From assembly GCF_011045125.1 (NCBI RefSeq), contig NZ_JAAKZF010000003.1:62001-126000 (forward strand): 64,000 nt of DNA, in the 5' to 3' direction. Below are positions 1-64,000 of the stretch, in pieces; position 1 is the first letter of the stretch; every line of letters starts with the position of its first letter. The position numbers and the translations under genes were made by a program. Under the pieces are notes generated by a model. It saw only the letters and a list, made by a program, of their open reading frames with translations. It ran no database searches and was not told the origin of the DNA. This DNA comes from Allomesorhizobium camelthorni (GTDB lineage: Bacteria; Pseudomonadota; Alphaproteobacteria; Rhizobiales; Rhizobiaceae).

Positions 1-112
1 AGAAGCCCGCGAAGCCGACGATGAAGACGCCGAGCAATGCGGCGAAGCTGAGCTGGACGACGCGCGATGCAGCCGACGTCGAAGCGCCGAGAGAAGAAAT
101 TGCTGTGTTCAT
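1..112 (-). CDS. cbtB: CbtB-type cobalt transporter subunit (N-terminal part, cut by window edge)
   Basis: The minus-strand frame starts at an ATG at 112 preceded by an AAAGGA ribosome binding site and runs off the left edge. The 37 visible residues begin MNTAISSLGAS and enter a hydrophobic segment (LSFAALLGVFIVGF), as expected for CbtB. CbtB is a roughly 60-residue protein with one membrane helix and a C-terminal histidine-rich end. Known CbtB proteins work with CbtA in cobalt uptake for cobalamin synthesis and are commonly controlled by a B12 riboswitch. Exactly that RNA element lies immediately upstream here, which is the strongest support for the name. The C-terminal histidines are outside the window. 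Confidence 0.8.
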   Translation of the reverse strand, partial: MNTAISSLGASTSAASRVVQLSFAALLGVFIVGFAGF

Positions 113-154
113 GATCAATGTCCTTTTCGCCCTCCACCCGAGGGCCTGTAGAGT

Positions 155-340
155 GTCTGCGTCGCCGGCAGGTCTCCTGGCTTGCGGATCGCCGCCCTTC
201 CCCGCCTTCCCGAAGAATTCTTCAGTGGCCTCTGGGGAGGGCTAGCCGCTTACAGTTGCGGGGGCAGCCGCGGCTTTGGGCATAAGCCCGCACCGCATTC
301 CCTATTGATTCCTCGCGGAACCGTCGACAGCGCGGATCAT
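155..340 (-). promoter_or_regulatory. Cobalamin (AdoCbl) riboswitch
   Basis: Read on the minus strand, the leader contains the cobalamin riboswitch signatures in order: AATAGGGAA, GGTGCGGGCTT, GCCCAAAGCCGCGGCTGCCC, the B12 box CCCCCGCAACTGTAAGCGG, CCAGAGGCCACTG, GGGAAGG, and GCCAGGAGACCTGCC near the 3' end. It ends about 50 bases before the cbtB start. The expected effect is repression of cobalt uptake when adenosylcobalamin is abundant. The exact 5' boundary is approximate. Confidence 0.95.
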
Positions 341-407
341 AAGCACAATCCAAAAATGCCGCAAACCAAATTCCCGGCGCTTCCGGGCGAAATACGTCGC
401 AATCGCG

Positions 408-1082
408 CTAGCCGTTCTCGGTGATCAGTTCCGCAACCAATTTCTGCAGCCGCCACAAATGGCGGTCGTGGATGCCGCGTTCCTCGAGATGGCTGACGGT
501 GTTGTAGAGATAGTCCGGTCCGGAGCCGAGATGGCCGCAGGCGCCGGCCAGCGCCCTGGCCACGGCCGCCTCGTCGAGCTTGCCGGCATAGGTGCGGCCG
601 CCCCGGTTGACGACAAAGCCGAGCGCCGTCACCGGCCCTTCGGCCGTCTCCAGCTTCATCCAGTGCGGCCTGTAGGTCGACGGCTTGGCGGTCATCTCGC
701 GCCGGAACAGTTTTGCGAAGCGTTCGCGCAGATCCCCATCGGGCAGCCTGTAGGCGACGCCGCGGCACTGGCCGCCGCGGTCGAGGCCCATCATCAGCCC
801 CGGCCGGTCGAGTGTGCCGCGCCAGCGCGTCATCTTTATGCAGAAAGCCCGGTGCCAGCCGCGCGCCAGCGCCAGCCGCTCCTCTACATGCTCCAGTTCC
901 GGCCTCCAGATCAGCGAGCCATAGGCGAACAGCCAGACCGGCTCGGCGTCGCTCAGACCTGCCAGGACGGTGTCAAGTATCGCCTCGTAATCCGTGTCAT
1001 CGAGATAGGCCAGACCCGGTTCGGGCCCTGGATCCTCGACCGCCCGATGGCAGCGCGCCACCAGCTCGGGCGTCAGCGACAT
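408..1082 (-). CDS. ChaC-type gamma-glutamylcyclotransferase
   Basis: This is a 224-residue cytosolic protein of the ChaC/GGCT family, which cleaves gamma-glutamyl peptides such as glutathione to 5-oxoproline plus the remaining peptide. The diagnostic YGSLIWRPE segment lies near residue 50 (context VWLFAYGSLIW). Later come HRAFC, the GVAYRL strand and YLYNTVSHLEE near the C-terminus, all typical of ChaC. The start chosen is the ATG of MSLTPELV. An in-frame ATG five codons upstream (1097, MPPRRMSL) is also possible and would sit two bases after the stop of the upstream aldo/keto reductase. The close spacing suggests cotranscription with that gene. No sign of transfer or damage. Confidence 0.88.
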   Translation of the reverse strand: MSLTPELVARCHRAVEDPGPEPGLAYLDDTDYEAILDTVLAGLSDAEPVWLFAYGSLIWRPELEHVEERLALARGWHRAFCIKMTRWRGTLDRPGLMMGLDRGGQCRGVAYRLPDGDLRERFAKLFRREMTAKPSTYRPHWMKLETAEGPVTALGFVVNRGGRTYAGKLDEAAVARALAGACGHLGSGPDYLYNTVSHLEERGIHDRHLWRLQKLVAELITENG

Positions 1083-1098
1083 TCTTCTCGGCGGCATA

Positions 1099-1929
1099 TT
1101 ACGCCGCATCCCATTGCGGCGAGAAATCGTAGTCGCAGATCCGGATATTGGCCTTTGACAGCGCAGAGATCGCCGCCATTTCGGTGTTCGACAGCGCAAA
1201 ATCGAAAATCGCGAAATTTTCCGCCAGGCGCGCCAGCCTGTTGGTGCGCGGGATGGCGACGACGCCTTCCTGCTGGACATGCCAGCGCAGCACAACCTGG
1301 CCTGGACTTTTGGAGTGACGCGCCGCCGCGTCGGTCACTGCCTTTTCCATAAACAGCGGGCCACCCCTGGACAGCGGGCAATAGGACACCATCGCCATCC
1401 CGGCTTCACGGCAGGCGCGCAGCACCTTCGTCTGGTCGAGATAGGGGTGATACTCGACCTGGTTGGCAACAAGCGGTGCATCCGACAGCTCAATCGCCCG
1501 CGAAAGCAGCGTGGTGGTGAAATTGGAGACGCCGATATGCCTGGCGAGCCCGGAGCTTTTCGTGGCGTTTAGCGCCTTGATCGAACCTTCGAGCGGGATC
1601 TTCGGGTTCGGCCAATGGATCAGCAGCAGGTCGACCTCGTCGATGCCCAACTGTTTCAGGCTCGCTTCGGCCGAGCGTTCGAGATCGCCGGGTGCAATGT
1701 CGGTCCACCACACCTTGGTGGTGACGAATATGTCGTCCCGACCGACGCCGGACGCCCGCAACCCGGCGCCTACCGCCGCTTCATTATCGTATGCGGCCGC
1801 GGTATCGATATGGCGGTAGCCGACGGACAGCGCATGCGCCACCATCTCCGCGCAATGATCTCCGTTCAGCGTCCATGTGCCGAGACCGAGCGCGGGAATT
1901 GCCGCTCCATTGGCGTTCACTTTGTGCAT
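1099..1929 (-). CDS. Aldo/keto reductase (2,5-diketo-D-gluconate reductase-like)
   Basis: This 276-residue NADPH-dependent AKR has a TIM-barrel fold and a cytosolic location. The catalytic tetrad is visible: Asp in HIDTAAAYDNE together with its Tyr, Lys in TTKVWW, and His in LLLIHWPNP. The cofactor-binding end has AIPRTNR. The signature GVSNFTTTLL lies mid-protein. The start is the ATG of MHKVNANG at 1929. Longer upstream extensions are low-complexity and overlap the divergent DUF1624 start region, so they were rejected. The substrate cannot be inferred from the sequence. It lies directly upstream of, and in the same direction as, the ChaC gene. Confidence 0.92.
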   Translation of the reverse strand: MHKVNANGAAIPALGLGTWTLNGDHCAEMVAHALSVGYRHIDTAAAYDNEAAVGAGLRASGVGRDDIFVTTKVWWTDIAPGDLERSAEASLKQLGIDEVDLLLIHWPNPKIPLEGSIKALNATKSSGLARHIGVSNFTTTLLSRAIELSDAPLVANQVEYHPYLDQTKVLRACREAGMAMVSYCPLSRGGPLFMEKAVTDAAARHSKSPGQVVLRWHVQQEGVVAIPRTNRLARLAENFAIFDFALSNTEMAAISALSKANIRICDYDFSPQWDAA

Positions 1930-2005
1930 GGGGAATTCTCCGGTTCTTCCCAGCCGCCCATCCGTGATAACGGTTGCGCGACTTCGCTCCAATAGCACGC
2001 GCCGC

Positions 2006-3001
2006 ATGTATCCTGAACAATCCAAAGCCATTGAAGCACCCGCCCGGCGCATAGAAGCCCTCGACGTGGCGCGTGGTGCCGCGCTCGCGGCCATGGCGAT
2101 CTACCATTTCGCCTGGGATCTGGAGTTTTTCGGCTATGCCCAAACCGGCATGACGGCTGCGGGCGGCTGGAAGCTGTTCGCGCGCTGCATAGCCTCGAGC
2201 TTCCTGTTCCTTGTCGGCGTCAGCCTTTTGCTCGCACATGGCCGCGGCATCCGCTGGCCCGGCTTCTGGCGGCGGCTGGCCATGGTGGCGGGCGCCGCGG
2301 CGGCGATTTCGCTCGTCACCTGGCTGGCGGTGCCCGGCGGCTTCATCTTCTTCGGTATCCTGCACCAGATCGCGCTGGCGAGCCTGCTCGGCCTCGCCTT
2401 CCTGCGCCTGCCCTGGTGGCTGACGCTCATGGTCGCGGCCGCGGTGATCGCTGCGCCAAACTTTCTGCGATCGGAATTCTTCGCCCACCCGGCGTGGTGG
2501 TGGACCGGCCTGTCGCCGGTGAATCCCCGTTCCAACGACTACGTGCCTGTGTTTCCGTGGTTCGGCGCGGTTCTGATCGGGCTGGCCTCGGCCAAGCTTG
2601 CGTCATCGCAGGGGTTTTTTGTCAAGCTTGCCGCCGTCGACACAGGCCGGTGGTCGCTGCCCCTCACCTTTGCCGGTCGGCACAGCCTCGCCGTCTATCT
2701 CATCCATCAGCCGCTGCTGATCGCCGGCCTGTGGCTGTTTGCGCAAGGCTTTCCGGCTCCGGTCGAAACGCCGGAGGTACAGTTCCGCGCTTCCTGCGAA
2801 GCGACATGCGAGGAGAGCCGCGACGCGGAGTTCTGCACGCGCTATTGTGTCTGCATGCTGGACGCGCTCGAACCGGACGGTTTGCTGAAGAGACTCTTTG
2901 CGGGCGACCAGAGCGCCGAATTGCGCTCGCAAATCGAAACGTTCGCCGGCCAGTGCACCATTGAGACCGACAATTCCATTCTCGAGGGAGGCGCGCCATG
3001 A
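2006..3001 (+). CDS. DUF1624 (heparan-alpha-glucosaminide N-acetyltransferase-like) membrane protein
   Basis: The protein has 331 residues with about seven hydrophobic segments. It opens with RIEALDVARGAALAAMAIYHFAW, the R-x-x-x-x-D-x-x-R-G start typical of DUF1624 and acyltransferase-3-related membrane proteins, and contains FFGILHQIALASLLGL and GRHSLAVYLIHQPLL. The C-terminal 80 residues form a cysteine-rich soluble tail (RASCEATCEES, CTRYCVCML), which is unusual and may be periplasmic with disulfides. Family members are presumed to transfer acyl groups to an extracytoplasmic acceptor. The substrate is unknown here. Its stop overlaps the next start (ATGA), so the two are translationally coupled. 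Confidence 0.85.
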   Translation: MYPEQSKAIEAPARRIEALDVARGAALAAMAIYHFAWDLEFFGYAQTGMTAAGGWKLFARCIASSFLFLVGVSLLLAHGRGIRWPGFWRRLAMVAGAAAAISLVTWLAVPGGFIFFGILHQIALASLLGLAFLRLPWWLTLMVAAAVIAAPNFLRSEFFAHPAWWWTGLSPVNPRSNDYVPVFPWFGAVLIGLASAKLASSQGFFVKLAAVDTGRWSLPLTFAGRHSLAVYLIHQPLLIAGLWLFAQGFPAPVETPEVQFRASCEATCEESRDAEFCTRYCVCMLDALEPDGLLKRLFAGDQSAELRSQIETFAGQCTIETDNSILEGGAP

Positions 3002-3474
3002 CCGATATCCAGAACGGCCCGAACCGGCTGCCGTGGCCGCCAATCATCTACCTCGCGGCCATCGCGATCAGCATTGCACTCGGCCTGCTCTTTCCGCTGC
3101 CATGGATTTCGGCGCCTCTCTCCGACATCCTGTTCGCCGCCGGCTGGCTCCTCGTCGCGGCGATGGTCGCCCTTGATTTTTCGGCGATGCGCACAATGGC
3201 TCGCGCTAAGACCACCATCATGCCGAACAGGGCTTCCGAGCATCTCGTGACGACTGGCGCGTTTTCCTTCACCCGCAACCCGATCTATCTTGGCAACACG
3301 CTCTTGATGATTGGCGTCGGGCTGATAACCGGCATCGCTTGGTTCCTGCCGCTCGCCATTGTCGCAGCCTTCCTCACTCAGAAACTCGCCATCGAGCGTG
3401 AGGAGAGGCATCTCGAAGGGCGGTTCGGAAAAAGGTACCGCGACTATGCGAAGCGGGTCAGACGCTGGATATGA
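2998..3474 (+). CDS. Isoprenylcysteine carboxyl methyltransferase-family membrane protein
   Basis: This 158-residue membrane protein has three to four hydrophobic segments and the C-terminal ICMT/PEMT methyltransferase signature. The signature comprises TGAFSFTRNPIYLG near residue 85, EREERHLEGRFG, and a final YRDYAKRVRRWI. Bacterial members methylate small or lipid substrates using SAM; the acceptor is unknown. It overlaps the preceding DUF1624 gene by four bases, so both products are likely made from one transcript and may act on the same envelope molecule (inference). Confidence 0.87.
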   Translation: MTDIQNGPNRLPWPPIIYLAAIAISIALGLLFPLPWISAPLSDILFAAGWLLVAAMVALDFSAMRTMARAKTTIMPNRASEHLVTTGAFSFTRNPIYLGNTLLMIGVGLITGIAWFLPLAIVAAFLTQKLAIEREERHLEGRFGKRYRDYAKRVRRWI

Positions 3475-3496
3475 CGCCAGTCCATCCGGGCGGGAG

Positions 3497-4906
3497 CTAC
3501 GGGATCGCGTAGACCATCACTTCACGCTCTATGCCGCGCAGCGACGCGCCCTGCGATACAGGCGAGAGATCTTTCATGTGCAGCAGGTCCGCTGCTTTGG
3601 CATCGTTGACGACCGACCCGGTGGCAAAGATCGACTGCGAATTGGCCAGGCCCTGGACGCGCGAGGCGATGTTGACCGTCTGGCCGAAATAGTCCTGGCG
3701 CTCGTTCATCGTCACCGCGATGCAGGGCCCCTCATGAACGCCTATCTTCAGGAGGAGATCATCGCGGCCGCTTTTCGCGTTCAACTCGCGCATGGCTTCG
3801 CGCATCCTGAGCGCCGCGGCGACCGCCCGGTCGGGCGTCGGGAACGTCGCCATCACCGCATCGCCGATCGTCTTGACCACCGCTCCAGCTTCCGCTGCCA
3901 CGATCTCGTTCAGGACACGGAAATGCGCGTTGACCAGGTCGAAGGCCACCAGATCGCCGACCCGCTCGTAAAGCTCCGTCGAGCCGCGCAAATCGGTAAA
4001 CAGGAACGTCAGGCTGGTGATCTTCAGCCGCTGGTCCACCGTCAATGTGTCGGTCCGGTAGAGGTCGCGAAAGGTCTGGTTGGTCAACAGCCGCTTGGCG
4101 GTGACGAAGGGCCTGCGCCTGCCGAGCAACCCGTGAAGGACGTCACCTGCGATGCAGACGGCTGGCAAAGCCCGCCTGTCCGTGCGGTTTTCCAATGCGA
4201 TCCGCAGCGGCCCCGGGCGCATCCCCAGCGCTTGGCTGTGGACGTGATCCTTGTCGAAGACCAGTGAAAGGTTCTGGCGTTCGCGCGTCGGATCGCCCCT
4301 TACGTCGATGAACTGCGCCGAATGCGTCACCGGTTCGAAGACGATGATGAATTCCGGGGGAAGCTGGATCGACAGGATCGCTTTCTCGCCGGGCGGAAGT
4401 TCAACGCTCTCGAGCACAAAGCCTTCAACTGCCTCTTCATAGCCTTCTTCAGGCAGTTCGACGCCCGAGCCCCAGTAGACCTGGCGAAGGTATTCGGTGA
4501 CCGGAAGCTCGTCAGGATTATGCGCCGCGATCTTGCGAACCCGAGGACTGACGGTGAAGGTCACCTCCACCATCTCATCGAGCGTCGGCGAATATCCGTC
4601 GGCGCAGAGCGCGCAGACATACTCGTCCTTGAGCACGGTCTTCAGCGAGGCGTTGGCGTCGAGAACGCCGCCACAGCCGGGACAGAGCACGTTCCAGGAC
4701 ATGTCGAAAAGGCCGATCCTGGAGGCGTGGAGAAGGGCGGCAATAGTCTGTTCTTCATTCAGCCCGTGCCGCGCCGCAAAAGCCAGCGCATTGATCCGGC
4801 ACAGGTCGCGGTCGGGACCGCGTTCGATCGCCGCCCCGATAGCATCGACCACCTTGGCGTCGGCCGACTCGCGCAGAATAGATAGTAGATTCCCGGTTTC
4901 GCTCAT
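3497..4906 (-). CDS. Adenylate/guanylate cyclase with N-terminal zinc-ribbon region
   Basis: The protein has 469 residues. The C-terminal class III nucleotidyl cyclase domain starts near residue 295 with FLFTDLRGSTELYERVGD (metal-binding Asp), followed by KTIGDAVMATFP, GVHEGPC and FGQTVNIASRVQ. The N-terminal half carries paired cysteines (C75/C78 and C98/C101, WNVLCPGCGG and CALCADG), a probable zinc ribbon within a DUF5939-like region of the kind seen in rhizobial cyclases. The product is presumably cAMP. No membrane helix was found, so it is probably soluble. The start at 4906 was chosen because GGAGAGGGTGAG precedes it; an upstream in-frame ATG lacks such a site. Confidence 0.88.
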   Translation of the reverse strand: MSETGNLLSILRESADAKVVDAIGAAIERGPDRDLCRINALAFAARHGLNEEQTIAALLHASRIGLFDMSWNVLCPGCGGVLDANASLKTVLKDEYVCALCADGYSPTLDEMVEVTFTVSPRVRKIAAHNPDELPVTEYLRQVYWGSGVELPEEGYEEAVEGFVLESVELPPGEKAILSIQLPPEFIIVFEPVTHSAQFIDVRGDPTRERQNLSLVFDKDHVHSQALGMRPGPLRIALENRTDRRALPAVCIAGDVLHGLLGRRRPFVTAKRLLTNQTFRDLYRTDTLTVDQRLKITSLTFLFTDLRGSTELYERVGDLVAFDLVNAHFRVLNEIVAAEAGAVVKTIGDAVMATFPTPDRAVAAALRMREAMRELNAKSGRDDLLLKIGVHEGPCIAVTMNERQDYFGQTVNIASRVQGLANSQSIFATGSVVNDAKAADLLHMKDLSPVSQGASLRGIEREVMVYAIP

Positions 4907-5047
4907 CTCACCCTCTCCGGGTTGGAGCACCTTAGAATTGTTTTTGACCGTCAACGCATTGCGGCAAGGCACCCAATGCCTGCTTCGCAATCACGCCGGC
5001 TAAGCGGTTCTTATCCTACACCGCCCCTGCCCGGCCTGTCACGTTTC

Positions 5048-5434
5048 TCAGGTGTTGACGCCCAGTTCGGCCAGCCGCTCGACGCAGGATTCCTCGGCAT
5101 GGTCGAGTTCGGCCAGCGTTTCCTCGAGGTCGCGGCGCTTCTGGCGCAGATCGTCGCGCTTTTCCTCGATGCGCTTGATCATCAGCTTGAGCTGGCCGAC
5201 TTCGCCTGGCGGCTCCTTGTAGATCTGGATGATCTCGCGGATTTCACTGATCGAGAAGCCGAGGCGCTTGCCGCGCATGATCTGCCGGATCAGATGCCGG
5301 TCGGTGGGGCGGAACAGGCGGGTGCGGCCGCGCCGCACCGGCTGGATCAGCCCCTCATCCTCGTAGAAGCGGAGCGTGCGCGTCGAAATGTCGAACTCGC
5401 GGGTCAGTTCGGTGATCGAATAATATTCCCGCAT
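5048..5434 (-). CDS. MerR-family transcriptional regulator
   Basis: This 128-residue protein has an N-terminal winged helix. YYSITELTREFDISTRTLRFYEDEGL is the canonical MerR helix-turn-helix plus wing, followed by RLFRPTDRHLIRQIMRGKRLGFSISEIREII. A long C-terminal coiled coil (about residues 75-120, KRIEEKRDDLRQKRRDLEE) provides dimerisation. There is no metal-binding cysteine pair; a lone Cys sits near the end. Regulators of this shape in alphaproteobacteria often control acyl-CoA or branched-chain amino acid catabolism (LiuR-like), and a beta-oxidation cluster lies 7 kb away, but that link is only a suggestion. The start MREYYSIT was preferred over an upstream ATG that adds a non-conserved leader. 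Confidence 0.9.
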   Translation of the reverse strand: MREYYSITELTREFDISTRTLRFYEDEGLIQPVRRGRTRLFRPTDRHLIRQIMRGKRLGFSISEIREIIQIYKEPPGEVGQLKLMIKRIEEKRDDLRQKRRDLEETLAELDHAEESCVERLAELGVNT

Positions 5435-5522
5435 TGTCGCTCCCAAGGGCAGCTCGCCCGATTCCCAGGCAAACCCTCGCATGGCGTTTACGTAAAAGTC
5501 AATTGCGATGCCCGTGGGGCAT

Positions 5523-6953
5523 TCATGCAGGGGGATAGCCCAGATGCAGCCACCAGGCGGCGAGCCCGAGGAAGGCGAAGAAGCCGATCACGTCGGTGAC
5601 CATGGTGGTGAAGATCGACGACGAGATCGCCGGATCGGCGCCCAGCCTGTCGAGGAACAGCGGTATCAGAATGCCGCCTAAGGCCGCGGCCAGCATGTTG
5701 ATGATCATCGCGGCGGCGATGACGAAGCCGAGGTCTGCGTTCTGGAACCAGAAACCCGCGACCAGGCCGACAATCGTGGCGATGACCGCGCCGTTGAGCA
5801 GCCCTACCATCACCTCGCGGCGGATGACGCGCCCGGCATTGTAGATGTCGAGGTCGCGGGTCGCCAGCGCCCGCACCGTGACGGTCATCGTCTGGGTGCC
5901 GGCGTTGCCTCCGAGCGAGGCGACGATCGGCATCAGCGCGGCCAGCGCCACCATCTCCTCGATGGTCGCGCCGAACATGCTGATGACCGAGGCGGAGAGG
6001 AAGGCGGTGACAAGATTGACCAGCAGCCAGGGCACGCGCGAACGCGACGTGTCAATGACCGTATCGGAAAGCTCCTCGTCGCCGACGCCGCCCATGCGCA
6101 GGAGATCCTCCTCCGCTTCCTGCTGGATCACGTCGACGACGTCGTCGATGGTCAGCACGCCGACCAGCCGCTCGTTCTCGTCCACGACGGCGGCCGACAA
6201 AAGGTCGTATTGCTCGAATTCGCGCGCCGCCTCTTCCTGGTCCATGCTGGCCGGGATAGCGTGGCGCGTCTCGTGCATTACCTCCTCGATCTTCACCGAG
6301 CGCTTGGAGCGCAGGATCTTGTCGAGATCGACCGCGCCGAGAAGCGTGAAGGTCGGGTCGATGACGAAGACCTGGCTGAAACGGTCAGGCAGGTTCTGAT
6401 CGTCGCGCATGTAGTCGATGGTCTGGCCGACGGTCCAGAAAGGCGGCACGGCGACGAACTCGGTCTGCATGCGCCGGCCGGCCGATTCTTCCGGGTAGTC
6501 CAGCGAGCGCCGCAGCCTGATGCGCTCGGTGAACGGCAGCTGCGCCAGGATCTCATCCTGATCTGCTTCGTCCAGATCCTCCAGGATGTAGACCGCGTCG
6601 TCGGAATCGAGTTCCTGGACCGCCTGCGCGATCTGCGCGTTGGGCAGCGCATCGACGATCTCGAGACGTATGGCCTCATCGACTTCCGTCAGCGACGAAA
6701 AATCGAAATCCGCGCCGAGGAGATCGACCAGCGCACGGCGCTGCTCGGGCAGCAGCGCTTCGAGCAGGTCGCCGAGTTCGGACTGGTGAAGGTGTCCGAC
6801 ATCCTGCTTGAGCGTCAGCGTGTCGCGATCGGCGATGGCCGCGCCGATATGGGCGAGGAACGATGCGCGGATGACGCCGTCCTCGCCGTAAATGTCGGCG
6901 TGGGTCGGCTCATGGGCATCGGCGCCCGGCTTCGGATCGTCCTGGCCTTCCAA
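5523..6953 (-). CDS. mgtE: Magnesium transporter MgtE
   Basis: The protein has 476 residues and the full MgtE layout. An N-terminal superhelical domain (about 25-150, LHQSELGDLLEALLPEQR, LEDLDEADQDEILAQL) is followed by two CBS domains (about 155-275, FVIDPTFTLLGAVDL, VVDENERLVGVLTIDDVVDVI). The C-terminal five-helix pore follows, with ALMPIVASLGGNAGTQTMTV, the conserved magnesium-pore motif region. It forms a dimeric inner-membrane Mg2+ channel gated by cytosolic Mg2+. The reading frame begins at a TTG at 6953 preceded by GGAGCGAGG; no ATG is available near the family's normal N-terminus. Confidence 0.95.
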   Translation of the reverse strand: MEGQDDPKPGADAHEPTHADIYGEDGVIRASFLAHIGAAIADRDTLTLKQDVGHLHQSELGDLLEALLPEQRRALVDLLGADFDFSSLTEVDEAIRLEIVDALPNAQIAQAVQELDSDDAVYILEDLDEADQDEILAQLPFTERIRLRRSLDYPEESAGRRMQTEFVAVPPFWTVGQTIDYMRDDQNLPDRFSQVFVIDPTFTLLGAVDLDKILRSKRSVKIEEVMHETRHAIPASMDQEEAAREFEQYDLLSAAVVDENERLVGVLTIDDVVDVIQQEAEEDLLRMGGVGDEELSDTVIDTSRSRVPWLLVNLVTAFLSASVISMFGATIEEMVALAALMPIVASLGGNAGTQTMTVTVRALATRDLDIYNAGRVIRREVMVGLLNGAVIATIVGLVAGFWFQNADLGFVIAAAMIINMLAAALGGILIPLFLDRLGADPAISSSIFTTMVTDVIGFFAFLGLAAWWLHLGYPPA

Positions 6954-7179
6954 ATGCCTCGCTCCAAGTCGGGAAAGGATTGCAGGGCAGCTTTAGCGCG
7001 CAAGGCGACGAAATATCAAACGAAATACGGCCGCGCGGATCGGAAGCGTGCAAACTCGGACGGCAAGCGAACCCGAGCTTCCGCCCAGTCCAGAAGAGGA
7101 CTAGAATGGCAACCGACAAGCTGCTGACGCGTTGAACCGGCCAGCCCTGAAAGGGCTGGAGCACGCGGGGACCAGACCC

Positions 7180-7485
7180 ATGGACAGACTGCAGTTCATC
7201 ATGCCGGTGCGGATCGTGACGGAAGCCGGCCGGCCAGTGACTGAAATCTATGATGTCGAGGAAGCGCTTACGTTTCTCCAGAATTGGTCGGGCGCGCCGG
7301 AAAGCCCGATCTATCAACGCGCATTGAACTCCTGTTTTGCGGCCACCATCGACCAGGAATCGGCCGACGACGCCCGCAAGGCATTTATGGCGTTGGCCCG
7401 GGTCTCCGGGATCCTGGCCAGGGACATGTCCGTTCCGGCCGGGGTTCTGGAATCCGAGACCCGGACCAAACCGCCCGGGGCGTGA
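7180..7485 (+). CDS. DUF982 domain protein
   Basis: This 101-residue small soluble protein has the DUF982 pattern: an N-terminal strand (PVRIVTEAGRPVTEIYDVEEALTFL), a central ALNSCFAATIDQ helix, and a C-terminal SADDARKAFMALARVSGIL helix. DUF982 proteins are abundant, unexplained small proteins of rhizobia, often plasmid- or phage-linked. It is divergent from mgtE. Two further DUF982 genes occur inside the prophage of this window. The start is the ATG of MDRLQFIM; an upstream in-frame start is possible but adds a non-conserved leader. Confidence 0.75.
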   Translation: MDRLQFIMPVRIVTEAGRPVTEIYDVEEALTFLQNWSGAPESPIYQRALNSCFAATIDQESADDARKAFMALARVSGILARDMSVPAGVLESETRTKPPGA

Positions 7486-7527
7486 GAGTATCGGTCATAG
7501 GATGACGCAGACCCGGCCCAATGCGGA

Positions 7528-7782
7528 TCAATCGGATTTGGAGGTCGGCTGTTGCCGCCGCTTCTTTGGCGGCCGATCGAGCTTCATCGGAAGATGCCGT
7601 GTCGAAACCATCTCCACGGCGAGCAGTTCCAAGGCGTCGTCGGATAGTGCGGTCTCGAAGTTCTGGCGAATTTCGTCGATCAGCCACATGATCGACACTG
7701 GCGAAACCTTGGAATGGCCGTCCAGCAAACGGCTGATCTCGAATATCACGTCAGCGTCTATGTCGTGCGGCAGTTCCCGCAT
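7528..7782 (-). CDS. Small hypothetical protein
   Basis: This 84-residue soluble protein is not assigned to a family. It has a helical, acidic body (DIDADVIFEISRLLDGH, VSIMWLIDEIRQNFETALSDDALELL) and a basic tail KKRRQQPTSKSD. The amphipathic helices and charged tail look like a genuine protein, and the downstream end lies 42 bases from the convergent DUF982 stop. A longer form starting at 7875 exists but its extra residues look non-coding. Confidence 0.5.
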   Translation of the reverse strand: MRELPHDIDADVIFEISRLLDGHSKVSPVSIMWLIDEIRQNFETALSDDALELLAVEMVSTRHLPMKLDRPPKKRRQQPTSKSD

Positions 7783-8104
7783 GCGTTGCCTCGCGTGATC
7801 CGGAGCGTTGGCCGGAATACCTCCCCAAGTCCATGTAAATGGAAGAGATTTCCGCCAGGGCAAGTAGAACCTCACCCTCCGGCTTCAGATACGGCGTGCG
7901 CAACGCTCGGAGTCGTTGCCCTCTTTATGCCGGAATGCCGGCGGGCTTGACTTGCAACGTCATGATGGTGCTCCCTGAGCTTGCGGGTTCGATCGAGAGC
8001 CGCGGTGATCGCCAGTCCGTTTACGCCAAGCGTTAACGAGAAGGCGTTTCAGGTCGGCGTTTCCTCCCGCACGACCTGAAAGCTTGAAGGGGAGGTTTAC
8101 CACC
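7783..8104. other. Intergenic region upstream of the sugar ABC operon
   Basis: This stretch of about 320 bases has no convincing gene. It holds the leader of the sugar-binding protein gene, ending in a strong ribosome binding site (AGGGGAGG at about 8089-8096). A short palindrome (GCCGGAATGCCGGC) lies near 7931. A promoter must lie here, but no clear -35/-10 pair could be picked by eye. Confidence 0.4.
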
Positions 8105-9373
8105 ATGAAGCTTCGTCGCACATTTCTTGCCTTTGCAGCAGGCGCGATGCTGGCCGCCGGTCCGGCGCAGGCTGTCGATATGGCCATCGTGTCGGGCGAT
8201 ACCGGCAATGGCCTGCAGGTACTTCGCGAGATACTCGATCAGTTCGAGAAGAACACCGGCAACAAGGTCACAATCGTTCCGATGCCGACCTCGACGACGG
8301 ATCAGTTCGGCCAATACAGGCTCTGGCTCGCCGCCCAGAACACCGACATCGACGTTTATCAGACGGACGTCATCTGGGCTCCGCAGCTCGCCAACCAGCT
8401 CGTCGACCTGACCGAGGCGACCAAGGACGTCGTCGGCGCCCATTTCCCGTCGATCATCGAGTCGCAGACAGTCAATGGCAGACTGGTCGCCGTGCCGGTG
8501 TTCACCGATGCGCCGGCGCTCTATTACCGCAAGGACCTCCTCGACAAATACGGCGCCAAGGTCCCGACCACATGGGCGGAACTGACTGAGACCGCCAAGC
8601 TCGTCATGGACAAGGAGCGCGAGGCCGGCAAAGCGGACATGTGGGGCTTCGTCTTTCAGGGCAACGCCTATGAGGGGCTGACCTGCAACGCGCTCGAATG
8701 GGTGAAGTCGAACGGCGGCGGTCAGATCATCGAGCCGGATGGCACGATCTCCGTCAACAACCCGCAAGCAGCCGCGGCCGTGGAAATGGCCAAGGGCTGG
8801 GTGGGAGCCATCTCGCCTCCCGGGGTCCTGGCTTACCAGGAGGAAGAGGCGCGGGGCGTCTGGCAGACCGGCAACTCGGTCTTCATGCGCAATTGGCCTT
8901 ACGCCTATTCTCTCGGCAACAGCGAAGACTCCGCCATCAAAGGCAAGTTCGACGTGACCACGCTGCCGGCGGGGTCCGGCGAAGGCGCCCGCTCGGCCGC
9001 AACACTCGGCGGCTGGAATCTCGCGGTCTCCAAATACTCCGAGAATCCGGAAGCGGCGATCGAGCTGGTCAAGTGGATCGCCTCGCCCGAGATGCAGAAA
9101 TACCGCACCCTGAGGACGTCGAATTTGCCGACCATTCAGGCGCTTTACGAGGACGCCGACATCGCCAGGGAGCAGCCGATCATTCCGCGCTGGAAGGACG
9201 TCTTCCTCGACGCGGTGCCGCGTCCCTCGGCCCCGGTCAAGATCAAGTACAATGAGGTATCGAGCCAGTTCTGGACCGCCGTGCACAAGACGATGTCCGG
9301 CGAGGGCACGGCCGCCGAAAACCTCGCCGAACTCGAGGTCTCTTTGACCAAGCTCAAGGGCGCTGGCTGGTAG
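8105..9373 (+). CDS. Sugar ABC transporter substrate-binding protein (ThuE-like, family 1)
   Basis: This 422-residue periplasmic protein starts with a Sec signal peptide (KLRRTFLAFAAGAMLAAGPAQA, cleavage after AQA near residue 22). The mature part has family 1 solute-binding features: LREILDQFEKNTGNKV, TDVIWAPQLANQLVDL, FTDAPALYYRKDLLDKYG and TTWAELTETAK. These resemble the trehalose/maltose binding protein ThuE of rhizobia. A strong Shine-Dalgarno precedes the start. It is followed by a terminator hairpin and then two permeases, the usual layout that gives excess binding protein. The substrate is inferred only by resemblance. Confidence 0.88.
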   Translation: MKLRRTFLAFAAGAMLAAGPAQAVDMAIVSGDTGNGLQVLREILDQFEKNTGNKVTIVPMPTSTTDQFGQYRLWLAAQNTDIDVYQTDVIWAPQLANQLVDLTEATKDVVGAHFPSIIESQTVNGRLVAVPVFTDAPALYYRKDLLDKYGAKVPTTWAELTETAKLVMDKEREAGKADMWGFVFQGNAYEGLTCNALEWVKSNGGGQIIEPDGTISVNNPQAAAAVEMAKGWVGAISPPGVLAYQEEEARGVWQTGNSVFMRNWPYAYSLGNSEDSAIKGKFDVTTLPAGSGEGARSAATLGGWNLAVSKYSENPEAAIELVKWIASPEMQKYRTLRTSNLPTIQALYEDADIAREQPIIPRWKDVFLDAVPRPSAPVKIKYNEVSSQFWTAVHKTMSGEGTAAENLAELEVSLTKLKGAGW

Positions 9374-9390
9374 TCTCGCCGTGAAAACGC

Positions 9391-9417
9391 GCCGGCGGGT
9401 CGCCCGCCGGCATTTTT
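9391..9417 (+). terminator. Intercistronic rho-independent terminator/attenuator
   Basis: A perfect 9-bp stem (GCCGGCGGG / CCCGCCGGC) with a 3-base loop is followed by ATTTTT. It lies between the binding-protein gene and the permease genes, where partial termination commonly sets a high binding-protein to permease ratio. Confidence 0.85.
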
Positions 9418-9504
9418 CACACTCGTCCGGTCGAGCGGATGACGGAATTGCCGCCCTTGCAATGGCTGTCCGCTATCCAGGGTGAGTGAATTAGCAGGTG
9501 CGCC

Positions 9505-10479
9505 ATGGCACAAGCCGGACTGACGCTTGAAATCGCTGTGCCGACTGCCGGCCGCTCGCAGCTGATGCGCCAGCGCGCGCGCTCGGCCTGGCTGTTCCTC
9601 GCCCCGATGCTGATCGTGCTCGCAGCCGTCGCCGGCTGGCCGCTGATGCGAACTATCTATTTCGGCTTCACCGACGCCTCGCTCGCCGACCTGGAAGCCC
9701 GTCAATGGGTAGGCTTTGCCAACTACTTCTCGGTCCTGAAAATGCCGAGCGGCCGGGTCGTCTATGACGGCCTGCTCGTCGATCCCGTCTGGTGGCGCGC
9801 CGTCTGGAACACGGTGCGCTTCGCGGTGATCTCGGTCACCTGCGAGACGATTCTCGGCACGATCGTCGCGCTGGTGCTCAACTCCGAGTTCCGTGGCCGT
9901 GGCATCGTGCGCGCCGCCATCCTCGTTCCCTGGGCGATCCCGACGATCGTGTCGGCGAAAATGTGGCAGTGGATGCTCAACGATCAGTTCGGCATCCTCA
10001 ACGACATCCTTCTCAGGCTCGGCCTGATCAGTACGAAGATAGCCTGGACCGCCAATACCGACACCGCGATGATCGCCGTGCTCATCGTCGATATCTGGAA
10101 GACGACGCCCTTCATGGCGCTCCTCATTCTCGCCGCCCTTCAGATGATCCCGAACGAAATCCACGAGGTGGCCAAGCTCGACGGCGCCAACCCGTGGCAG
10201 GTTTTCTGGAAGGTGACCCTGCCGCTCATTCGGCCGGCGCTGATGGTGGCCGTGATCTTCCGCGGCCTCGATGCCTTCCGCATATTCGATCTGATCTACG
10301 TGCTCACGCCGAACAATTTGCAGACCAAGTCGATGTCGGTGTTCGCCCGCGAGAACCTGTTCGAGTTCGACAAATTCGCCTACGGCTCGGCCGCTTCGAC
10401 CCTACTCTTCATCATCCTCGGCTCGCTGACCATCCTCTTCATGTGGGTGGGCCGGGTAAAACTGGGCGGAGGCCGCTGA
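9505..10479 (+). CDS. Sugar ABC transporter permease (ThuF/MalF-like)
   Basis: This 324-residue inner-membrane protein has six predicted helices (for example AWLFLAPMLIVLAAVAGWPLM and ILVPWAIPTIVSAKMWQWML). The binding-protein-dependent permease EAA loop reads HEVAKLDGANPWQVFWKVTLPLIRPAL around residue 225. It forms a heterodimer with the next gene's product. The gap of two bases to the next start indicates one operon. No ATP-binding subunit follows, so the complex must borrow an ATPase encoded elsewhere. Confidence 0.92.
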   Translation: MAQAGLTLEIAVPTAGRSQLMRQRARSAWLFLAPMLIVLAAVAGWPLMRTIYFGFTDASLADLEARQWVGFANYFSVLKMPSGRVVYDGLLVDPVWWRAVWNTVRFAVISVTCETILGTIVALVLNSEFRGRGIVRAAILVPWAIPTIVSAKMWQWMLNDQFGILNDILLRLGLISTKIAWTANTDTAMIAVLIVDIWKTTPFMALLILAALQMIPNEIHEVAKLDGANPWQVFWKVTLPLIRPALMVAVIFRGLDAFRIFDLIYVLTPNNLQTKSMSVFARENLFEFDKFAYGSAASTLLFIILGSLTILFMWVGRVKLGGGR

Positions 10480-10481
10480 TC

Positions 10482-11306
10482 ATGTGGATCGTCAGGCGCG
10501 GGGCCTTCTATCTCCTTGTCGCGGCAATCGTCGTCATTGCCGTCTTCCCGTTCTACTACGCCATCATCACCAGCCTGAAGTCGGGCACGGCGCTGTTCCA
10601 GGTCGACTACTGGCCGAAGACGTTCAGCCTCAGCAATTATGTGATCGTTTTCACCGTGGGAACGTTCCCGCGCAACCTTCTGAATTCGCTCTTCGTCTCG
10701 GCCGCCGTTGTCGTCATCTCGCTGTTTCTCGGGGTCACCGCCGCTTACGCGCTTGCGCGCATCCGCTTCCGCGGCCGCTCGCTTCTACTCGTTACGATCC
10801 TGTCCGTTTCGATGTTCCCGCCATTGGCCGTGCTTGCCGGCCTTTTCGAGCTGATCCGGGCCTTGGGCCTCTACAACTCGCTCTTCGCGCTGATCTTTTC
10901 CTACATGATCTTCACGTTGCCGTTCACCGTCTGGGTGCTCACCACCTTCGTGCGCGACCTGCCGACCGAGATCGAGGAGGCGGCAATCATCGACGGCGCG
11001 ACGCCCTGGATCATCATCACGCGCGTTTTTCTGCCGTTGATGGGACCGGCGCTGGTGACCACTGGGCTTCTCGCCTTCATCGGCGCGTGGAACGAGTTCC
11101 TTTTCGCCCTCACCTTCACCTCCAACAACGAGCAGCGTACCGTGCCGGTGGCAATCGCGCTCCTCTCCGGCAACTCCCAGTTCGAAACTCCTTGGGGCAT
11201 TATCATGGCCGCCTCGGTGATCGTCACCGTGCCGCTGGTCATCCTCGTCCTCGTCTTCCAGCGCAGAATCGTCCCCGGCCTCACCGCGGGCGGGGTCAAG
11301 GGATAA
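10482..11306 (+). CDS. Sugar ABC transporter permease (ThuG/MalG-like)
   Basis: The protein has 274 residues and six membrane helices. The N-terminal VFPFYYAIITSLKSG and the EAA loop EIEEAAIIDGATPWIIITRVFLPLMGP (about residues 165-190) are typical of MalG-type subunits. It pairs with the preceding permease. The operon ends here, with a convergent BTLCP gene 57 bases away. The absence of the nucleotide-binding protein is noted as an oddity. Confidence 0.92.
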   Translation: MWIVRRGAFYLLVAAIVVIAVFPFYYAIITSLKSGTALFQVDYWPKTFSLSNYVIVFTVGTFPRNLLNSLFVSAAVVVISLFLGVTAAYALARIRFRGRSLLLVTILSVSMFPPLAVLAGLFELIRALGLYNSLFALIFSYMIFTLPFTVWVLTTFVRDLPTEIEEAAIIDGATPWIIITRVFLPLMGPALVTTGLLAFIGAWNEFLFALTFTSNNEQRTVPVAIALLSGNSQFETPWGIIMAASVIVTVPLVILVLVFQRRIVPGLTAGGVKG

Positions 11307-11363
11307 GGCGATGAAAGCGGAGGCTGCTCCGCCCGGCTTCCCGCGCTATGGCGAAAGCTGCAA

Positions 11364-11993
11364 CTAATTGACTGAGCTTACCAGGACGTCTCTGTCGTCC
11401 AGGATCGAAAGCCAGCGCCCTGTGTATCGCGCTGACTGGCGTTTCATGAACCGATATCCCGTCTGCGTCCAAGGCTTCACGTCGTCGTTCAAATTGTCGA
11501 GAATCAGGTCGCCGTCCCCCGTCCTGACAGTCAGCACGGCATGTCCTTCGCCGTCTTTCTGTCTGACAACGGTAATCAGCAGGTTCGAAAGCGGAATGCC
11601 GTGCGTGTAGAGCATTTTCCTTTTGAGCAACACATAGTCTTCGCAATCGCCTGTGCCGTCGTCAGGAAAGGTCCAGAATTCCTCTTTGCTGTATGCCTTG
11701 TTGTCGCTCAGCGCCTTTATCGATCTGTTGACAGCCGTGTTGACGCTGCCGAGCAATGTCCACATCGCGTCGGACATCTGCACCGGATCGCGTCGATCGG
11801 ACCAGATCCGGCATTCCGAACTCATCCTTTGGCAGAATTCGTAGTGGCCGATCGGCGGTGACGTTCTCCTGCCAATCAGCATCGTTCCCGGCACATCATT
11901 TTCAGCTGTTGCCTGCCCTGCCGACATTCCAGCCACTGCAAAAGCCGCAAGAATCCCCGCACGAATCCATATTCGCGTTGTAAAGAAGCCCAT
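11364..11993 (-). CDS. Bacterial transglutaminase-like cysteine peptidase (BTLCP)
   Basis: This 209-residue protein has an N-terminal signal peptide (WIRAGILAAFAVAGMSAGQATA), placing it in the periplasm. The catalytic segment is intact: Cys in DDGTGDCEDYVLLKRKML, His in GEGHAVLTVRTGDG and Asp in LILDNLNDDVKPW. Known BTLCP relatives (LapG family) are calcium-dependent periplasmic proteases linked to adhesin release, although the partner LapD is not in this window. It is a single gene, convergent with the ABC operon and divergent from the beta-oxidation cluster. Confidence 0.9.
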   Translation of the reverse strand: MGFFTTRIWIRAGILAAFAVAGMSAGQATAENDVPGTMLIGRRTSPPIGHYEFCQRMSSECRIWSDRRDPVQMSDAMWTLLGSVNTAVNRSIKALSDNKAYSKEEFWTFPDDGTGDCEDYVLLKRKMLYTHGIPLSNLLITVVRQKDGEGHAVLTVRTGDGDLILDNLNDDVKPWTQTGYRFMKRQSARYTGRWLSILDDRDVLVSSVN

Positions 11994-12242
11994 TACCCGC
12001 CCAAGTCACGTGTTTTTTCACCCATTTACCATTCGTTAGTGACCTTTGGGAAGCCCGGGAGAAATAACGGATTCGTGAGTTGGACATGACCGAGGCGTTA
12101 GAGCGCGCAAGCGGAACCGATCCGCAGATTTGAACGTTCGGCCTTCGAGGCGGAATTGTGCGGTAGGAGGCATGATCTTCTCACTCTCCTCCAAGAGACA
12201 ATTCAGCTCGACATCCCGCCGATGAATATGGGGAGCAAGTTG

Positions 12243-13646
12243 ATGGCCCAGGCGCCGAAGTCCGGAGCGAAGGCGAAGAGCCCGGCACGTGCGGCGAAAG
12301 CGAGCGCAGCCAGGAAAACAACCGCCGGCAGATCGAGAACCGCCGGCCGGACCGAGGCAAGTTCCGGCCGTCCCGTCTATCTGGTCGACGGCGCACGGAC
12401 GCCTTTCCTCCGGGCTCGCAACAAGCCGGGGCCGTTCACGCCGGTCGATCTGGCGGTCCAATGCGGACGGCCGCTGCTCACGCGCCAGCCCTTTTCTCCG
12501 GACGAATTCGACACCGTGATCCTCGGCTGCGTCAATGTTATCGCCGACGAGATGAACCCCGCGCGCGTGGCCACGCTCAGGCTCGGCATGGGCGCGGAAA
12601 TGACGGCCTTCACCGTCCAGATCAACTGCGGCTCCAGCATGCAGTCGATCGATACCGCCTTTCGGACGATTGAAGCCGGCAAGGCCGATCTCATTCTCGC
12701 TGGCGGGACGGAGGCGCTGTCCCACGCGCCATTGGTGCTTCGCCAGCAGACGGTCGAATGGTTCGGCCGCTTCGCAACGGCCAAGACCGCCTGGAAAAAA
12801 ACCGCCGCTCTCGCGGGCTTGCGGCCGGAGATGGCAAAGCCGGTGATCGGGCTCGAACGCGGACTCACCGATCCGATTACCGAACTCAATATGGGCCAAA
12901 CGGCGGAAGTGATCGGCCACCTCTTCGGCATCACGCGCAAAGCCGCCGATGCCTATGCCCTGGAAAGCCATCAGCGTCTGGCGCGCGCGCAGAACAACGG
13001 CTTTCTCGACGGCGAGGTCATCCCGGCGGTCGCCCGCGATGGCACGCTCTACGACCATGATGACGGGGTGCGGCCCGACACCTCGATGGACAAGCTCGCC
13101 AAATTGAGCCCGGTTTTCGAAAAGCCTTACGGCAACGTCACCGCCGGCAATTCCTCCCAGATCACCGATGGGGCGTGTTGGACCGTCCTGGCGTCGGAAG
13201 AAGCGGTGAAAAAGCACAAGCTCACGCCCCTCGCCCGGATCGTCGACAGCGAATGGTCGGCGCTCGATCCCTCGATCATGGGACTAGCCCCGACATTGTG
13301 TTCGACTGAGATCATGAAACGCCGGGTTCTCTCCTGCGAGGACATCGATCTTTGGGAACTCAACGAAGCCTTCGCCGCACAGGTGCTCGCCTGCCTCGCC
13401 GCGTGGGAGGATGAGGAATATTGCCGCAACGTGCTCCGTCTCGACGGCGTCTTCGGGCGTATAGACCGCAACCGGCTCAATGTCGACGGAGGGGCGATCA
13501 GCCTTGGCCATCCGGTCGGCACGAGCGGAAACCGCCTCGTGCTTCACCTCGTCAACGCAATGCGCCGGCTCGGGCTGAAGCGCGGCATAGCCACCGAATG
13601 CATCGGCGGCGGGCAAGGCGGCGCGATGCTTCTGGAGGTTTCTTGA
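12243..13646 (+). CDS. Acetyl-CoA acetyltransferase / 3-ketoacyl-CoA thiolase
   Basis: This 467-residue thiolase has the nucleophile Cys in QINCGSSMQSIDTAF. The second half has LWELNEAFAAQVLAC, the GHPVGTSG histidine motif and the acid/base Cys in ECIGGGQGGAM. It catalyses thiolytic release of acetyl-CoA at the end of beta-oxidation. The N-terminal 45 residues are a low-complexity Lys/Ala/Arg-rich extension (SGAKAKSPARAAKAS) not typical of the core enzyme. The start MAQAPKSG follows GGGGAGCAAG; in-frame ATGs at 12222 and 12228 are alternatives. The stop overlaps the next start (TGATG). Confidence 0.9.
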   Translation: MAQAPKSGAKAKSPARAAKASAARKTTAGRSRTAGRTEASSGRPVYLVDGARTPFLRARNKPGPFTPVDLAVQCGRPLLTRQPFSPDEFDTVILGCVNVIADEMNPARVATLRLGMGAEMTAFTVQINCGSSMQSIDTAFRTIEAGKADLILAGGTEALSHAPLVLRQQTVEWFGRFATAKTAWKKTAALAGLRPEMAKPVIGLERGLTDPITELNMGQTAEVIGHLFGITRKAADAYALESHQRLARAQNNGFLDGEVIPAVARDGTLYDHDDGVRPDTSMDKLAKLSPVFEKPYGNVTAGNSSQITDGACWTVLASEEAVKKHKLTPLARIVDSEWSALDPSIMGLAPTLCSTEIMKRRVLSCEDIDLWELNEAFAAQVLACLAAWEDEEYCRNVLRLDGVFGRIDRNRLNVDGGAISLGHPVGTSGNRLVLHLVNAMRRLGLKRGIATECIGGGQGGAMLLEVS

Positions 13647-15751
13647 TGCCGGTCACAAAGGCCTCCGTCTGGAAGGCACTCGCTCCCCGCAACATGGATC
13701 TGGGACCGAAGGACACCGTGAAGGTTTTCACGCACTCGCGGCTGAGCAAGGGATCGGACGATATTGCCTGGCTTGTGCTCGACAGGGCCAACGAAAGCAC
13801 GAACACGCTGTCGGAGGCAGTGATGGCCGAACTCGACACCGCGCTTGCCGATGTCGAGGGTATGGGCGCCAAGGGCCTCGTCATCCGCTCGGCCAAGAAG
13901 GGCGGCTTCATCGCCGGTGCCGACATCCGCGACTTCAAAGGCGTGACCGAGGCGGGTGAGGTCGAGACGCGCATGAGGCGGGCGCATGAGATCGTCGACA
14001 GGCTGGCGGCGCTCAGCATCCCTACCGTGGCCGTCATCCACGGGCATTGCCTCGGCGGCGGGCTCGAAATCGTGCTCCCCTGCAAGTTTCGCATCGCCGT
14101 CGGCGATGCGAAGCTGGGCTTTCCCGAGATCAGGCTTGGCCTGCATCCGGGGCTTGGCGGGACGTTCCGGCTGCCGGCGCTGATCGATCCCGTCGAGGCG
14201 ATGACGATGATGCTCACGGGCAAGACCGTGCACGCAAAGAAGGCCAAGGCGCTCGGCCTCGTCGACGCGGTTGTCGAGGAGCGCCACGTCAAAAACGCCG
14301 TGCGAGCGGCCGTAGCCGGCAAGATGAAGACGGATCGCGGCAACTGGAAATCGGGCGTGTTCGGCCTCTCGCCGGCGCGCCAGATCGCCGCCCGCCAGAT
14401 GCGGACCGAGGCGGAGAAACACGCGCCGAAGAAGCACTATCCGGCGCCCTACCGCCTCATCGATCTCTGGGAGGAGCATGGCGGCGACGCCAAGGCAATG
14501 CAGAGAGCCGAGATCACCTCATTTTCGGAACTGCTCGCCAGCGAGACCGCGCAGAACCTCATCCGTGTCTTCTTCCTGCACGAGAGACTGAAGGGCACCG
14601 CCAAGGGCGAAAGCGGCATACGGCATGTCCACGTCATCGGTTCGGGCACGATGGGCGGCGATATCGCGGCCTGGTGCGCGTCGCATGGACTGCATGTCAC
14701 GCTTACCGACCTCGACCGCAACGCGATCGCCAAGGCGATTGGCCGCGCCGCGGAGTTCTACGACAAGAAGCTTCATTCGGGCATCGAGCGGCGCGACGCG
14801 CTCGACCGCCTGATCCCCGATTTCGACGGCTCGGGCGTCGCCAAAGCGGATCTCGTCATCGAGGCGGTTGCGGAGAAGGCGGACGTCAAGCGCAAGGTGT
14901 TCGATGCGATCGCGCCGAAAATGAAGAAGGACGCGATTCTGGCCACCAACACGTCGAGCATTCCGCTTGAGGTGTTGCGCGAAGGCCTGGCTTGTCCGGA
15001 TCGGCTGGTCGGCCTGCACTTCTTCAACCCGGTTGCCAAGATGGAGCTTGTCGAGGTCGTCGCGCACGACAGAGCGAGCCAGACGGCGCTCGACAGGGCG
15101 CATGCCTTCTGCAGCGCGATCGAGCGGCTGCCGGCCGCCGTGAAAAGTGCGCCCGGCTTCCTCGTCAACCGCGCCTTGACGCCGTATCTGACAGAAGCCT
15201 TCGTCATGCTCGACGAAGGAACGCCCAAAGAGACGATCGACCGCGCGGCGGAGGATTTCGGCATGCCGATGGGACCCATCGAGCTCGGCGACCGCGTCGG
15301 CCTCGACATCGGCCTGGAGGTCGTGCGGATGCTCAAGGACAAGCTCGACGACCCCATTCCCGACATTCCGGCGTGGCTCGCCAAAAAGGTCGAAAACGGC
15401 GAGACCGGCCGAAAGGCGGGCAAGGGCCTCTACGCATATGACGACAAGGGAAAGCCGAAAAAGGCGTCCGACGCGCCGGCGCCAAGCGCGGAAATGCCGG
15501 ACCGCCTCGTGCTGCCCATGCTCAACACCTGCGTGCGCTGTCTGCGTGAGGGCATCGTCAAGGACGAAGACACGCTCGACGGCGCGATGATCTTCGCGAC
15601 CGGTTTCGCGCCGTTCCGCGGCGGGCCGATGCATTATGCGCGCAGCCGCGGTGTGGCGGATATTCAGGAGACACTGAAGCGGCTCGAACAGAAGCACGGA
15701 CCCCGCTTTGCCCCCGATAAGGGCTGGGAGGCTTTGGGCGGAGAAACGTGA
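13646..15751 (+). CDS. FadB/FadJ-type bifunctional enoyl-CoA hydratase / 3-hydroxyacyl-CoA dehydrogenase
   Basis: The protein has 701 residues. The N-terminal crotonase domain (about 20-200) has GGFIAGADIRDF and HGHCLGGGLEIVL, which form the oxyanion hole, and PEIRLGLHPGLGGTFRLP. The middle NAD-binding domain (from about 325) has HVIGSGTMGGDIAAWCA, and VGLHFFNPVAKMELVEVV follows. The C-terminal 3HCDH domains contain FLVNRALTPYLTEA and a second repeat ending in FAPFRGGPMHYA. It hydrates enoyl-CoA and oxidises 3-hydroxyacyl-CoA for the thiolase encoded just upstream. It is coupled to both neighbours by overlapping stop/start codons. Confidence 0.93.
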   Translation: MPVTKASVWKALAPRNMDLGPKDTVKVFTHSRLSKGSDDIAWLVLDRANESTNTLSEAVMAELDTALADVEGMGAKGLVIRSAKKGGFIAGADIRDFKGVTEAGEVETRMRRAHEIVDRLAALSIPTVAVIHGHCLGGGLEIVLPCKFRIAVGDAKLGFPEIRLGLHPGLGGTFRLPALIDPVEAMTMMLTGKTVHAKKAKALGLVDAVVEERHVKNAVRAAVAGKMKTDRGNWKSGVFGLSPARQIAARQMRTEAEKHAPKKHYPAPYRLIDLWEEHGGDAKAMQRAEITSFSELLASETAQNLIRVFFLHERLKGTAKGESGIRHVHVIGSGTMGGDIAAWCASHGLHVTLTDLDRNAIAKAIGRAAEFYDKKLHSGIERRDALDRLIPDFDGSGVAKADLVIEAVAEKADVKRKVFDAIAPKMKKDAILATNTSSIPLEVLREGLACPDRLVGLHFFNPVAKMELVEVVAHDRASQTALDRAHAFCSAIERLPAAVKSAPGFLVNRALTPYLTEAFVMLDEGTPKETIDRAAEDFGMPMGPIELGDRVGLDIGLEVVRMLKDKLDDPIPDIPAWLAKKVENGETGRKAGKGLYAYDDKGKPKKASDAPAPSAEMPDRLVLPMLNTCVRCLREGIVKDEDTLDGAMIFATGFAPFRGGPMHYARSRGVADIQETLKRLEQKHGPRFAPDKGWEALGGET

Positions 15752-17616
15752 CGGGCAAGCCGGACCAGCACCAACAGGCTGAAAGCGTCGCCGACCGCAT
15801 TATCGAGCGCCTTGGCGGGCGCATCGTGCTCGCGCTTCCGCTCGGGCTCGGCAAGGCCAATCTTGTCGCCAATGCGCTGTTCGAGCGGGCGGCCGGGGAC
15901 AGGACGATCGATCTCGATATCTTCACCGCACTGACGCTGGAGAAGCCTTCCTGGTCGAGCGACATGGAGCGCCGCTTCATCGAGCCGCTGAACGAGCGGC
16001 TATATCCGGGCTACCCGGGTCTCGCCTATACCAAGGCGCTGCGCGACGGCTCGCTGCCGGAAAATGTCCGCGTCAGCGAGTTCTTCTTCGTCGCGGGGCG
16101 TTGGCTCTCGATCGAGATCGCCCAGCAGAACTATGTCTGCGCCAACTACACCCATGCCGGCCGCTACGTACTCGACCGCGGCGTCAACGTGATCGCGCAG
16201 CTTGTGGCAAAGCGCGGCGACGGCGCCAACGCCGAGTATAGCCTGTCCTGCAATTCCGACATCACGCTCGACATTCTGCCGGTACTGACGGCCCGGCGCG
16301 AGCCAGTCCTGCTGGTGGGTGAAGTGAGCTCGCAATTGCCCTTCATGCCCGGCGAGGCGGTGCTGCCGGCCGGCGAATTCGATCTCATTCTCGACGGACC
16401 CGATCGCGACCGGCCGCTCTTCGTCGTGCCAAGGGAGCCGGTATCGGCCGCCGATCACGCCGTCGGCATCCACGCGGCAAGTCTGGTGAAGGACGGCGGA
16501 ACGCTGCAGATCGGCATTGGCTCGCTGGGCGACGCGCTTACCGCCGGCCTGATCCTGCGGCAGCGGCAGCCCGAGCTTTTTGCCGGCGCGCTGCATCGCC
16601 TCTCGCCAAGTAATCAGGCCGCAGGACGGGAGACGGGAACCTTCGAAACCGGCCTCTACGCCGCCAGCGAGATGTTCGTCGACGGTTTCATGGATCTCTA
16701 CCGGGAAGGCATCCTGAAGCGCCGCGCCTCCGATGGCGCCATCCTCCATTCCGGCTTCTTCGTCGGCAGCAATGCGTTCTACGGGTTTCTCCGCAGCCTG
16801 CCTGAGGAGGAGCGTGCGCTTTTCCGGATGCGCGGCATTTCCTTCGTCAACGAGCTTTACGGCGAGGAGGAAAGAAAGCGCGCCGATCGGGTGCACGCGC
16901 GCTTCGTCAACAATGCGATGATGGTCACGCTACTGGGAGCAACGGTGTCGGACGCGCTTGCCGACGGCCGCGTCGTCTCCGGGGTTGGCGGGCAGTACAA
17001 CTTCGTCGCCCAGGCTTTCGCGCTCGAAGGCGCGCGCTCCATCATCACGCTAAACGCGGCGCGCCGGGCGCGCGGGCGCCGTGAATCGCGCCTCGTCTGG
17101 TCCTACGGTCACACGACGCTGCCGCGGCATCTGCGCGACATCGTCGTGACCGAATACGGCGCTGCCGATCTGCGCGGCAAATCCGACCGGGACTGCATCG
17201 CCGCCATGCTTGCAATCGCCGACTCGGCCTTTCAGGAAGAATTGCTCGACGCGGCGAAATCCGTCGGCAAGATCGAGAAGAACTACGCCATTCCGCCGAA
17301 CTTCCGCCGCAACACTCCGGCGCGCATAGCCGAAGCGCTTGCTCCGCTGCGCAAGGAAGGCTGGCGCGCCAGTTTTCCATTTGGCGCGGAGTTTTCCGAG
17401 GATGAACAGCGCTTGATTCCGGCACTGCGGCTTCTGAAGCACTCAACTGCGTCCAGACCATTGCTTGCGCGTGCAGTCCTTGCGTCCTTGACCGAAGGTA
17501 GGCCCGATGACGAGGAGCGCGCGGCCCTCGAGAGGATGCAACTGGCAGTGCCCGCAAGCCTGCGCGAACGGCTCTATGCAAAACTGCTTCTCTGGGCGCT
17601 CAGGCACGGCGAATAA
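15748..17616 (+). CDS. Acetyl-CoA hydrolase/transferase family protein
   Basis: This 622-residue protein starts at a GTG that overlaps the preceding stop (GTGA). The C-terminal half carries the acetyl-CoA hydrolase/CoA-transferase signature: FVNNAMMVTLLGATVSDALADGRVVSGVGGQYNFVAQA region, then RLVWSYGHTTLPRHLRDIVVTEYGAADLRGKS. The N-terminal half is related to the CoA-transferase fold (IGIGSLGDALTAGL). It could hydrolyse acyl-CoA or move CoA to another carboxylate. In this operon it probably recycles CoA from beta-oxidation products (inference). At 622 residues it is longer than typical 430-500 residue family members. Confidence 0.85.
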   Translation: MTGKPDQHQQAESVADRIIERLGGRIVLALPLGLGKANLVANALFERAAGDRTIDLDIFTALTLEKPSWSSDMERRFIEPLNERLYPGYPGLAYTKALRDGSLPENVRVSEFFFVAGRWLSIEIAQQNYVCANYTHAGRYVLDRGVNVIAQLVAKRGDGANAEYSLSCNSDITLDILPVLTARREPVLLVGEVSSQLPFMPGEAVLPAGEFDLILDGPDRDRPLFVVPREPVSAADHAVGIHAASLVKDGGTLQIGIGSLGDALTAGLILRQRQPELFAGALHRLSPSNQAAGRETGTFETGLYAASEMFVDGFMDLYREGILKRRASDGAILHSGFFVGSNAFYGFLRSLPEEERALFRMRGISFVNELYGEEERKRADRVHARFVNNAMMVTLLGATVSDALADGRVVSGVGGQYNFVAQAFALEGARSIITLNAARRARGRRESRLVWSYGHTTLPRHLRDIVVTEYGAADLRGKSDRDCIAAMLAIADSAFQEELLDAAKSVGKIEKNYAIPPNFRRNTPARIAEALAPLRKEGWRASFPFGAEFSEDEQRLIPALRLLKHSTASRPLLARAVLASLTEGRPDDEERAALERMQLAVPASLRERLYAKLLLWALRHGE

Positions 17617-17695
17617 TTGCCCTGATCCGGAGCGATCCGGCACCGCGTGCGCCGACTGTATTTTGATTGCAAAAGCGATCTCACGCAGCCCGCCT

Positions 17696-19981
17696 CTATT
17701 CGGCGGCCTCGGAGCGCGTGGAGCGCTTGTCGCGCGCCGGCTTTTTCCGGCGGTGCTGCGCCGCAATCGGCGATATGTCTTCCATGGGGAACGCGTCGAC
17801 GGCCACTACGCGGTCCACCGCCGCCTTGGCTTCGGCAAGCTGTTCGAACTCCGCTGCGCTGATGACCCCCTTGTCGCGGGCGTCTTTCGGGTCCCGCATA
17901 TGCGCATCTCGCATCTTCTTTTCGATGTGCGCCGCGGCGGTGACGAGCCTGAAAGCCTGCTCGAGATCCTTCAGCGGGTGCTCCTTGTGCCCTTCGCCGA
18001 GATAGACATCCGGCATCAGCCTGTCGCGCTGAGGCGTATCCTTCATCAGCGTTTCAGCCACCTCGTTCGTCAGTTTGTCGGACGGCATCGGAGCGGGGAT
18101 ACCCACGGGAAAAGCGAGCAGCCTGACAAGCAAAGCCGCCCAGCGCGCCGGCAGATTGTCCAGCACACCGGCAAAGGCGGCCGCGATGCGGTCCTGACCC
18201 TGGTGCATCACATAGTCGACGATCGGCCGGTCTTCCTCATGCCGCCCCTCCGTCTCGAAGCGCTTCAGAACCGCGCCGAGCAGGTAGAGTTCCGACAGGA
18301 TGTCGCCCAGTCTGGCCGAGATCATCTCCTTGCGCTTGAGCGCGCCACCCAGCGTCATCAGCGCGAAATCGGCAAGCAGCGCAAAGGCTGCGGCATACCG
18401 CGAGAGTTGTTTCCAGTAGCCGGACATCGCCGCCCCCCGTGGGGCCGGCCCGATGCGCCCGCCCGACCAGCCGCGCACGAAGGCCCGCCCGGCAGTGACG
18501 AAGGCATGCCCGGCATGGCGCCAGATCACCTTATCGAAGGCGTCCAGGCCTTTCTTCTCATCCTTGTCGGCCAGCGCCAGCATTTCCTCCAGCATGTAGG
18601 GATGCGAGCGGACTGCGCCTTGCCCGAAGATCATCAGGTTGCGCGTGAGGATGTTGGCGCCCTCGACCGTGATGCCGATCGGCGCCGACCTGTACTGGCT
18701 GCCGAGATAGTTCTTCGGGCCGTCGATGATCGACTTGCCGCCGTGGATGTCCATCGCTTTCTCGATCGACTCGCGCATGCGTTCGGTGGCGTGGAACTTC
18801 ATGATGGCCGAGATCACCGACGGCCTGTGCCCCTCGTCGAGCGCGGCAATGGTGAGCCGCCTTGCGGCGTCGATCAGATAGATATTGGCGGCAATATCGG
18901 CGAGCGGCTTCCGGATACCCTCGAACATGCCGATCGGCACGTCGAACTGAGTCCTGACCCGCGCGTAGGCCCCGGTGGCACGCGCGCATATGGCGGCGGC
19001 CGCCGCCGACTGCGAGGGCAGCGAAATGCCGCGGCCGGCGGCAAGCGCGGTCATCAGCATCTTCCAGCCTTCGCCGATCTGCTTCTCGCCGCCCAATATC
19101 CGGTCGAGCGGCACGAACACGTCCTTCCCGTAGAGCGGACCGTTCTGGAAATGAGTGAATTGCGGAATATGCCGTTCGCCATAAGTCACGCCCGGCGTCG
19201 ACGTCGGCAGCAGCGCAACCGTGATGCCGAGTTCTTCTCCACGGCCGAGATGGTTTTTCGGGTCGTACATCTTGAACGCGAGGCCCATGACGGTGGCGAT
19301 CGGGCCGAGTGTGATGTAGCGCTTGTGGAAGTTGAGCCTGACACCCAGGACCTTCTCGCCCTCCCACTTGCCATATTCGACGATGCCGCTGTCGGTCATC
19401 GCCGCCGCATCCGACCCGGCATCCGGCGAGGTCAGGGCAAAACAGGGGATCTCACGCCCGTCTGCGAGCCTTGGCAACCAGTAGTCCCGCTGCGCGTCAG
19501 TGCCGAAATGCATCAGCAATTCGCCCGGACCCAGCGAATTCGGCACCATCACAGTCACGCCCGCCACCACGCTGCAGGAGGAGACTGTGCGGACGACTTC
19601 CGAATGCGCGGTGTTGGAGAAGCCGAGGCCGCCATATTTCTTCGGGATGATCATGCCGAAGAATTTCTTCTCGCGCAGAAAGTCCCAGACCTCGCGGGGC
19701 AGGTCGCGGTCCTCCCAGTTGATCTTCCAGTCATCGACCATGGCGCAGAGTTCGCGCACCGGCCCGTCCATGAAGGCCTGCTCCTCGGCGGACAATCTGG
19801 CGGGCGGCATGGCGAGAAGCTTGTTCCAGTCGGGATTGCCGGTGAAAAGCTCGCCGTCCCACCACACCGTGCCCGCATCGATCGCGTCCCGCTCGGTCTC
19901 GGAGATCGGCGGCACGACACGCGCGGCCCATTTGAAGACCGGCCGGGTTATGGTGTCGCGGCGGAAAGTGCGCAGGCTCAT
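17696..19981 (-). CDS. fadE: Acyl-CoA dehydrogenase, FadE type
   Basis: This 761-residue, large FadE-like flavoprotein catalyses the first step of beta-oxidation. Recognisable blocks are the FAD/substrate region CFALTSPDAGSDAAAMTDSG, GVRLNFHKRYITLGPIATVMGLAF, FVPLDRILGGEKQIGEGW, the KFHATERMRESIEKAMDIHGGKS region and GANILTRNLMIFGQGAVRSHP. A helical C-terminal domain of about 250 residues follows, as in E. coli FadE. The start ATG at 19981 follows GGGAGG. It is convergent with the thiolase/FadB/CoA-hydrolase operon, completing the pathway. The last 15 residues are basic (HRRKKPARDKRS). Confidence 0.93.
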   Translation of the reverse strand: MSLRTFRRDTITRPVFKWAARVVPPISETERDAIDAGTVWWDGELFTGNPDWNKLLAMPPARLSAEEQAFMDGPVRELCAMVDDWKINWEDRDLPREVWDFLREKKFFGMIIPKKYGGLGFSNTAHSEVVRTVSSCSVVAGVTVMVPNSLGPGELLMHFGTDAQRDYWLPRLADGREIPCFALTSPDAGSDAAAMTDSGIVEYGKWEGEKVLGVRLNFHKRYITLGPIATVMGLAFKMYDPKNHLGRGEELGITVALLPTSTPGVTYGERHIPQFTHFQNGPLYGKDVFVPLDRILGGEKQIGEGWKMLMTALAAGRGISLPSQSAAAAAICARATGAYARVRTQFDVPIGMFEGIRKPLADIAANIYLIDAARRLTIAALDEGHRPSVISAIMKFHATERMRESIEKAMDIHGGKSIIDGPKNYLGSQYRSAPIGITVEGANILTRNLMIFGQGAVRSHPYMLEEMLALADKDEKKGLDAFDKVIWRHAGHAFVTAGRAFVRGWSGGRIGPAPRGAAMSGYWKQLSRYAAAFALLADFALMTLGGALKRKEMISARLGDILSELYLLGAVLKRFETEGRHEEDRPIVDYVMHQGQDRIAAAFAGVLDNLPARWAALLVRLLAFPVGIPAPMPSDKLTNEVAETLMKDTPQRDRLMPDVYLGEGHKEHPLKDLEQAFRLVTAAAHIEKKMRDAHMRDPKDARDKGVISAAEFEQLAEAKAAVDRVVAVDAFPMEDISPIAAQHRRKKPARDKRSTRSEAAE

Positions 19982-20540
19982 GGGAAAACGCCTCCCGTTC
20001 CTCATGCCATCATAGCTGGAATGCCGCGCATCGCGATCAGTTCCGGCCCGCGTGGCGTCGCATTCGGGCCGCTTGGAACATGCACGTCGGTTGGGAGCCG
20101 GAGTTCGTCCCACAGCGAGAGCGATGACGATCGCCTAGCGGGCATTTGTCGCGCGAGCTGCGGCTTGCCGGAATATCAGCAGTCGGCGCGGTTCAAGACG
20201 TTCGAGCCGACCGGAGAAGAAGAGCGGCCCTATTCGCACGTCGTTGCCGCCGATCACCTTATATATGGTCGGCGGTCTTCTAGGGCATAACATCTGTACT
20301 ATGTGAAGCTGGCCGCTATTGCAGCAAAATCCAGGAATGTTCTCCCCTGCCCCTGGGATAGTCTCTCCAGGGAGAACAATTGGCCGTATGCAATGACTTG
20401 GCCAATTTGTGATGGTGCGGTCGAGAATTGTGCCATAGTGAGGCCCCGCAAGGACTTAGCGGCAGGTGCGGGGAAAAACGCCCGTTGAATCCATTGAGAA
20501 ATCCCGGAGCCTGCCCGCACCTTCGCTCGCCTCTTCGGCC
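19982..20540. other. Intergenic region between fadE and the prophage border
   Basis: No convincing gene was found in these roughly 560 bases. They contain the fadE leader and a long imperfect inverted repeat near 20339-20377. A 73-codon minus frame at 20299-20520 overlaps the repeat and has no recognisable features, so it is not called. Confidence 0.4.
20339..20377. repeat. Inverted repeat / hairpin
   Basis: GTTCTCCC at 20339 pairs with GGGAGAAC at 20370-20377, and the arms continue inward (CTG / CAG) with one bulged base. No T-run follows, so it is not a standard terminator. The role is unknown. It lies about 450 bases before the tRNA that marks the prophage border. Confidence 0.5.
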
Positions 20541-20708
20541 TTATGTAGCAAAAGCACCAAGGCGCAATCGCGGCAGAGCTGGTGAGCCGTGCGCCTCCTG
20601 ATCATGCGAGGCGACCGCTATCTGTTCGCGTAGGTCCGCCATGTTGGCGAGCATTTCGCCACGCTTGCGAAGCAACCCAGAGATCGTGTTTTGGTAGCCG
20701 GCGTCCAT
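20541..20708 (-). CDS. Small coiled-coil hypothetical protein, possibly C-terminally truncated
   Basis: A 55-residue frame starts MDAGYQNTISGLLRKRGEML and continues LANMADLREQIAV, an alpha-helical, probably coiled-coil start. The last 15 residues (PALPRLRLGAFAT) look unlike the helical part, which suggests that the original C-terminus was lost near the prophage border. It recalls short rhizobial proteins of unknown function with the same kind of N-terminus, but this is from memory and not verified. It is below common gene-caller length limits. Confidence 0.45.
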   Translation of the reverse strand: MDAGYQNTISGLLRKRGEMLANMADLREQIAVASHDQEAHGSPALPRLRLGAFAT

Positions 20709-20827
20709 GATACCATGCCTCCAGCATGGCCTCCCGCCACCTCGCCGTGAGGAGGCTATGCGAAGGCTGGCGCTGCATCGGGTATATCGGGGACAGAAGC
20801 GCGCCAGCCTTTTCTCATGCCGGTTCG

Positions 20828-20902
20828 GGGCGATTGGCTCAGCGGGAGAGCACTCCCTTCACACGGGTGGGGTCGCAGGTTCAATCCCTGCATCGCCCAC
20901 CA
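20828..20902 (+). tRNA. tRNA-Val (CAC)
   Basis: The full cloverleaf is visible: acceptor GGGCGAT/ATCGCCC with encoded ACCA, D-stem GCTC/GAGC, anticodon loop TTCACAC (CAC, valine), T-stem GCAGG/CCTGC with TTCAATC loop. The anticodon stem CTCCC/GGGTG has one T-T mismatch (positions 28 and 42). The downstream DNA changes in character and leads into phage genes, so the 3' end of this tRNA is the likely attachment site of the prophage. Confidence 0.93.
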
Positions 20903-21135
20903 AATTTCTCAACAAAATCAATGATAGCTTACCAATCGAAGCCGCGTTGATTGTGTGAACTTGCAGTTTTGTGCAGGAACATGCGGCGAACGGAAGGCAT
21001 CTTCCCGTACAAATCCCGTACACGGTTTCGGGTTTTGTTCGCATGGCAAGTGCGCCGCGTGCTATGTCGCTTGACATCTGGGACTTTAGCCGCGTGGACG
21101 CACGGTCCTCGCTTCCGGTTTGGTTGGTTCGACGG

Positions 21136-21993
21136 ATGCGCATTAACGAAGCGATACGCAAAACAGTCGTATTCCTCGGGATTCAAGACAATACCGGCGC
21201 GTTTACGCCGTATGGAACGGGCTTTGTCGCGCTCTGGCCCGAGCACGATCGATATTACATTTATCTCGTCACGGCGAAGCACGTCCTCAGTGACATCAAG
21301 CGCACAAGTCGCGATTTGATTGGCCGGCTGAACAGCAAGGAGGGCAAGGCGGAACTCGGCAAGCTGCCAGCGCCCGACGAATGGTTTACGCATCCCTCAA
21401 ATTCGCAGTGCGATATTGCCGTCGTTCCGTTCTCCGCCTCCCCTGAGACGTTCGACTATAAGGGCGTTGACCTAATCAAAAATATCCTGACGGAGGACTT
21501 CATTCGGGAGAATGAAGTCGGACCAGGAGACATGGTCTTTACTGCTGGTCTGCTAACTCGTCATTTTGGCGTTTCTAAAAACATTCCGATCGTTCGCAGC
21601 GGCAACATTGCTGCAATGCCCGACGAACCGATAGATCTGGTGGACTTGGGCCATCAAGAGGTTTACCTCATCGAAAGTCGCTCAATTGGTGGCTTGAGCG
21701 GCTCGCCGGTATTCCTCAGTTCTAGTGCAGCCCGGGTGCGCGGCGGCACACTGGTTCTTGACCCAATGAAGCAGGAGCGCCTAATTGGCGTGAATATTGG
21801 CCTGTTTCAGCTTCAACCCTCTATTGATAGAGCGCGGACAGACGAGGCCGAACGGCGGGATCATTTTCTGGAGATGATGAGCGCCGGGATTGCGATCGTC
21901 GTCCCCATTCAGCGCGCAATTGAGATCATCAGGGATAGGCCGGACATGATTGAGCATCGCTATAAGCAGTATAGGAGCGGCGAAATGACTTAG
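21136..21993 (+). CDS. Trypsin-like serine protease domain protein
   Basis: The protein has about 285 residues. The chymotrypsin-fold triad can be read: His in YLVTAKHVLSD, Asp in SNSQCDIAVVPF and Ser in SIGGLSGSPVFLS (GLSGSP being the serine motif). It has no signal peptide, so it is probably cytoplasmic. It is the first gene inside the prophage next to the tRNA and reads opposite to the late genes, like a moron or cargo gene. Cytosolic trypsin-like proteins occur in several bacterial defence modules, but no partner nuclease or sensor is seen here. The start MRINEAIRK was chosen because the fold begins there; upstream in-frame ATGs at 21043 and 21064 are possible. Confidence 0.75.
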   Translation: MRINEAIRKTVVFLGIQDNTGAFTPYGTGFVALWPEHDRYYIYLVTAKHVLSDIKRTSRDLIGRLNSKEGKAELGKLPAPDEWFTHPSNSQCDIAVVPFSASPETFDYKGVDLIKNILTEDFIRENEVGPGDMVFTAGLLTRHFGVSKNIPIVRSGNIAAMPDEPIDLVDLGHQEVYLIESRSIGGLSGSPVFLSSSAARVRGGTLVLDPMKQERLIGVNIGLFQLQPSIDRARTDEAERRDHFLEMMSAGIAIVVPIQRAIEIIRDRPDMIEHRYKQYRSGEMT

Positions 21994-21999
21994 CGCACG
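21984..21999 (+). repeat. 16-bp direct repeat, copy 1
   Basis: AATGACTTAGCGCACG occurs here, across the stop codon of the protease gene, and again exactly at 23994-24009. The following 20 bases are also similar between copies (both contain a CACAC...CCGCT run). The copies bracket the secreted-protein/membrane-protein cassette. Confidence 0.6.
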
Positions 22000-22244
22000 T
22001 GCACACGCCCCACCGCTCAGGTCGAATCCGGCCCGGGGAGCCACTTACCACAAATTGCTTGTCAAGAATCCCGGAATTCTGCGGTTTTCGCAGTTTCCGC
22101 CACCTTCCGTGTTGCACGTTTTGTTGGACGTTTTCGGGCACGCGGATTTCTTGGCCCGCTTCCAAGGGGAGGAACGAACGCTTCACTGTTCCCCTATTAT
22201 GCTATTCGGCCTTAGGGTGCTAGAGATGGACCTAGGGGGATAAG

Positions 22245-23123
22245 ATGAAGCGAGCGATTGTTGCAGCCTTGGGTGCGGTGTCGATTTTCGGCGGAAGCGC
22301 CTCACTCGCTGAGGAGCTTTGCACAGGGAACACTCGTCAGCACCACCCGCTGGGAGAATACGATTTCTCCACCAACTCCCGCGTCGAAGAAGACGGCGAG
22401 TTTTGGAAGTACATTGCCTGCGTTCAAAATAACAGCACTGAATATTGGCTTCGTCTGAGTTGGTTCATCCCACTGATTGGTGATCGCTGGGTCCCTCCCG
22501 GAGAGCATTTGGAGCAATCTCGCCTATCGAATGACGCAGACGCACGCCCGATTTTGGCATGCATTGAGTACGGCAACTTGAAGCAAAAAGCCGTCGCTCA
22601 GCTGCTCGGGGATGCGCAGGACGAAAAAAAGAGCAGCAATCCCGATGAAGTTGGTTGTCGTAGGTCGCTGGGCTTTGATGCAGCACCGACTGAAAAGGCG
22701 GTCGAATTGCCCTCCGATGGCTTGATGGAGGAGACCCGCCTGTTCGTTCCATCTGATATAAAAGACCCAGCTAACTCAATGCTGGAAGTAAATGTCTCGT
22801 ATGGCATAAAGCCAGGGACCAATGGATACGAGAGCTACTTCGTCTACAATGCGACGCCTTACCAGGGCAGTTCAAACGCCAACCCTGATCTAATCCGGAT
22901 CAAGCCGAGGTTTTCACCCAAAGCGCAGTACCTATTGAATGCGTTTTCTGGTCAAGTTTCAAAGGATTATCTTCAAGTGGCGAAGGAGGGCTCCTTTTCG
23001 TTCGGTGTTTCCGGCGCAGCCAAATGGGAGATCGAGCCGGCATTCTATGACTTTGTGGATCAGGATGGAAACGTGCTGACTAGCCTCCATGTGCCACTGT
23101 TTTCGCCGGCAGGCACCAATTGA
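22245..23123 (+). CDS. Secreted hypothetical protein
   Basis: This 292-residue protein has a clear signal peptide (RAIVAALGAVSIFGGSASLA, cleavage near residue 22). The mature part is acidic and aromatic-rich, with several cysteines (EELCTGN, YIACVQN, ILACIEYG, EVGCRRS) that could form disulfides in the periplasm. It resembles no family I can name. GGGGGA lies upstream of the ATG. It overlaps the next gene by four bases (TTGA), so the two are coupled. GC content is visibly lower than in the host genes, consistent with acquired DNA. Confidence 0.7.
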   Translation: MKRAIVAALGAVSIFGGSASLAEELCTGNTRQHHPLGEYDFSTNSRVEEDGEFWKYIACVQNNSTEYWLRLSWFIPLIGDRWVPPGEHLEQSRLSNDADARPILACIEYGNLKQKAVAQLLGDAQDEKKSSNPDEVGCRRSLGFDAAPTEKAVELPSDGLMEETRLFVPSDIKDPANSMLEVNVSYGIKPGTNGYESYFVYNATPYQGSSNANPDLIRIKPRFSPKAQYLLNAFSGQVSKDYLQVAKEGSFSFGVSGAAKWEIEPAFYDFVDQDGNVLTSLHVPLFSPAGTN

Positions 23124-23548
23124 CTAACGTTCTCGTTTCGATTGGATACGCCTCCCCAGCCCCACTGCTTGCGGTCCTGACCCCATGGCAGGAATTGTTC
23201 CGCGGAACTGTTTTTGCGCGGCCCGGAATTTCGGCTGCGGCGGATCCCACAGCTCTGTTGCTCGGAGCTATCCTCAGCTTTGTCATCGTGACGTTGTGGC
23301 AACATCGAGGATCACAATTTCTTCGTAGGGCCACCCTTGGCTCGTTCTTCCTGATGGCAGCTTTGCTAGCCGCCTGCGGACTATTTCATCATATGCTACG
23401 GCGACCGTGGCCGCCTGATACGACAGCTTGGTTGGAGTCCTTTTGGGACTATTGCTATGTGGCGGCAATGGTTGACACATTCGTCCTTGTCACCGTGGCG
23501 GCGATGCTAATTGGAGCCAGCGTCCGCTCATCAGGCACACCCGGCTAA
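23120..23548 (+). CDS. Small multi-pass membrane protein
   Basis: The protein has 142 residues and a TTG start overlapping the preceding TGA. Three hydrophobic segments are visible: DPTALLLGAILSFVIVTLW, ATLGSFFLMAALLAACGLF and VAAMVDTFVLVTVAAMLIG. An inner-membrane location is expected. The coupling suggests it works with the secreted protein encoded upstream. The function is unknown. Confidence 0.6.
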   Translation: MTNVLVSIGYASPAPLLAVLTPWQELFRGTVFARPGISAAADPTALLLGAILSFVIVTLWQHRGSQFLRRATLGSFFLMAALLAACGLFHHMLRRPWPPDTTAWLESFWDYCYVAAMVDTFVLVTVAAMLIGASVRSSGTPG

Positions 23549-23581
23549 AATGCGAGCTTGCATCCCAAACTCGCGGTTCCT

Positions 23582-23728
23582 ATGTCCTACATGAAATACG
23601 AACAGCCGAAGCGTGTGGGGGCTACCACAGGGCTGATTAAATCTGGAAGTGCCCTCGCTGCTGGTCTTAGGCGCGATGTTCGGCTCATCAAGAGGCACGC
23701 GCAGGTAGAAGGAGAACCCGCCATATGA
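23582..23728 (+). CDS. Very small hypothetical protein (48 residues)
   Basis: The ATG frame MSYMKYEQPKRVGATT... ends in a TGA that overlaps the next start (ATGA at 23725). It is basic, with RRDVRLIKRHAQ near the end. The overlap with a good downstream small gene is the main support. The ribosome binding site is weak. Confidence 0.4.
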   Translation: MSYMKYEQPKRVGATTGLIKSGSALAAGLRRDVRLIKRHAQVEGEPAI

Positions 23729-23847
23729 CGGTGTTCCTCGCTATCGAAGCCAGCCAGCCGAGCGGTAACAACTACCGTCTGGTAGTAGGGTGCACATTGC
23801 CCCTTGCGCTGGTTTCGTTGGTTGTCGCTATCGCGCGGCTGTTCTGA
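23725..23847 (+). CDS. Very small membrane protein (40 residues)
   Basis: The ATG is preceded by AAGGAG at good spacing. The 40-residue product has one C-terminal hydrophobic helix (LVVGCTLPLALVSLVVAIARLF). It is followed within five bases by a rho-independent terminator, which strongly supports a real transcript end here. The function is unknown. Confidence 0.55.
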   Translation: MTVFLAIEASQPSGNNYRLVVGCTLPLALVSLVVAIARLF

Positions 23848-23851
23848 TGAA

Positions 23852-23884
23852 GAAGAGCATCCCGGCAACGGGGTGCTCTTTTCG
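23852..23884 (+). terminator. Rho-independent terminator
   Basis: The stem AAGAGCATCCCG / CGGGGTGCTCTT (one G-T pair) with loop GCAA is followed by TTTT. It ends the plus-strand left-end transcript. Confidence 0.85.
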
Positions 23885-23993
23885 TTTCTAGTCGTGAAGG
23901 GCGGTGGCTTGGAGGCCTCGCCCGGAAGCCGCGATCTGTTTCCGTTCAACCACTTCGGCGACGGTGTGGCAAAATTCGCGTTCACCGTCAATC

Positions 23994-24009
23994 AATGACT
24001 TAGCGCACG
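23994..24009 (+). repeat. 16-bp direct repeat, copy 2
   Basis: An exact second copy of AATGACTTAGCGCACG lies 2010 bases from copy 1 at 21984. The sequence between the terminator at 23884 and the next gene at 24108 has only weak short frames, and none is called. Confidence 0.6.
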
Positions 24010-24107
24010 CGCTGCCACACCCGCTGACCGACGAGACGGTCCTGGCGGACTTGAAGCGGTTCAACAAGAAGGGCACAATCTTTCGACGGTGATGATGGAG
24101 GGATGTG

Positions 24108-24326
24108 ATGCGCGGGCTGAAAGGAAAAATGCTCTTCGCGGCGGTCAAGCCGTTCATGGGTCGGCCAAACACGCCAGAGACGGTAGAAGAGATCGGGGCG
24201 GCGCTTGAGAAGGCCGAAGAAGACTACGCGGCCTTGATCGCCGATTTGACGCGCGAATTCACGCCGGAAGAGCTCGAAAAATTTCTGCTTGGCGAATTCA
24301 CGCCGGAAGACCGTCACCTGATGTAG
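24108..24326 (+). CDS. Small hypothetical phage protein
   Basis: This 72-residue, helical, acidic protein contains EEIGAALEKAEEDYAALIADLTREFTPEELEKFLLGEFTPE, with a duplicated EFTPE element. The ATG at 24108 follows GGAGGG at good spacing, and a GTG one codon earlier is also possible. Its end overlaps the convergent zinc-ribbon gene by 13 bases. Confidence 0.6.
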   Translation: MRGLKGKMLFAAVKPFMGRPNTPETVEEIGAALEKAEEDYAALIADLTREFTPEELEKFLLGEFTPEDRHLM

Positions 24327-24571
24327 GGATTGACCCAGCCGGACGGCCCTGTCGGCGGCGAGATGATGATGCCGACTTTCTTGCCGCCGCACTTCGAGCA
24401 TTTCAGTTTCGGCGCGAGATCGTCATGCAGGACCGAATGATCCGGCCCGAGCCTTTCCCGCAGCTTCACCAGGTCGAGTGTCTGATTGTGTTGGCAGTGC
24501 CAGTTATGGCAATGGGCGTGCAGCGTGTAGTCGCCGTCGATGAGCTCCTTGACCGTGGTGAATCTGATCAT
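24314..24571 (-). CDS. Small zinc-ribbon-like protein
   Basis: This 85-residue protein has two candidate metal-binding clusters, HAHCHNWHCQH near residue 20 and LKCSKCGGKKVG near residue 60, consistent with a zinc ribbon. Similar small proteins are recalled from rhizobial phages and genomes without a known function. No good Shine-Dalgarno precedes the chosen ATG, so the start is uncertain. It is divergent from the next small gene. Confidence 0.6.
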   Translation of the reverse strand: MIRFTTVKELIDGDYTLHAHCHNWHCQHNQTLDLVKLRERLGPDHSVLHDDLAPKLKCSKCGGKKVGIIISPPTGPSGWVNPYIR

Positions 24572-24635
24572 CGGGAGAAAATAGCGCGAGTTCGGGCGGC
24601 TGGGAACATTCTCGCCATCGCACCGTTTCAACGCG

Positions 24636-24845
24636 ATGGCAGATCCGATTCCCCTCGACGATGCGATACGCTCCGAAGTCCGGCGCGAGATGGAGATCGC
24701 CAGGGCCAAATACGGCGAGCATTTCGAGCTGCTCTGCATCGAAGGCAGTTGGGGAGACACGATCGACGACCGCAAGGCGCTGCAGCTGCTGCGCTCGCTC
24801 AACCGCACCGGCTCCATTTACGCGGAAGTTATCTGCCAGGTCTGA
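24636..24845 (+). CDS. Small hypothetical protein
   Basis: This 69-residue soluble acidic protein contains DDAIRSEVRREMEIARAKYGEHFELLCIEGSWGDTIDDRKALQLL. No family is recognised. It ends immediately before a strong rho-independent terminator, which supports expression as a single gene from the 64-base divergent gap. Confidence 0.6.
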   Translation: MADPIPLDDAIRSEVRREMEIARAKYGEHFELLCIEGSWGDTIDDRKALQLLRSLNRTGSIYAEVICQV

Positions 24846-24849
24846 ACGC

Positions 24850-24895
24850 AAGAAGCCCGCCACTCGGATCCTGCGATAGCGGCGGGCTTCTTTTC
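24850..24895 (+). terminator. Rho-independent terminator
   Basis: AGAAGCCCGCC ... GGCGGGCTTCT is followed by TTTT. It ends the 24636-24845 gene. Confidence 0.88.
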
Positions 24896-24965
24896 CCAAG
24901 GGTGAACGAGGAGCCCTTGAGGCTACAGAACTCCAAGGCAAAAGTTTTGTTCCGGGCTAAAAAGC

Positions 24966-25002
24966 AAAAAAAGCCCGCGCCTCCGGAGAGACGCGGGCTT
25001 TT
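24966..25002. terminator. Bidirectional terminator hairpin
   Basis: The stem AAGCCCGCG / CGCGGGCTT (9 bp) has an A-run on the left flank and a T-run on the right, so it can act on both strands. It is the second of four GC hairpins in the gene-free stretch 24846-25411. Confidence 0.75.
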
Positions 25003-25138
25003 CGACTTCTAGATTTTAATGTTTATTCGGCCTGCGGCTGACCGGCAGGAAATCCGCTTCGGCCGGCGCGGGCAGCATTCGGACTACTGACCGCGCTGGT
25101 CGAATTGTCGTCCACCACGCAAACGCCGAATGCAAGAA

Positions 25139-25169
25139 GGCCGCCGCTCCTGCGACGAAGCGGCGGGCT
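25139..25169. repeat. GC-rich hairpin
   Basis: CCGCCGC at 25141 pairs with GCGGCGG at 25160. It lacks a clean T-run, so terminator activity is doubtful. It is third in the hairpin cluster. Confidence 0.4.
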
Positions 25170-25221
25170 CTTGGCCTTTACCAGGGGGGTGGAAACCAGC
25201 CCCGCCGCAGGATCGCGACCG

Positions 25222-25261
25222 AAAAAAGGCCCGACCGAAAGGGGCGTTGATCGGTCGGGCC
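25222..25261 (-). terminator. Late/lysis operon terminator
   Basis: On the minus strand GGCCCGACC / GGTCGGGCC is followed by six T residues (25227-25222). It lies about 150 bases past the last minus-strand lysis-region gene and is the likely end of the very long late transcript. Confidence 0.85.
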
Positions 25262-25411
25262 TGCGAGGTGAACCTTCGGGAGGAAGGTTTCCGACAGTGA
25301 ATACCGGATATGTTACGACCAAATGACGGTTCGTCGTGAACGGCACTATATTGTTTCTGCCTAATATGCATGAACTGGGCCGGCCGCCACTGCTCCGTTC
25401 AGTTTAGATGA

Positions 25412-25813
25412 TCAGGGCGGCGGGCGCCCGGTCAGATAGGTGTATATCCCGACCAGCCAGCCGGCGAAGGCGACCACGCCGATGCCGATCTTGATGAGCC
25501 AATGGCCGAGCGTGCCCGCCCCGGCGGCCTGCTGGCGCAATGCCACGACGTCATTGGTCACGGTCTCCATTCCATCCACCTTGTCCTCGATGCCCTCGAC
25601 CTTGCTCTTGATCGAATGCACGTCGGACTCGAGGTGCGTGGTCCGCAGCACAGCCTCATCCAGGCGCCGGTGCATATTGGCGCGACTGGTTGTGCTGGCG
25701 ACTTCGGATTCGCCCATGTCCTTCTTGAGTTCGTCGACCTTCTCGTTGATCGCTTTGACGGTGCCGGTGAGCTCGCCCAGTATCTTGTAGATTTCGTTCA
25801 GGCTTGCTGCCAC
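25412..25813 (-). CDS. Phage coiled-coil membrane-anchored protein (DUF1515-like)
   Basis: The protein has 133 residues and starts at GTG. Residues 1-95 are heptad-patterned coiled coil (NEIYKILGELTGTVKAINEKVDEL, VHSIKSKVEGIEDKVDGME). A C-terminal hydrophobic helix follows (IKIGIGVVAFAGWLVGIYTYL). This N-coil/C-anchor shape recalls the rhizobial DUF1515 proteins and small lysis-region proteins of phages. It is the last gene of the lysis end of the late operon. Whether it is an antiholin, a spanin accessory or something else is unknown. Confidence 0.65.
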   Translation of the reverse strand: MAASLNEIYKILGELTGTVKAINEKVDELKKDMGESEVASTTSRANMHRRLDEAVLRTTHLESDVHSIKSKVEGIEDKVDGMETVTNDVVALRQQAAGAGTLGHWLIKIGIGVVAFAGWLVGIYTYLTGRPPP

Positions 25814-25902
25814 GACTGCCCCTCAACCGCTGTTGCCGAAGATGCCGGGCGCTCCGACAGGATCAGAACCATCGCGAGCGCCATAAGGGTCAGTGCCCAC
25901 AT
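25798..25902 (-). CDS. Tiny membrane protein (34 residues)
   Basis: The frame MWALTLMALAMVLILSERP... has an N-terminal hydrophobic helix and a short polar tail. It overlaps the following gene's start by 16 bases in another frame. Its position between lysis genes supports it, but it is short. Confidence 0.4.
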   Translation of the reverse strand: MWALTLMALAMVLILSERPASSATAVEGQSWQQA

Positions 25903-25919
25903 CGCAACTCTCCAGGTGC

Positions 25920-26108
25920 TCACAGGAGCCACCACAGGCAGACGAGTGGGACGATCAGGACCAGTGGGATAATCGCGCGGATGAGGAAAAGGGCGATGTT
26001 GGCGAGGATGATGACGGCAAGGAACTGCCGGTCCCCGGCCATGCCTTGCGTCCTGCGAACCAGGGAATTCACGACCTTGTCCTCTACGGCTATCCAGAAG
26101 CGTTTCAC
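25920..26108 (-). CDS. Small membrane protein of the lysis region
   Basis: The protein has 62 residues and a GTG start overlapping the Rz1-like stop. A charged N-terminal half (KRFWIAVEDKVVNSLVRR) is followed by one or two hydrophobic helices (FLAVIILANIALFLI, IPLVLIVPLVCLWWLL). It could be a second holin or antiholin. The sequence does not decide this. Confidence 0.5.
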   Translation of the reverse strand: MKRFWIAVEDKVVNSLVRRTQGMAGDRQFLAVIILANIALFLIRAIIPLVLIVPLVCLWWLL

Positions 26109-26377
26109 TTCTGCACCTCGTTCCACTTGCGGATGCCGTCGACCTGGGCGGAGCATGTCGCAAGAGCGCCCTCGGTGTAGGTGAGCCGGTTGACCAGGTC
26201 GCCCGTGGTCGCCAGCGGCTTGCGCGACTTCGGCGGGCATGGTCGGACCAGCGCTGCAGGAACGGTCTCACGGATCACGACTGGCGCGGTGACCACCATC
26301 GGCTCATCGGTCAAGCAGCCGCTTAAGATCGGGAGGGACAGGAGAAGCGAGATAGGCCCGCACATCTTCGTTCGCAT
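26105..26377 (-). CDS. Rz1-like outer-membrane spanin lipoprotein
   Basis: The protein has 90 residues. The N-terminus (CGPISLLLSLPILSGCLTDE) ends in a lipobox (LSGC), predicting a lipoprotein with mature Cys near residue 21. Pro-rich (APVVIRETVPAALVRPCPPKS) and charged segments follow. The first part is embedded in the 3' end of the Rz-like gene in another frame, the classical Rz/Rz1 arrangement. It should partner the inner-membrane spanin to fuse or disrupt the outer membrane at lysis. Confidence 0.8.
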   Translation of the reverse strand: MRTKMCGPISLLLSLPILSGCLTDEPMVVTAPVVIRETVPAALVRPCPPKSRKPLATTGDLVNRLTYTEGALATCSAQVDGIRKWNEVQK

Positions 26378-26666
26378 CTTTGAGGTCTCCGACTGCCTGG
26401 TTGGTTTCCGTCACGGCCTGGCCGATGTCTGCGATCTGCTCGGCCATCTCAGCGATGATCCGGTCATTGGCTTCCGCCGAGGCGCGCAGCCGGCCGATGG
26501 TTTCTTCCTGCGCCTTGTTGGCATCGACGGCGGTGTTGAGATCGGCGATTGCTCGAGCGCGGTCGGCCTCGGCCGCGATCGCTTCGCCGCGATACCAGAG
26601 CATGGCTCCGGCCAGCGACAGGAACGCCAGCACGACGGCGACGAGGATGCCGAGGCGGAGAGACAT
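26304..26666 (-). CDS. Rz-like inner-membrane spanin
   Basis: The protein has 120 residues. An N-terminal signal-anchor helix (GILVAVVLAFLSLAGAMLW) is followed by a long periplasmic coiled coil (EADRARAIADLNTAVDANKAQEE, AEMAEQIADIGQAVTETNQAV) and a Pro-rich end. The 3' 74 bases overlap the Rz1-like gene in a different frame. The start overlaps the upstream stop (TGATG). Confidence 0.82.
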   Translation of the reverse strand: MSLRLGILVAVVLAFLSLAGAMLWYRGEAIAAEADRARAIADLNTAVDANKAQEETIGRLRASAEANDRIIAEMAEQIADIGQAVTETNQAVGDLKDANEDVRAYLASPVPPDLKRLLDR

Positions 26667-27130
26667 CACGAGCCTACCTGCTCGGCTGTGCCGTCCCAGA
26701 CGAATTGGTCGAGCGGCAGGTGCTTGCGGCAACCAACACAGAATGTACCGTCGTAGAACGATGGATCGCGGGCGTAGGTCTCGGCGATGTCTTGAGACAT
26801 CGTGGTTGCGGCACCGCGGCCCTTGCCAACGGTGTCCAGTTCCGCTTGTGTCCAAAACTTGCCAGTCACGGGCAATTCGCTCTCCGGATAGGCTTCGAAC
26901 TTCACATAGCCGAATTTGGCGTAGCGCTCCGTTTCAGCCTCGGTGAGGTCTCGGAGCGGGTGCTTGGCCGCCGACATGCCGACGTGCACATAGGAGCGCC
27001 GAATAGGCCTCACGAAGCCCTTGGCGCGTTCCTCTGCCGTCAGGACCACGTAGCCCTTCTGCTGGCCGCTTTCCTTGAGATCGCGATGGTCCGCCGTCAC
27101 TGCGCCGCCGCCCGACAATTCGGTTTTCAT
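26666..27130 (-). CDS. Hypothetical phage protein
   Basis: This 154-residue soluble protein has AEERAKGFVRPIRRSYVHVG and a C-terminal paired-cysteine site (GTFCVGCRKHLPLDQFVWDGT) that may bind zinc. It is translationally coupled to both neighbours. It resembles conserved unknown proteins of rhizobial phages located near lysozyme genes. Function unknown. Confidence 0.65.
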   Translation of the reverse strand: MKTELSGGGAVTADHRDLKESGQQKGYVVLTAEERAKGFVRPIRRSYVHVGMSAAKHPLRDLTEAETERYAKFGYVKFEAYPESELPVTGKFWTQAELDTVGKGRGAATTMSQDIAETYARDPSFYDGTFCVGCRKHLPLDQFVWDGTAEQVGS

Positions 27131-27339
27131 TGCTTCTTCCTCGCTTCGAATTGGAAAACCCGGTCACGGACACTGAACATCAGGAGGTCTTGTCCTGTGC
27201 CGTCGACCTCCTCGACCGGGATGTTCACCTTGCCGCCGAGACGCTTCACCAGGACGATCAGCAGTTGGTCCTTGAAGTCGTCGAGCATGGCGGCATGCTC
27301 TGGCGCGAAGGCCCGGGCCATATCGATGCCCTTGCCCAT
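27127..27339 (-). CDS. Small hypothetical phage protein
   Basis: This 70-residue soluble protein (FAPEHAAMLDDFKDQLLIVLVKRLGG, VEEVDGTGQDLLMFSVRD) overlaps both neighbours by one to four bases. It sits within the lysis cassette. No family is recognised. Confidence 0.6.
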   Translation of the reverse strand: MGKGIDMARAFAPEHAAMLDDFKDQLLIVLVKRLGGKVNIPVEEVDGTGQDLLMFSVRDRVFQFEARKKQ

Positions 27340-27842
27340 CAGCGCAGCCCCTCGAGGCAGAGCTCGAGCTCGCCGATGCGGCTCTTGTCGCCAAATTCGC
27401 GCCGCAGCTTGAGCCCGCGCACGACCTTGCCGCCGGCGCGGTTGAAGCGGGTGACAGCCTCGCAGGCGGCGCGGTATTTGCCGGCCCGGGCCAGCCTCGC
27501 CGCGGTCGACTTGCAGATCGCGCCGACGCCGACATTGTACCCGGCCGACAGCAGCGACGCCTGAAGGCTGATGGGCAGGCTGGTGTAGTTCGGGATGCAC
27601 TTGGCGATCGGCGCGTAGAAATCGTTCTCAACCCGGCGCAGCAGCATGGCGTCGCACTCGGCGTCGGTCTTGACCATGCCGGGCTTCACGCCCTTGGTCT
27701 CGCCATCGCAGATCGTCCAGACGCCGACGATGTCGCGGTAGGCCTTGTTCTTGCGGCCTTCCCACGGCTGGATCAGCACGGCGATCGACAGGGCGACGAC
27801 ACCTGTGGCGCCGATCAGGGCATTCCTGGCTCGCTTACTCAT
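27339..27842 (-). CDS. Endolysin, GH24 lysozyme with SAR-type N-terminal helix
   Basis: The protein has 167 residues. The T4-type lysozyme triad has canonical spacing, E28 - 8 residues - D37 - 5 residues - T43 (context WEGRKNKAYRDIVGVWT). NVGVGAICKSTAARL and FNRAGGKVVRGL lie further on. The N-terminal segment NALIGATGVVALSIAVLIQ is weakly hydrophobic and rich in Gly/Ala, fitting a signal-anchor-release helix that lets the enzyme reach the periplasm and be activated on membrane depolarisation. It lies directly downstream of a holin-like gene with an 8-base overlap. Confidence 0.88.
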   Translation of the reverse strand: MSKRARNALIGATGVVALSIAVLIQPWEGRKNKAYRDIVGVWTICDGETKGVKPGMVKTDAECDAMLLRRVENDFYAPIAKCIPNYTSLPISLQASLLSAGYNVGVGAICKSTAARLARAGKYRAACEAVTRFNRAGGKVVRGLKLRREFGDKSRIGELELCLEGLR

Positions 27843-28053
27843 CGGACAAGCCCTCCTGCGCCACCACGCGGGCGAACAGGGCAGCGGCGCCGACCAGGCC
27901 GGAAAGCGCCGCAAAGACGCCGGCCGGGATGTCGAGCACGCCATCGAGCATGGAAAGTGTGACTTCGGCCCCGGACAGGATGGCGGCGAGGATGATGAGG
28001 CGCACGCTCCATGCGCGCGAAAGCACATCGCGCCAGTTGGCGAGAAGTTTCAT
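27835..28053 (-). CDS. Holin-like small membrane protein
   Basis: This 72-residue protein has two hydrophobic segments (VRLIILAAILSGAEVTLSML, AGVFAALSGLVGAAALFARVV) and a short N-terminal cytoplasmic part. Its gene precedes and overlaps the endolysin gene, matching the holin position and size of class II holins. It is assigned by topology and context only. Confidence 0.72.
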   Translation of the reverse strand: MKLLANWRDVLSRAWSVRLIILAAILSGAEVTLSMLDGVLDIPAGVFAALSGLVGAAALFARVVAQEGLSDE

Positions 28054-28185
28054 GGCAGTTCCTTTCGTGAGGGAGGTTTTACTTACTGAGCCAGTTGCGC
28101 AGATCGTCAGCGCCGGCTCCGGAATTGCAGATTGAAATCTTCCGTGAACGGTGGGATAAATGCAGCCGGCTTGGGGGATTTTACG

Positions 28186-28434
28186 ATGTTCGGCTACTAC
28201 TGGCTCGCATTGTTGGTGAGCATCGCTGGGTTCGGATTTTTCGCCTTCGGCATCACGCGGCCGAAGACGGATGTCTCGCAATGGCACGAATACCATGGCG
28301 GTTGGCAGATCCCGGTGATCGATGGCCGGAGAGCCCGTGGCCCTGTCATGCGCCGCAAAGTCAAGGGCGCGTGGGAATACCGCTATATGACCGCCGACGA
28401 ACTTTCGGATTTTGAAAGCTCTTGGGCCTGGTGA
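28186..28434 (+). CDS. Small membrane protein, plus-strand insertion in late region
   Basis: The protein has 82 residues. One N-terminal helix (YYWLALLVSIAGFGFFAFGI) is followed by a polar domain (SQWHEYHGGWQIPVIDG, GAWEYRYMTADELSDFE). The ATG follows GGGGGA. It is divergent from the holin gene and 17 bases before the methyltransferase gene on the same strand, so the two likely form a moron transcript expressed independently of the late operon. Confidence 0.55.
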   Translation: MFGYYWLALLVSIAGFGFFAFGITRPKTDVSQWHEYHGGWQIPVIDGRRARGPVMRRKVKGAWEYRYMTADELSDFESSWAW

Positions 28435-28451
28435 CTTAAAAAGGATGACGG

Positions 28452-29336
28452 ATGCTAAATGCGGACTTAGTGGTTTCGCACATTCGCGAAGCGATAGGGA
28501 GCCAGTTCCTGGTCGGACTCGACATCAGCAACGGACCATCTGCACTCAAGACGTACTTTGATCTAACGAAGCAGCACCCGGAACACCGCGACGCCCTCCT
28601 AAAATATCCGCTCCATTCGCCAGGCTCTGTTTCAGCATTCAATGGCGCCGGCGTTGACTACTTCCTCGGCGGCATTTGGCATGCGAATGTCATTGCGAGG
28701 GCGCTGGCGAAACACGCGCCGGATCAGTCGCTTGACGTTCTGGACTTCGGCTGCGGTGCCGGGCGGCTTCTACGCTACCTTCTGCTATTTCTGCCGCAAC
28801 ACCGGTACGCCGGCTGCGACGTGAATATGGCCAGCGTCGATTGGCTCAACGAGACCTTCGCGCCGGCATCCTTCTCGGCCATACATGCTTCACCGCCAAG
28901 TTCTTACGCCGATGCATCCTTCGATGTCGTCTATGGGTGGTCTATTTTCACTCACTTCAACGAGCGGCTGCATGTGGCGTGGCTAGAGGAACTTTGGCGC
29001 ATCACTCGACCCGGCGGTCTCGTCCTGGTCACGGTCCACAACGATGCGCTGGTGGGGAGATACGGAACCGAGGCGAAGCTCGTAGAACGCATGGTTGCTC
29101 GCGGAGCAGACTATGATGCGGTGACTGAAGAATATCGCCGCACCGGCTTTTCATACTGGCGCGCCTACCCGGAAGAAGCGCGCCAGAACGGTATTGATAT
29201 CGAGACTTTTGGCATGGCTTTCATTTCGAGGGATTACGTCCGTCGGGAATGGTCCAGGCTTTTCGAAGTGGTGGATTTTGTGGCAGACGCAGATCCCAAG
29301 TGGCAGGATTTGGTCGTGCTTCGTCGGCCTTTTTGA
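28452..29336 (+). CDS. Class I SAM-dependent methyltransferase (moron)
   Basis: The protein has 294 residues. Motif I is VLDFGCGAGRLLRYLL (about residue 97). The acidic loop AGCDVNMASVDWLN, the DVVYGWSIFTHF post-motif region and ELWRITRPGGLVLVTVH follow. The Rossmann fold resembles methyltransferases that act on glycans or small molecules rather than DNA; no DPPY/NPPY or PC motif is present. It lies on the opposite strand between the lysis cassette and the tail-fibre gene, a common place for lysogenic conversion genes. A host surface polysaccharide or lipid is a plausible substrate (inference). Confidence 0.85.
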   Translation: MLNADLVVSHIREAIGSQFLVGLDISNGPSALKTYFDLTKQHPEHRDALLKYPLHSPGSVSAFNGAGVDYFLGGIWHANVIARALAKHAPDQSLDVLDFGCGAGRLLRYLLLFLPQHRYAGCDVNMASVDWLNETFAPASFSAIHASPPSSYADASFDVVYGWSIFTHFNERLHVAWLEELWRITRPGGLVLVTVHNDALVGRYGTEAKLVERMVARGADYDAVTEEYRRTGFSYWRAYPEEARQNGIDIETFGMAFISRDYVRREWSRLFEVVDFVADADPKWQDLVVLRRPF

Positions 29337-29347
29337 TTGCCCCGCCC

Positions 29348-31102
29348 TCAGTTGATCCTCGCATCGAAATAGACGTGCCCGCGCCAGACCACATTGCCGG
29401 CCGCCGTTGACGCTGGGTTCCGGAACATAGCGCCGTTCTCATTCGACATAGCCGTGATGACCGCGGGATCTACCGTGCAGTTCACGCGCGTCGGCGCGGC
29501 GTACGTGATGGTCGGTGCAGCCGAGCGCATCGGAGTTGGGAAGATCACATGTCCCATGGCGACCTCAGTCTGCGATCCCGCCGTCGCTGAGCCGTTCAGG
29601 ACCATAAAGATGTCCTGATAGAAGCGCTGGCACTCTTCTACTTCCTGGGATGCATCGCGTGGCTCGTAGGGTGTCGCGGTATCGCCGGGCTCGATCTGGA
29701 TCTCTGAAACGTGCAAAGCCATGTTGGCGTCGCCCACCTCATTGCCAACAACCTCGAACTGAACTGTTAAGCCGGTTGTCGCCTCCGGGATGCTCAACGT
29801 TACCGAGCACCGGATGAAGCGCGACGAATTGAACAGCGAGGGCGCAAAGGTTTCGGTGCGCGCCGAGGCCACGGTTCCGTCACGAACCTCGGTTGTCCAT
29901 AGCGACGCGCGCAGCGTAACATTGTTGGTCAGCACGCTGGAACCGCGGCGTATAAGCGCCGAGCAAGTGATGCGCTGACCGCGATAGCGTTGCAGAATAT
30001 CGTTTGGAAGATTGTAGGCGATGCCAAATTCAGCCGCCGCTCCTGATGTCTTGGCGATCAGCGAATAATACCGGGCATAGGTCTGGCCCTGCCCCGTATT
30101 GTGGGCTGTGCGAGCAATGCTGACGCCGCCATCGACGCCCCGGTTAAAAGCCCAATACAGTTCTGGGCCGAACCTCTTGCCGGCAGCCCCAATGGAGGAT
30201 TGCGGCGTAGCCACCTGCCAGAACGACATGTCTCCATTCGGGTTTAGGCGCCTGCCGGGGCGCAATTTGACCTTTGAACCAACGGTCAGAGCGTCCACGG
30301 CAATCTTGCCATAGAGCGGCATGTCAGCGAGATCCGAGTGGATGCCGTCGGTCGAGAAGGCGAGCGAGCTGGTGTCGACCAGGCGCTTATAGATCATGTC
30401 GCCAGCGACGATCTTTTCCAGGAGTGTGTTGATGGCGTCGTAGCCGGCGAGGCCATCGTTGGCTTCGCGATTGAGTTTGGTCAGCACCTGCGGCGTGGTG
30501 GTTGGGAAATAGGTTTCCGCCTTTATGCGTGCCTCGAAAACCGCATAGTCGATCGCGTAATCCCAGTTCGAGATTGTCGCGTCCTGTTCGCCCTGCCACC
30601 AGAAGAAGAGGTCGATCGTCGAACGGCTGAGCGCCGTCAGCGCAAGCGGCACGTTCGTATCGATAATGTCGTACATATCGGTGCCGGTTGGCGTCGGCAG
30701 CCAATGCGAGATGTCGAGCCCACCAACTCCGAGGATGATCATGTAGATCTTGCGCGTCGGGTACGCGTCGGCGAGCTGCTTCCCTACATAGGCGAAGTTC
30801 GTGATCCGGCTGGAAGGCCAAGCTATGAACGCAGAACCGGGAGTCGTGGGGGCAGCATTGCTCCAATTCCACACGAACAGATTTGAGGGCGGTGACCAAG
30901 TACCGGTGCGTTCGAGCACCGTGTTTGATTGACCGGAGACAAGGACGACGAGAGAATCGGTCGCAAAATTAAGCTTGACGTCGATCAGATCGAAGACGCC
31001 ACGGATGTCGGGCGGGGGCGGGCTAAAGAAGCCCGATGCGGGAACGCCATCCGTGTTGTAGTCCCGAAACGCGGCGTCCGCGGCCGTCTTGATCTCACCC
31101 AT
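29348..31102 (-). CDS. Tail fibre protein with SGNH/sialate O-acetylesterase-like domain
   Basis: The protein has 584 residues. After a 50-residue attachment part comes an SGNH hydrolase domain: VVLVSGQSNTVLE (block I Ser), ILGVGGLDISHW, FFWWQGEQDAT and FSTDGIHSDLADM (block V Asp/His). The C-terminal half is beta-rich with jelly-roll-like carbohydrate-binding features (WSRF-type strands, LHVSEIQIEPGDTATPYEPRDASQE, a common phage fibre/receptor-binding motif). It is predicted to bind and deacetylate host surface glycans. It is the last structural gene. Confidence 0.8.
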   Translation of the reverse strand: MGEIKTAADAAFRDYNTDGVPASGFFSPPPPDIRGVFDLIDVKLNFATDSLVVLVSGQSNTVLERTGTWSPPSNLFVWNWSNAAPTTPGSAFIAWPSSRITNFAYVGKQLADAYPTRKIYMIILGVGGLDISHWLPTPTGTDMYDIIDTNVPLALTALSRSTIDLFFWWQGEQDATISNWDYAIDYAVFEARIKAETYFPTTTPQVLTKLNREANDGLAGYDAINTLLEKIVAGDMIYKRLVDTSSLAFSTDGIHSDLADMPLYGKIAVDALTVGSKVKLRPGRRLNPNGDMSFWQVATPQSSIGAAGKRFGPELYWAFNRGVDGGVSIARTAHNTGQGQTYARYYSLIAKTSGAAAEFGIAYNLPNDILQRYRGQRITCSALIRRGSSVLTNNVTLRASLWTTEVRDGTVASARTETFAPSLFNSSRFIRCSVTLSIPEATTGLTVQFEVVGNEVGDANMALHVSEIQIEPGDTATPYEPRDASQEVEECQRFYQDIFMVLNGSATAGSQTEVAMGHVIFPTPMRSAAPTITYAAPTRVNCTVDPAVITAMSNENGAMFRNPASTAAGNVVWRGHVYFDARIN

Positions 31103-31133
31103 GTGAATGCCTCAATAAATTTGGAAGAAAAGT

Positions 31134-33275
31134 TCAGGTGACGATGGCGGCGTCCGGCCCGGCCAATGGCCCGGCAATGCTCGACCGGTTGAACGGTTCG
31201 ACGTAGATGTCGAAAGTGCCCACCGCTGATGTGATTGGCAGGCTGTAGGAGATGCCTGGCGCTACCGCGTAGCGCGGGGCAACGAGGTGCGTCGGCCTGT
31301 CGAGAACGCCGCCGGTTGGAACCTTGTAGACGGCGACTGTCGCCAGATGGCTATCGTTCTGCGTCCCGAAATTGGCGACGAACTGCCCGGTTCCGTCCGA
31401 CGCGGAAAACGTCAGCAGCGCCAATGGCGCAACGGTGTCCACGGTAACCGTCACCGGCACAGCGCTTTGCTGCCAGTCGAATTGCCGGCCGCCGCGGATG
31501 TTGCGGATCCGCCAGTCGTATGCCGCTCCGTCCGCCACCGGGCCGAAACGCGCGGTGTCCTCGTCCTGATTGACGGTCGCAGATTCCCATTCGCCAAGGC
31601 CCGCGACCGACACCTGGACCTGCTGCGAATAGGTATCCGGCACAGGATTGCCGCTGCCGTCGAGCACCCACGAGAAGTTGATTACCGGGGCGGAATTGGA
31701 AAGCAGGCCAACCGTCGCCGTCACGTCCAGGATTTGGTCCTCGACTTGCGATGGTAGCGCCGGCGGCAGTTCCACCACATTCTGCTCCTCGGTCGCGGGA
31801 TTCCACGCCTCGGCATCAGGATCGACAGACTGGAGCTGGAAACTGACGGTTTGCGTGTTGGCGTCGAATTCGATGCCGCCGGCGCGGGCGACGAATTCGA
31901 GGTCGTCTTCCGGAGCCAGGTCCAGCGTAAACACGGGATCGACGACCAGCTCCAGTGACTGCGCGCCGGAAACCATCGTGCCGACAGTGTCCGGATTGTT
32001 CTCATGGAAGAACAGTTTGCCTAAGCGCTGCGCCTGGGTCCCGCTAGGGCACAGACCAGCCTCCAGCGGCTCGACCAGTTCCTTTCCGTCGACGAGCTTG
32101 GCCGCGGCGTTCCGGTAGTAGGCCTCGTTCTCTTTCCAGTTGAGCAGCGCCTCGCGGTAGAGGACCTTGACTGCATTGAACTTCTTCTGCTCCCGCCGTC
32201 CGCTTTCGAGGGAAATCGACAGGTGATCGCCGTCCTCGGCTTTCAGGGCGATCGAGGGCGTCGACGACACTCGCTTGCGAACCGAGATCTTACCTTCCGG
32301 GTTCATGTAGACGTCCGCATTGCAGATATTGGCGATCGTCTTGATTCGCGCTTCGTTCTCGGCATCCATCAGGATCGTCCCGGCGCAGCGATACCGCTTC
32401 TCAGTGCCGCCGGCCTTCAGCGCAACCGCCTCGTCAGAATGATCGGCGAAATCGGCAAAGGCGTCGAAATCAATATCGTCGGCGCTGGTGGAGGTCAGTC
32501 CATAGACATTCATTATCTCGGCGAGAAGGCAGACACCGGCATTATCGGAGAACGCTTCCACCGCGGTGCGCGGCTCAAAGGGTTTCAACCCATCGATGAT
32601 GACCTCCAGTGAGGGCAGGTTGTTTGGGTAAACGTCGGTTATGTCCTCCTGCCCGACCTCCTCGACGATCTGCAGCAGCATCGCGCAGCCGCGATGCCGG
32701 AAAGGTTTCAGCGGTCGGTCGAGCTCCGGGAAGGCAGCGATCAGCTCGTCGAACGGCTCATCCGCCATCGTGCCGAGCTTCGTCATTATCTGGACGCGCT
32801 TCTTGTCGTTGACCTCGTACTGGCTTTCCTGGACGAAGCCGTTGACATCGAGCGTGACGGGTTTCCTGTCGAGGAAATAGGATACGAAACCCGCGATCGG
32901 TCCTTCGCCGATATAGTGCAGGATGTAGAGCTTATCCGACCGCCGGAAGCCGAACACGATGACCGAGCCGACTTTTGTCCGGCCATAGTGACGGCGACGA
33001 GCGGCGAGCGCCTGTCGGATGTTTGATTGAATGTCCTGCGCCTTCGGCGTCGGCGGCTTCTGCTGGAAAGCCAGGTTCACCGCTATGCTGAGCCCGGTGG
33101 TGGCCAGTGTGGTTAGCCCAGTCGCCAGAAAGCCGAGCGCCGCATTGGAGAGTCCAGGCAGCGTCGCCACCAACGCATAGAAAATCCAGCCCTCGATGAA
33201 GCCGGTGCGCGCGTGCTTCAGCCGGCGCGGATCATTGCCGTCCCACATGACGGCATCGGAAAGGCGAGGTCTCAT
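31134..33275 (-). CDS. Tail tip / host-specificity (J-like) protein
   Basis: The protein has 713 residues. A hydrophobic N-terminal segment (WIFYALVATLPGLSNAALGFLATGLTTLA) is followed by a hub-like region (QDIQSNIRQALAARRRHYGRTKVG, YILHYIGEGPIAGF). The long central domain resembles tail tip attachment proteins (GVCLLAEIMNVYGL, NICNADVYMNPEGKISVRKR). C-terminal fibronectin-like strands are also present (NFSWVLDGSGNPV, YDWRIRNIRGGRQFDW). The start ATG overlaps the upstream stop (ATGA). Position after the gpK-like gene matches lambda gpJ. Confidence 0.78.
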   Translation of the reverse strand: MRPRLSDAVMWDGNDPRRLKHARTGFIEGWIFYALVATLPGLSNAALGFLATGLTTLATTGLSIAVNLAFQQKPPTPKAQDIQSNIRQALAARRRHYGRTKVGSVIVFGFRRSDKLYILHYIGEGPIAGFVSYFLDRKPVTLDVNGFVQESQYEVNDKKRVQIMTKLGTMADEPFDELIAAFPELDRPLKPFRHRGCAMLLQIVEEVGQEDITDVYPNNLPSLEVIIDGLKPFEPRTAVEAFSDNAGVCLLAEIMNVYGLTSTSADDIDFDAFADFADHSDEAVALKAGGTEKRYRCAGTILMDAENEARIKTIANICNADVYMNPEGKISVRKRVSSTPSIALKAEDGDHLSISLESGRREQKKFNAVKVLYREALLNWKENEAYYRNAAAKLVDGKELVEPLEAGLCPSGTQAQRLGKLFFHENNPDTVGTMVSGAQSLELVVDPVFTLDLAPEDDLEFVARAGGIEFDANTQTVSFQLQSVDPDAEAWNPATEEQNVVELPPALPSQVEDQILDVTATVGLLSNSAPVINFSWVLDGSGNPVPDTYSQQVQVSVAGLGEWESATVNQDEDTARFGPVADGAAYDWRIRNIRGGRQFDWQQSAVPVTVTVDTVAPLALLTFSASDGTGQFVANFGTQNDSHLATVAVYKVPTGGVLDRPTHLVAPRYAVAPGISYSLPITSAVGTFDIYVEPFNRSSIAGPLAGPDAAIVT

Positions 33276-33673
33276 GCGAATCCGAGCGCCCAATGCGCGA
33301 ACGGCTGAAACCTCGCCAGCGCGACGCCGCCGCGCTTCGGCTTCGCCGCCCAGAGCTTGCCGGTGCAGATCATGCCCATCTCACCTTCCGGCGTCTGAAA
33401 TAGCCCGATGTCGCCGCGTCTGGCCGGCAAGGAAGCCCGAGGGCCGCATGCGCCGTCCATCACCGCCACAAGACCGCCGCGCTCACATATGAGCGCCCTT
33501 GCGCCCGTCTCGTCCGAATAGAACCCGCGCCAGTCGGCACCGTGATCGACCTGGGTCACGATGAACGTCCATCCTACGAGGAACAGCATGCAATCGCGGT
33601 TGCGTGCGCCCCACTCGAAAGCATGTTGCCGCTCCTCGGCGAGGTAACGGTCCAGAGCGTCAGTCCCGCGCAT
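33272..33673 (-). CDS. DUF6950-like tail assembly protein (gpK/I position)
   Basis: The protein has 133 residues. The pattern RNRDCMLFLVGWTFIVTQVDHGADWRGFY, ...GGLVAVMDGACG..., RRGDIGLFQTPEGEMGMICTGKLWAA resembles the NlpC/P60-derived DUF6950 family placed before J-like genes. The Cys in RDCMLF could be the catalytic relic, but a clear His is not evident. It is probably a tail tip assembly factor. Confidence 0.68.
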   Translation of the reverse strand: MRGTDALDRYLAEERQHAFEWGARNRDCMLFLVGWTFIVTQVDHGADWRGFYSDETGARALICERGGLVAVMDGACGPRASLPARRGDIGLFQTPEGEMGMICTGKLWAAKPKRGGVALARFQPFAHWALGFA

Positions 33674-34229
33674 CGAACAGATTCAGGATCTTGTCGACCA
33701 TCTCGGGCTGATAGATGAAGCCGGTCGCGGTCGGGTCGCGCATCTGCTGATCGGCATGGCTTACGACGGCATGGGCCGAGCGCCGGCGACGTGCGAAGAA
33801 GTCTTCGATCTTCAGATCCATGGAACGGGATCGAGGGCCCCGCTTCTGCATCTGCAACCGGTCGCCATAGCCGGTGTAGTGGTGGAATTTCGGATCAAGC
33901 GGCGTCAGGTCTTCATCGTAGAACTGGCCCCAGACGACGATTTTGCGACCTTCAACTTCCGTCCGCTGATCCTGGAACAAAGTCTTGATGTCCGCGTCCT
34001 CGGCATCAAGCCCGATCTGGACCATCCGCGAATTGCCGATCGACGAAGCGCCGAGCCCGGAAACTCGCCCTGCCCCGTCGAGCCCAGTCCATTCCTGGCC
34101 ATCCTTCGACTTCAACTGTCCCCCGCCATTGTGGAGGTAGAAGGTTTTCGAAAGAAAGCGCAGTTCAAACAATGCCTCCAGCCCGACGAAGTGCCCGCGC
34201 GTCCGCGCCCTGATGGTCTCTGAAAACAT
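33660..34229 (-). CDS. Minor tail protein (gpL-like position)
   Basis: This 189-residue soluble protein has LFELRFLSKTFYLHNGGGQLKSKDGQEWTG, ADIKTLFQDQRTEVEGRKIVVWGQFYDED and SRSMDLKIEDFFARRRRSAHAVVSHADQQMR. These motifs are typical of phage tail hub proteins that follow the tape measure. It is named by position; I recognise no specific family with certainty. Confidence 0.6.
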   Translation of the reverse strand: MFSETIRARTRGHFVGLEALFELRFLSKTFYLHNGGGQLKSKDGQEWTGLDGAGRVSGLGASSIGNSRMVQIGLDAEDADIKTLFQDQRTEVEGRKIVVWGQFYDEDLTPLDPKFHHYTGYGDRLQMQKRGPRSRSMDLKIEDFFARRRRSAHAVVSHADQQMRDPTATGFIYQPEMVDKILNLFDARD

Positions 34230-34234
34230 GGCGA

Positions 34235-34945
34235 CTATCCGTTCGGCGCGTAGGGGAGGCGCGCCCGCGTCAGGTCTTCGACGAACTCGACGGTGTGAAG
34301 CCCGAACATGCCTTGCTTTAGCGCCTCGTAGCCGGGGCTGTCGGTCACCATCCGTCCGACGAAGCGAGGGGCATATTGGATGAGCGTTCCGGCCGTTATG
34401 GCTCGGCGCAGAACCGGCGAAATCTTGATCCGATTGTCCTCAGACCACGAGCCGGTAACGGTGTAGCAGAAGTCCTGTATCGAAACGTAGGAGCCGCCGA
34501 GTTCCTGCGGCGCAGCTTCCCCGAGATAGAGTTCGCGCGCGTTGAGAGCCGCGGCCACTCCGATCGTGCCCTTGAGGTCGGCCACTTTGAAGCCGACCCC
34601 GGTGGAAAAGAGGACTCCAGTCGAGAACGGTACTCCGTCAGGATACTGCGCATGCAGATCGGCAGTCGCCTGCGAGAACGGACCATCGATACCGTAGAGA
34701 TCCGGCAACCGAAATCGAATCAGATTTGTGCGCCCCTCGGCCAGGCCCAGGAGTGCCCGTAGCGTTCTTACAGTGGCGGCGTCATAGACCGGAAGGTCGA
34801 TCAGAGAGACCCTGAAGCGCGCCCCACTCTGCCCGATCGTCCGCGCCATGCCGTTGGTGGCTTCCTGGTCCGGCCGGTTCAGATAATCGGTCGCAATAGC
34901 AACGTCGCCGGGTGGCAGCGCATGGATCGGCCAGTCGACAATCAT
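34235..34945 (-). CDS. Minor tail protein (distal tail / gpM position)
   Basis: This 236-residue protein immediately follows the tape measure, its start overlapping the tape measure stop in an ATGA. The body is beta-rich (RFRVSLIDLPVYDAATVRTLRALL, RTNLIRFRLPDLYGIDGPF, GTLIQYAPRFVGRMV). By position it should connect the tail tube with the tip. Function by synteny only. Confidence 0.6.
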   Translation of the reverse strand: MIVDWPIHALPPGDVAIATDYLNRPDQEATNGMARTIGQSGARFRVSLIDLPVYDAATVRTLRALLGLAEGRTNLIRFRLPDLYGIDGPFSQATADLHAQYPDGVPFSTGVLFSTGVGFKVADLKGTIGVAAALNARELYLGEAAPQELGGSYVSIQDFCYTVTGSWSEDNRIKISPVLRRAITAGTLIQYAPRFVGRMVTDSPGYEALKQGMFGLHTVEFVEDLTRARLPYAPNG

Positions 34946-37900
34946 CCGTTGCGCTCCATCACCTCGCCGATACGACCCGGCAGCACCTTGTCGTATTCGG
35001 AGAGGCCCTGTTGCACGCCGGCACTCACCATCGACTGGATCTCGGCGTTCCCGCGTGCCCCTTTGACGGTGATGTTGATGTTTGCGGCGCGAGGCTGATT
35101 GTTGTTTCCGACCACGTCGCGAGCGTGCTGCATTGACCGGAACACCGGCTCGCCGCGCTTCAGGATTGCGGGAACCTCGTCGCCGGCGACGCCTCCATTG
35201 TGGTAGCGCGGTGCCCCGATGAACACGCGCGGGTCCACGCCATAGCGCATCGAAGTCGGGAAGCCGGCAATGCCGCCCTGATGGAAAAGCCCGACGCCAC
35301 CGCCGGCGATGAACGATGTCGCCAACGGCGAGATGCTGTTCATCCAGTTCGTTGCGCCACCGACTCCACCGAACATGCTCATCAGCCCTGAGAACCAACC
35401 ACTGCCGCCGGCGCCACCGCCAACGCTAATCAGCGCGTTGCCGAGCTCACTCAAGCCGCCACCAAACATTCCGATGCCCTTGGTGGCCGCGGCAGCGGTC
35501 CCGCCCAGTTGCGAGATATCCTGAGCGGCGCGCCTTACATCGAGCTTGGCAGCGTCTACCCAGTCCAGGCCGACACCTCCGGTCCCGAGGCCTGGGCCTC
35601 CGGTATTTCCGGAGAGCATCTCTAGCTGGAGGCCGCTAGCGCCCATGCGGGAGGCACCAGTCGCGAGTCCGACATGTCCGCCGGTCTGACCGATGCCGAA
35701 GCCGTTTGGCTTCACCAGTACGTCGCCCTGCAGGACCTTCGTGGGGTCGATCTTGGTTCCCCAATTGAGGAACGAATTGGCGCTGAGGCTACCGGTGCCG
35801 TCGACGCCGATCTGCTTCAGCGACGAATTAACGAAGGCCGCGCACCATGCCGTTTGCGCTGCGTTGATGTCGACGCCGCCTGCCTTGAGGAATGAATTTA
35901 TTTGGCCGGGGCTTTTTTCACTGAAACCCAAAAGGTTGGACGCCAGATCGACCGCACCTCCCGCGCCGCGCGAGACAGCGCCCACGGGAGCGGAGAAGTT
36001 GTCGTTGGCTGGACCGCCAAGTACAGCGCCAACGATCCCGCCGGCGCCGGCGACACCGCTGCCAGCAGCGCTGCTCGATCCACCGAGAAGCCAGCTCGAC
36101 AGCGAGTTAGCCAGCTGCTCGAACAGGCGGTCCAGTTCCTTGTCGAGCTGCTTGTTGAGCGCACTGAGGAGCGAGTTGCCCAGCGCCTCTCCGATGTCAC
36201 CGCCGCTCTTGACCACTTCGGACTTGAAGTCGGTGAAGAAGCCCTTGAAGCCGTCCCGGAGCTCTGTGAACTCCTGCATGGCGCGCATTTGCTGCGCCTC
36301 AGGGCTGTCCAGCCCGATGCCGGTGCCACGAAGGCGGGTGGCAATCTGCTGTTCACCAGCGGTCCGGAACAGCTGGTCCCGTTCGAAGGCGAGGTCCCGG
36401 TTCAGGTTGGTGCGCGCGATCTGGTCGGCTACGCGGCCATACTCGGCCGCCTTCTCCCGGATCAACGCCAGTTCCTTTTCGTCGGCGGCGACGCCGTTGC
36501 GGGCTGCCTCCTCGCGCACCCGCTGGGTGAGGTCGAACTCCATCCGAAGACGCTCGACCTCACCCACCGTCTTGCCGATGACATCGAGATCGAGGCGCTG
36601 AGCCGATAGGGTGGCATCGAGGGAACGGAAGCGCTCCCGCTGAGCCTCGGCAAGCGAATGGTTGGCGCGCGCCAGTTCGAGCGCCGCCGCAGCATCTTCG
36701 CGGAAACGGCGTAGCTCAACACCATCCTCGCCATTGACCGGACGGGCCGCCTCGCGAGCTCTCGCGAGGGCAGCCCTATCCTGTGGTGACCGAGCGCCGA
36801 TCTCGCTCATGTCGAGATCGAGCTGACGCCGGTCATAAAACAGAGAGCTCGCGTTCTCCTGCGCGATCCGCGCCTGCTCCTGACCCGCCTCGTAACGAGC
36901 GCCGAGGGGGCCACCTCTGGCGACAGCCCCCAATGCATCTAGACCCTGTACGCTGCCCTGCAGCTTCGCTGCCTCGTTCGCTGCATCCTGCAGCATCTCG
37001 GCGAGCCGCTTCGCGTTGTTGATCGGCCCCTCCTGGATGCGAATCTTTCCCAAGATGTCGACAAGATCAGTCGCCTGGAGTTGGTCGGTTTCCAGTGCCG
37101 TCGCCACCTGGGCGAAGTAGGCGCTTGCCACATCGCCGTATTGGGATTGAGCGCCGGCCGCGACACGCAGGTCTGCGATGATGTCACCGAGCGCGCTACG
37201 GTAGGCAACCAGGTTCTCGGTCTGCTGCTTCTGCGCATCAGCCGCCACGACGGAAGCCGGCATGCGTTGCGCGGCATCCAGATAGTCCTTCGCTGCCCGC
37301 GCGGCGTCAGGATAGGATTTGGCGATGGCGTCGACGAGTTTGGCATGCCTTTCCAACACCTCCTGCGCGGTCCTGCCCTCGTCACGCATCAACAGGTACA
37401 AACCGCCTGCAGCCGCCGCAGCGACGCCGAGGCCGGCACTGACAAGGCTGATCGGGCCTAGCATCTGCGCTACGGATGACGCCGCATCGACGGCCGACTG
37501 CTTGATCGCAGCTAAGGAACCCTTGACACCGCCGTCACCCTGCTGGAGCAGCTGGAATATCTGGCCGCCCTGCGAGGCCGCGATCTGCGACACCGGCGCG
37601 CCCAGCAGCGCCATCGTGATCACGTCGTTCGCCTGGTATGACAGCCCCTGCAATTGGTTTGAGTTCAGACTTTTACCTCCAGAGGTGGCGAAAACAGATG
37701 CGGAGTCCCGGGCTGACCCCGCTGTTTGGCCGATCCCCATCCGTGCGTTCAGGTCAGCTGCGAAATTGGCGCCGATCTGCTGTGCTCGCAGCTGTGCGAT
37801 GGTGTCGAGCCGGTCGAACTCAGCCTCAAACACTTGCGCGGCATCGCGCGCCGAGCTCGATACACCGGCGATCAAGCTCCGGTTCAGGTCCTCGCTGAAT

Positions 37901-38481
37901 GTTTGGCCAATCTGGCGCGCCTTGAGTCCGGCGACCATGTCCATGCGGTCGAGTTCAGTGGAGAATACCGACGCTGAGGCTCGGGCCGATGCCGGCTCAT
38001 CGCCCCTGATGCCCAGCGTGGTGTTTATCCGCCCCTGCTCTCGATCCGCAGCGAACGCCTGCCGTCCGGCGGCGGCAAGCCGCATATACTCGTCAGCCTG
38101 CCGCTTGGCCGCCTGCGCTACGGCATCGTGCTTCAGCCGAACAGCATCCAGCATGCGGCCGGCTTCGCTTTCGCTGGTGCCCAAACGCATGACGGCGCGA
38201 TCGAGTGTGATGAGATCGCGCTCCAGAGCCTTGGCGGAGGCAAATGTCGGATCGATGGATGCCTTCAGCCGGTCGAATGCCCGCGCAGCGGCGGTAGTCG
38301 ATGCTGCCGACCCAACCAGAACGGTTCCGCCGCTCGCAACGGCGGTATCCATGGCTTTCTGCCGGTCGATAAGACGATCCACAGCCGCCTGCGCGGCGTT
38401 CATCGCGTGGATGTAGGTCGCGGAACCGGTTTCCGCGCCCCTGCCATCAATGACCAGTTCTGTGACGACGCGTTCGTTCAT
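34942..38481 (-). CDS. Tape measure protein with embedded CHAP/TIGR02594-type hydrolase domain
   Basis: The protein has 1179 residues, among the largest in the prophage. Long helical and Ala-rich regions include MTELVIDGRGAE-like and degenerate repeats (SVFSTELDRMDMVAGLKARQIGQ and AQVFEAEFDRLDTIAQLRAQQIG, about residues 165-245). A hydrophobic stretch (LGPISLVSAGLGVAAAAAGGLYLL) sits near residue 345. From about residue 850 lies a cysteine hydrolase domain, with Cys880 in AWCAAFVNSSL and His936 in GGHVGLATG. The C-terminal hydrophobic end holds FIAGGGVGLFHQGGIAGF, common in phage tape measures. It sets tail length and probably opens peptidoglycan at DNA entry. SD GGAGAGG precedes the start. 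Confidence 0.9.
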   Translation of the reverse strand: MNERVVTELVIDGRGAETGSATYIHAMNAAQAAVDRLIDRQKAMDTAVASGGTVLVGSAASTTAAARAFDRLKASIDPTFASAKALERDLITLDRAVMRLGTSESEAGRMLDAVRLKHDAVAQAAKRQADEYMRLAAAGRQAFAADREQGRINTTLGIRGDEPASARASASVFSTELDRMDMVAGLKARQIGQTFSEDLNRSLIAGVSSSARDAAQVFEAEFDRLDTIAQLRAQQIGANFAADLNARMGIGQTAGSARDSASVFATSGGKSLNSNQLQGLSYQANDVITMALLGAPVSQIAASQGGQIFQLLQQGDGGVKGSLAAIKQSAVDAASSVAQMLGPISLVSAGLGVAAAAAGGLYLLMRDEGRTAQEVLERHAKLVDAIAKSYPDAARAAKDYLDAAQRMPASVVAADAQKQQTENLVAYRSALGDIIADLRVAAGAQSQYGDVASAYFAQVATALETDQLQATDLVDILGKIRIQEGPINNAKRLAEMLQDAANEAAKLQGSVQGLDALGAVARGGPLGARYEAGQEQARIAQENASSLFYDRRQLDLDMSEIGARSPQDRAALARAREAARPVNGEDGVELRRFREDAAAALELARANHSLAEAQRERFRSLDATLSAQRLDLDVIGKTVGEVERLRMEFDLTQRVREEAARNGVAADEKELALIREKAAEYGRVADQIARTNLNRDLAFERDQLFRTAGEQQIATRLRGTGIGLDSPEAQQMRAMQEFTELRDGFKGFFTDFKSEVVKSGGDIGEALGNSLLSALNKQLDKELDRLFEQLANSLSSWLLGGSSSAAGSGVAGAGGIVGAVLGGPANDNFSAPVGAVSRGAGGAVDLASNLLGFSEKSPGQINSFLKAGGVDINAAQTAWCAAFVNSSLKQIGVDGTGSLSANSFLNWGTKIDPTKVLQGDVLVKPNGFGIGQTGGHVGLATGASRMGASGLQLEMLSGNTGGPGLGTGGVGLDWVDAAKLDVRRAAQDISQLGGTAAAATKGIGMFGGGLSELGNALISVGGGAGGSGWFSGLMSMFGGVGGATNWMNSISPLATSFIAGGGVGLFHQGGIAGFPTSMRYGVDPRVFIGAPRYHNGGVAGDEVPAILKRGEPVFRSMQHARDVVGNNNQPRAANINITVKGARGNAEIQSMVSAGVQQGLSEYDKVLPGRIGEVMERNG

Positions 38482-38485
38482 TGAA

Positions 38486-38815
38486 CTATTCCTCTCCGCC
38501 GCCAATGGTTGGGGTTGCTGCGCGATAGAGATCATCGAGGTCTTCGATGACCTCGATTTCCCATGGCGTCAGCGTGGTTTTGGTAAGCGCGAGATAGGCG
38601 ACTAGATCGGCCCACTCGATCGGTTCCCGGCCCGACATTCCAGCGCCTTTGCGGCGACGAAGTCGCCAGAAAGCGCGCCAAAGGTAGGCAAGAGGAACCG
38701 GGAATGGTGGAACCGCGAGTTCCGCCTCGTATTCGGCGATCTTTTCAGGCTTTCTCGCCCGCTTCAGCAGACCTTCGATGCATCGGCGGTGCGAGATGCC
38801 CTCTTCGTCCGGCAC
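38486..38815 (-). CDS. Tail assembly chaperone, downstream frame (T-like), likely read by -1 frameshift
   Basis: As an independent ORF it would start at GTG 38815 (109 residues, VPDEEGISHRRCIEGLLKRA...). The same frame stays open about 90 bases further upstream, past the stop of the preceding ORF, and reads YQTLREALIEHAERQFALD, which looks fully protein-like. This suggests the segment is normally made as a fusion to the preceding ORF by -1 frameshifting, like lambda gpGT. It lies directly before the tape measure. Pro/Leu-rich body PPFPVPLAYLWRAFW, end TLTPWEIEVIEDLDDLYR. Confidence 0.7.
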   Translation of the reverse strand: MPDEEGISHRRCIEGLLKRARKPEKIAEYEAELAVPPFPVPLAYLWRAFWRLRRRKGAGMSGREPIEWADLVAYLALTKTTLTPWEIEVIEDLDDLYRAATPTIGGGEE

Positions 38816-38847
38816 ATCGAGTGCGAATTGCCGCTCCGCGTGCTCGA

Positions 38848-39294
38848 TCAGGGCTTCGCGGAGGGTTTGGTAAAACGCTTGTCCTCGTTGATTGCCTCCG
38901 CGATCTGGAGGTATGCCCAGCCCATTTCCGGCTTGATTAGCAGGTCCTCGGCGGCTTTGTCGGAAAACTCATGGACGACGCCGCCGATTTTGACCGGCGT
39001 CCACTCAAGGATCCTCGCTATGACCCACCGTGTATTTTCACGGCGCTGCTCATCGGGCGTCTTTTCTTCGGCCTGATACTTTTTGCCGTTGACCTGGGCT
39101 TGCTCGATGAGCTTCGCCTTGTGGAGATTGCGACGGGTCTGGGCATCCGCGAAGGCGATTACCTTCGTGTGAGATGGGCCGGCAAGCGTGATCTTCCAGC
39201 CTGTGGGCCGGCCATCCTGCGACATGATTTCGAGGACTGAGTCCTCGGTGGGGAGAAAGCTGTCGAGATCGACGGCATCGTTATCGGTCTTCAT
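38848..39294 (-). CDS. Tail assembly chaperone, upstream frame (gpG-like)
   Basis: This 148-residue acidic protein (DLDSFLPTEDSVLEIMSQDG, FADAQTRRNLHKAKLIEQAQ, RENTRWVIARILEWTPVKIGG, DKAAEDLLIKPEMGWAYLQIAEAINED) occupies the gpG position between tail tube and tape measure. The reading frame ends in TKPSAKP-stop, while the -1 frame carries on into the downstream ORF. Expected role: keep the tape measure soluble and recruit tail tube subunits. Confidence 0.72.
   Translation of the reverse strand: MKTDNDAVDLDSFLPTEDSVLEIMSQDGRPTGWKITLAGPSHTKVIAFADAQTRRNLHKAKLIEQAQVNGKKYQAEEKTPDEQRRENTRWVIARILEWTPVKIGGVVHEFSDKAAEDLLIKPEMGWAYLQIAEAINEDKRFTKPSAKP
38869..38877 (-). promoter_or_regulatory. Candidate -1 programmed frameshift site
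   Basis: On the minus strand the codons CGT TTT ACC lie ten codons or fewer before the stop of the upstream chaperone ORF. A -1 slip over the T-run would change ACC to TAC and continue into the downstream frame. The exact slip site is inferred; the T TTT run is the only homopolymer in the overlap. Confidence 0.45.
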
Positions 39295-39389
39295 CTGTCT
39301 GTCCTTTGTCGGAAGGGTGGCGGACGGCTCCGACAAGCCGCCCGCCGTTTCTGCGCAGAACTCATTCCGGTGCCGGCCGGAACCTCGGG

Positions 39390-39716
39390 TCACTTCCGCT
39401 TCTTGGCGGTTCCGTGCACAAATCCGGCGGGGTCGTTCGACGCGTTCGGGTCGAGGCGCGGCAGTGCCGCCCGTTCTTCGTCGGTCAGGTTCAGAGGCTC
39501 ACCGGCGACCAAGCCATCGTTGTCACGCTCAACCGGAGAACCGTCCAGATGGGTAACGGCAGGCCGATTGGCTTTGGCGGTCTCGCTGATCGCCATTGTG
39601 GTGAGCCCGTCGACGCGAAGCGGCCATCCGACGACCAAGCCGGCGGTACACGCATCGCTGATCGCCTCGTGCAGTGCCGTCGCGGCATCGCGGACGGCCT
39701 GTTCATGCTTCTTCAT
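39390..39716 (-). CDS. Hypothetical phage protein between tail tube and chaperone
   Basis: This 108-residue soluble protein (EQAVRDAATALHEAISDACTAGLVVGWPLRVDGL, NLTDEERAALPRLDPNASN) has a basic C-terminal tail (HGTAKKRK). It lies between tail tube and chaperone genes. No family is recognised. Confidence 0.6.
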   Translation of the reverse strand: MKKHEQAVRDAATALHEAISDACTAGLVVGWPLRVDGLTTMAISETAKANRPAVTHLDGSPVERDNDGLVAGEPLNLTDEERAALPRLDPNASNDPAGFVHGTAKKRK

Positions 39717-39725
39717 TTCTGTCTC

Positions 39726-40958
39726 CTAAGTGGCGTTGCTTACTTGGATCTTGCAGGTTGTGGCGTCGAAGGCGCCGCCGCGAGTATCCTTGCCGACCAG
39801 CGAAGACGGCACGGAGAGCGTGGCAGTGCGAGCACCGCCGGCCTTCGACAGGGCCGATTTGGCGACGCCGCCGAGCGAGAAGTTCGGCACGTAAAGCGAG
39901 AAGAAATCCGCCGGCGCCGTCTCGTTTTCGGAGGCGAGAAGATGCAGGGAGAGCTGCGTCTCGTCATCGAAGTCGGCAAGCGCCTGAAGGTCCTGGCGCA
40001 GGAAGGTCATGTTCAGCGAGGCGAGGAAGACGCCGAGGAACACGTCCGGCGCATAGCCGGTTGCGCTGATGACTGCCGGTGAGACCGGCTGCAGATCCAT
40101 GGTGAAGTCGAAGGAGGTCAAGTCGGCGACGTCCTCGGTCCCGAACCGCACCACAGCCTCGAGCGCCGCCAGCGAGAGTGCGGTCGGCTCGGCGGGCGAC
40201 GTGAAGTGCGGAGCCGCACCGCTCTCCACCACCGCGGCTTGGCCGGTGCCGGTCCAGCCGAATTCGGTGTTGAGCATGCCGTCCGGCTGCATCGAGATCA
40301 TGCCGCGCGACCAGCGGCAGTCGGTATAGAGCTCGGAGGCGTCGAGGTCGTATTCGTGCTCTTCGATCGTGAAGTAGCTCTTGGACAGCGCGCCGGCTGC
40401 ACCATTGATCAGCACCCGTCCAGGTCGCGTCATCGTGAAGGCGGTGTCGGCGACCGCATCCTCGACGAGCGTATCCGCAACCGTCAGCGTGAGCGCGGTG
40501 ACGCCCGTGATGCGAAGATTGCGGCCATTGTTCGCCGCCGTGGCGTGGTTGGTTAGCCGCCAGACATCACCGACGCGGACGCCGGCCGTGATCCAGGAGC
40601 CTGCCGCGGCAACGATCGTGTTCGCAGTCGTGGTGATGCTGGTCAGGCCTGCGGTCGCCTCAGTGATGGCGAGATCGGCCGACGACCATGCACTGCGCAT
40701 CAGCGCTTCCCAGATCGGATCGGCGCGGCCTATGCCGAGCTCGGAGGTGTAGGAGCCGGCGGTGCGGCGAGAACCGTGACGGCCGCGCAGCTGCTGGGCG
40801 TCGCGTCGGACAATCTGGCTCTCGACCGCCTGCTTCGTCAGCAGGCCACCGGCGCCGCCCGATGTCGGCAGGATCTGGGCGTCAGCCCCGCTCGCCTGCG
40901 AGCCCTTGGCCGACTGCGCCTTGAAGGCGATATATCCGTTCCAATTCTCTGAATACAT
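39726..40958 (-). CDS. Major tail tube protein
   Basis: The 410-residue protein has N-terminal MYSENWNGYIAFKAQSA and a long beta-rich body (SWITAGVRVGDVWRLTN, TFTMTRPGRV-like strands, YFTIEEHEYDLDASELYTDCRWSRG, FGWTGTGQAAVVESGAAP). It ends in FSLYVPNFSLGGVAKSALSKAGG, which matches tail tube proteins of temperate siphophages. The GTG TGQ fold and the size suggest an added Ig-like domain. It lies upstream of the tail chaperones, the expected place. Confidence 0.82.
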   Translation of the reverse strand: MYSENWNGYIAFKAQSAKGSQASGADAQILPTSGGAGGLLTKQAVESQIVRRDAQQLRGRHGSRRTAGSYTSELGIGRADPIWEALMRSAWSSADLAITEATAGLTSITTTANTIVAAAGSWITAGVRVGDVWRLTNHATAANNGRNLRITGVTALTLTVADTLVEDAVADTAFTMTRPGRVLINGAAGALSKSYFTIEEHEYDLDASELYTDCRWSRGMISMQPDGMLNTEFGWTGTGQAAVVESGAAPHFTSPAEPTALSLAALEAVVRFGTEDVADLTSFDFTMDLQPVSPAVISATGYAPDVFLGVFLASLNMTFLRQDLQALADFDDETQLSLHLLASENETAPADFFSLYVPNFSLGGVAKSALSKAGGARTATLSVPSSLVGKDTRGGAFDATTCKIQVSNAT

Positions 40959-41010
40959 TGCCTTTTCTCCTGTTCAAGCAAAGAAAACCAGCTGAGCGGC
41001 TGTTTACGAC

Positions 41011-41463
41011 TTAGCCGCGGTGCCAGTAGGTGAAGTCGCAGTGCATGGTCGTGCGCGACCAGTTGCCGTCATCGTCTCCGCTGTCGGCGTCATCGATGCT
41101 TGGCGCCAAGGTGCGAACGCCGAAGCCGGGCGTCGCGTCGTAGAACTTGGCGGCGCGGAATATCTCGCCGATCGCTACCGCGTATTGATCGCCGAGTTCG
41201 ATGCCGGCACCTACCGGCGTGAAAACGTGGACATAGATGATGCCGTCGTATCGCCAGACATGGTTTCCGGGCGTCCCCTGCCCGACGATCCTGCTGCCGG
41301 AGCCCACGATCTCCAGGTTGGCCCAAGGCTGGAGGACGCCGCTGCCGTCGACCGGAGGCCATGGATCGGCTGGGGTCTCGTTCTGGTAGGTGATGCGCGT
41401 TGTCGTCCAGTTCGTCTCGAGGCGAGACCGGATCGCCGCTTTGGCGCCAGCATAGTCAGGCAT
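41011..41463 (-). CDS. Tail terminator-like protein (DUF4128-like)
   Basis: The protein has 150 residues. The start ADYAGAKAAIRSRLETNW-type helix, then PWANLEIVGSGSRIVGQG, DGIIYVHVFTPVGAGIELGDQYAVAIGEIFR, is the characteristic DUF4128/tail terminator pattern. It caps the tail tube at the head-proximal end. It lies between the gp10-like connector and the tube gene, as usual. Confidence 0.75.
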   Translation of the reverse strand: MPDYAGAKAAIRSRLETNWTTTRITYQNETPADPWPPVDGSGVLQPWANLEIVGSGSRIVGQGTPGNHVWRYDGIIYVHVFTPVGAGIELGDQYAVAIGEIFRAAKFYDATPGFGVRTLAPSIDDADSGDDDGNWSRTTMHCDFTYWHRG

Positions 41464-41465
41464 CG

Positions 41466-42068
41466 TCAGCGCTCCCGGATCACAAGAACGGGAAACCGGA
41501 GATCGGCCTTGTTGCCGGCGCGACCAGCAATGACCGCGCCGGAAGCAATTCCGCGGTAGGTGAACTCGATGCCGGCGACATTGCCGTATCTGGCCATGAT
41601 GATCCTGCGGGCCTGCTGATAGACCCGCGAGCTGCCCGGTACCCGCATTGTCATCTTCCCGATCTCGATCTTGCGGGAATACGGCACCAGGTTGCTGATC
41701 GAGACCTCGTCGCCAGGGTTCCATCCCGCCAGGTTCGCCACCGCGACGCCGTTCAGGAAGAGAGTGTGCCTGATGCGGTATTCCCCGGACAGAACCGGCG
41801 AGAGATCGAACAGCGTCTCCATGGCAAACTGCGCCACGACATCGAGGCGCGGATATTGGTAGATGATGACCCCGTTTGCCTTCGCAGCTTCCTCCGGCGC
41901 CCCCTGCCGGCCATCGACGAAGCGGGTGAACGACGCCGGAAGCGGGTCAGTTGCCATGACGCGGGCGTGTTCCCGCTTCGCGACCCGGACCAGGAGCTTT
42001 TGCGTGGCCTCTATCGTGTTCTGGGTCGCGATCCGGAAGCTCTCCGATGTTGCCTGGATGCGGGCCAT
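41466..42068 (-). CDS. Tail completion / head-tail joining protein (gp10-like position)
   Basis: This 200-residue protein has a helical N-terminus (SESFRIATQNTIEATQKLLVRVAKREHARVM) and a beta-rich rest (EYRIRHTLFLNGVAVANL, KIEIGKMTMRVPGSSRVYQQARRIIMARYG). The ATG overlaps the upstream stop (TGATG). It is assigned by place between connector and terminator genes. Confidence 0.6.
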   Translation of the reverse strand: MARIQATSESFRIATQNTIEATQKLLVRVAKREHARVMATDPLPASFTRFVDGRQGAPEEAAKANGVIIYQYPRLDVVAQFAMETLFDLSPVLSGEYRIRHTLFLNGVAVANLAGWNPGDEVSISNLVPYSRKIEIGKMTMRVPGSSRVYQQARRIIMARYGNVAGIEFTYRGIASGAVIAGRAGNKADLRFPVLVIRER

Positions 42069-42418
42069 CAACCGCGGACCTGCAATTCATAGGCAATCAG
42101 GACGCCAGCGACGCGTCTGGTGCTGTCGTCGGCGGCCTCGATGTTGAGTTCCTTGCCGCGGACCACGGCCTTGTCGCCCTTCTTGAGATCGAGCGGCACC
42201 TGTGCGGCAATGAGATTGTCGGCGAGCACGATCAGCTTGCGGTCGCCCTGCTGGATCGTGCCGACGAGTTCGTGAGGCTCGTACCCCGTCACGCGAGCCA
42301 TCACAGGCGCATCAAAGTATGGGCGATTGGCCCCCGCCCCCGTGTACCGACGGATGACGATCTCTTCGAACGCGCCGAGGGCGCGGCGATAGCTCGCCTT
42401 GATGCCATCAGGGGTCAT
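42068..42418 (-). CDS. Head-tail connector / phage stopper-like protein
   Basis: This 116-residue protein (GIKASYRRALGAFEEIVIRRYTG, YFDAPVMARVTGYEPHELVG, GDRKLIVLADNLIAAQVPLDLKKGDKAVVRGKELNIEAADD) has a beta-barrel pattern, as in head completion proteins. Overlaps on both sides indicate coupling. Confidence 0.62.
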   Translation of the reverse strand: MTPDGIKASYRRALGAFEEIVIRRYTGAGANRPYFDAPVMARVTGYEPHELVGTIQQGDRKLIVLADNLIAAQVPLDLKKGDKAVVRGKELNIEAADDSTRRVAGVLIAYELQVRG

Positions 42419-42663
42419 GCCGCCTGCTCCGCAAGCCAGCGGTTTAGTTCCGTTTCGCCGTCGCGCAGCTTCTGGGTCGCCATCGCGGCCCATTCCCGGG
42501 GGTATTGCCAGTCGACCGAACGCCCTTCCCAATCGGAAGCGAACTTTGCCGCCAGTGCATAGTGGTCGGCGTCATCGAGATAGACGTCACCGGGCTTGGC
42601 ATCGGTTTCTGCCGCACAAAGCGCGACACGGATGCCGCCGACATCGCGAAGGCGGATCGCCAT
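42415..42663 (-). CDS. Small hypothetical structural-region protein
   Basis: This 82-residue protein (VGGIRVALCAAETDAKPGDVYLDDADHYALAAKFASDW, LRDGETELNRWL) occurs in many rhizobial prophages between connector genes as an unnamed protein (recalled, not verified). Short overlaps with both neighbours. Confidence 0.6.
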   Translation of the reverse strand: MAIRLRDVGGIRVALCAAETDAKPGDVYLDDADHYALAAKFASDWEGRSVDWQYPREWAAMATQKLRDGETELNRWLAEQAA

Positions 42664-43100
42664 CACCGCACCGCCGCGCGAACGGAAACGCTTGTATTGC
42701 CGGCATAGGTGCCCGTTGAGGTCACCTTGGCCCGCAGCCGATCGCCGAGAACGCCGTCGACCTTGCCTTCGACCGACAGGGCGGCAACCGCGGCGACGGC
42801 CGCCGCAGCCTCGGCTGACAGGTTGGCAGTCTTCGAAGCGTTCGCGGTCGTGAAGTCGAACCGGCAGACGTCGATCCAGTCGCTGCCCTGGTTGATGCTC
42901 GTCTGGACGATGACGGCGCATGTCGTGCCGCCCGAGCCATAGACGAACTCGCAATACAGCGTGGCCGACGCCATGCCTTCCAGGCGGTCGATCAGCTCCT
43001 GGGCGACCCCAGCGGCTGAGACGCCTTCGGTGATGACGGAATCGGTCACCGCCGCCGTGATGGTGGCGGTGCCCAAATCGTAGATGCCGGGACGTTCCAT
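42663..43100 (-). CDS. Hypothetical head-region protein
   Basis: This 145-residue, beta-rich and Ala/Thr-rich protein (TATITAAVTDSVITEGVSAAGVAQELIDRLEGM, YVYGSGGTTCAVIVQTSINQGSDW-type strands, GDRLRAKVTSTGTYAGNTSVSVRAAVR) looks like a virion surface or decoration protein. Assignment by composition and place only. Confidence 0.58.
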   Translation of the reverse strand: MERPGIYDLGTATITAAVTDSVITEGVSAAGVAQELIDRLEGMASATLYCEFVYGSGGTTCAVIVQTSINQGSDWIDVCRFDFTTANASKTANLSAEAAAAVAAVAALSVEGKVDGVLGDRLRAKVTSTGTYAGNTSVSVRAAVR

Positions 43101-43103
43101 GGA

Positions 43104-43727
43104 TCAGATCCAGTGCTGGATATAGGGGCCGAGGAGTTCGATGACATCGGCGGGAGCGAGAGGATCATCGGCCGGCGCAACCCACCATTCCTTCTCGATG
43201 ACTCCCGGAATGTTCTCGCGCTTCAGTCCAGGTTCCTGTGTCGCATCGGCCGAGAAGATGCGGACCATGCGCGCAGCGGCGTCCTTGAGATCATCGGGAA
43301 CCGTCACCCAGCCGGCGGTATAGGCAACCACGATCTTGCCGCATGGCCAGCATGCCGGATCGTCGCCGGAAAGCCGGCGAAGCATCCCCGGCGAGGCGTC
43401 GATCTCATAATCGGCGGCGACAACCGCGGTGCCGTCCTCGGTCACAGACGCGACAGATGAAACCGGAAGCCTCGAAAGGATGAGGCAATCGGCAGACCGG
43501 TCCAGGCGGAAGGTTTCGCTCAAAACCTCCTCGCGCAGCGTCGCCGGTGTCGCTCCTGCCGTAGCAACCCTGCAGATGCGCGCGATCGTCGCGGCCACCC
43601 TGGCGCCAACAATCGCCAGCTCGGCGTCGCGGCTGCTGTCCGAGACGCCGACTGCGGCGCGCAGCTCGGCGACCGAAAGCAAGTTGCGATCGGCGGCCGG
43701 CGTCGTGACTGTGAGGATGGAGCGCAC
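43104..43727 (-). CDS. Head-tail connector (gp6/HK97-type adaptor)
   Basis: This 207-residue protein has a helical N-terminal part (LLSVAELRAAVGVSDSSRDAELAIVGARVAATIARICRV). RLDRSADCLILSRLPVSSVASVTEDGTAV, GKIVVAYTAGWVTVPDDLKDAAARMVR and YIQHWI follow, all matching the phage gp6-like connector family. It forms a ring below the portal. Confidence 0.85.
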   Translation of the reverse strand: MRSILTVTTPAADRNLLSVAELRAAVGVSDSSRDAELAIVGARVAATIARICRVATAGATPATLREEVLSETFRLDRSADCLILSRLPVSSVASVTEDGTAVVAADYEIDASPGMLRRLSGDDPACWPCGKIVVAYTAGWVTVPDDLKDAAARMVRIFSADATQEPGLKRENIPGVIEKEWWVAPADDPLAPADVIELLGPYIQHWI

Positions 43728-43739
43728 CGGAGGCCCCGT

Positions 43740-44192
43740 TTATGCAGCAGCTGGTGCGGTGCGGGCAGCCATGATCTTGTCGACCATGGTGGCCTTGTTG
43801 TCGTCGGTTTCCACCGCGATCTTCTCGGCGCCGGCGAGCTCATGCAGTTGCGCGTTCGTCATCTTGGTGAGATCGGCGCGCATCGCCTCAATGGCCTTGG
43901 CGGCATCCTCCGCTGCCACGGCCGCTGCGACCTCTTCTGGCGTGCTGCGCGATGCGTAGCCTTCCGGAGGATATTTCGATGCCAGATAGCCAGCAGCCAC
44001 GTATTCGGCGACGGTGGGTCCATCGTCGCCGAGCGCAGGATCACTCTGCCTTTTCTCCGGGATGTCACCGATGAGGCCGGACCTCTTGAGACCGTCGGCC
44101 ATCGAACCGAAATCGCGCTCGTCTCCGGGCTTCAAGGGTTCGCTCTTGATGCCGTCGAACGAGCACGGGAATGCTTTCAGGACTTGGTGCAT
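43740..44192 (-). CDS. Head-region protein with C-terminal HeH/LEM-like domain
   Basis: This 150-residue protein has an N-terminal CSFDGIKSEPLKPGDERDFGSMADGL and a Lys/Glu-rich middle. The C-terminal helix-extended loop-helix (MTNAQLHELAGAEKIAVETDDNKATMVDKIMAAR) matches the short HeH/LEM motif found in phage head and Rho-like proteins. The role is unclear. Confidence 0.6.
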   Translation of the reverse strand: MHQVLKAFPCSFDGIKSEPLKPGDERDFGSMADGLKRSGLIGDIPEKRQSDPALGDDGPTVAEYVAAGYLASKYPPEGYASRSTPEEVAAAVAAEDAAKAIEAMRADLTKMTNAQLHELAGAEKIAVETDDNKATMVDKIMAARTAPAAA

Positions 44193-44203
44193 TGAACTAG
44201 CTC

Positions 44204-44563
44204 CTAGATGGTGATGACCGTAAACCGGCCCGCCTTTGCATTACCGCCCTGCGCGACGACGAACTTGACCCGGTCGTCGGCAAGGTGAAGCGGCACTTCG
44301 GTCAGCGTTGAGGCAGCGCCGGAGACAGTCGAGCCGGCACGAACCGGACGAACTGATGTGCTCGCATTGACGTTGACGCCGTTCCACACCGCCTGGCCGT
44401 CGCGCTCGGTCGTCACGGTAAAATCGGCGGTGCTCGCCAGGGCGTTGCTGGCGTCCTTGGTGTAGATGACCTCGACCAAGCGGCCGGTCAGCGGGGGCGA
44501 ATATTCCGTCGCGCCGCCGTCGGTGGCCGTCAGGATGTCGACGACTTTCCGGATGACGTGCAT
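44204..44563 (-). CDS. Hypothetical head-region protein
   Basis: This 119-residue beta-rich protein (VVDILTATDGGATEYSPPLTGRLVEVIYTKDAS, FTVTTERDGQAVWNGVNV, RVKFVVAQGGNAKAGRFTVIT) has a composition like capsid decoration proteins. No family named. Confidence 0.58.
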   Translation of the reverse strand: MHVIRKVVDILTATDGGATEYSPPLTGRLVEVIYTKDASNALASTADFTVTTERDGQAVWNGVNVNASTSVRPVRAGSTVSGAASTLTEVPLHLADDRVKFVVAQGGNAKAGRFTVITI

Positions 44564-44567
44564 CGGA

Positions 44568-44798
44568 TCAGCTCGTCGCCAGCACGCCGACGCCCTTGAG
44601 GGCGGCGAAGACGCTGTTCACCTTCGCCTTGTCGCCCGTCGTCCACGCGATTGTTGCGGTGGAGACGTCGGCGATATTGGCCGCCTGCGTCTCCGAATTC
44701 GGGACGATCTGGCCGCCGGTTTGAACAACCAGTTTCCCGCCCGCCGCAATGACTTGCGCGTCACCGCCCTGGCGCCTGTACACCTTAATGTTCGACAT
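44568..44798 (-). CDS. Small hypothetical head-region protein
   Basis: The 76-residue product (SNIKVYRRQGGDAQVIAAGGKLVVQTGGQIV...) is beta-rich. The ATG at 44798 is seven bases after an AAAGGAG site. The ATG at 44804 is too close to that site. Confidence 0.58.
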   Translation of the reverse strand: MSNIKVYRRQGGDAQVIAAGGKLVVQTGGQIVPNSETQAANIADVSTATIAWTTGDKAKVNSVFAALKGVGVLATS

Positions 44799-44800
44799 GC

Positions 44801-46165
44801 TCATGCTCCTTTGGCTTGACCGCTCACATGCGGGTTGGGGTGCTTTGTGTGGTCGTAGCGGGCCTCGATCGCCGCCGCCGAGGGCAGCTCGCGCGGCTCG
44901 AAGGTGACCTTCGTCACGTCCTCAACCGTATCGAGCTTCACCTTCACCGCGTCGTAGCCATAGAAATGGGCGTCATGCCCCTCGATCGTGTCGAGCAGCG
45001 ACGTGTTTTCCGGGACGCCGACGCGGATGCCGCGAGCCGACGCCATGCCGAGCCAGAACTCGACACAGGCCCTGCCCTTCTCGGCCTGATGTGCGTTCGG
45101 GTAGGAGAAGTCGATCCCGAAGAGATTGATTTCCTCGACGCCAATATGAACCGCGTAGGCGACGGCATATGCCGCGGTGGAATTGAAGTAGGCCTGCCCG
45201 GTCGAGTTTATGACTTCCTCGAGCGGGAACGCCACCAGGCCGGGATAGCCGTCGACGATCTGGCTCGTGTAGACTGGGCCGGGATGGCGCTTGAGCCACT
45301 CCACCATGCAAGCGATGTTTGACCCCGGGACGGCTTTCGCGCGGGCTTCCTGGATCCGGAGATCATCCATGTGGAAGATGCGGTCGCACTGGTAGAGGTC
45401 CCCCAGCGCGTTGATCGCCCAAACCTCATCGGCGAAGGCCTTACGCCCGCCGAGTCGCTTGACGTGGTCGGAATACATCTCCAGCGAGGGGCCGAGGCCC
45501 AGGATCACAACGCGGCGTGGCGCGCCCTTCTTGTCTGGCTGCATCTCGGCCGACGCCGGCCTGACGCCATCCGCGACCCGGGCGGCCGTCACGACGATCG
45601 TGCGGCCTTCAACGTCAGGCTCGACCTCGGACTGCGGTCCGATCTGACCGTACCAGCCGGTGATTTCGTACCCAGCGCTTTCCAGAAGGCCCTTGAATTC
45701 GTCGCGGGTGTAGTGGCGGTGATGGAACTTAATCCTGCCACCATGCGGGAAGACGGCTTCGTTGGGCACACTGGCGACCAGGACGGGAGCCGCAACGCTG
45801 AGCGCCTTCAGCATAGGAAGCGGGTCTTCGAGGTGTTCGATCGTCTCGAAACACACCGCGGCATCGAACGCATCGCGCTCGTATCCGGCAACTTCCATGA
45901 TATCGCCGGCGCAAAGTACGACCCGATATCGATGGAAATGCGTCTTGCCGTAATCGACCGCGCCCTGGCATCGATCTATGCCGATGACCGTGTGGCCGGC
46001 ATCGGCAAGCAGTGCCGAGCCGTAGCCGATACCACATGCGAGATCGACGACGCGCTTCTGTTCACCGAGCAGATTTGCTGCAAATTCGTACCGCGCGACG
46101 TGATCGCGGCGGATTCCTTCGATCGAGGGCGCGACCTGGCGCTCCCCGTTGGCGAGATCAGTCAT
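44801..46165 (-). CDS. SAM methyltransferase fused to MAF/DUF115-like glycosyltransferase-type domain
   Basis: The protein has 454 residues. The N-terminal class I methyltransferase covers about 1-200: motif I VVDLACGIGYGSALLADAG (residues 39-57), IGIDRCQGAVDYG, FDAAVCFETIEHLEDPLPML. From about 215 comes a second domain with GLGPSL (223-228), WAINALGDLYQCDRIFHMDD, STAAYAVAYAVHIGVEEINLFGIDFSYPNAH (GIDFSY at 350-355) and DAHFYGYDAVKV. This is the pattern of DUF115/motility-associated-factor proteins, some of which attach nonulosonic sugars to flagellin. It lies in the head gene cluster, so it may modify virion proteins. It is not a DNA methyltransferase by motif. Combination noted as unusual. 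Confidence 0.75.
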   Translation of the reverse strand: MTDLANGERQVAPSIEGIRRDHVARYEFAANLLGEQKRVVDLACGIGYGSALLADAGHTVIGIDRCQGAVDYGKTHFHRYRVVLCAGDIMEVAGYERDAFDAAVCFETIEHLEDPLPMLKALSVAAPVLVASVPNEAVFPHGGRIKFHHRHYTRDEFKGLLESAGYEITGWYGQIGPQSEVEPDVEGRTIVVTAARVADGVRPASAEMQPDKKGAPRRVVILGLGPSLEMYSDHVKRLGGRKAFADEVWAINALGDLYQCDRIFHMDDLRIQEARAKAVPGSNIACMVEWLKRHPGPVYTSQIVDGYPGLVAFPLEEVINSTGQAYFNSTAAYAVAYAVHIGVEEINLFGIDFSYPNAHQAEKGRACVEFWLGMASARGIRVGVPENTSLLDTIEGHDAHFYGYDAVKVKLDTVEDVTKVTFEPRELPSAAAIEARYDHTKHPNPHVSGQAKGA

Positions 46166-46242
46166 TGCCGGAGATTTCCTGTTGTCGGACAGGGTTAAGG
46201 AGACGCGCCGAGCGGACCCCGGCGCGTTCAAAGTTGTATCAA

Positions 46243-46671
46243 TCAGGTGGTCGGGCGCCGATGGGGGCGGCCGCGGATCACGTTGACGCCGATCGGCGTT
46301 CCGGCGGTCACTGTCGATGACACCTTGGCCTTGATGTAGCGCTTGGTTCCGATATAGCCGACGCGCTTCGAGACGTTCTTGGTCGTGCCGGATGTACGGG
46401 TAGCAGCGGCGGCAAGGCCGGCATCCGCCTCCGTGCCGAGCAGATCGGCATCGGCTACGCTGGTGAACGTGCCGGTCGCGGTGTCGCACTCGGTGATGAG
46501 CGCAGTGAAAACCGCATTCGTCGCCGTGACGGTGCCGTAGGAGATTTCGACCTCAGCGGCATCATAGCCCTGCAGGTCGATGGCGCCGGACGTCTTTCCG
46601 GTACCCGTGGTGCCGATCGCCACCGGCGACACGGCACGGATAATGTTGATGTTGTTGTGGAGATCGCGCAT
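46243..46671 (-). CDS. Hypothetical capsid-neighbour protein (possible decoration protein)
   Basis: This 142-residue Thr/Ala-rich, beta-rich protein (NINIIRAVSPVAIGTTGTGKTSGAIDLQGYDAAEVEISYGTV, KRVGYIGTKRYIKAKVSS) is encoded immediately downstream of the major capsid gene. Position and composition suggest a head surface protein. No family named. Confidence 0.6.
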   Translation of the reverse strand: MRDLHNNINIIRAVSPVAIGTTGTGKTSGAIDLQGYDAAEVEISYGTVTATNAVFTALITECDTATGTFTSVADADLLGTEADAGLAAAATRTSGTTKNVSKRVGYIGTKRYIKAKVSSTVTAGTPIGVNVIRGRPHRRPTT

Positions 46672-46750
46672 TGGATCGCTCCGTGAATTCGGGGTTACGA
46701 AAGCCGCGCCTGAGTGGCGCGGCGATGGTTCATCCTTCGTTGACCAAAGA

Positions 46751-48133
46751 TCAGGCGGAGATCTTCTGCAGCTTGATCGCCTCGAAGTTGGTGACGTCGC
46801 CGCCAACGCGCCGGCGGGTGTAGTACCCGACGAACGGCTTCGCGGTGTACGGGTCGACCAGGACCGAGATACCCATGCGATCGACGATGGTGTAGCCGGC
46901 CTTGAAGTCGCCGAACGCGATAGACAGCGTGCCGGCGTCGACCGCGACCATATCCTCAGCCTCGCGCACGGCGTAGCCGAGCAGAAGCGAAGGCTGCCCC
47001 ACCTGGTTGTTCGGGCGCCACAGATACTGGCCGTTGCCGTCCTTCAGGAGCATCACGGCGCCGACCGTGGTGCGCTTCATCAGGAAGTTGGCGTTGGCCT
47101 TGTAGAAGCCCTTCAAAGCCGCGGTCAGATTGATAAGACCGTCGAACGTTACCGCCGTGGCGGCTCCGGAGACGACCTGCTCGATTTGGCCGCGGGAGGT
47201 ACCGCTGGCATAGGTCAGAAAGCCGCGAGGCTTGCCGACCCCATTGCCGGCGACGAAGGCGGTCGCCTCGGTGCGACCGAATTTCTCGCCGATTTTGCGA
47301 CCCAGCCAGGCGCCGACATCGATGCCGGCGTCTTCGACGAACTTCTGCGTCGCCTTCGGAAAGGCATACATCTCATGGGCGACGATGGTCTGCTTGCCGA
47401 CCTGAGGCGTGTCGGTCTTCGGCCGGTCGGCAGTTTCGCCGGCCCAGCTCGCACCGGCTTCATCCTCGTCGATCGGGATTTCGAGTTCGCTTGTCGAGAT
47501 CGTCTCGATGGTGGCGATCTCGCGAAGCGGCGAAGATTCCCTGACGATCATCATGGTGCGGGAAGACACCTTGGGGACCAGCAGGTAACCGCCGTCGGGA
47601 TCGGAGCCGACAGACATGTCCTTACGCTCTTCCGGCGAGAGACCGTCTTCGCCCTGGCGGTTCGAAATGACGCGATTGAACGCCGCTTCGTAGCCTTTGA
47701 ACTCGTCGACGTTCACCGCGTCGTCGGGCATGCGGACGCCGCTTTTCAGCGTCTTGTGAAGCGCCGACTTGATCTCGGCGAACTCGCGGGCCTGCTTGAA
47801 CTCGTCATCGCCGCCGCCACCACCATTCAAACGGGCGCGGTTGAGCTTCTTCTCGAGCTCGTCCATGCGGTCCTGGGCGGCCTTGATCGACTCGTCCTGG
47901 ATCTTCTTGACCGCAGCTTCGATGGCGGCATGCTTCTCGGTGACGCCGGTCGTCAGCGCCTCGAGGTCCTTCTTGAGCTGGGTGCCTTCGCCGGCGTTCT
48001 TGCCGGCCTTCTCGGCAAGGTCACGGACCTCCTTGAGGTCCTTTTCCATAGAGGTTTTCAGGCCGGTGACATCTTCACCGAACTTCTTCACCTCGCGCTG
48101 GACATCGTCCAGCACGTCTTTGATCTCAGGCAT
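46751..48133 (-). CDS. HK97-family major capsid protein
   Basis: The protein has 460 residues. The N-terminal 110 residues are a coiled-coil scaffold-like delta domain (LDDVQREVKKFGEDVTGLKTSMEKDLKEVRDLAEKAGKN). The HK97 fold core follows: SRTMMIVRESSPLREIATIETIST, the PKATQKFVEDAGIDVGAWLGRKIGEKFGRTEATAFVAGNG helix region, TTVGAVMLLKDGNGQYLWRP and FGDFKAGYTIVDRMGISVLVDPYTA. The delta domain would be cut off by the protease encoded next. Confidence 0.93.
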   Translation of the reverse strand: MPEIKDVLDDVQREVKKFGEDVTGLKTSMEKDLKEVRDLAEKAGKNAGEGTQLKKDLEALTTGVTEKHAAIEAAVKKIQDESIKAAQDRMDELEKKLNRARLNGGGGGDDEFKQAREFAEIKSALHKTLKSGVRMPDDAVNVDEFKGYEAAFNRVISNRQGEDGLSPEERKDMSVGSDPDGGYLLVPKVSSRTMMIVRESSPLREIATIETISTSELEIPIDEDEAGASWAGETADRPKTDTPQVGKQTIVAHEMYAFPKATQKFVEDAGIDVGAWLGRKIGEKFGRTEATAFVAGNGVGKPRGFLTYASGTSRGQIEQVVSGAATAVTFDGLINLTAALKGFYKANANFLMKRTTVGAVMLLKDGNGQYLWRPNNQVGQPSLLLGYAVREAEDMVAVDAGTLSIAFGDFKAGYTIVDRMGISVLVDPYTAKPFVGYYTRRRVGGDVTNFEAIKLQKISA

Positions 48134-48143
48134 TGAAGCCTCC

Positions 48144-48851
48144 TTAGCGGTTGGGGATTATGAGCTTGCGGGTCGAGCGGATGCTCTCCAGCAAGCCGGC
48201 TGCTACGTCTTGATCGTCCCCAGCCTCGCGCCGTACGACCTTCTTGAAACGGCTCACGAAATCGCGAACCGTCTTCTTCGACCATGCAGGACCGCCTGCC
48301 TCGCGCAGGAAATCCTCAAAGTCGGAGATGGTGTTAAGCGCATCGATGTCGGCGGATTTCACCGCGCCAACGACCGCCTTGTCATTTGCTGGGAACGTCA
48401 CGATGCTGAGTTCGCGGAGTTCGACCTCATGCAGTGTGCGAGTCGGATCGGTCGGTTTCGTCCCGACCGTGAATTTCTTGGCACGGTAGCCGATGGAAAG
48501 ACCATCGAGCGACCCGGCCTTCATGCCTTCATAGATCAGCTGGCCGCGATCGGTGCTGAGCGCGAACAGTTCGCCCTCGACCTTCAAACCCTTGGTGTTC
48601 TCCTCCATTGAGGTCCACTTCCCAACCGGCAGCATGTCGTCGACGGGCCCGAAGAAACCGCCATGCTGGAGCAACATCGGCGGCAGCTTGCCCTTGCTCT
48701 CCCAGGTACGGAGGGATTCCTTGAAGGCGCCGCGTTCGATGACGTCGCCGTAGCTGTCGACATTGCCGAAGATGGCTCCGTAGCCGGAGAAGGTGCCGTC
48801 CTTCGCTCCGGTGGCAAACTTGAACTCGAAGTCGGCCTGATACCTATCCAT
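48144..48851 (-). CDS. HK97-family prohead protease
   Basis: The protein has 235 residues. Catalytic His63 lies in MLLQHGG and Ser119 in DGLSIGYRA, with the preceding GYGAIFGNVDSYGDVIERGAF fold start. It cleaves the capsid delta domain during maturation. Its start overlaps the portal gene end by eight bases. Confidence 0.93.
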   Translation of the reverse strand: MDRYQADFEFKFATGAKDGTFSGYGAIFGNVDSYGDVIERGAFKESLRTWESKGKLPPMLLQHGGFFGPVDDMLPVGKWTSMEENTKGLKVEGELFALSTDRGQLIYEGMKAGSLDGLSIGYRAKKFTVGTKPTDPTRTLHEVELRELSIVTFPANDKAVVGAVKSADIDALNTISDFEDFLREAGGPAWSKKTVRDFVSRFKKVVRREAGDDQDVAAGLLESIRSTRKLIIPNR

Positions 48852-50130
48852 CGGCGGGCTCCTTGTTGGCTGCCGGCTGTTTCGTGGGTCGGGGGTAACC
48901 GTCATCGTCGATCGGCGTGACGTTGACCGGCACGTAAAGGCGGTTGCCGCCCGGCAGAGGCGGCATTTCATCGAAGCCGCGGACCTCGTCGGGCGTCACC
49001 CATCCCGGGTTGCCGCCTCCGCCAAGGGCAACCTTGAAGTATTCTGCTTTGTCCTTCATGGCCGGGCTGAGGAAGGCCTGTTCCGTGAAAGCGAGGTAGT
49101 ATCCGGCTTTCCGCTCCTGGGGCGTGAGCAGCCACCGCTTTGCGGATGAAGCCACTCGGTCATGCCAAGGCCTGACTGTGTGCACGAGATGCGCCAGGAA
49201 GAGCTGCTCGGCCGACGCGTAGGTTGGTGCCTTGTCGCCGGAGAAGCCGACCATGATCGGCATCACGCACATCGCGCGGCAGATTTCCTCGACCTGAAAC
49301 TGCCGGACCTCGATGTGCTGAGAGTCGACGCCCGACATGGCAAGCGGCTGCCACGTCAGTCCGTTGTCCAGAACCGCGGTGCGGAACTTGTTGGCGAGGC
49401 CGACCTGATTCTGCGCCCACTGCTCTTTCAGCCGTGCCCTGGCTGGCCCTTTCAGCTCCTTCTCGGTCGTCAGGATACCGCCCGGCTGGGCGCCGTTGGC
49501 GTGAAGCCGGGAATGGGTCTCCTCGGTCGCGATCGAAAGGCCGATGGCCTCGCGCATCAGCTTGATGGCGTCCATGCCAACACTGCCGTTCCATGACGGC
49601 CCGCGGATATGCCAGATTTCGTCGGCCTCGAAGGTCGAGTAGGTGTTGTCGAAGAGCCTGACCCGGTAAGTCAGCCGGCCGTCGCGCTGAAGTTGCGGCG
49701 TGGCACCATCAGGATCGAGGGGGATAAGCTCATTGATTTGCCCCCTGACGCGCCCGATGTAGGAATAGTGGTTGAAGGTCAGCGCAAGGTGCAGGCCGAT
49801 CGTCTCGAAATATTCGAGACCGCTCTGCCATTGGTTCGGAGCATCTTCAACCACGCTGTAAAGCGGATGATCGCGATCCTCCTGCCTTGTCGTCGAGTTG
49901 GGATCTCGGCGGTACACCTTGCGCGGCACCATGAGCGCCTCGGCGATGCGGCGGGCGCACGCAACTACCGTCGTGCACTGGAGCGCGGTCTTCCAATTCA
50001 CAGTGGCTCCGGATTTCGCCGGACCGCCGCCAAATAGACCGGCCCAGATCGCCTCGACATCGCCTATCGTGGTCGAGTTCTCGGCCTTGATCTGCAGGCC
50101 TTCCGCGATCGCGCCGAACAATCCCGACAT
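48844..50130 (-). CDS. HK97-family portal protein
   Basis: The protein has 428 residues. Signature blocks: NWKTALQCTTVVACARRIAEALMVPRKVYRR, EADEIWHIRGPSWNG, GIQLARTA-like ALQLATEE region LSIATEETHSRLHANGAQPGGIL, FRTAVLDNGLTWQPLAMSGVDSQHIEVRQFQVEEICRAMCVMPIMVG, all typical of phage portal proteins of the HK97 family. It forms the dodecameric DNA channel. The stop and start overlap the neighbouring genes. Confidence 0.93.
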   Translation of the reverse strand: MSGLFGAIAEGLQIKAENSTTIGDVEAIWAGLFGGGPAKSGATVNWKTALQCTTVVACARRIAEALMVPRKVYRRDPNSTTRQEDRDHPLYSVVEDAPNQWQSGLEYFETIGLHLALTFNHYSYIGRVRGQINELIPLDPDGATPQLQRDGRLTYRVRLFDNTYSTFEADEIWHIRGPSWNGSVGMDAIKLMREAIGLSIATEETHSRLHANGAQPGGILTTEKELKGPARARLKEQWAQNQVGLANKFRTAVLDNGLTWQPLAMSGVDSQHIEVRQFQVEEICRAMCVMPIMVGFSGDKAPTYASAEQLFLAHLVHTVRPWHDRVASSAKRWLLTPQERKAGYYLAFTEQAFLSPAMKDKAEYFKVALGGGGNPGWVTPDEVRGFDEMPPLPGGNRLYVPVNVTPIDDDGYPRPTKQPAANKEPADG

Positions 50131-50345
50131 CAGTCAGCCTTCGGCTTTTTCGTGCTGACCAAAATAACCCCGGCCAGCAGCAGCGTACCGGCGGTGATGA
50201 AACCCGCCGATGGATGAATCAGCCATGCCCCGTAGGAGATCAGCCCGACGGCCGCGAGGCCGATCCCGTCGCGAATGGCGGAAGGTATGGCTCGCGCGAA
50301 GCGCTTGCCGGCCGGAATGGACCGAGCACCGATATCGTCGATCAT
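50130..50345 (-). CDS. Small membrane protein between terminase and portal
   Basis: This 71-residue protein has two hydrophobic segments (DGIGLAAVGLISYGAWLI, AGFITAGTLLLAGVILV). The ATG overlaps the terminase stop (TGATG). Small membrane genes at this place occur in other prophages but have no clear role. Confidence 0.6.
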   Translation of the reverse strand: MIDDIGARSIPAGKRFARAIPSAIRDGIGLAAVGLISYGAWLIHPSAGFITAGTLLLAGVILVSTKKPKAD

Positions 50346-52102
50346 CAAATCACCATCAAATCTTCTTCTTCGAGGTAGGAACCGCCGTCGACAATTATCG
50401 GCTCGGGATTCAGCACCATCACGCTGACTGAATCGAACATGGCCATGGCGGGGTCGATCTTGGCGTCTCCGGCGTTTTGCTTGGTGGCCCGGATCGCGGT
50501 AGCCGTCGGCTCGATCTTAATGTTCCCGACGCACCAATCCATCAGTGTGCTGGGGCAATGCTTCATCGTGCGATTGGCCAGCTTGCGCTCCGATGTCTTC
50601 AGTGCGTTCATCAGCTTGTAGCCTTGGCCCACGCCGACCACGTGACCGCTCTCCTGGGTAACACCAATCAGCGCCAAAGCGTCGGTGAGCTCGCCATATG
50701 GGCCTTCGACATCGAGCGCGACGGCGGCGAGTAAGCTCGCCCGATTGATGCGATCGATTAGTATTAGAAAACCGGCAACGTCCTTAGGCAGCAGCAGCTC
50801 TTCCACTGGCTCAAGCAGTTTCACCAGCGGAGCGACGTCGACGAACTCATCGTCGATGATCGTCAGGGCGCTCGCCTGGGCGAAATCCTGAAGCCGGGCG
50901 GCGATAGTCTGCCGTCGCTTCAGCACACCTTCATGACACCAGGCGTGCGACCAGCTGAGCCAGGTCTTGGATCCGGTCTCCCGGCCAAGCACGTTGGCGC
51001 CGAATAGATCGTCAAGGCCGCCGCCATCGGCTCCTACGACGATCGCCTCGGAGCGTTCGATGATGGCATCGAGAGTTAGATCGGCATCTTCAGAGGAGGC
51101 CCAGAATTCAGCGCCAGGCCAGCCGTCGGTTTTCATGCCGACGCCCATCTCGATATTGAGATATTGGGACGCCCACACGCGGATGGCCTGGTCGCCTTTT
51201 TCCTTTTCGGAATTCCAGTCAGGAACAAGCGTGGCGAGATGAACCGAGCGGCCGAGGTTCGGCATAACCATCGGCCAATTTGAAGTGTCCCTCCAAGCCG
51301 CTGGCTCTTTCGCGATGTCCTGTGGAAATTCGAACATCACCGACAGCGTCGGTCGCGCGTTCTTTCCTCGGAAGGCACCATCGCGATGCCGACGGGCGTT
51401 GTGCAATTCGTCCTTGAACGCACCGGCAGGTATATCGTCGCTCTGCGTGGTTGTGATGAGGAACTTGCCCTCGGGCGTCTTGTCGATGCCGCCGCGAATT
51501 TGGCGGATGACCTTGGCGGCGTAGTGCGTCTTTCCGAGCAGATGCACCTCGTCAAGATGCGCGAATATCAGAATGCCGCCGGTCAGGATCTTGAGATCAA
51601 AGGTTTTGACCTTCATCTCCGACTGGTTGACCAGATCCTCGATCGTCTTGAGGTGATCGCGAGGCCGAAAGCGGCGTTTGAGATCCGTCGATTCCTCGAT
51701 CATGCCGACCGCTTGCTCATAGGCGCGATCAGAAATCGCCTGTGTGGGACCGATGAACAATGCCTCTGCACGTGGGCGTGTGTTCATCAGCATCACTGAC
51801 AGCGCCAGGCCGGCACCATATGACGTCTTCGATGATCCCTTCGGCGCCAGGACAAAGATGTCCCGGATAAAATTCTGCTGCGAAACCGGATCCCACGATC
51901 CAAACGACGTCGCAACAATGTCGCGGAACCATTGTCCCGTGGCATCGGCGAGCCGTGGCTTGCCAGGAACGTCCGGAAGCCTCAGCTCATCGTAAAATGC
52001 GAGGCCCATTTCGGCCTCGGATTGGATCAGCGGCAGATCCGGGATGAGGGAACGGCCTGTACGGATCCGCTCTTCCCAGTCCAGGCAGCTCAGATCCCAC
52101 AT
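50345..52102 (-). CDS. terL: Terminase large subunit
   Basis: The protein has 585 residues. The ATPase has Walker A LAPKGSSKTS (residues 85-94) and Walker B IFAHLDEVH (Asp184/Glu185), with ITTTQSDD as coupling motif. The nuclease half contains VVGADGGGLDDLFGANV and the acidic site near IDPAMAMFDSVSVMVLN at the end, matching the Terminase_1 family. It packages DNA into the prohead through the portal. It is the most conserved phage gene here. Confidence 0.93.
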   Translation of the reverse strand: MWDLSCLDWEERIRTGRSLIPDLPLIQSEAEMGLAFYDELRLPDVPGKPRLADATGQWFRDIVATSFGSWDPVSQQNFIRDIFVLAPKGSSKTSYGAGLALSVMLMNTRPRAEALFIGPTQAISDRAYEQAVGMIEESTDLKRRFRPRDHLKTIEDLVNQSEMKVKTFDLKILTGGILIFAHLDEVHLLGKTHYAAKVIRQIRGGIDKTPEGKFLITTTQSDDIPAGAFKDELHNARRHRDGAFRGKNARPTLSVMFEFPQDIAKEPAAWRDTSNWPMVMPNLGRSVHLATLVPDWNSEKEKGDQAIRVWASQYLNIEMGVGMKTDGWPGAEFWASSEDADLTLDAIIERSEAIVVGADGGGLDDLFGANVLGRETGSKTWLSWSHAWCHEGVLKRRQTIAARLQDFAQASALTIIDDEFVDVAPLVKLLEPVEELLLPKDVAGFLILIDRINRASLLAAVALDVEGPYGELTDALALIGVTQESGHVVGVGQGYKLMNALKTSERKLANRTMKHCPSTLMDWCVGNIKIEPTATAIRATKQNAGDAKIDPAMAMFDSVSVMVLNPEPIIVDGGSYLEEEDLMVI

Positions 52103-52112
52103 TGGCGACGCA

Positions 52113-52586
52113 TCAGTTCGCTGGACCCTGCCGGCGCGCCATCAGGTCGCCAAGGCGGTTGCCGCGATCTGGCTGGTGAGCCGCTACAACAGCCGCTTCC
52201 TTCTTGCCGAGCTTGGCGGCCTTTTGAGGCTTTTCCGGCTGGCCCGTCTGCCCGTACAGCATGAGGTCATTCTTCTCGAGGAAGTCGCGGAATTCCTTAC
52301 CGGCCGCGACGTTGCCCGCCATGAACAGTTCCCACAGCTTGGTCGCCATGGTGGCGTTGAGGCGGTCTCGGGCGACATCCCGGAATTTGAGCTCGGAAAA
52401 ATAATGCTTCCGCAAAGTCGGGAGCGTCACGAACAACGCCGAGGCAATCCGCGCATTGGACCAGCCGAGCGACACTAACATGCTGACTCGATTCCGGTTT
52501 TTCTGGCTGGCGATGTGCTGCGGTCGCCCGCGCTCACCCCAGTTCGCCGGAACTGGCTCTCCAAAGAGGTCAAAAATCTCACTCAT
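52113..52586 (-). CDS. terS: Terminase small subunit
   Basis: The protein has 157 residues. The N-terminal helix-turn-helix (SMLVSLGWSNARIASALFVTLPTLRKHYFSEL) is typical of small terminases that bind the packaging site. A helical oligomerisation part (DRLNATMATKLWELFMAGNVAAGKEFRDFLEKND) and a basic tail follow. A long A/T run and GC hairpins lie just upstream, the expected recognition region. Confidence 0.85.
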   Translation of the reverse strand: MSEIFDLFGEPVPANWGERGRPQHIASQKNRNRVSMLVSLGWSNARIASALFVTLPTLRKHYFSELKFRDVARDRLNATMATKLWELFMAGNVAAGKEFRDFLEKNDLMLYGQTGQPEKPQKAAKLGKKEAAVVAAHQPDRGNRLGDLMARRQGPAN

Positions 52587-52670
52587 CGAAAAAAAACCTC
52601 TGAATGCACCCAATGCGGTTAGGGGCCCCAAAGGCCCCAGAGATCCGACCCCCCCCCACCCCCTTGGGGG
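52587..52670. other. Candidate cos/packaging region
   Basis: The 84 gene-free bases between the early operon and terS contain an 8-base A-run, GGGGCC...GGCCCC dyads and a run of nine C residues beside GGGGGT. In HK97-like phages cos lies next to the HNH and terS genes. No consensus is visible, so this is only a candidate. Confidence 0.35.
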
Positions 52671-52979
52671 TCAGGCGGGCTGCATCGCTCGGATGACTGC
52701 GACCTCTCGCTCGACGAGGGCTTTCACCTCAGGCCTGATGTTGCCGTTCGTGAAGCTGTCGTCGATGACGACGTGGCCACCGAGCCCGCTGCGCTTGATG
52801 ACATCGGATCTGTGCTCGACCGTGATCGTCCTGCAGCAGTCAGCTACAAGCTTGCCTCGACGTTCGAAGATGCCCTGTTTCAGCCAACGGCCGATGTCAC
52901 TCCTGGCCACGATGATGACTGCACCTTCGTCGGGTAGGCCATCGATCAGTTGCTTGGCCCGATCCATCTGCTCACCCAT
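52671..52979 (-). CDS. Hypothetical phage protein
   Basis: This 102-residue protein (DRAKQLIDGLPDEGAVIIVARSDIGRWLKQGIFERRGKLVADCCRTITVEHRSDVIKR..., ending in GGHVVIDDSFTNGNIRPEVKALVEREV) has an alpha/beta pattern. The ATG at 52979 overlaps the HNH stop (TGATG). Not recognised. Confidence 0.58.
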   Translation of the reverse strand: MGEQMDRAKQLIDGLPDEGAVIIVARSDIGRWLKQGIFERRGKLVADCCRTITVEHRSDVIKRSGLGGHVVIDDSFTNGNIRPEVKALVEREVAVIRAMQPA

Positions 52980-53293
52980 CAGTACCTCTCCGCCATCCTC
53001 TTCGCTCGCGCCGCCGCCGTCTTCTTCGTGTGACATGAGCCGCAAAGGCATTTGACGTTGCGCTTGTCGAGCAGCGCGCCGCCGTCCTTCACCTCGACGA
53101 TATGGTCACCGAAGATGCGCGTATTGGTCCGACCGCAATCCTCGCACCGCCTGCCCCGTTCCGCGATGACCTCAGCCATCAGCTTTCGCCACTCAGGCGA
53201 CAGGTAGAACGGTTCGGCTGTCTTCGGCACGACCTTCACGGTCCGTGTGTCCATCGTCTTGATGGACGGCCGCATCATCCGGAGCTTGGCCAT
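52979..53293 (-). CDS. HNH endonuclease
   Basis: The protein has 104 residues. The zinc pairs ERGRRCEDCGR and KCLCGSCHTKKT frame the HNH core RIFGDHIVEVKDGG with NVKCLCGSC. HNH proteins next to terminase genes assist cos cleavage during packaging in HK97-like phages. The next gene upstream on this strand (NusG-like) lies 123 bases away, so a late promoter could sit between. Confidence 0.88.
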   Translation of the reverse strand: MAKLRMMRPSIKTMDTRTVKVVPKTAEPFYLSPEWRKLMAEVIAERGRRCEDCGRTNTRIFGDHIVEVKDGGALLDKRNVKCLCGSCHTKKTAAARAKRMAERY

Positions 53294-53416
53294 TGTTCGC
53301 TTTTAAGAGGGAGGAATCGCTTCCATTGCGGTGAGGCTGTCCGCCTTCACCTGGGGCCGATGGCGCGGTCCACCTTGCGGCGTGCGACTCTTTCGGCTCG
53401 TCCTAGGTGAGATTCG

Positions 53417-54100
53417 CTAGTCCAGTTTGGTGACTTGCGCAAGGTCGAGGTCGACGAACGACGCGCGCCCGAACAGATGCGTCTCAACCTTGATCCGCTC
53501 GCTGTCGCCCAGCATCAGAACGACAGCCTGGAACGATGCGAGAGGGCCGTTGTCGATCGTCACCCTGTCGCCCACCTTCAGGGCATTGGTCAGGATCTCG
53601 ATCGCCTTCGGGTCTTTCTCGATAAACGCTTGCAGCTTAACGATTTCCTGCTCGTTCACCGGCTTTGGATTGTCGGCTCCGCCGAGCACGTCGACCACGC
53701 CTTTGACCGTCTTCAGCCCTGCCCAAGTGACCGCGCAGGATACTACCTTGACGAACAGATAACCCGGCAGTGCGGGCAGCATGCAGGGCTCCAGCGACTG
53801 CCATTTGCGCTTGCCGCGCCGCTTCGGCTCGACTTCCTTGACCGCCATCCAGCGCTCGACATTCGCTTCCTCAAGCGACTTATCCACAGCAATGTCCGCT
53901 CGATCCTCGACGCGCAGCACATACCAACGCGCTTCAGGCCCATCCATGCCCGCCGCGGCGAGCATCGCCTGCTCCCTGCGCGTCAGTGCGATTCGCTGGT
54001 CGCTCTTCTGCCAGGCGCGATCGATGTTGATCGGATCGCCCTTGCGGTCGAGCCAGACGCGTTCGCTCTCACTCAGCCGCTTGCCGTTGACCGCCATCAT
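53417..54100 (-). CDS. NusG-like transcription factor (NGN plus KOW)
   Basis: The protein has 227 residues. The NGN-type core has RWYVLRVEDRADIAVDKSLEEANVERWMAVKEV (residues 58-90) and LPALPGYLFVKVV (110-120). The C-terminal KOW-type part has LKVGDRVTIDNGPLASFQAVVLML (174-197) and the end LFGRASFVDLDLAQVTKL, strongly like NusG/RfaH family members. About 50 extra N-terminal residues (KRLSESERVWLDRKGDPINIDRAW) are unlike NusG. It lies at the start side of the late region, so it may be a phage elongation/antitermination factor. It overlaps the next gene by 32 bases. Confidence 0.8.
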   Translation of the reverse strand: MMAVNGKRLSESERVWLDRKGDPINIDRAWQKSDQRIALTRREQAMLAAAGMDGPEARWYVLRVEDRADIAVDKSLEEANVERWMAVKEVEPKRRGKRKWQSLEPCMLPALPGYLFVKVVSCAVTWAGLKTVKGVVDVLGGADNPKPVNEQEIVKLQAFIEKDPKAIEILTNALKVGDRVTIDNGPLASFQAVVLMLGDSERIKVETHLFGRASFVDLDLAQVTKLD

Positions 54101-55310
54101 CGGTGTTTCCCTCGTTGCCCTGCTTCACCGCCTGTTCGAACGCACTCAACGCACCCGGTCCGCCAGCCGGGAAATACACAACGGGCTGTCGCCCCGGATC
54201 CGGCAGCCATGGCCAGCCGCGCAGCTCGTGCTCCAGCTTCCACGCCTCGAACGTCTCGGAGCCGACAGGCACGGCCTCCATCATCGCCGCCAGCGGCTCC
54301 AGCGCAGTCGCCACCGTGACGCCCTGCCGGCTTGCCGCCCGATCGTGCATGACATTGACGCGAGGCCATCCGAGCTTGGCCTGACGCTCCCGCCTCGCCG
54401 CCTCGCCCGTCTCGTCCTGCCTCTCCAGCATCTGCCGCAGGAAGCCCGAAGGAGGCGGAGGAAGCGGCGCCGGCGGCTGCATCAGCTGCTTCAGCCGCGC
54501 CACCTGCCACATCGGCCCGAACGGCGCGGCATCGACGAACAGCGGCTTTTCCGGCTCTTGCGGATCAGCCACCTCGTCGAACAGCTTCTGCCCGAAATAG
54601 GTGGAAAGCGCCGGGATGTGCGATTTCGCCTGCGCCTTCAGCAGCGCCAGCCAGGCCGGATAGCGCCGCTCGGCGCGGTCTCGCTCGTCGGGATCGAGCT
54701 TCAGCCATTCGACGAGCCAGCCCTGTTTCGGCATCCCCGACGACTGCGGATGGCCCCGAGCCATCTTCCAGAACCGACGCTCCAGGGTCTCACGGCTTTC
54801 TGCCCGTTTTCCTTCATCGGCCTCGCGCTCGCGCTCTCTCTCAATGGAGGGATCAAGGGAGGGGTCTGGAGGGGTTGGTGGACTCCCAGTGTCACCCTTA
54901 GGCGTCTCCGGTGTCACCCTATCGGGGCCGGTTTTGTCACCCTTGGCGGCTTCGTCTAAGGGTGACTGGGTGTCACCCTTAGGATTGAAGCCGCGCCCGG
55001 CCGCATAGGCGTCCCAGCCGGCCTTGCTGATGGCCGAAAGCACGTCGAGATCGAGCGCATATTCGTTGGTCGAGCGCCTGCCCTGCCCGCCGGCTCGCAC
55101 CAGCGACAACAGCCCGATGTCGAGGAAACCCTTGATCTCGCGCTGCACCTGGCGGTCGGAGCACTGCGCCGCGCGCGCCACCGTGGCGATCGCCGGGAAG
55201 ATGCGGCTGCCATCATCCTCGCAGGCGTCGATCAGCTTCAGCAGCACCAGCTTGCGGATGCATGTGCCCATGTCGGCGCGAAAGCCGGTGCCGAGGAGGA
55301 AGGCGCTCAC
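54069..55310 (-). CDS. Winged-helix replication/DNA-binding protein
   Basis: The protein has 413 residues and a GTG start (GTGA overlap). The N-terminal helix-turn-helix (CIRKLVLLKLIDACEDDGSRIFPAIATVARAAQCSDRQVQREIKGFLDIGLLSLVRAGGQGRRSTNEYAL) matches phage replication-initiator/helix-turn-helix proteins. It is followed by a charged linker (PSIEREREREADEGKRAESRE) and a C-terminal helical region. Possibly an O-like origin binder. A GAP between domains shows low complexity. Function inferred from fold only. Confidence 0.65.
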   Translation of the reverse strand: MSAFLLGTGFRADMGTCIRKLVLLKLIDACEDDGSRIFPAIATVARAAQCSDRQVQREIKGFLDIGLLSLVRAGGQGRRSTNEYALDLDVLSAISKAGWDAYAAGRGFNPKGDTQSPLDEAAKGDKTGPDRVTPETPKGDTGSPPTPPDPSLDPSIEREREREADEGKRAESRETLERRFWKMARGHPQSSGMPKQGWLVEWLKLDPDERDRAERRYPAWLALLKAQAKSHIPALSTYFGQKLFDEVADPQEPEKPLFVDAAPFGPMWQVARLKQLMQPPAPLPPPPSGFLRQMLERQDETGEAARRERQAKLGWPRVNVMHDRAASRQGVTVATALEPLAAMMEAVPVGSETFEAWKLEHELRGWPWLPDPGRQPVVYFPAGGPGALSAFEQAVKQGNEGNTDDGGQRQAAE

Positions 55311-56005
55311 AGCAGCGCCTCCTGCCGGCCTGAAGCGGGGTGCGCTGCGAAGGCCTTGCGCTCCGGCAGGATCGGCGGATCGGCCTCGACGAAGGTGCGG
55401 GCGCGGAGATGCTTGCAGACGGCCTTCTCGATCTCGGACCCGGTCATCATCCGCGACAGCTCGGGAACGAGCTTGTTGCCCGGCGTCCGGCTGGTGCAAG
55501 CGATCCGATGGTCTGCCGCGACAGCACGGAGCTCGTCAGCCCATAGGAGCAGCAGCATCCGGTGATACCAAGGAACTTCGGCTCGGTAGGGCGCTGACCA
55601 ATCGCGCCTGCGGCTTTCGCTATTCGGGTAGGACCAGATGTCGTAGCATCTGCGTGCGCCAGCCAGCGCAAGGGTCAGCGGTGATGGAAGTTGCCTTATG
55701 ACGCCATGCTTCACTGTCTCCATACCGGGCGACTTGGTCCACTTCTCATGCGCGGCCACGATCAGGCCGTGGCATGTCGGCCCGAAATCCGCGATCTGGC
55801 CGGCCAGCCGGTCGAGCTTGTCGCGCTCACTCTTGATCTCGCAAATCCAGAGCCTGTCAGGCTGAACTGCGACGACGTCCGCGCGGCTTGAACCGTGCTC
55901 GACATTCATCTCATGGATGATGCGGGCGTTGGGCCACAGCTCGCGGAATCGTTTGACGACCGCATCGCGTATCTCGACCTCCGCAGATGAGCGCGAATGC
56001 TTCAA
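55307..56005 (-). CDS. PD-(D/E)XK nuclease-superfamily protein
   Basis: The protein has 232 residues. The core IRDAVVKRFRELWPNARIIHEMNVEHGSSRADVVAVQPDRLWICEIKSERDKLDRL has the D...EIK catalytic pattern of PD-(D/E)XK nucleases (SRADVVAV and CEIKSERD). The rest is unassigned. Could be a recombination/repair nuclease or an MmcB-like enzyme. It overlaps the helix-turn-helix gene by four bases. Confidence 0.72.
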   Translation of the reverse strand: MKHSRSSAEVEIRDAVVKRFRELWPNARIIHEMNVEHGSSRADVVAVQPDRLWICEIKSERDKLDRLAGQIADFGPTCHGLIVAAHEKWTKSPGMETVKHGVIRQLPSPLTLALAGARRCYDIWSYPNSESRRRDWSAPYRAEVPWYHRMLLLLWADELRAVAADHRIACTSRTPGNKLVPELSRMMTGSEIEKAVCKHLRARTFVEADPPILPERKAFAAHPASGRQEALL

Positions 56006-56535
56006 TTCCCCGTCCTCTTCCAGTTCTCGAAATCGCCGCGCATCGCCTTCCAGCGCGCAGCCGCCTGATCGTCCATGTTGAGTTCCTTGCGGCTGTTAAT
56101 GCCGAGCAGAGAGCGCAGCTTCTGGATGCCGCGTGCCGTCGTCAGCGGTTCTTGGAGCCCGTGCCGCGCCGCCAGGAATTCGAGGAATCGCCACTCCGAG
56201 CACTTCATCGTCGCTTCGGCGGCATAGTTTTTCCGCACGTCCGCCACGGGCCCGGCTGGCGGCTGTCCCTGCCGGTCAGGCTGCAGCGCCTTCGTCTTGG
56301 CAATCGCCCTGTCGATCAGCTCCAGCAGGAACTGCACCGAGCCGGCCGCGTCGCAGACGAAGGCGATCTCGTCCTCGCTGGCGCCCGGGTCGAAGCGCGC
56401 GATCGGCAGCAGCATGCCGGTCTTTGTCCTCGCCTCGATGAAGCAGCCTTCGGAATCGTGCACGCGCGTCCACTCGCCCGGCGCGATGCCGGCGACGAGA
56501 TCGCGGATCCGTGCGAGGCGCGCGCCGTCCTTCAC
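56002..56535 (-). CDS. Hypothetical phage protein
   Basis: This 177-residue protein (ARLARIRDLVAGIAPGEWTRVHDSEGCFIEARTK, SEDEIAFVCDAAGSVQFLLELIDRAIAKTKA, WRFLEFLAARHGLQEPLTTARGIQKLRSLLGINSRKELN) is a mostly helical soluble protein. Not recognised. Coupled to the PD-(D/E)XK gene. Confidence 0.55.
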   Translation of the reverse strand: MKDGARLARIRDLVAGIAPGEWTRVHDSEGCFIEARTKTGMLLPIARFDPGASEDEIAFVCDAAGSVQFLLELIDRAIAKTKALQPDRQGQPPAGPVADVRKNYAAEATMKCSEWRFLEFLAARHGLQEPLTTARGIQKLRSLLGINSRKELNMDDQAAARWKAMRGDFENWKRTGN

Positions 56536-56609
56536 CGAAGCGCCTCCCTTGCCGGGAACCGGACGGCTGCTGTAGCGTTGCGCCGCGGTGCGAGTGCAGG
56601 GTTTTGAGT

Positions 56610-56918
56610 ATGGCGACGCTTGAGGATAAACCCTTCGACCAGGCGGTGTGCGTGCACGGCGCGCGCGCCGGTCAGGTGCAGAACGTCGGCAGCGCGCGGG
56701 AGGCCGCCGAATGGCTGCTCTACGAATGGCCGGCAGAGACGATAGACAGCGACAAGGCCCGCGCCGCGCGCCAGGCGTGCTTGGCGGCGCTTGAGAGCAG
56801 GGGCGAAACGGCCGATGCCCGCCAGGCGTTCCGCGCGGCGGCGCACGAAGCCGGCATTTTCATCGGCGACGTGGATCGTGTCCCCAAGCCGGGCAAGATC
56901 GTGAAGCGCAGGCGCTGA
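56610..56918 (+). CDS. DUF982 domain protein, first phage copy
   Basis: The protein has 102 residues. DUF982 layout: an N-terminal strand (FDQAVCVHGARAGQVQNVGSAREAAEWLLYEWP), the central AARQACLAALESRG and C-terminal ADARQAFRAAAHEAGIFI, with a basic tail KPGKIVKRRR. It sits on the plus strand inside the minus-strand early region, next to a second DUF982 gene. Confidence 0.75.
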   Translation: MATLEDKPFDQAVCVHGARAGQVQNVGSAREAAEWLLYEWPAETIDSDKARAARQACLAALESRGETADARQAFRAAAHEAGIFIGDVDRVPKPGKIVKRRR

Positions 56919-57023
56919 GTGCGCGCCAGACCACTTGAACCCGAAAAAGTCCGAGATCATATTTTGCGACGGCGCCACATCCCGGTGCCGACGTTCAACC
57001 CATTTGCGCAGATGGAGGAAGGA

Positions 57024-57323
57024 ATGGACGAGCGCTTTGCCACCCCTGTCTATGTCGTAGACGGGTCGCGGATCATCCGTGAAATTGCCTGCCTGGAGGA
57101 CGCAATCGATTTTCTTGAAGCTTTGCGGGCTCCGGTCAACGGCACGGTCCACGAGACCGCGCTCAAAGCATGCTACCGCGCAGCAGCGGGTCTGCTTCCG
57201 GTCGACAATGCCCGCCGCGCTTTCGAAAGCTTCGCGAAGATGTCCCGTATCCTTGAAGACGCGCCTCCGCAGCCGTGGATGATCCAGGTAAAGGATGAAA
57301 CCGACGGCGGGGCCGCCAAATAG
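57024..57323 (+). CDS. DUF982 domain protein, second phage copy
   Basis: The protein has 99 residues. TPVYVVDGSRIIREIACLEDAIDFLEALRAP, ALKACYRAAAGLLPVDNARRAFESFAKMSRIL match DUF982 and are closest in style to the host copy at 7180. The ATG at 57024 follows GGAGG with five bases spacing. Convergent with the C5 methyltransferase gene. Confidence 0.75.
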   Translation: MDERFATPVYVVDGSRIIREIACLEDAIDFLEALRAPVNGTVHETALKACYRAAAGLLPVDNARRAFESFAKMSRILEDAPPQPWMIQVKDETDGGAAK

Positions 57324-57355
57324 CATCAAAGCCGGGAGGCGATGCAGCGCGCTTT

Positions 57356-59275
57356 TCACTCCGCCGCCTCCCGAAATTCCACCAGGTGGCTGCAGTTGGC
57401 CGCTGCAAGCGCCTCGGCCAGCGGCGGCGAGACGCTATTGCCGCAGCACGAGCCCTGCACCGTCTGTGTGATCGCAGAGCCGTCAGTCCTGCGGTCGATG
57501 ATGTAGCTGTCGGGAAAGCCCTGCGCGCGGAATCGCTCGCGCGGCGTCAGCATGCGCATGCCGATATCGGCGATGGCATAGGTCTGCCCGTCGATCTCGA
57601 CCGTCACCAGTCCGAACCGGTCCTTGGTCGTGTCCGTGTGCAGCGGCCCGTCCACGGCCGCCCCGTCGCCCTGCCCGTAATACTTGGTCAGGAACGGCGC
57701 GATCAGCGCCGACTTGTTGACCCGGGCGGTGTCGGTGTGGGTCGGCTCGTCGAGCGAATGCCCGACCGACGTGCCGAACTGGCGCATCATGTGGGCCGTA
57801 ACGACCTGCTGCTGCGCGCCGGCGGCCGTCAGCGTCGCCAATGGCTCATCCGCAGGGCGACCCGGATTGACCCCGCCAATGCGCCTGCTGTCGTTATTGT
57901 GCTGGGCAAGGAACGCCGCCACCACGCCGAACTTCGGCGCGCCCGCCATCACCGTGTCGAGCGGTTCGTCTGCGCCATGCCCGACGCCGTTCTGGGTGAA
58001 CCGCGACAGGTGCACAGCGGCCAGAGCATGGTTGCCGCTGATCGTGCCGGTACCCGTAGGCTCGTCGGCGCGCTTGATGCCGAGGCCCCAGCGCTTGACC
58101 CCGCTCAGCGAAATCTCGCCATGCGCAGTCTCGACGAGGACGGGCGCCACGACGCATCCGTCCGCCTTGGCGGTCAGCGTCCCCAGCGGCTCGTCTCCGC
58201 CACGTGGCGCGCTCTGCCCTGCCCTGCCGCCGCAACCGACGAAGGTCGGAACGATGACGGCATTCTGGTCCTTCCGGCTCGCGGTGATGGTGTGCAGCGG
58301 TTCGTCCGCACCGCGCACGGAGCCGCCATGCTGCGCGGCGGTCATCACCGGGGAGACGATCGCGAAGGATCCTGCCGTCGTCAGGGTGTTAAGCGGCGCA
58401 TCGACATCTTGGACGCCGTTGCGGTTTGCCGCGCTCGCCATGTCGGTGCGCACGATGAACGGCTTCTTCGCTTCCAGCACGTAGCGCACTACGCCGCGCG
58501 CGATGCGCCGCATGGTGGCGTCGGCGAGCGGGCGGATCGCGCGCACGCCGTGCTTGGCCATGATCTCCTCGGCGCTGTCGAAGATCGACGGGCACGGGAT
58601 CGACCAGTCGATGATCTCCGCCGCTGTCCGCCAAGGCTTCTTCCGCCCCTTGATCACATCGGGATCGTCCGGCTTGCCATGGGTCGGCTTCGGCCAGACG
58701 ATTTTTCCCCCGTCGCGGCGCGCAATGAGAAAGAGCCGCTTGCGTATCGTCGGCGCGCCATAGTCGCAGGCGCGCAGCTCGCGGTGCTGAACCTTGTAGC
58801 CGGCCTTTTTCAGCCGCTTCACCCAGTCCTGAAACGTCTGCCCGCGCAGCTGGGCGATGGCCGTGCCGTCCTCGTAGATCGGCCCCCAGGTGCGGAACTC
58901 CTCGACGTTTTCGAGCAGGATGACGTCGGGGCGCACCTCTTCCGCCCAGCGCACAACCACCCAGGCCAGATCGCGAATGTTGCGGTCGAGCGGCTTGCCG
59001 CCCTTGGCCTTGGAGAAATGCTTGCAGTCGGGCGAGGCCCAGAGCAGGCCGACATGCCGCCCCTTGCACACTTCCGAAGGCGAGACGTCCCAGATGTTGG
59101 AATCGAGGTGCACGGTGTCGGGATGGTTCATCGCGTGCATGGCAAGCGCGTCGGCAGAATGGTTGATGGCGATGTCGGGCGAGCGCCCCAGCGCCAGTTC
59201 GATGCCCGTCGAGGCCCCGCCGCCGCCGGCAAAGCTGTCGACGATCAGCGGCCTGTTTCCCCCGTCCAGCATCAT
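57356..59275 (-). CDS. DNA (cytosine-5) methyltransferase with internal repeats
   Basis: The protein has 639 residues. Motif I is SFAGGGGASTGIELAL (14-29). The catalytic loop is ASPDCKHFS (80-88, PDC instead of the usual PCQ). The ENV motif is LLENVEEF (120-127). Motif VIII is QHRELRACDYGAPTIRKRLFLIA (163-185), and motif X is GNSVSPPLAEALAA (612-625). Between about 290 and 560, eight copies of a DEPLxTxTA-type repeat occupy the target-recognition area. No partner restriction enzyme is adjacent; phage enzymes of this kind usually protect phage DNA. Confidence 0.92.
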   Translation of the reverse strand: MMLDGGNRPLIVDSFAGGGGASTGIELALGRSPDIAINHSADALAMHAMNHPDTVHLDSNIWDVSPSEVCKGRHVGLLWASPDCKHFSKAKGGKPLDRNIRDLAWVVVRWAEEVRPDVILLENVEEFRTWGPIYEDGTAIAQLRGQTFQDWVKRLKKAGYKVQHRELRACDYGAPTIRKRLFLIARRDGGKIVWPKPTHGKPDDPDVIKGRKKPWRTAAEIIDWSIPCPSIFDSAEEIMAKHGVRAIRPLADATMRRIARGVVRYVLEAKKPFIVRTDMASAANRNGVQDVDAPLNTLTTAGSFAIVSPVMTAAQHGGSVRGADEPLHTITASRKDQNAVIVPTFVGCGGRAGQSAPRGGDEPLGTLTAKADGCVVAPVLVETAHGEISLSGVKRWGLGIKRADEPTGTGTISGNHALAAVHLSRFTQNGVGHGADEPLDTVMAGAPKFGVVAAFLAQHNNDSRRIGGVNPGRPADEPLATLTAAGAQQQVVTAHMMRQFGTSVGHSLDEPTHTDTARVNKSALIAPFLTKYYGQGDGAAVDGPLHTDTTKDRFGLVTVEIDGQTYAIADIGMRMLTPRERFRAQGFPDSYIIDRRTDGSAITQTVQGSCCGNSVSPPLAEALAAANCSHLVEFREAAE

Positions 59276-59556
59276 TTCGGCCCCCGCCCATGCTTGCGCA
59301 TCACCTTGGCGAGAAGCGCCGCCGCGCGTTCCAGCCTCCGCCTCGCCGGCAGTTCAGGAGCCCCGGCAAACTTTGCTTGCGCGATCGCGTCGCTCGCTTC
59401 GCCGACAGCCTGGCATGCGGCCATGATTTCGCTGTCCGCACGCTCTGCCTTGGCGACGTGATCGGCGCGCGCCTGAATCAGACGCGCCTCCTCGACGACG
59501 AGGTGATCGAGGCGCTCGGCGAGCTTGAGTACGCGCGGGTCGATCTGCGCGGTCAT
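59272..59556 (-). CDS. Small hypothetical phage protein
   Basis: This 94-residue helical protein (KLAERLDHLVVEEARLIQARADHVAKAERADSEIMAACQ), likely coiled coil, has a basic C-terminus. It overlaps the methyltransferase start by four bases. Not recognised. Confidence 0.58.
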   Translation of the reverse strand: MTAQIDPRVLKLAERLDHLVVEEARLIQARADHVAKAERADSEIMAACQAVGEASDAIAQAKFAGAPELPARRRLERAAALLAKVMRKHGRGPK

Positions 59557-59846
59557 GTCGCCCCTCCTGCGGAAAACTGCGCCAGGGCGGCGCGGATGGA
59601 TGTCAGGCGCTCGTCGAGGTTGGCCGGCAACAGCCCATTGCTCCCCCGTACCGCCATCAGCGACGCGACGCGCATCGTGATGAAGGCGTTGCCGGCCTCG
59701 AAACGAGCATCGCGGCAGCAGCGGGCAAAGATGTCGGGATAGGTGAACAGGATGCTGTCCGGTACCCGGAGCAGCACGTCAGCCCGAGGAGCATCGCCGT
59801 CGGCATCGATCATCTCGCGCAGTATGGGCAGCATGGTATCGGTCAT
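59553..59846 (-). CDS. Small hypothetical phage protein
   Basis: This 97-residue protein (LPILREMIDADGDAPRADVLLRVPDSILFTYPDIFARCCRDARFEAGNAFITMRVASLM) is helical. Overlapping start/stop with both neighbours indicates coupling. Not recognised. Confidence 0.58.
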   Translation of the reverse strand: MTDTMLPILREMIDADGDAPRADVLLRVPDSILFTYPDIFARCCRDARFEAGNAFITMRVASLMAVRGSNGLLPANLDERLTSIRAALAQFSAGGAT

Positions 59847-60235
59847 GCGCCTGCTCTATCGAGCCGCTCGATCTCGGTGAGGATCAGCGTGTAATACGCC
59901 TCCGCATCAAGGTCGCGATGATCGGCTCTCTTTGCAAAGACCCGGTGGATACGGTCTTTCTCCGCAAGCGCGAGAGCCCCCGCGCGGACAAGGTCTTGGC
60001 GAGGTGCCTTCGGTTTCCACCATTTTGCGTCCCACGGCCAATCGTACGGGATACCCGCACGGTCTCCGCCCGATGGCGATAGCGCACGGCGCGTTGCATG
60101 GGCGAAGTATGCCTTCGCCGCGAGCAGGATCTCGCCCTTCTTGTGCTTGTCGTCGTGCTCCGGCGTCCAGCCTTCAGCATCAATCTGCCGCTGCCGTTCC
60201 GCCACGATGTCGGCAACTGCGCGAGACATGGTCAT
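59843..60235 (-). CDS. Hypothetical phage protein, EGWTPEHDD-type
   Basis: The protein has 130 residues. The N-terminus ADIVAERQRQIDAEGWTPEHDDKHKKGEILLAAKAYFAHA is a motif shared by many phage and plasmid proteins, sometimes near MazG-like nucleotide hydrolases. The remainder (DWPWDAKWWKPKAPRQDLVRAGALALAEKDRIHR) follows that family's layout. Function unknown. Confidence 0.7.
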   Translation of the reverse strand: MTMSRAVADIVAERQRQIDAEGWTPEHDDKHKKGEILLAAKAYFAHATRRALSPSGGDRAGIPYDWPWDAKWWKPKAPRQDLVRAGALALAEKDRIHRVFAKRADHRDLDAEAYYTLILTEIERLDRAGA

Positions 60236-60675
60236 CCCTTCGCCCCCACTGTTTCAGTGCTTTTCCCGTGAAACCTTTTCGCCCGCGCCGGCTTCAGCGC
60301 CGGGCGTGGCCGCTTGCGCGCCGGCGGCGTGCCAGCCGGGGCGCGGTAGAATTTGCGCGCGTCGAGCCCGGCCCAGTCGCAGATGGCGAACACCTTTGCC
60401 GCCGAGATGTCCTGCCCGGCCATGATGCGTGAGAGGTCCGGCGAGGTGACGCCGATCTCGGCCGCCAGCACGCGCCAGCCGCGCCCGTCGAATTCCAGCA
60501 TGGGCCGCAGCTTCCGGCCGAGCGCGGCCGTATCGTAGGCGGCGAGCGTTCCGGCCCTGATCGGCCGGCCTTCCCGCGTCGCCAGCTCTTCGGCGCGATC
60601 GTCGAGGCGCATGCGCCGCTCCAGCGCCTTGCGCAGCCGCGCCATGGCGCGCGTGATGCCGGCGTCGGCGCTCAT
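60232..60675 (-). CDS. Helix-turn-helix (Cro/CI-like) DNA-binding protein
   Basis: The protein has 147 residues. The central WRVLAAEIGVTSPDLSRIMAGQDISAAKVFAICDWAGLD matches an XRE-type helix-turn-helix. The C-terminus is basic and Pro-rich (PARKRPRPALKPARAKRF). The N-terminus has a charged helix (RLRKALERRMRLDDRAEELA). Possibly a regulator of the early genes. Coupled to the Dam-like gene by ATGA overlap. Confidence 0.68.
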   Translation of the reverse strand: MSADAGITRAMARLRKALERRMRLDDRAEELATREGRPIRAGTLAAYDTAALGRKLRPMLEFDGRGWRVLAAEIGVTSPDLSRIMAGQDISAAKVFAICDWAGLDARKFYRAPAGTPPARKRPRPALKPARAKRFHGKSTETVGAKG

Positions 60676-61556
60676 GCGACCGCCCCGAAAAGCGGTGTGC
60701 CCTGCCCGGCCGCTCGGACTTCCAGCGCCGCCGCGCAGGCAGGATTCAGCCACAGCACTTCAGTACGCGGGCGTGCGCCATCGGCCAGCGCTTCCCTCTC
60801 GAACCGCGTCCAGCCCGCCAGCGCGTCGTCATAGAGCGGATGCGGATAGCCAGAGAGGACAACCATGCCGGCGAGGGCGCGCAGCGCCTCGAGCATCGCC
60901 GCATGATCGGCGTCGCTCATTTCATGGCGGTATTGATGCTTGGCATCGTAGGGATTCTTGCGGTTGCGGGTCGCGTGCACATAGGGCGGATCGACATAGT
61001 GAAGCGTGTCGGTGCGATCGTGCGCGGCCATCACTGCCAGCGCCGGGCGGTTCTCGATAGTAACGCCGCGAAAGCGCCGCACCACCGCCTCGAGCGTTTC
61101 CGGATAGCCAGCCCAGTCATGCGCCGGCGTGGTGCCCGATCTGGAGGAGTTGGCGCGAAATCCTGTAGTGCGATGCCCGCGCCCTATGTCGGAATGGGCG
61201 TTCGACCCGAATCCCATGAAGGCGCGGATGATCAGCCGGCGGGCGCGCTCGACAGCATCGTCGGTCGGATCCCAGCCAAGCTCAAACTCGGCACGGGCGA
61301 AGGGCGTAAGCTCAAGCAGCTGCATGAGCCTGCCCCCCCCGGCCGGGTCCTGGAGCACCCGGAACAGATTGACCACGTCGCCGTCGAGATCGTTGTAGAC
61401 CTCGGCGTAGGCGCTAGGCTTGCGCAGCAGCACCGAGGCCGCGCCGCCGAACGGCTCGACATAGATCCGGTGCGGCGGAAAATGCGAGATGATCCAGGGC
61501 GCAAGCAGCCATTTGCCGCCATGCCAGCGAAGAACGGGACGGGAGGGCGCTCTCAT
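60672..61556 (-). CDS. DNA adenine methyltransferase, D12/Dam class
   Basis: The protein has 294 residues. LRWHGGKWLLAPWIISHFP (SAM motif X), EPFGGAASVLLRK (motif I) and HYVDPPYVHAT (motif IV, DPPY) are all present. The C-terminal MVVLSGYPHPLYD fits the class. It modifies adenine N6. Target site unknown. Confidence 0.92.
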   Translation of the reverse strand: MRAPSRPVLRWHGGKWLLAPWIISHFPPHRIYVEPFGGAASVLLRKPSAYAEVYNDLDGDVVNLFRVLQDPAGGGRLMQLLELTPFARAEFELGWDPTDDAVERARRLIIRAFMGFGSNAHSDIGRGHRTTGFRANSSRSGTTPAHDWAGYPETLEAVVRRFRGVTIENRPALAVMAAHDRTDTLHYVDPPYVHATRNRKNPYDAKHQYRHEMSDADHAAMLEALRALAGMVVLSGYPHPLYDDALAGWTRFEREALADGARPRTEVLWLNPACAAALEVRAAGQGTPLFGAVA

Positions 61557-62407
61557 GCGACCTCTCCGAAATCGAATGCCGCCTGTTTCGGTCGGGCGAT
61601 CTCCAGTCGCTTTTCGGCTGTCGCGATGGCATCGGGCGAGAGGTCAATGCCAGTCCAGTTGCGGTTAAGCCGCTGCGCCGCGACCAAGGCTGTCCCGCTC
61701 CCGCAGGTAGGGTCCAAGACCATGTTGCCGCGCAGGGTCGCAGCGCGGATCAGTTCCTCAATGAGGGCAACCGGCTTCTGCGTGGGATAGCCGACGCGCT
61801 CTTTGTCGCCCTGGGCGAGCGGCGCCGCCTCAGCGAAGGTGTCGAAACGATATTCCCAACCCGGCGAGCAGGGATCGCCGCCGATGGTGCCGAGACGCCA
61901 TAGCCGCCACAGCGCCGCCGGGCTGCGCGCATAGCAGGCGATGGTATCGTGGACGCGGCCGAAAGACTTAGCGTTGGCATGGCCGCCGAGCGTCCGCTTC
62001 CAGACCAGTGTCCCGGCCTCGAGTCCGGGTCCAAAGATCGCCGTGCAAAGCAGGCGCAACTCCGCGCCCATGGTGTCGTCGAAGTGCAGCCACAGCGTGC
62101 CGGTCAGCTTCAGGACGCGCCGCAGTTCGGTGACGATGCCGGCCATGACGCCGAGATATGCGCGCGCGGGAGCGGTTCGCGCCACGGCCGCCAGCAAGGC
62201 CGCGGCGGCGGCGGAATGGCGGTTGAGAGCCTCCCAGCCTTGGGCCGATGCCGCTGACCACTCCCACCGATCGTCGAACGATCCTGCCTTGCCGGCCCAG
62301 ACTTGTTCATTGCCGAAAGGCGGGTCGGAATAAACCATATCCACCGAGCCGGTGGTGATCTCACGTCGCAGGACATCGACAGCGCTGCCGAGTAGAAGGC
62401 GGTTCAT
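61553..62407 (-). CDS. DNA methyltransferase, DPPF type (N6-adenine or N4-cytosine)
   Basis: The protein has 284 residues. VDMVYSDPPFGNEQVW carries catalytic DPPF near the N-terminus. KRVGYPTQKPVALIEELIR and VLDPTCGSGTALVAAQRLNRNWTGIDLS (SAM motif) sit at the C-terminus, the beta-class order. It overlaps both neighbours by four bases. Substrate base cannot be decided from sequence. Confidence 0.92.
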   Translation of the reverse strand: MNRLLLGSAVDVLRREITTGSVDMVYSDPPFGNEQVWAGKAGSFDDRWEWSAASAQGWEALNRHSAAAAALLAAVARTAPARAYLGVMAGIVTELRRVLKLTGTLWLHFDDTMGAELRLLCTAIFGPGLEAGTLVWKRTLGGHANAKSFGRVHDTIACYARSPAALWRLWRLGTIGGDPCSPGWEYRFDTFAEAAPLAQGDKERVGYPTQKPVALIEELIRAATLRGNMVLDPTCGSGTALVAAQRLNRNWTGIDLSPDAIATAEKRLEIARPKQAAFDFGEVA

Positions 62408-63387
62408 GCCGGCACCGCCTTGCGGTGTCGAGCCTTGCTTTTGACGACGGCAACCGCCGTAGCCGTGGAATCCGTCATGGCCGCCAGTTGCGTGTTATTG
62501 AGATCTGGCCGGGCGGCAGCCAGCGCCAGGATCGCGGCCTGCTTTGATTCCGCCTTGGCGTGCGGCGAAGCGCCCTCATGCACCAGGAGGTCCACGAACC
62601 AGAACTTGTCGACCTTGCGCAGGTCGACCGCAGCGACGTTCTCGACGATGAAGCGGGCAACATCCCTCCGGTGAATCCACCAGAAGTCATCTGTCGCCGT
62701 GGCCTCCCGTCGGGTCGCTTTCAGCCAGCCCTTCGCAATCCAGCCGCTGACCGTCTTGCGGTCGACCCCCATCACCCCGGCCAGCTGGTTAGCATTCAGG
62801 TGGTTGGGATCAGTGCGATCGGCACCGATGCGCTTCAGCTTGACGAAGATTGCTGTCTCGGTGCGGTGGAATCCCTTCGACCGCAGCATCTTCTGCAGCG
62901 TGGCGGGTGCCTTGTGGGCATTTTCTGTGACGATCTCGATCTCGACTTCCGACCAGGCAGGCTCCTTGAACCGGGGCACAACGAGGCCGAGCTTGACGGC
63001 GCGTTTCGAAACCCACCAACGCGGCCTGCCGCATGTGGCGGCGCACTTTTGGATGTCTCCCTTGGAAGGCGATTTCTGATAGGTGCGGCGGATGATCAGG
63101 TCGATCTGCTCGCTGCTTTCCCAAGCTTGGCGCTCGTGCACCTTGCCGTCGGGTCCTGGCCTGAGCAGCCCCAGCGTTCCGGCGCGCATGTAGATCGATT
63201 TGGCGGAGCGCCCCGGAAGCACAGCAAGGCAGGCTGAAACCCCGCCGCCAGGATAGTTCTCACGCAGCAGTTTTTCTTCCCGCCCGGTCCAGAAGCGCCG
63301 TGAGCCGTCGCGCCTTGCTCCGACCATTGGGTTGCTGTCGAGCAGTTCGCGGATACCATCTACTTCGCGGGCGACAGCGAGGTTCAT
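62404..63387 (-). CDS. DNA-binding protein with Myb/HTH-like segments
   Basis: The protein has 327 residues. The N-terminal FWTGREEKLLRENYPGGGVSACLAVLPGRSAKSIYMRAGTLGL resembles a SANT/Myb-like helix-turn-helix. A second, KQKCAATCGRPRWWVSKRAVKLGLV-like stretch, and a third, LAGVMGVDRKTVSGWIAKGWL, follow. It looks like a phage regulator or GcrA-like protein. The start at 63387 overlaps the upstream stop (ATGA). Confidence 0.7.
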   Translation of the reverse strand: MNLAVAREVDGIRELLDSNPMVGARRDGSRRFWTGREEKLLRENYPGGGVSACLAVLPGRSAKSIYMRAGTLGLLRPGPDGKVHERQAWESSEQIDLIIRRTYQKSPSKGDIQKCAATCGRPRWWVSKRAVKLGLVVPRFKEPAWSEVEIEIVTENAHKAPATLQKMLRSKGFHRTETAIFVKLKRIGADRTDPNHLNANQLAGVMGVDRKTVSGWIAKGWLKATRREATATDDFWWIHRRDVARFIVENVAAVDLRKVDKFWFVDLLVHEGASPHAKAESKQAAILALAAARPDLNNTQLAAMTDSTATAVAVVKSKARHRKAVPA

Positions 63388-64000
63388 GCTGCGCCCTCCC
63401 GAAGATCGAGGCCCCACTCGGTGGCTTGGCCTTCAATCCACAGGCAGCCAAAGCCCAGCGCTCGCCTCTGCTTGGCCGACAAGTCGCCGTTGCACTGGAC
63501 CTCTAGAAGCCTCAGACGAAGGGAGATGAGCCCAGCCCGCAGCGCCGCTTGAAAACTGTCGAATTCCCCTTCCGGCCCGAAGCTTCCGCCCTCCAGCCCC
63601 GGGACCTCGTAGCGGCCGAAGGTTGCGAAGATGCCGCCGGCCAGCGGGGAAACACCGAACGACGCCGTTGCGGTCTTGCGCATGCCGCCGACCGTGTATT
63701 CAATCGACTGCGTCGTCGGCGCCGGCGGCAGTCTTGGCCGCGAGGGCTCAGCTGGTGGCGCATCCGGCTCGTTTGCCGATTCATTCCCCCACACGTCCCA
63801 GCCCGGCCGGCCGCAGCGCGCATTGAGTTCGATCTTGGCGGTGTTCGGCCAGTGCTTTTCGATCCACTCGGCAAAGACGTCCGGCTTCTTCGAATGTTTG
63901 GTCGCGTCAGCCTCGACGGCCATGTCGTCCTGCCAGCTGGCGAGCTGGTCGCCCATCGCTGGCGCCACCGGGTTGCCGCGCGTCGCGATCAGAAGGATCT
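63384..64000 (-). CDS. MT-A70 family adenine methyltransferase, C-terminal part (cut by window edge)
   Basis: The frame is open to the right edge. ILLIATRGNPVAP at the edge, then HSKKPDVFAEWIEKHWPNTAKIELNARCGRPGWDVWGNE, is the end of the MT-A70/Ime4-type phage methyltransferase signature. About 115 further C-terminal residues (VGGMRKTATASFGVSPLAGG..., GLDLREGAA) are not part of the catalytic core. The DPPW motif must lie outside the window. This is the fourth methyltransferase gene of the cluster. Confidence 0.82.
   Translation of the reverse strand, partial: ILLIATRGNPVAPAMGDQLASWQDDMAVEADATKHSKKPDVFAEWIEKHWPNTAKIELNARCGRPGWDVWGNESANEPDAPPAEPSRPRLPPAPTTQSIEYTVGGMRKTATASFGVSPLAGGIFATFGRYEVPGLEGGSFGPEGEFDSFQAALRAGLISLRLRLLEVQCNGDLSAKQRRALGFGCLWIEGQATEWGLDLREGAA

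Follow-up and report, generated by a model that had tools for sequence, protein, structure and literature searches.

One important question raised by this locus is why a methyltransferase joined to a domain of the Maf/DUF115 kind should be encoded in the middle of the head genes of a Mesorhizobium-type prophage, and what such a protein would modify. The gene occupies positions 44801-46165 of the minus strand of the window (the whole stretch of 64,000 nucleotides of Allomesorhizobium camelthorni DNA that was analysed), starts with an ATG at 46165 and encodes 454 amino acids plus the stop. This stop codon (TGA, 44803-44801) overlaps the ATG of the downstream gene (44804-44802) in the sequence ATGA.

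The neighbouring genes on the same strand were assigned through PHROG matches. Upstream are the genes for the portal protein (48844-50130; phrog_12, E 1.6e-83), the head maturation protease (48144-48857; phrog_80, E 7.6e-49), the HK97-type major capsid protein (46751-48133; phrog_10, E 3.6e-76) and a capsid-cementing-type protein of 142 amino acids (46243-46671; phrog_5707, function not annotated, E 1.8e-29). Downstream follow the small gene whose start overlaps the fusion-gene stop (44568-44804; phrog_12102, function not annotated, E 2.5e-13), a gene without match, a phrog_2101 gene and a head-tail connector-type gene (43104-43727), so named because reference phages are annotated in this way at homologous positions. 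A tblastn search detected relatives of the cementing-type protein in 6 of 50,697 phage records, from 4 phages. Their genes sit immediately behind that of the major capsid protein, and the one in Streptomyces phage Chymera is annotated as 'capsid cementing protein'. No promoter- or terminator-like site was found on the minus strand within positions 43600-48300, and the fusion gene is most likely part of the head operon, in agreement with the same-strand setting among capsid and connector genes pointed out in a preliminary description of this DNA. The second domain is missing from reference phages that share this head block. A tRNA-Val gene was located at 20828-20902, left of the tail genes.

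Two domains in one protein

The N-terminal part, about residues 1-200 (45566-46165, minus strand), was identified as a class I SAM methyltransferase by the Pfam scan, the model of the whole protein and Foldseek. The families Methyltransf_11 (46.6 bits, cut-off 21.2, residues 40-121) and Methyltransf_23 (43.3 bits, cut-off 27, residues 27-168) matched above their cut-offs, and the glycine-rich motif I (DLACGIGYG, from residue 41) and the acidic residue after strand 2 were present. When the window protein was aligned with 39 full-length relatives, G45, G47 and D64 were each conserved in 39 of 40 sequences and H111 in all 40. The best Foldseek matches of this domain were also methyltransferases (3l8d, E 1.8e-10; UbiG 5dpm, E 4.8e-10). 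A DNA methyltransferase was rejected, since the best matches are small-molecule methyltransferases of the UbiG type. The full-length model reached a pTM of only 0.56, and the arrangement of the two domains was therefore left uninterpreted.

The second domain spans residues 216-454 (44804-45520, minus strand), with a core that extends to about residue 405, and carries the stretches GLGPSL (from residue 223) and GIDFSY (from residue 350) on which the preliminary description had based a MAF/DUF115 assignment. An AlphaFold model of residues 211-454, built with 65 sequences, had a mean pLDDT of 91.4. Its top match in VIA-align 2 was the Maf flagellin glycosyltransferase 5mu5 (Z 11.8, 159 residues, rmsd 3.2 A), and high scores were also obtained with the MptE-type enzyme of M. 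jannaschii (8sd5_B, Z 10.4), the GT42 sialyltransferases CstII and CstI (Z 9.3-10.4; CstII 2x63, Z 10.4, 157 residues, rmsd 3.4) and the Pasteurella sialyltransferase 9c08 (Z 9.4), the human sialyltransferases reaching a Z of about 7. The two-domain reading and the assignment of residues 215-454 to this fold gain structural support from these matches, and the second domain is predicted by the model to belong to the Maf/GT42/MptE fold group. Fold alone gives no function here, because MptE, a pyrophosphokinase, scores equal to CstII, and SteA (Z 9.4) and thiamin pyrophosphokinase (Z 9.3) come close. Foldseek ranked CstII and CstI entries in places 1-13 (best E 7.7e-5), but these superpositions were poor, with a TM of about 0.4 (0.41 for the match at E 7.7e-5) and an rmsd of about 16.

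A profile of the 65 second-domain members retrieved 11 PDB sequences at E up to 10; nine of these are GT42 sialyltransferases, the best with E 0.065. Among Pfam families, only PF01973 (MptE-like, DUF115) appeared in these members, with weak matches in 42 of 65 (limit E 0.1); in the window protein it stays below threshold (23.4 bits, gathering cut-off 34.6). PF06002 (CST-I) was absent among the Pfam families matched by the fusion protein up to E 1, and with a limit of E 0.1 the second domain had no PHROG match. In profile comparisons, three alphaproteobacterial single-domain PF01973 proteins gave 89.5% over 180 columns and eight Maf proteins 28.8% over just 30 columns. Residues W249, N252, G350 and D352 are invariant in the 65 sequences, and those of the nucleotide loop (G223, G225, P226, S227) together with the polar N252, D352 and T330 are conserved in 60-65 of them. 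H359, which in the 30-column hhalign block (probability 29%) lies opposite a His of the Maf stretch NIHHSK, is present in 58 sequences and missing in 7. Taken as sequence, the domain leans toward the glycosyltransferase side, without proof.

Each of the three enzyme groups also differs from the window protein. The Maf flagellin glycosyltransferases (Magnetospirillum 5mu5; Clostridium Maf, PMC11339370) share the fold of their central domain (Z 11.8), whereas they have three domains and act on flagellin; the fusion protein has a methyltransferase in place of the N-terminal part and is encoded in a phage head operon, and neither the Pfam scan nor the secondary structure revealed anything like the C-terminal helical domain of Maf, so that the three-domain layout is absent. 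With CstI and CstII the second domain shares the fold and the motif stretches GxGPSL and YFN...GxDF, but it fails the Pfam CST-I family, the resemblance being one of fold and motif stretches. The archaeal MptE and other PF01973 proteins have a like fold (Z 10.4) and a sub-threshold Pfam match, and they belong to folate metabolism, whereas the context here is one of capsid genes.

Relatives, gene order and the methyltransferase partner

The second domain is encoded by at least 570 stretches of viral contigs (570 of the 600 pattern matches listed), of which 80 loci were kept; on this count the gene was no longer regarded as a unique oddity. An earlier search of viral contigs for close relatives had yielded 18 loci. 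A search with one genome per species gave 16 loci, assigned to Mesorhizobium, other Hyphomicrobiales, Caulobacterales, Betaproteobacteria, Desulfuromonadales, an armatimonadote, a planctomycete and a Marinilabiliales bin, although 11 of the 16 are metagenome bins, so that their hosts are uncertain. Going by record titles, the carriers from isolates include Mesorhizobium neociceri CCANP35 and M. alhagi CCNWXJ12-2, which have the fusion, and M. norvegicum 10.2.2, Pseudolabrys sp. Root1462 and Variovorax sp. WS11, which have the second domain alone. Among 61 genomes, the second domain was matched only in the window's own and in one of the same genus (G002, on a Mesorhizobium alhagi contig), the remaining listed matches stopping at or before residue 206. 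Of the 50,697 records of isolated phages, three had partial matches and none a match over 80% of the query. Microcystis phage Mvi-Yong1342-1 encodes the second domain alone (L034:5680-6483, E 1e-25), just before the terminase genes, in a gene annotated as 'type 11 methyltransferase', yet without a Pfam methyltransferase match.

Gene order was analysed in the 110 best-scoring loci, which include near-copies (L020/L038, from the same contig; L082/L085; L110/L111) and many fragments of uncultured phages; loci with short flanks were dropped before each count, which left 65, 90, 61 and 58 of the 110 eligible. A major capsid gene lay upstream of the second domain in all 65 loci with 3.5 kb upstream, a cementing-type gene in 86 of the 90 with 1.5 kb upstream, a connector-type gene in 53 of the 61 with 3 kb downstream and a protease gene in 47 of the 58 with 5 kb. 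The gene cluster of the window's connector-type gene was present downstream in 75 of the 110 loci. The four loci that miss a cementing-type gene are distant relatives (L014, L015, L016 and L017) and have instead another Ser/Thr-rich gene of 200 amino acids, which precedes the second domain together with a basic gene of 81 amino acids. L014 and L018 each contain two copies of the second domain, and in another locus a gene of 223 amino acids downstream of it (L006:2803-3471) appeared glycosyltransferase-like by eye, with no Pfam match. The extra N-terminal part of L059 was attributed to a wrong ORF start, as it overlaps the cementing gene of that locus in another frame.

A methyltransferase of the window's family was found in the same frame as the second domain in 49 of the 110 loci, so the fusion is widely distributed among uncultured phages, and as a separate nearby gene in four (L039, L043, L060, L094). 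It was undetected in 57 loci, four of which are truncated by the end of the contig. In one locus the fusion is reversed (L053:7803-9338), with the second domain at residues 68-298 and the methyltransferase at 312-419. On a tree of 96 second domains, presence and absence of the methyltransferase change at least 22 times, and well-supported branches require the N-terminal fusion to have changed at least six times. Judged by these sequences, the methyltransferase behaves as an optional add-on to the second domain. The closest methyltransferase in the phage collection belongs to phage ct7QV12 (E 3.3e-46), where it lies before the terminase, near a gene annotated as 'glycosyltransferase tibC' (no Pfam match) and a DegT/DnrJ/EryC1 aminotransferase (244.7 bits; L035:2165-6581), surroundings that their predicted products mark as sugar-related. 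Of the chromosomal relatives of the methyltransferase, four were examined, and none contained a glycosyltransferase domain.

The cementing protein and its Ser/Thr loop

The position of the cementing-type gene directly upstream raises the question of whether its product is linked to the second domain in evolution. As a control without direct selection for the second domain, scans were run with alignments of cementing proteins as seeds. The second domain was found in none of the 66 eligible loci (of 80) when a Bradyrhizobium phage protein was placed first (scan A7), in all 59 eligible loci (of 80) with the window's protein first (A8) and in 35 of 61 (of 80) with a short-loop protein first (A9); scan A8 is expected to favour phages with the second domain, and A9 is the fairer sample. 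These overlapping scans were pooled with four reference phages into 158 distinct cementing sequences, 75 with and 83 without the second domain. Methyltransferases of the window's family lay near 44 of the 75 and none of the 83. In these cementing-seeded scans, this methyltransferase family occurs exclusively beside the second domain or fused to it.

The two groups of cementing proteins also differ in an inserted loop. The segment before GYxGxKRY measures 22-26 residues in 95 of 118 cases with the second domain (13-15 in nine, unparsed in 14) versus 16-17 residues in 53 of 56 without it (unparsed in three). A loop motif, R[TVA][SDA][GNDA], is present in 69 of the 75 distinct sequences with the second domain and missing in 6, versus none of the 83 without. 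Those with the second domain are richer in Ser+Thr (19.8% vs 14.6%) and poorer in Asp+Glu (7.1% vs 12.2%). In the window protein the loop contains RTSGTTKN (residues 92-99; 46375-46398, minus strand; alignment A7), a candidate acceptor site. On a cementing tree of 101 rows (11 short-loop sequences, 45 others with the second domain picked at random, and the first 45 in a set of 56 that lack it), computed from an alignment that kept the loop columns, the status of the second domain changes once (SH-aLRT 92). The link between domain and loop is one deep, stable pairing, a single evolutionary contrast and not repeated co-evolution. By this pairing the second domain is seen to stay with one cementing clade, and the Ser/Thr loop is taken as a candidate acceptor and nothing further; short-loop cementing proteins that co-occur with the second domain (e.g. 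in L074 and L348) indicate that the loop is dispensable in some phages.

Donor sugar, proposed mechanism and rival readings

The preliminary description had brought in nonulosonic acids, with which some MAF/DUF115 enzymes glycosylate flagellin. These are not indicated here, and no sialic acid genes were found near the fusion gene; the sole hint of a donor is Kdo, from one phage. In that phage (L099) the genes for the capsid and cementing proteins are followed by the fusion gene, KdsA, a small gene and the connector-type gene, and the KdsA gene (L099:2875-3678) codes for a Kdo-8-phosphate synthase (TIGR01362, 395.8 bits against an equivalog cut-off of 314). KdsA accompanies the close family of the second domain in this locus only. 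As regular partners, both a Kdo synthase (1 of 28 virus records) and a CMP-sugar synthetase (0 of 28, all possibly fragments) were rejected. The host genome of the window carries KdsA and KdsB, and a PF02348 search of it found no second clear CMP-sugar synthetase, the runner-up (23.8 bits) being GlmU-like by eye. A Clostridium Maf enzyme is reported to attach Kdo to Ser/Thr residues of flagellin in E. coli, with CMP-Kdo as donor (PMC11339370). Because of the KdsA gene of L099, the host KdsA and KdsB with no second clear synthetase and the reported use of CMP-Kdo by Maf, Kdo is the best single guess for the donor of a transferase, if still a doubtful one.

Weak second-domain matches (E 2e-5 to 2e-4) were also seen in 5 of 33 other KdsA contigs, several of which look near-identical. 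In a T4-like-looking contig (L162:4648-8530; also L157, L161, L163 and L178), genes for a weak second-domain relative, PTPS, KdsA, a 232-amino-acid protein without Pfam match and UvdE lie in a row. The KdsA link outside L099 was set aside as a lead, as these matches fell below threshold in the larger search and the PTPS gene is also present.

We infer the activity, donor, acceptor, order of steps and benefit as follows. The C-terminal domain would be a glycosyltransferase of the Maf/GT42 type using a CMP-activated sugar of the host, plausibly CMP-Kdo, and would transfer it to Ser or Thr of the cementing-type protein, whose gene is the next one upstream, with the loop RTSGTTKN as the probable site; the major capsid protein is an alternative acceptor. 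The N-terminal methyltransferase would then O-methylate the transferred sugar, which would be left bare in phages without this domain. The benefit may lie in shielding or stabilising the shell, or in binding surfaces. To this reading, a CMP-sugar transferase that O-glycosylates the cementing protein and a methyltransferase that caps the sugar, we give a probability of about 0.45. Counted against it, besides the ambiguity of the fold, the poor Foldseek superpositions and the single contrast behind the loop link, were the missed PF01973 cut-off, the absence of H359 from 7 of 65 members, the Maf profile match of 30 columns at 29%, the reference phages that have the same head block and do without the second domain, the occurrence of KdsA in a single locus, the lack of a CMP-sugar synthetase in the 28 virus records and the four chromosomal methyltransferase relatives with no glycosyltransferase domain. 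The suggestion that the phage decorates its own virion gained independent support from the cementing-protein pairing; it is still putative, and the interpretation is on the whole partly supported. On the unlikely side is a wider version, according to which a large clade of uncultured phages would have glycosylation built into head assembly, with methyl-capped Kdo on the cementing Ser/Thr loop, attached by a Maf/GT42-type enzyme whose gene is the second after that of the capsid, and a KdsA of their own, as in L099, where the supply of the host is outrun.

A structural gene would show the same tight linkage to one cementing clade as the second domain does in scan A8 (59 of 59 loci), and the methyltransferase is present in some phages and absent from others, with 22 changes on the tree; both would suit a second domain that is a non-catalytic assembly or structural factor, with a nucleotide-sugar fold as scaffold, while the methyltransferase acts directly on capsid side chains. 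We consider this unlikely, as the nucleotide loop and the polar residues are kept in 60-65 of 65 sequences, as in an active enzyme. The same chemistry might otherwise act on a glycan of the host surface, LPS or capsule, in the lysogen or at a late stage of infection, with the head operon serving just for timing; a late change to a host surface glycan had also been suggested in the preliminary description. An LPS glycosyltransferase is reported in a Sinorhizobium prophage (PMC5537653), and marine viral genomes with KdsA and NeuA have been discussed in terms of LPS synthesis (PMC5332604). However, a fixed slot between cementing and connector genes, the ATGA overlap in a region free of promoter- or terminator-like sites and co-inheritance with a capsid protein clade would not be expected for such a target, which makes it distinctly unlikely. 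It is quite improbable that the second domain is instead an MptE-like or other nucleotide-dependent enzyme (a pyrophosphokinase or pterin enzyme): 8sd5_B equals CstII in Z, PF01973 is the sole Pfam family of the members and the weak relative in the L162-type contigs adjoins a PTPS (6-pyruvoyl tetrahydropterin synthase) gene, though KdsA comes next, but the best structural match is Maf, the best sequence matches are GT42 enzymes, and a pterin enzyme explains neither the cementing-protein tie nor the KdsA of L099. That the fusion gene is a passenger (moron) with no particular relation to the capsid, as its absence from reference phages with the same block might suggest, is very improbable, given that neither an independent gain nor an independent loss turned up between the two sampled cementing clades.

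The preliminary description could match the arrangement to no described system. This holds in part: the arrangement differs, but many uncultured phages carry the fusion, and virion glycosylation has been described in mycobacteriophages. Phages Che8, Corndog and Myrna are reported to modify capsid and tail proteins with glycosyltransferases of their own (PMC12363180), and in phage Maravista such genes are placed near the 3' end of the genome (PMC11256854), whereas the gene studied here lies inside the head block; the available descriptions of these systems mention no fused methyltransferase. What sets the present system apart from mycobacteriophage virion glycosylation, by description only, is its enzyme group, its location within the head operon, the fusion with a methyltransferase and the cementing tie. 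An enzymatic parallel is Maf, reported as a protein O-glycosyltransferase that acts on Ser/Thr with CMP-sugars and accepts Kdo (PMC11339370). No publication on this gene was found in the open-licence literature, covered mostly by titles and the beginnings of abstracts, which is no proof of absence.

If the CMP-sugar transferase mechanism is true, it would describe a protein O-glycosylation system of phage heads in which the enzyme, the acceptor protein, a candidate site and the donor sugar are all named, and it would place a Maf/GT42-type protein glycosyltransferase in phages and explain a widespread gene without assigned function. It would also provide a compact tool for adding sugars to virus-like particles and bear on why some phages glycosylate their shells. 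Should the donor indeed be Kdo, the shell would carry a sugar of the bacterial surface, the same core sugar that the host has in its LPS.
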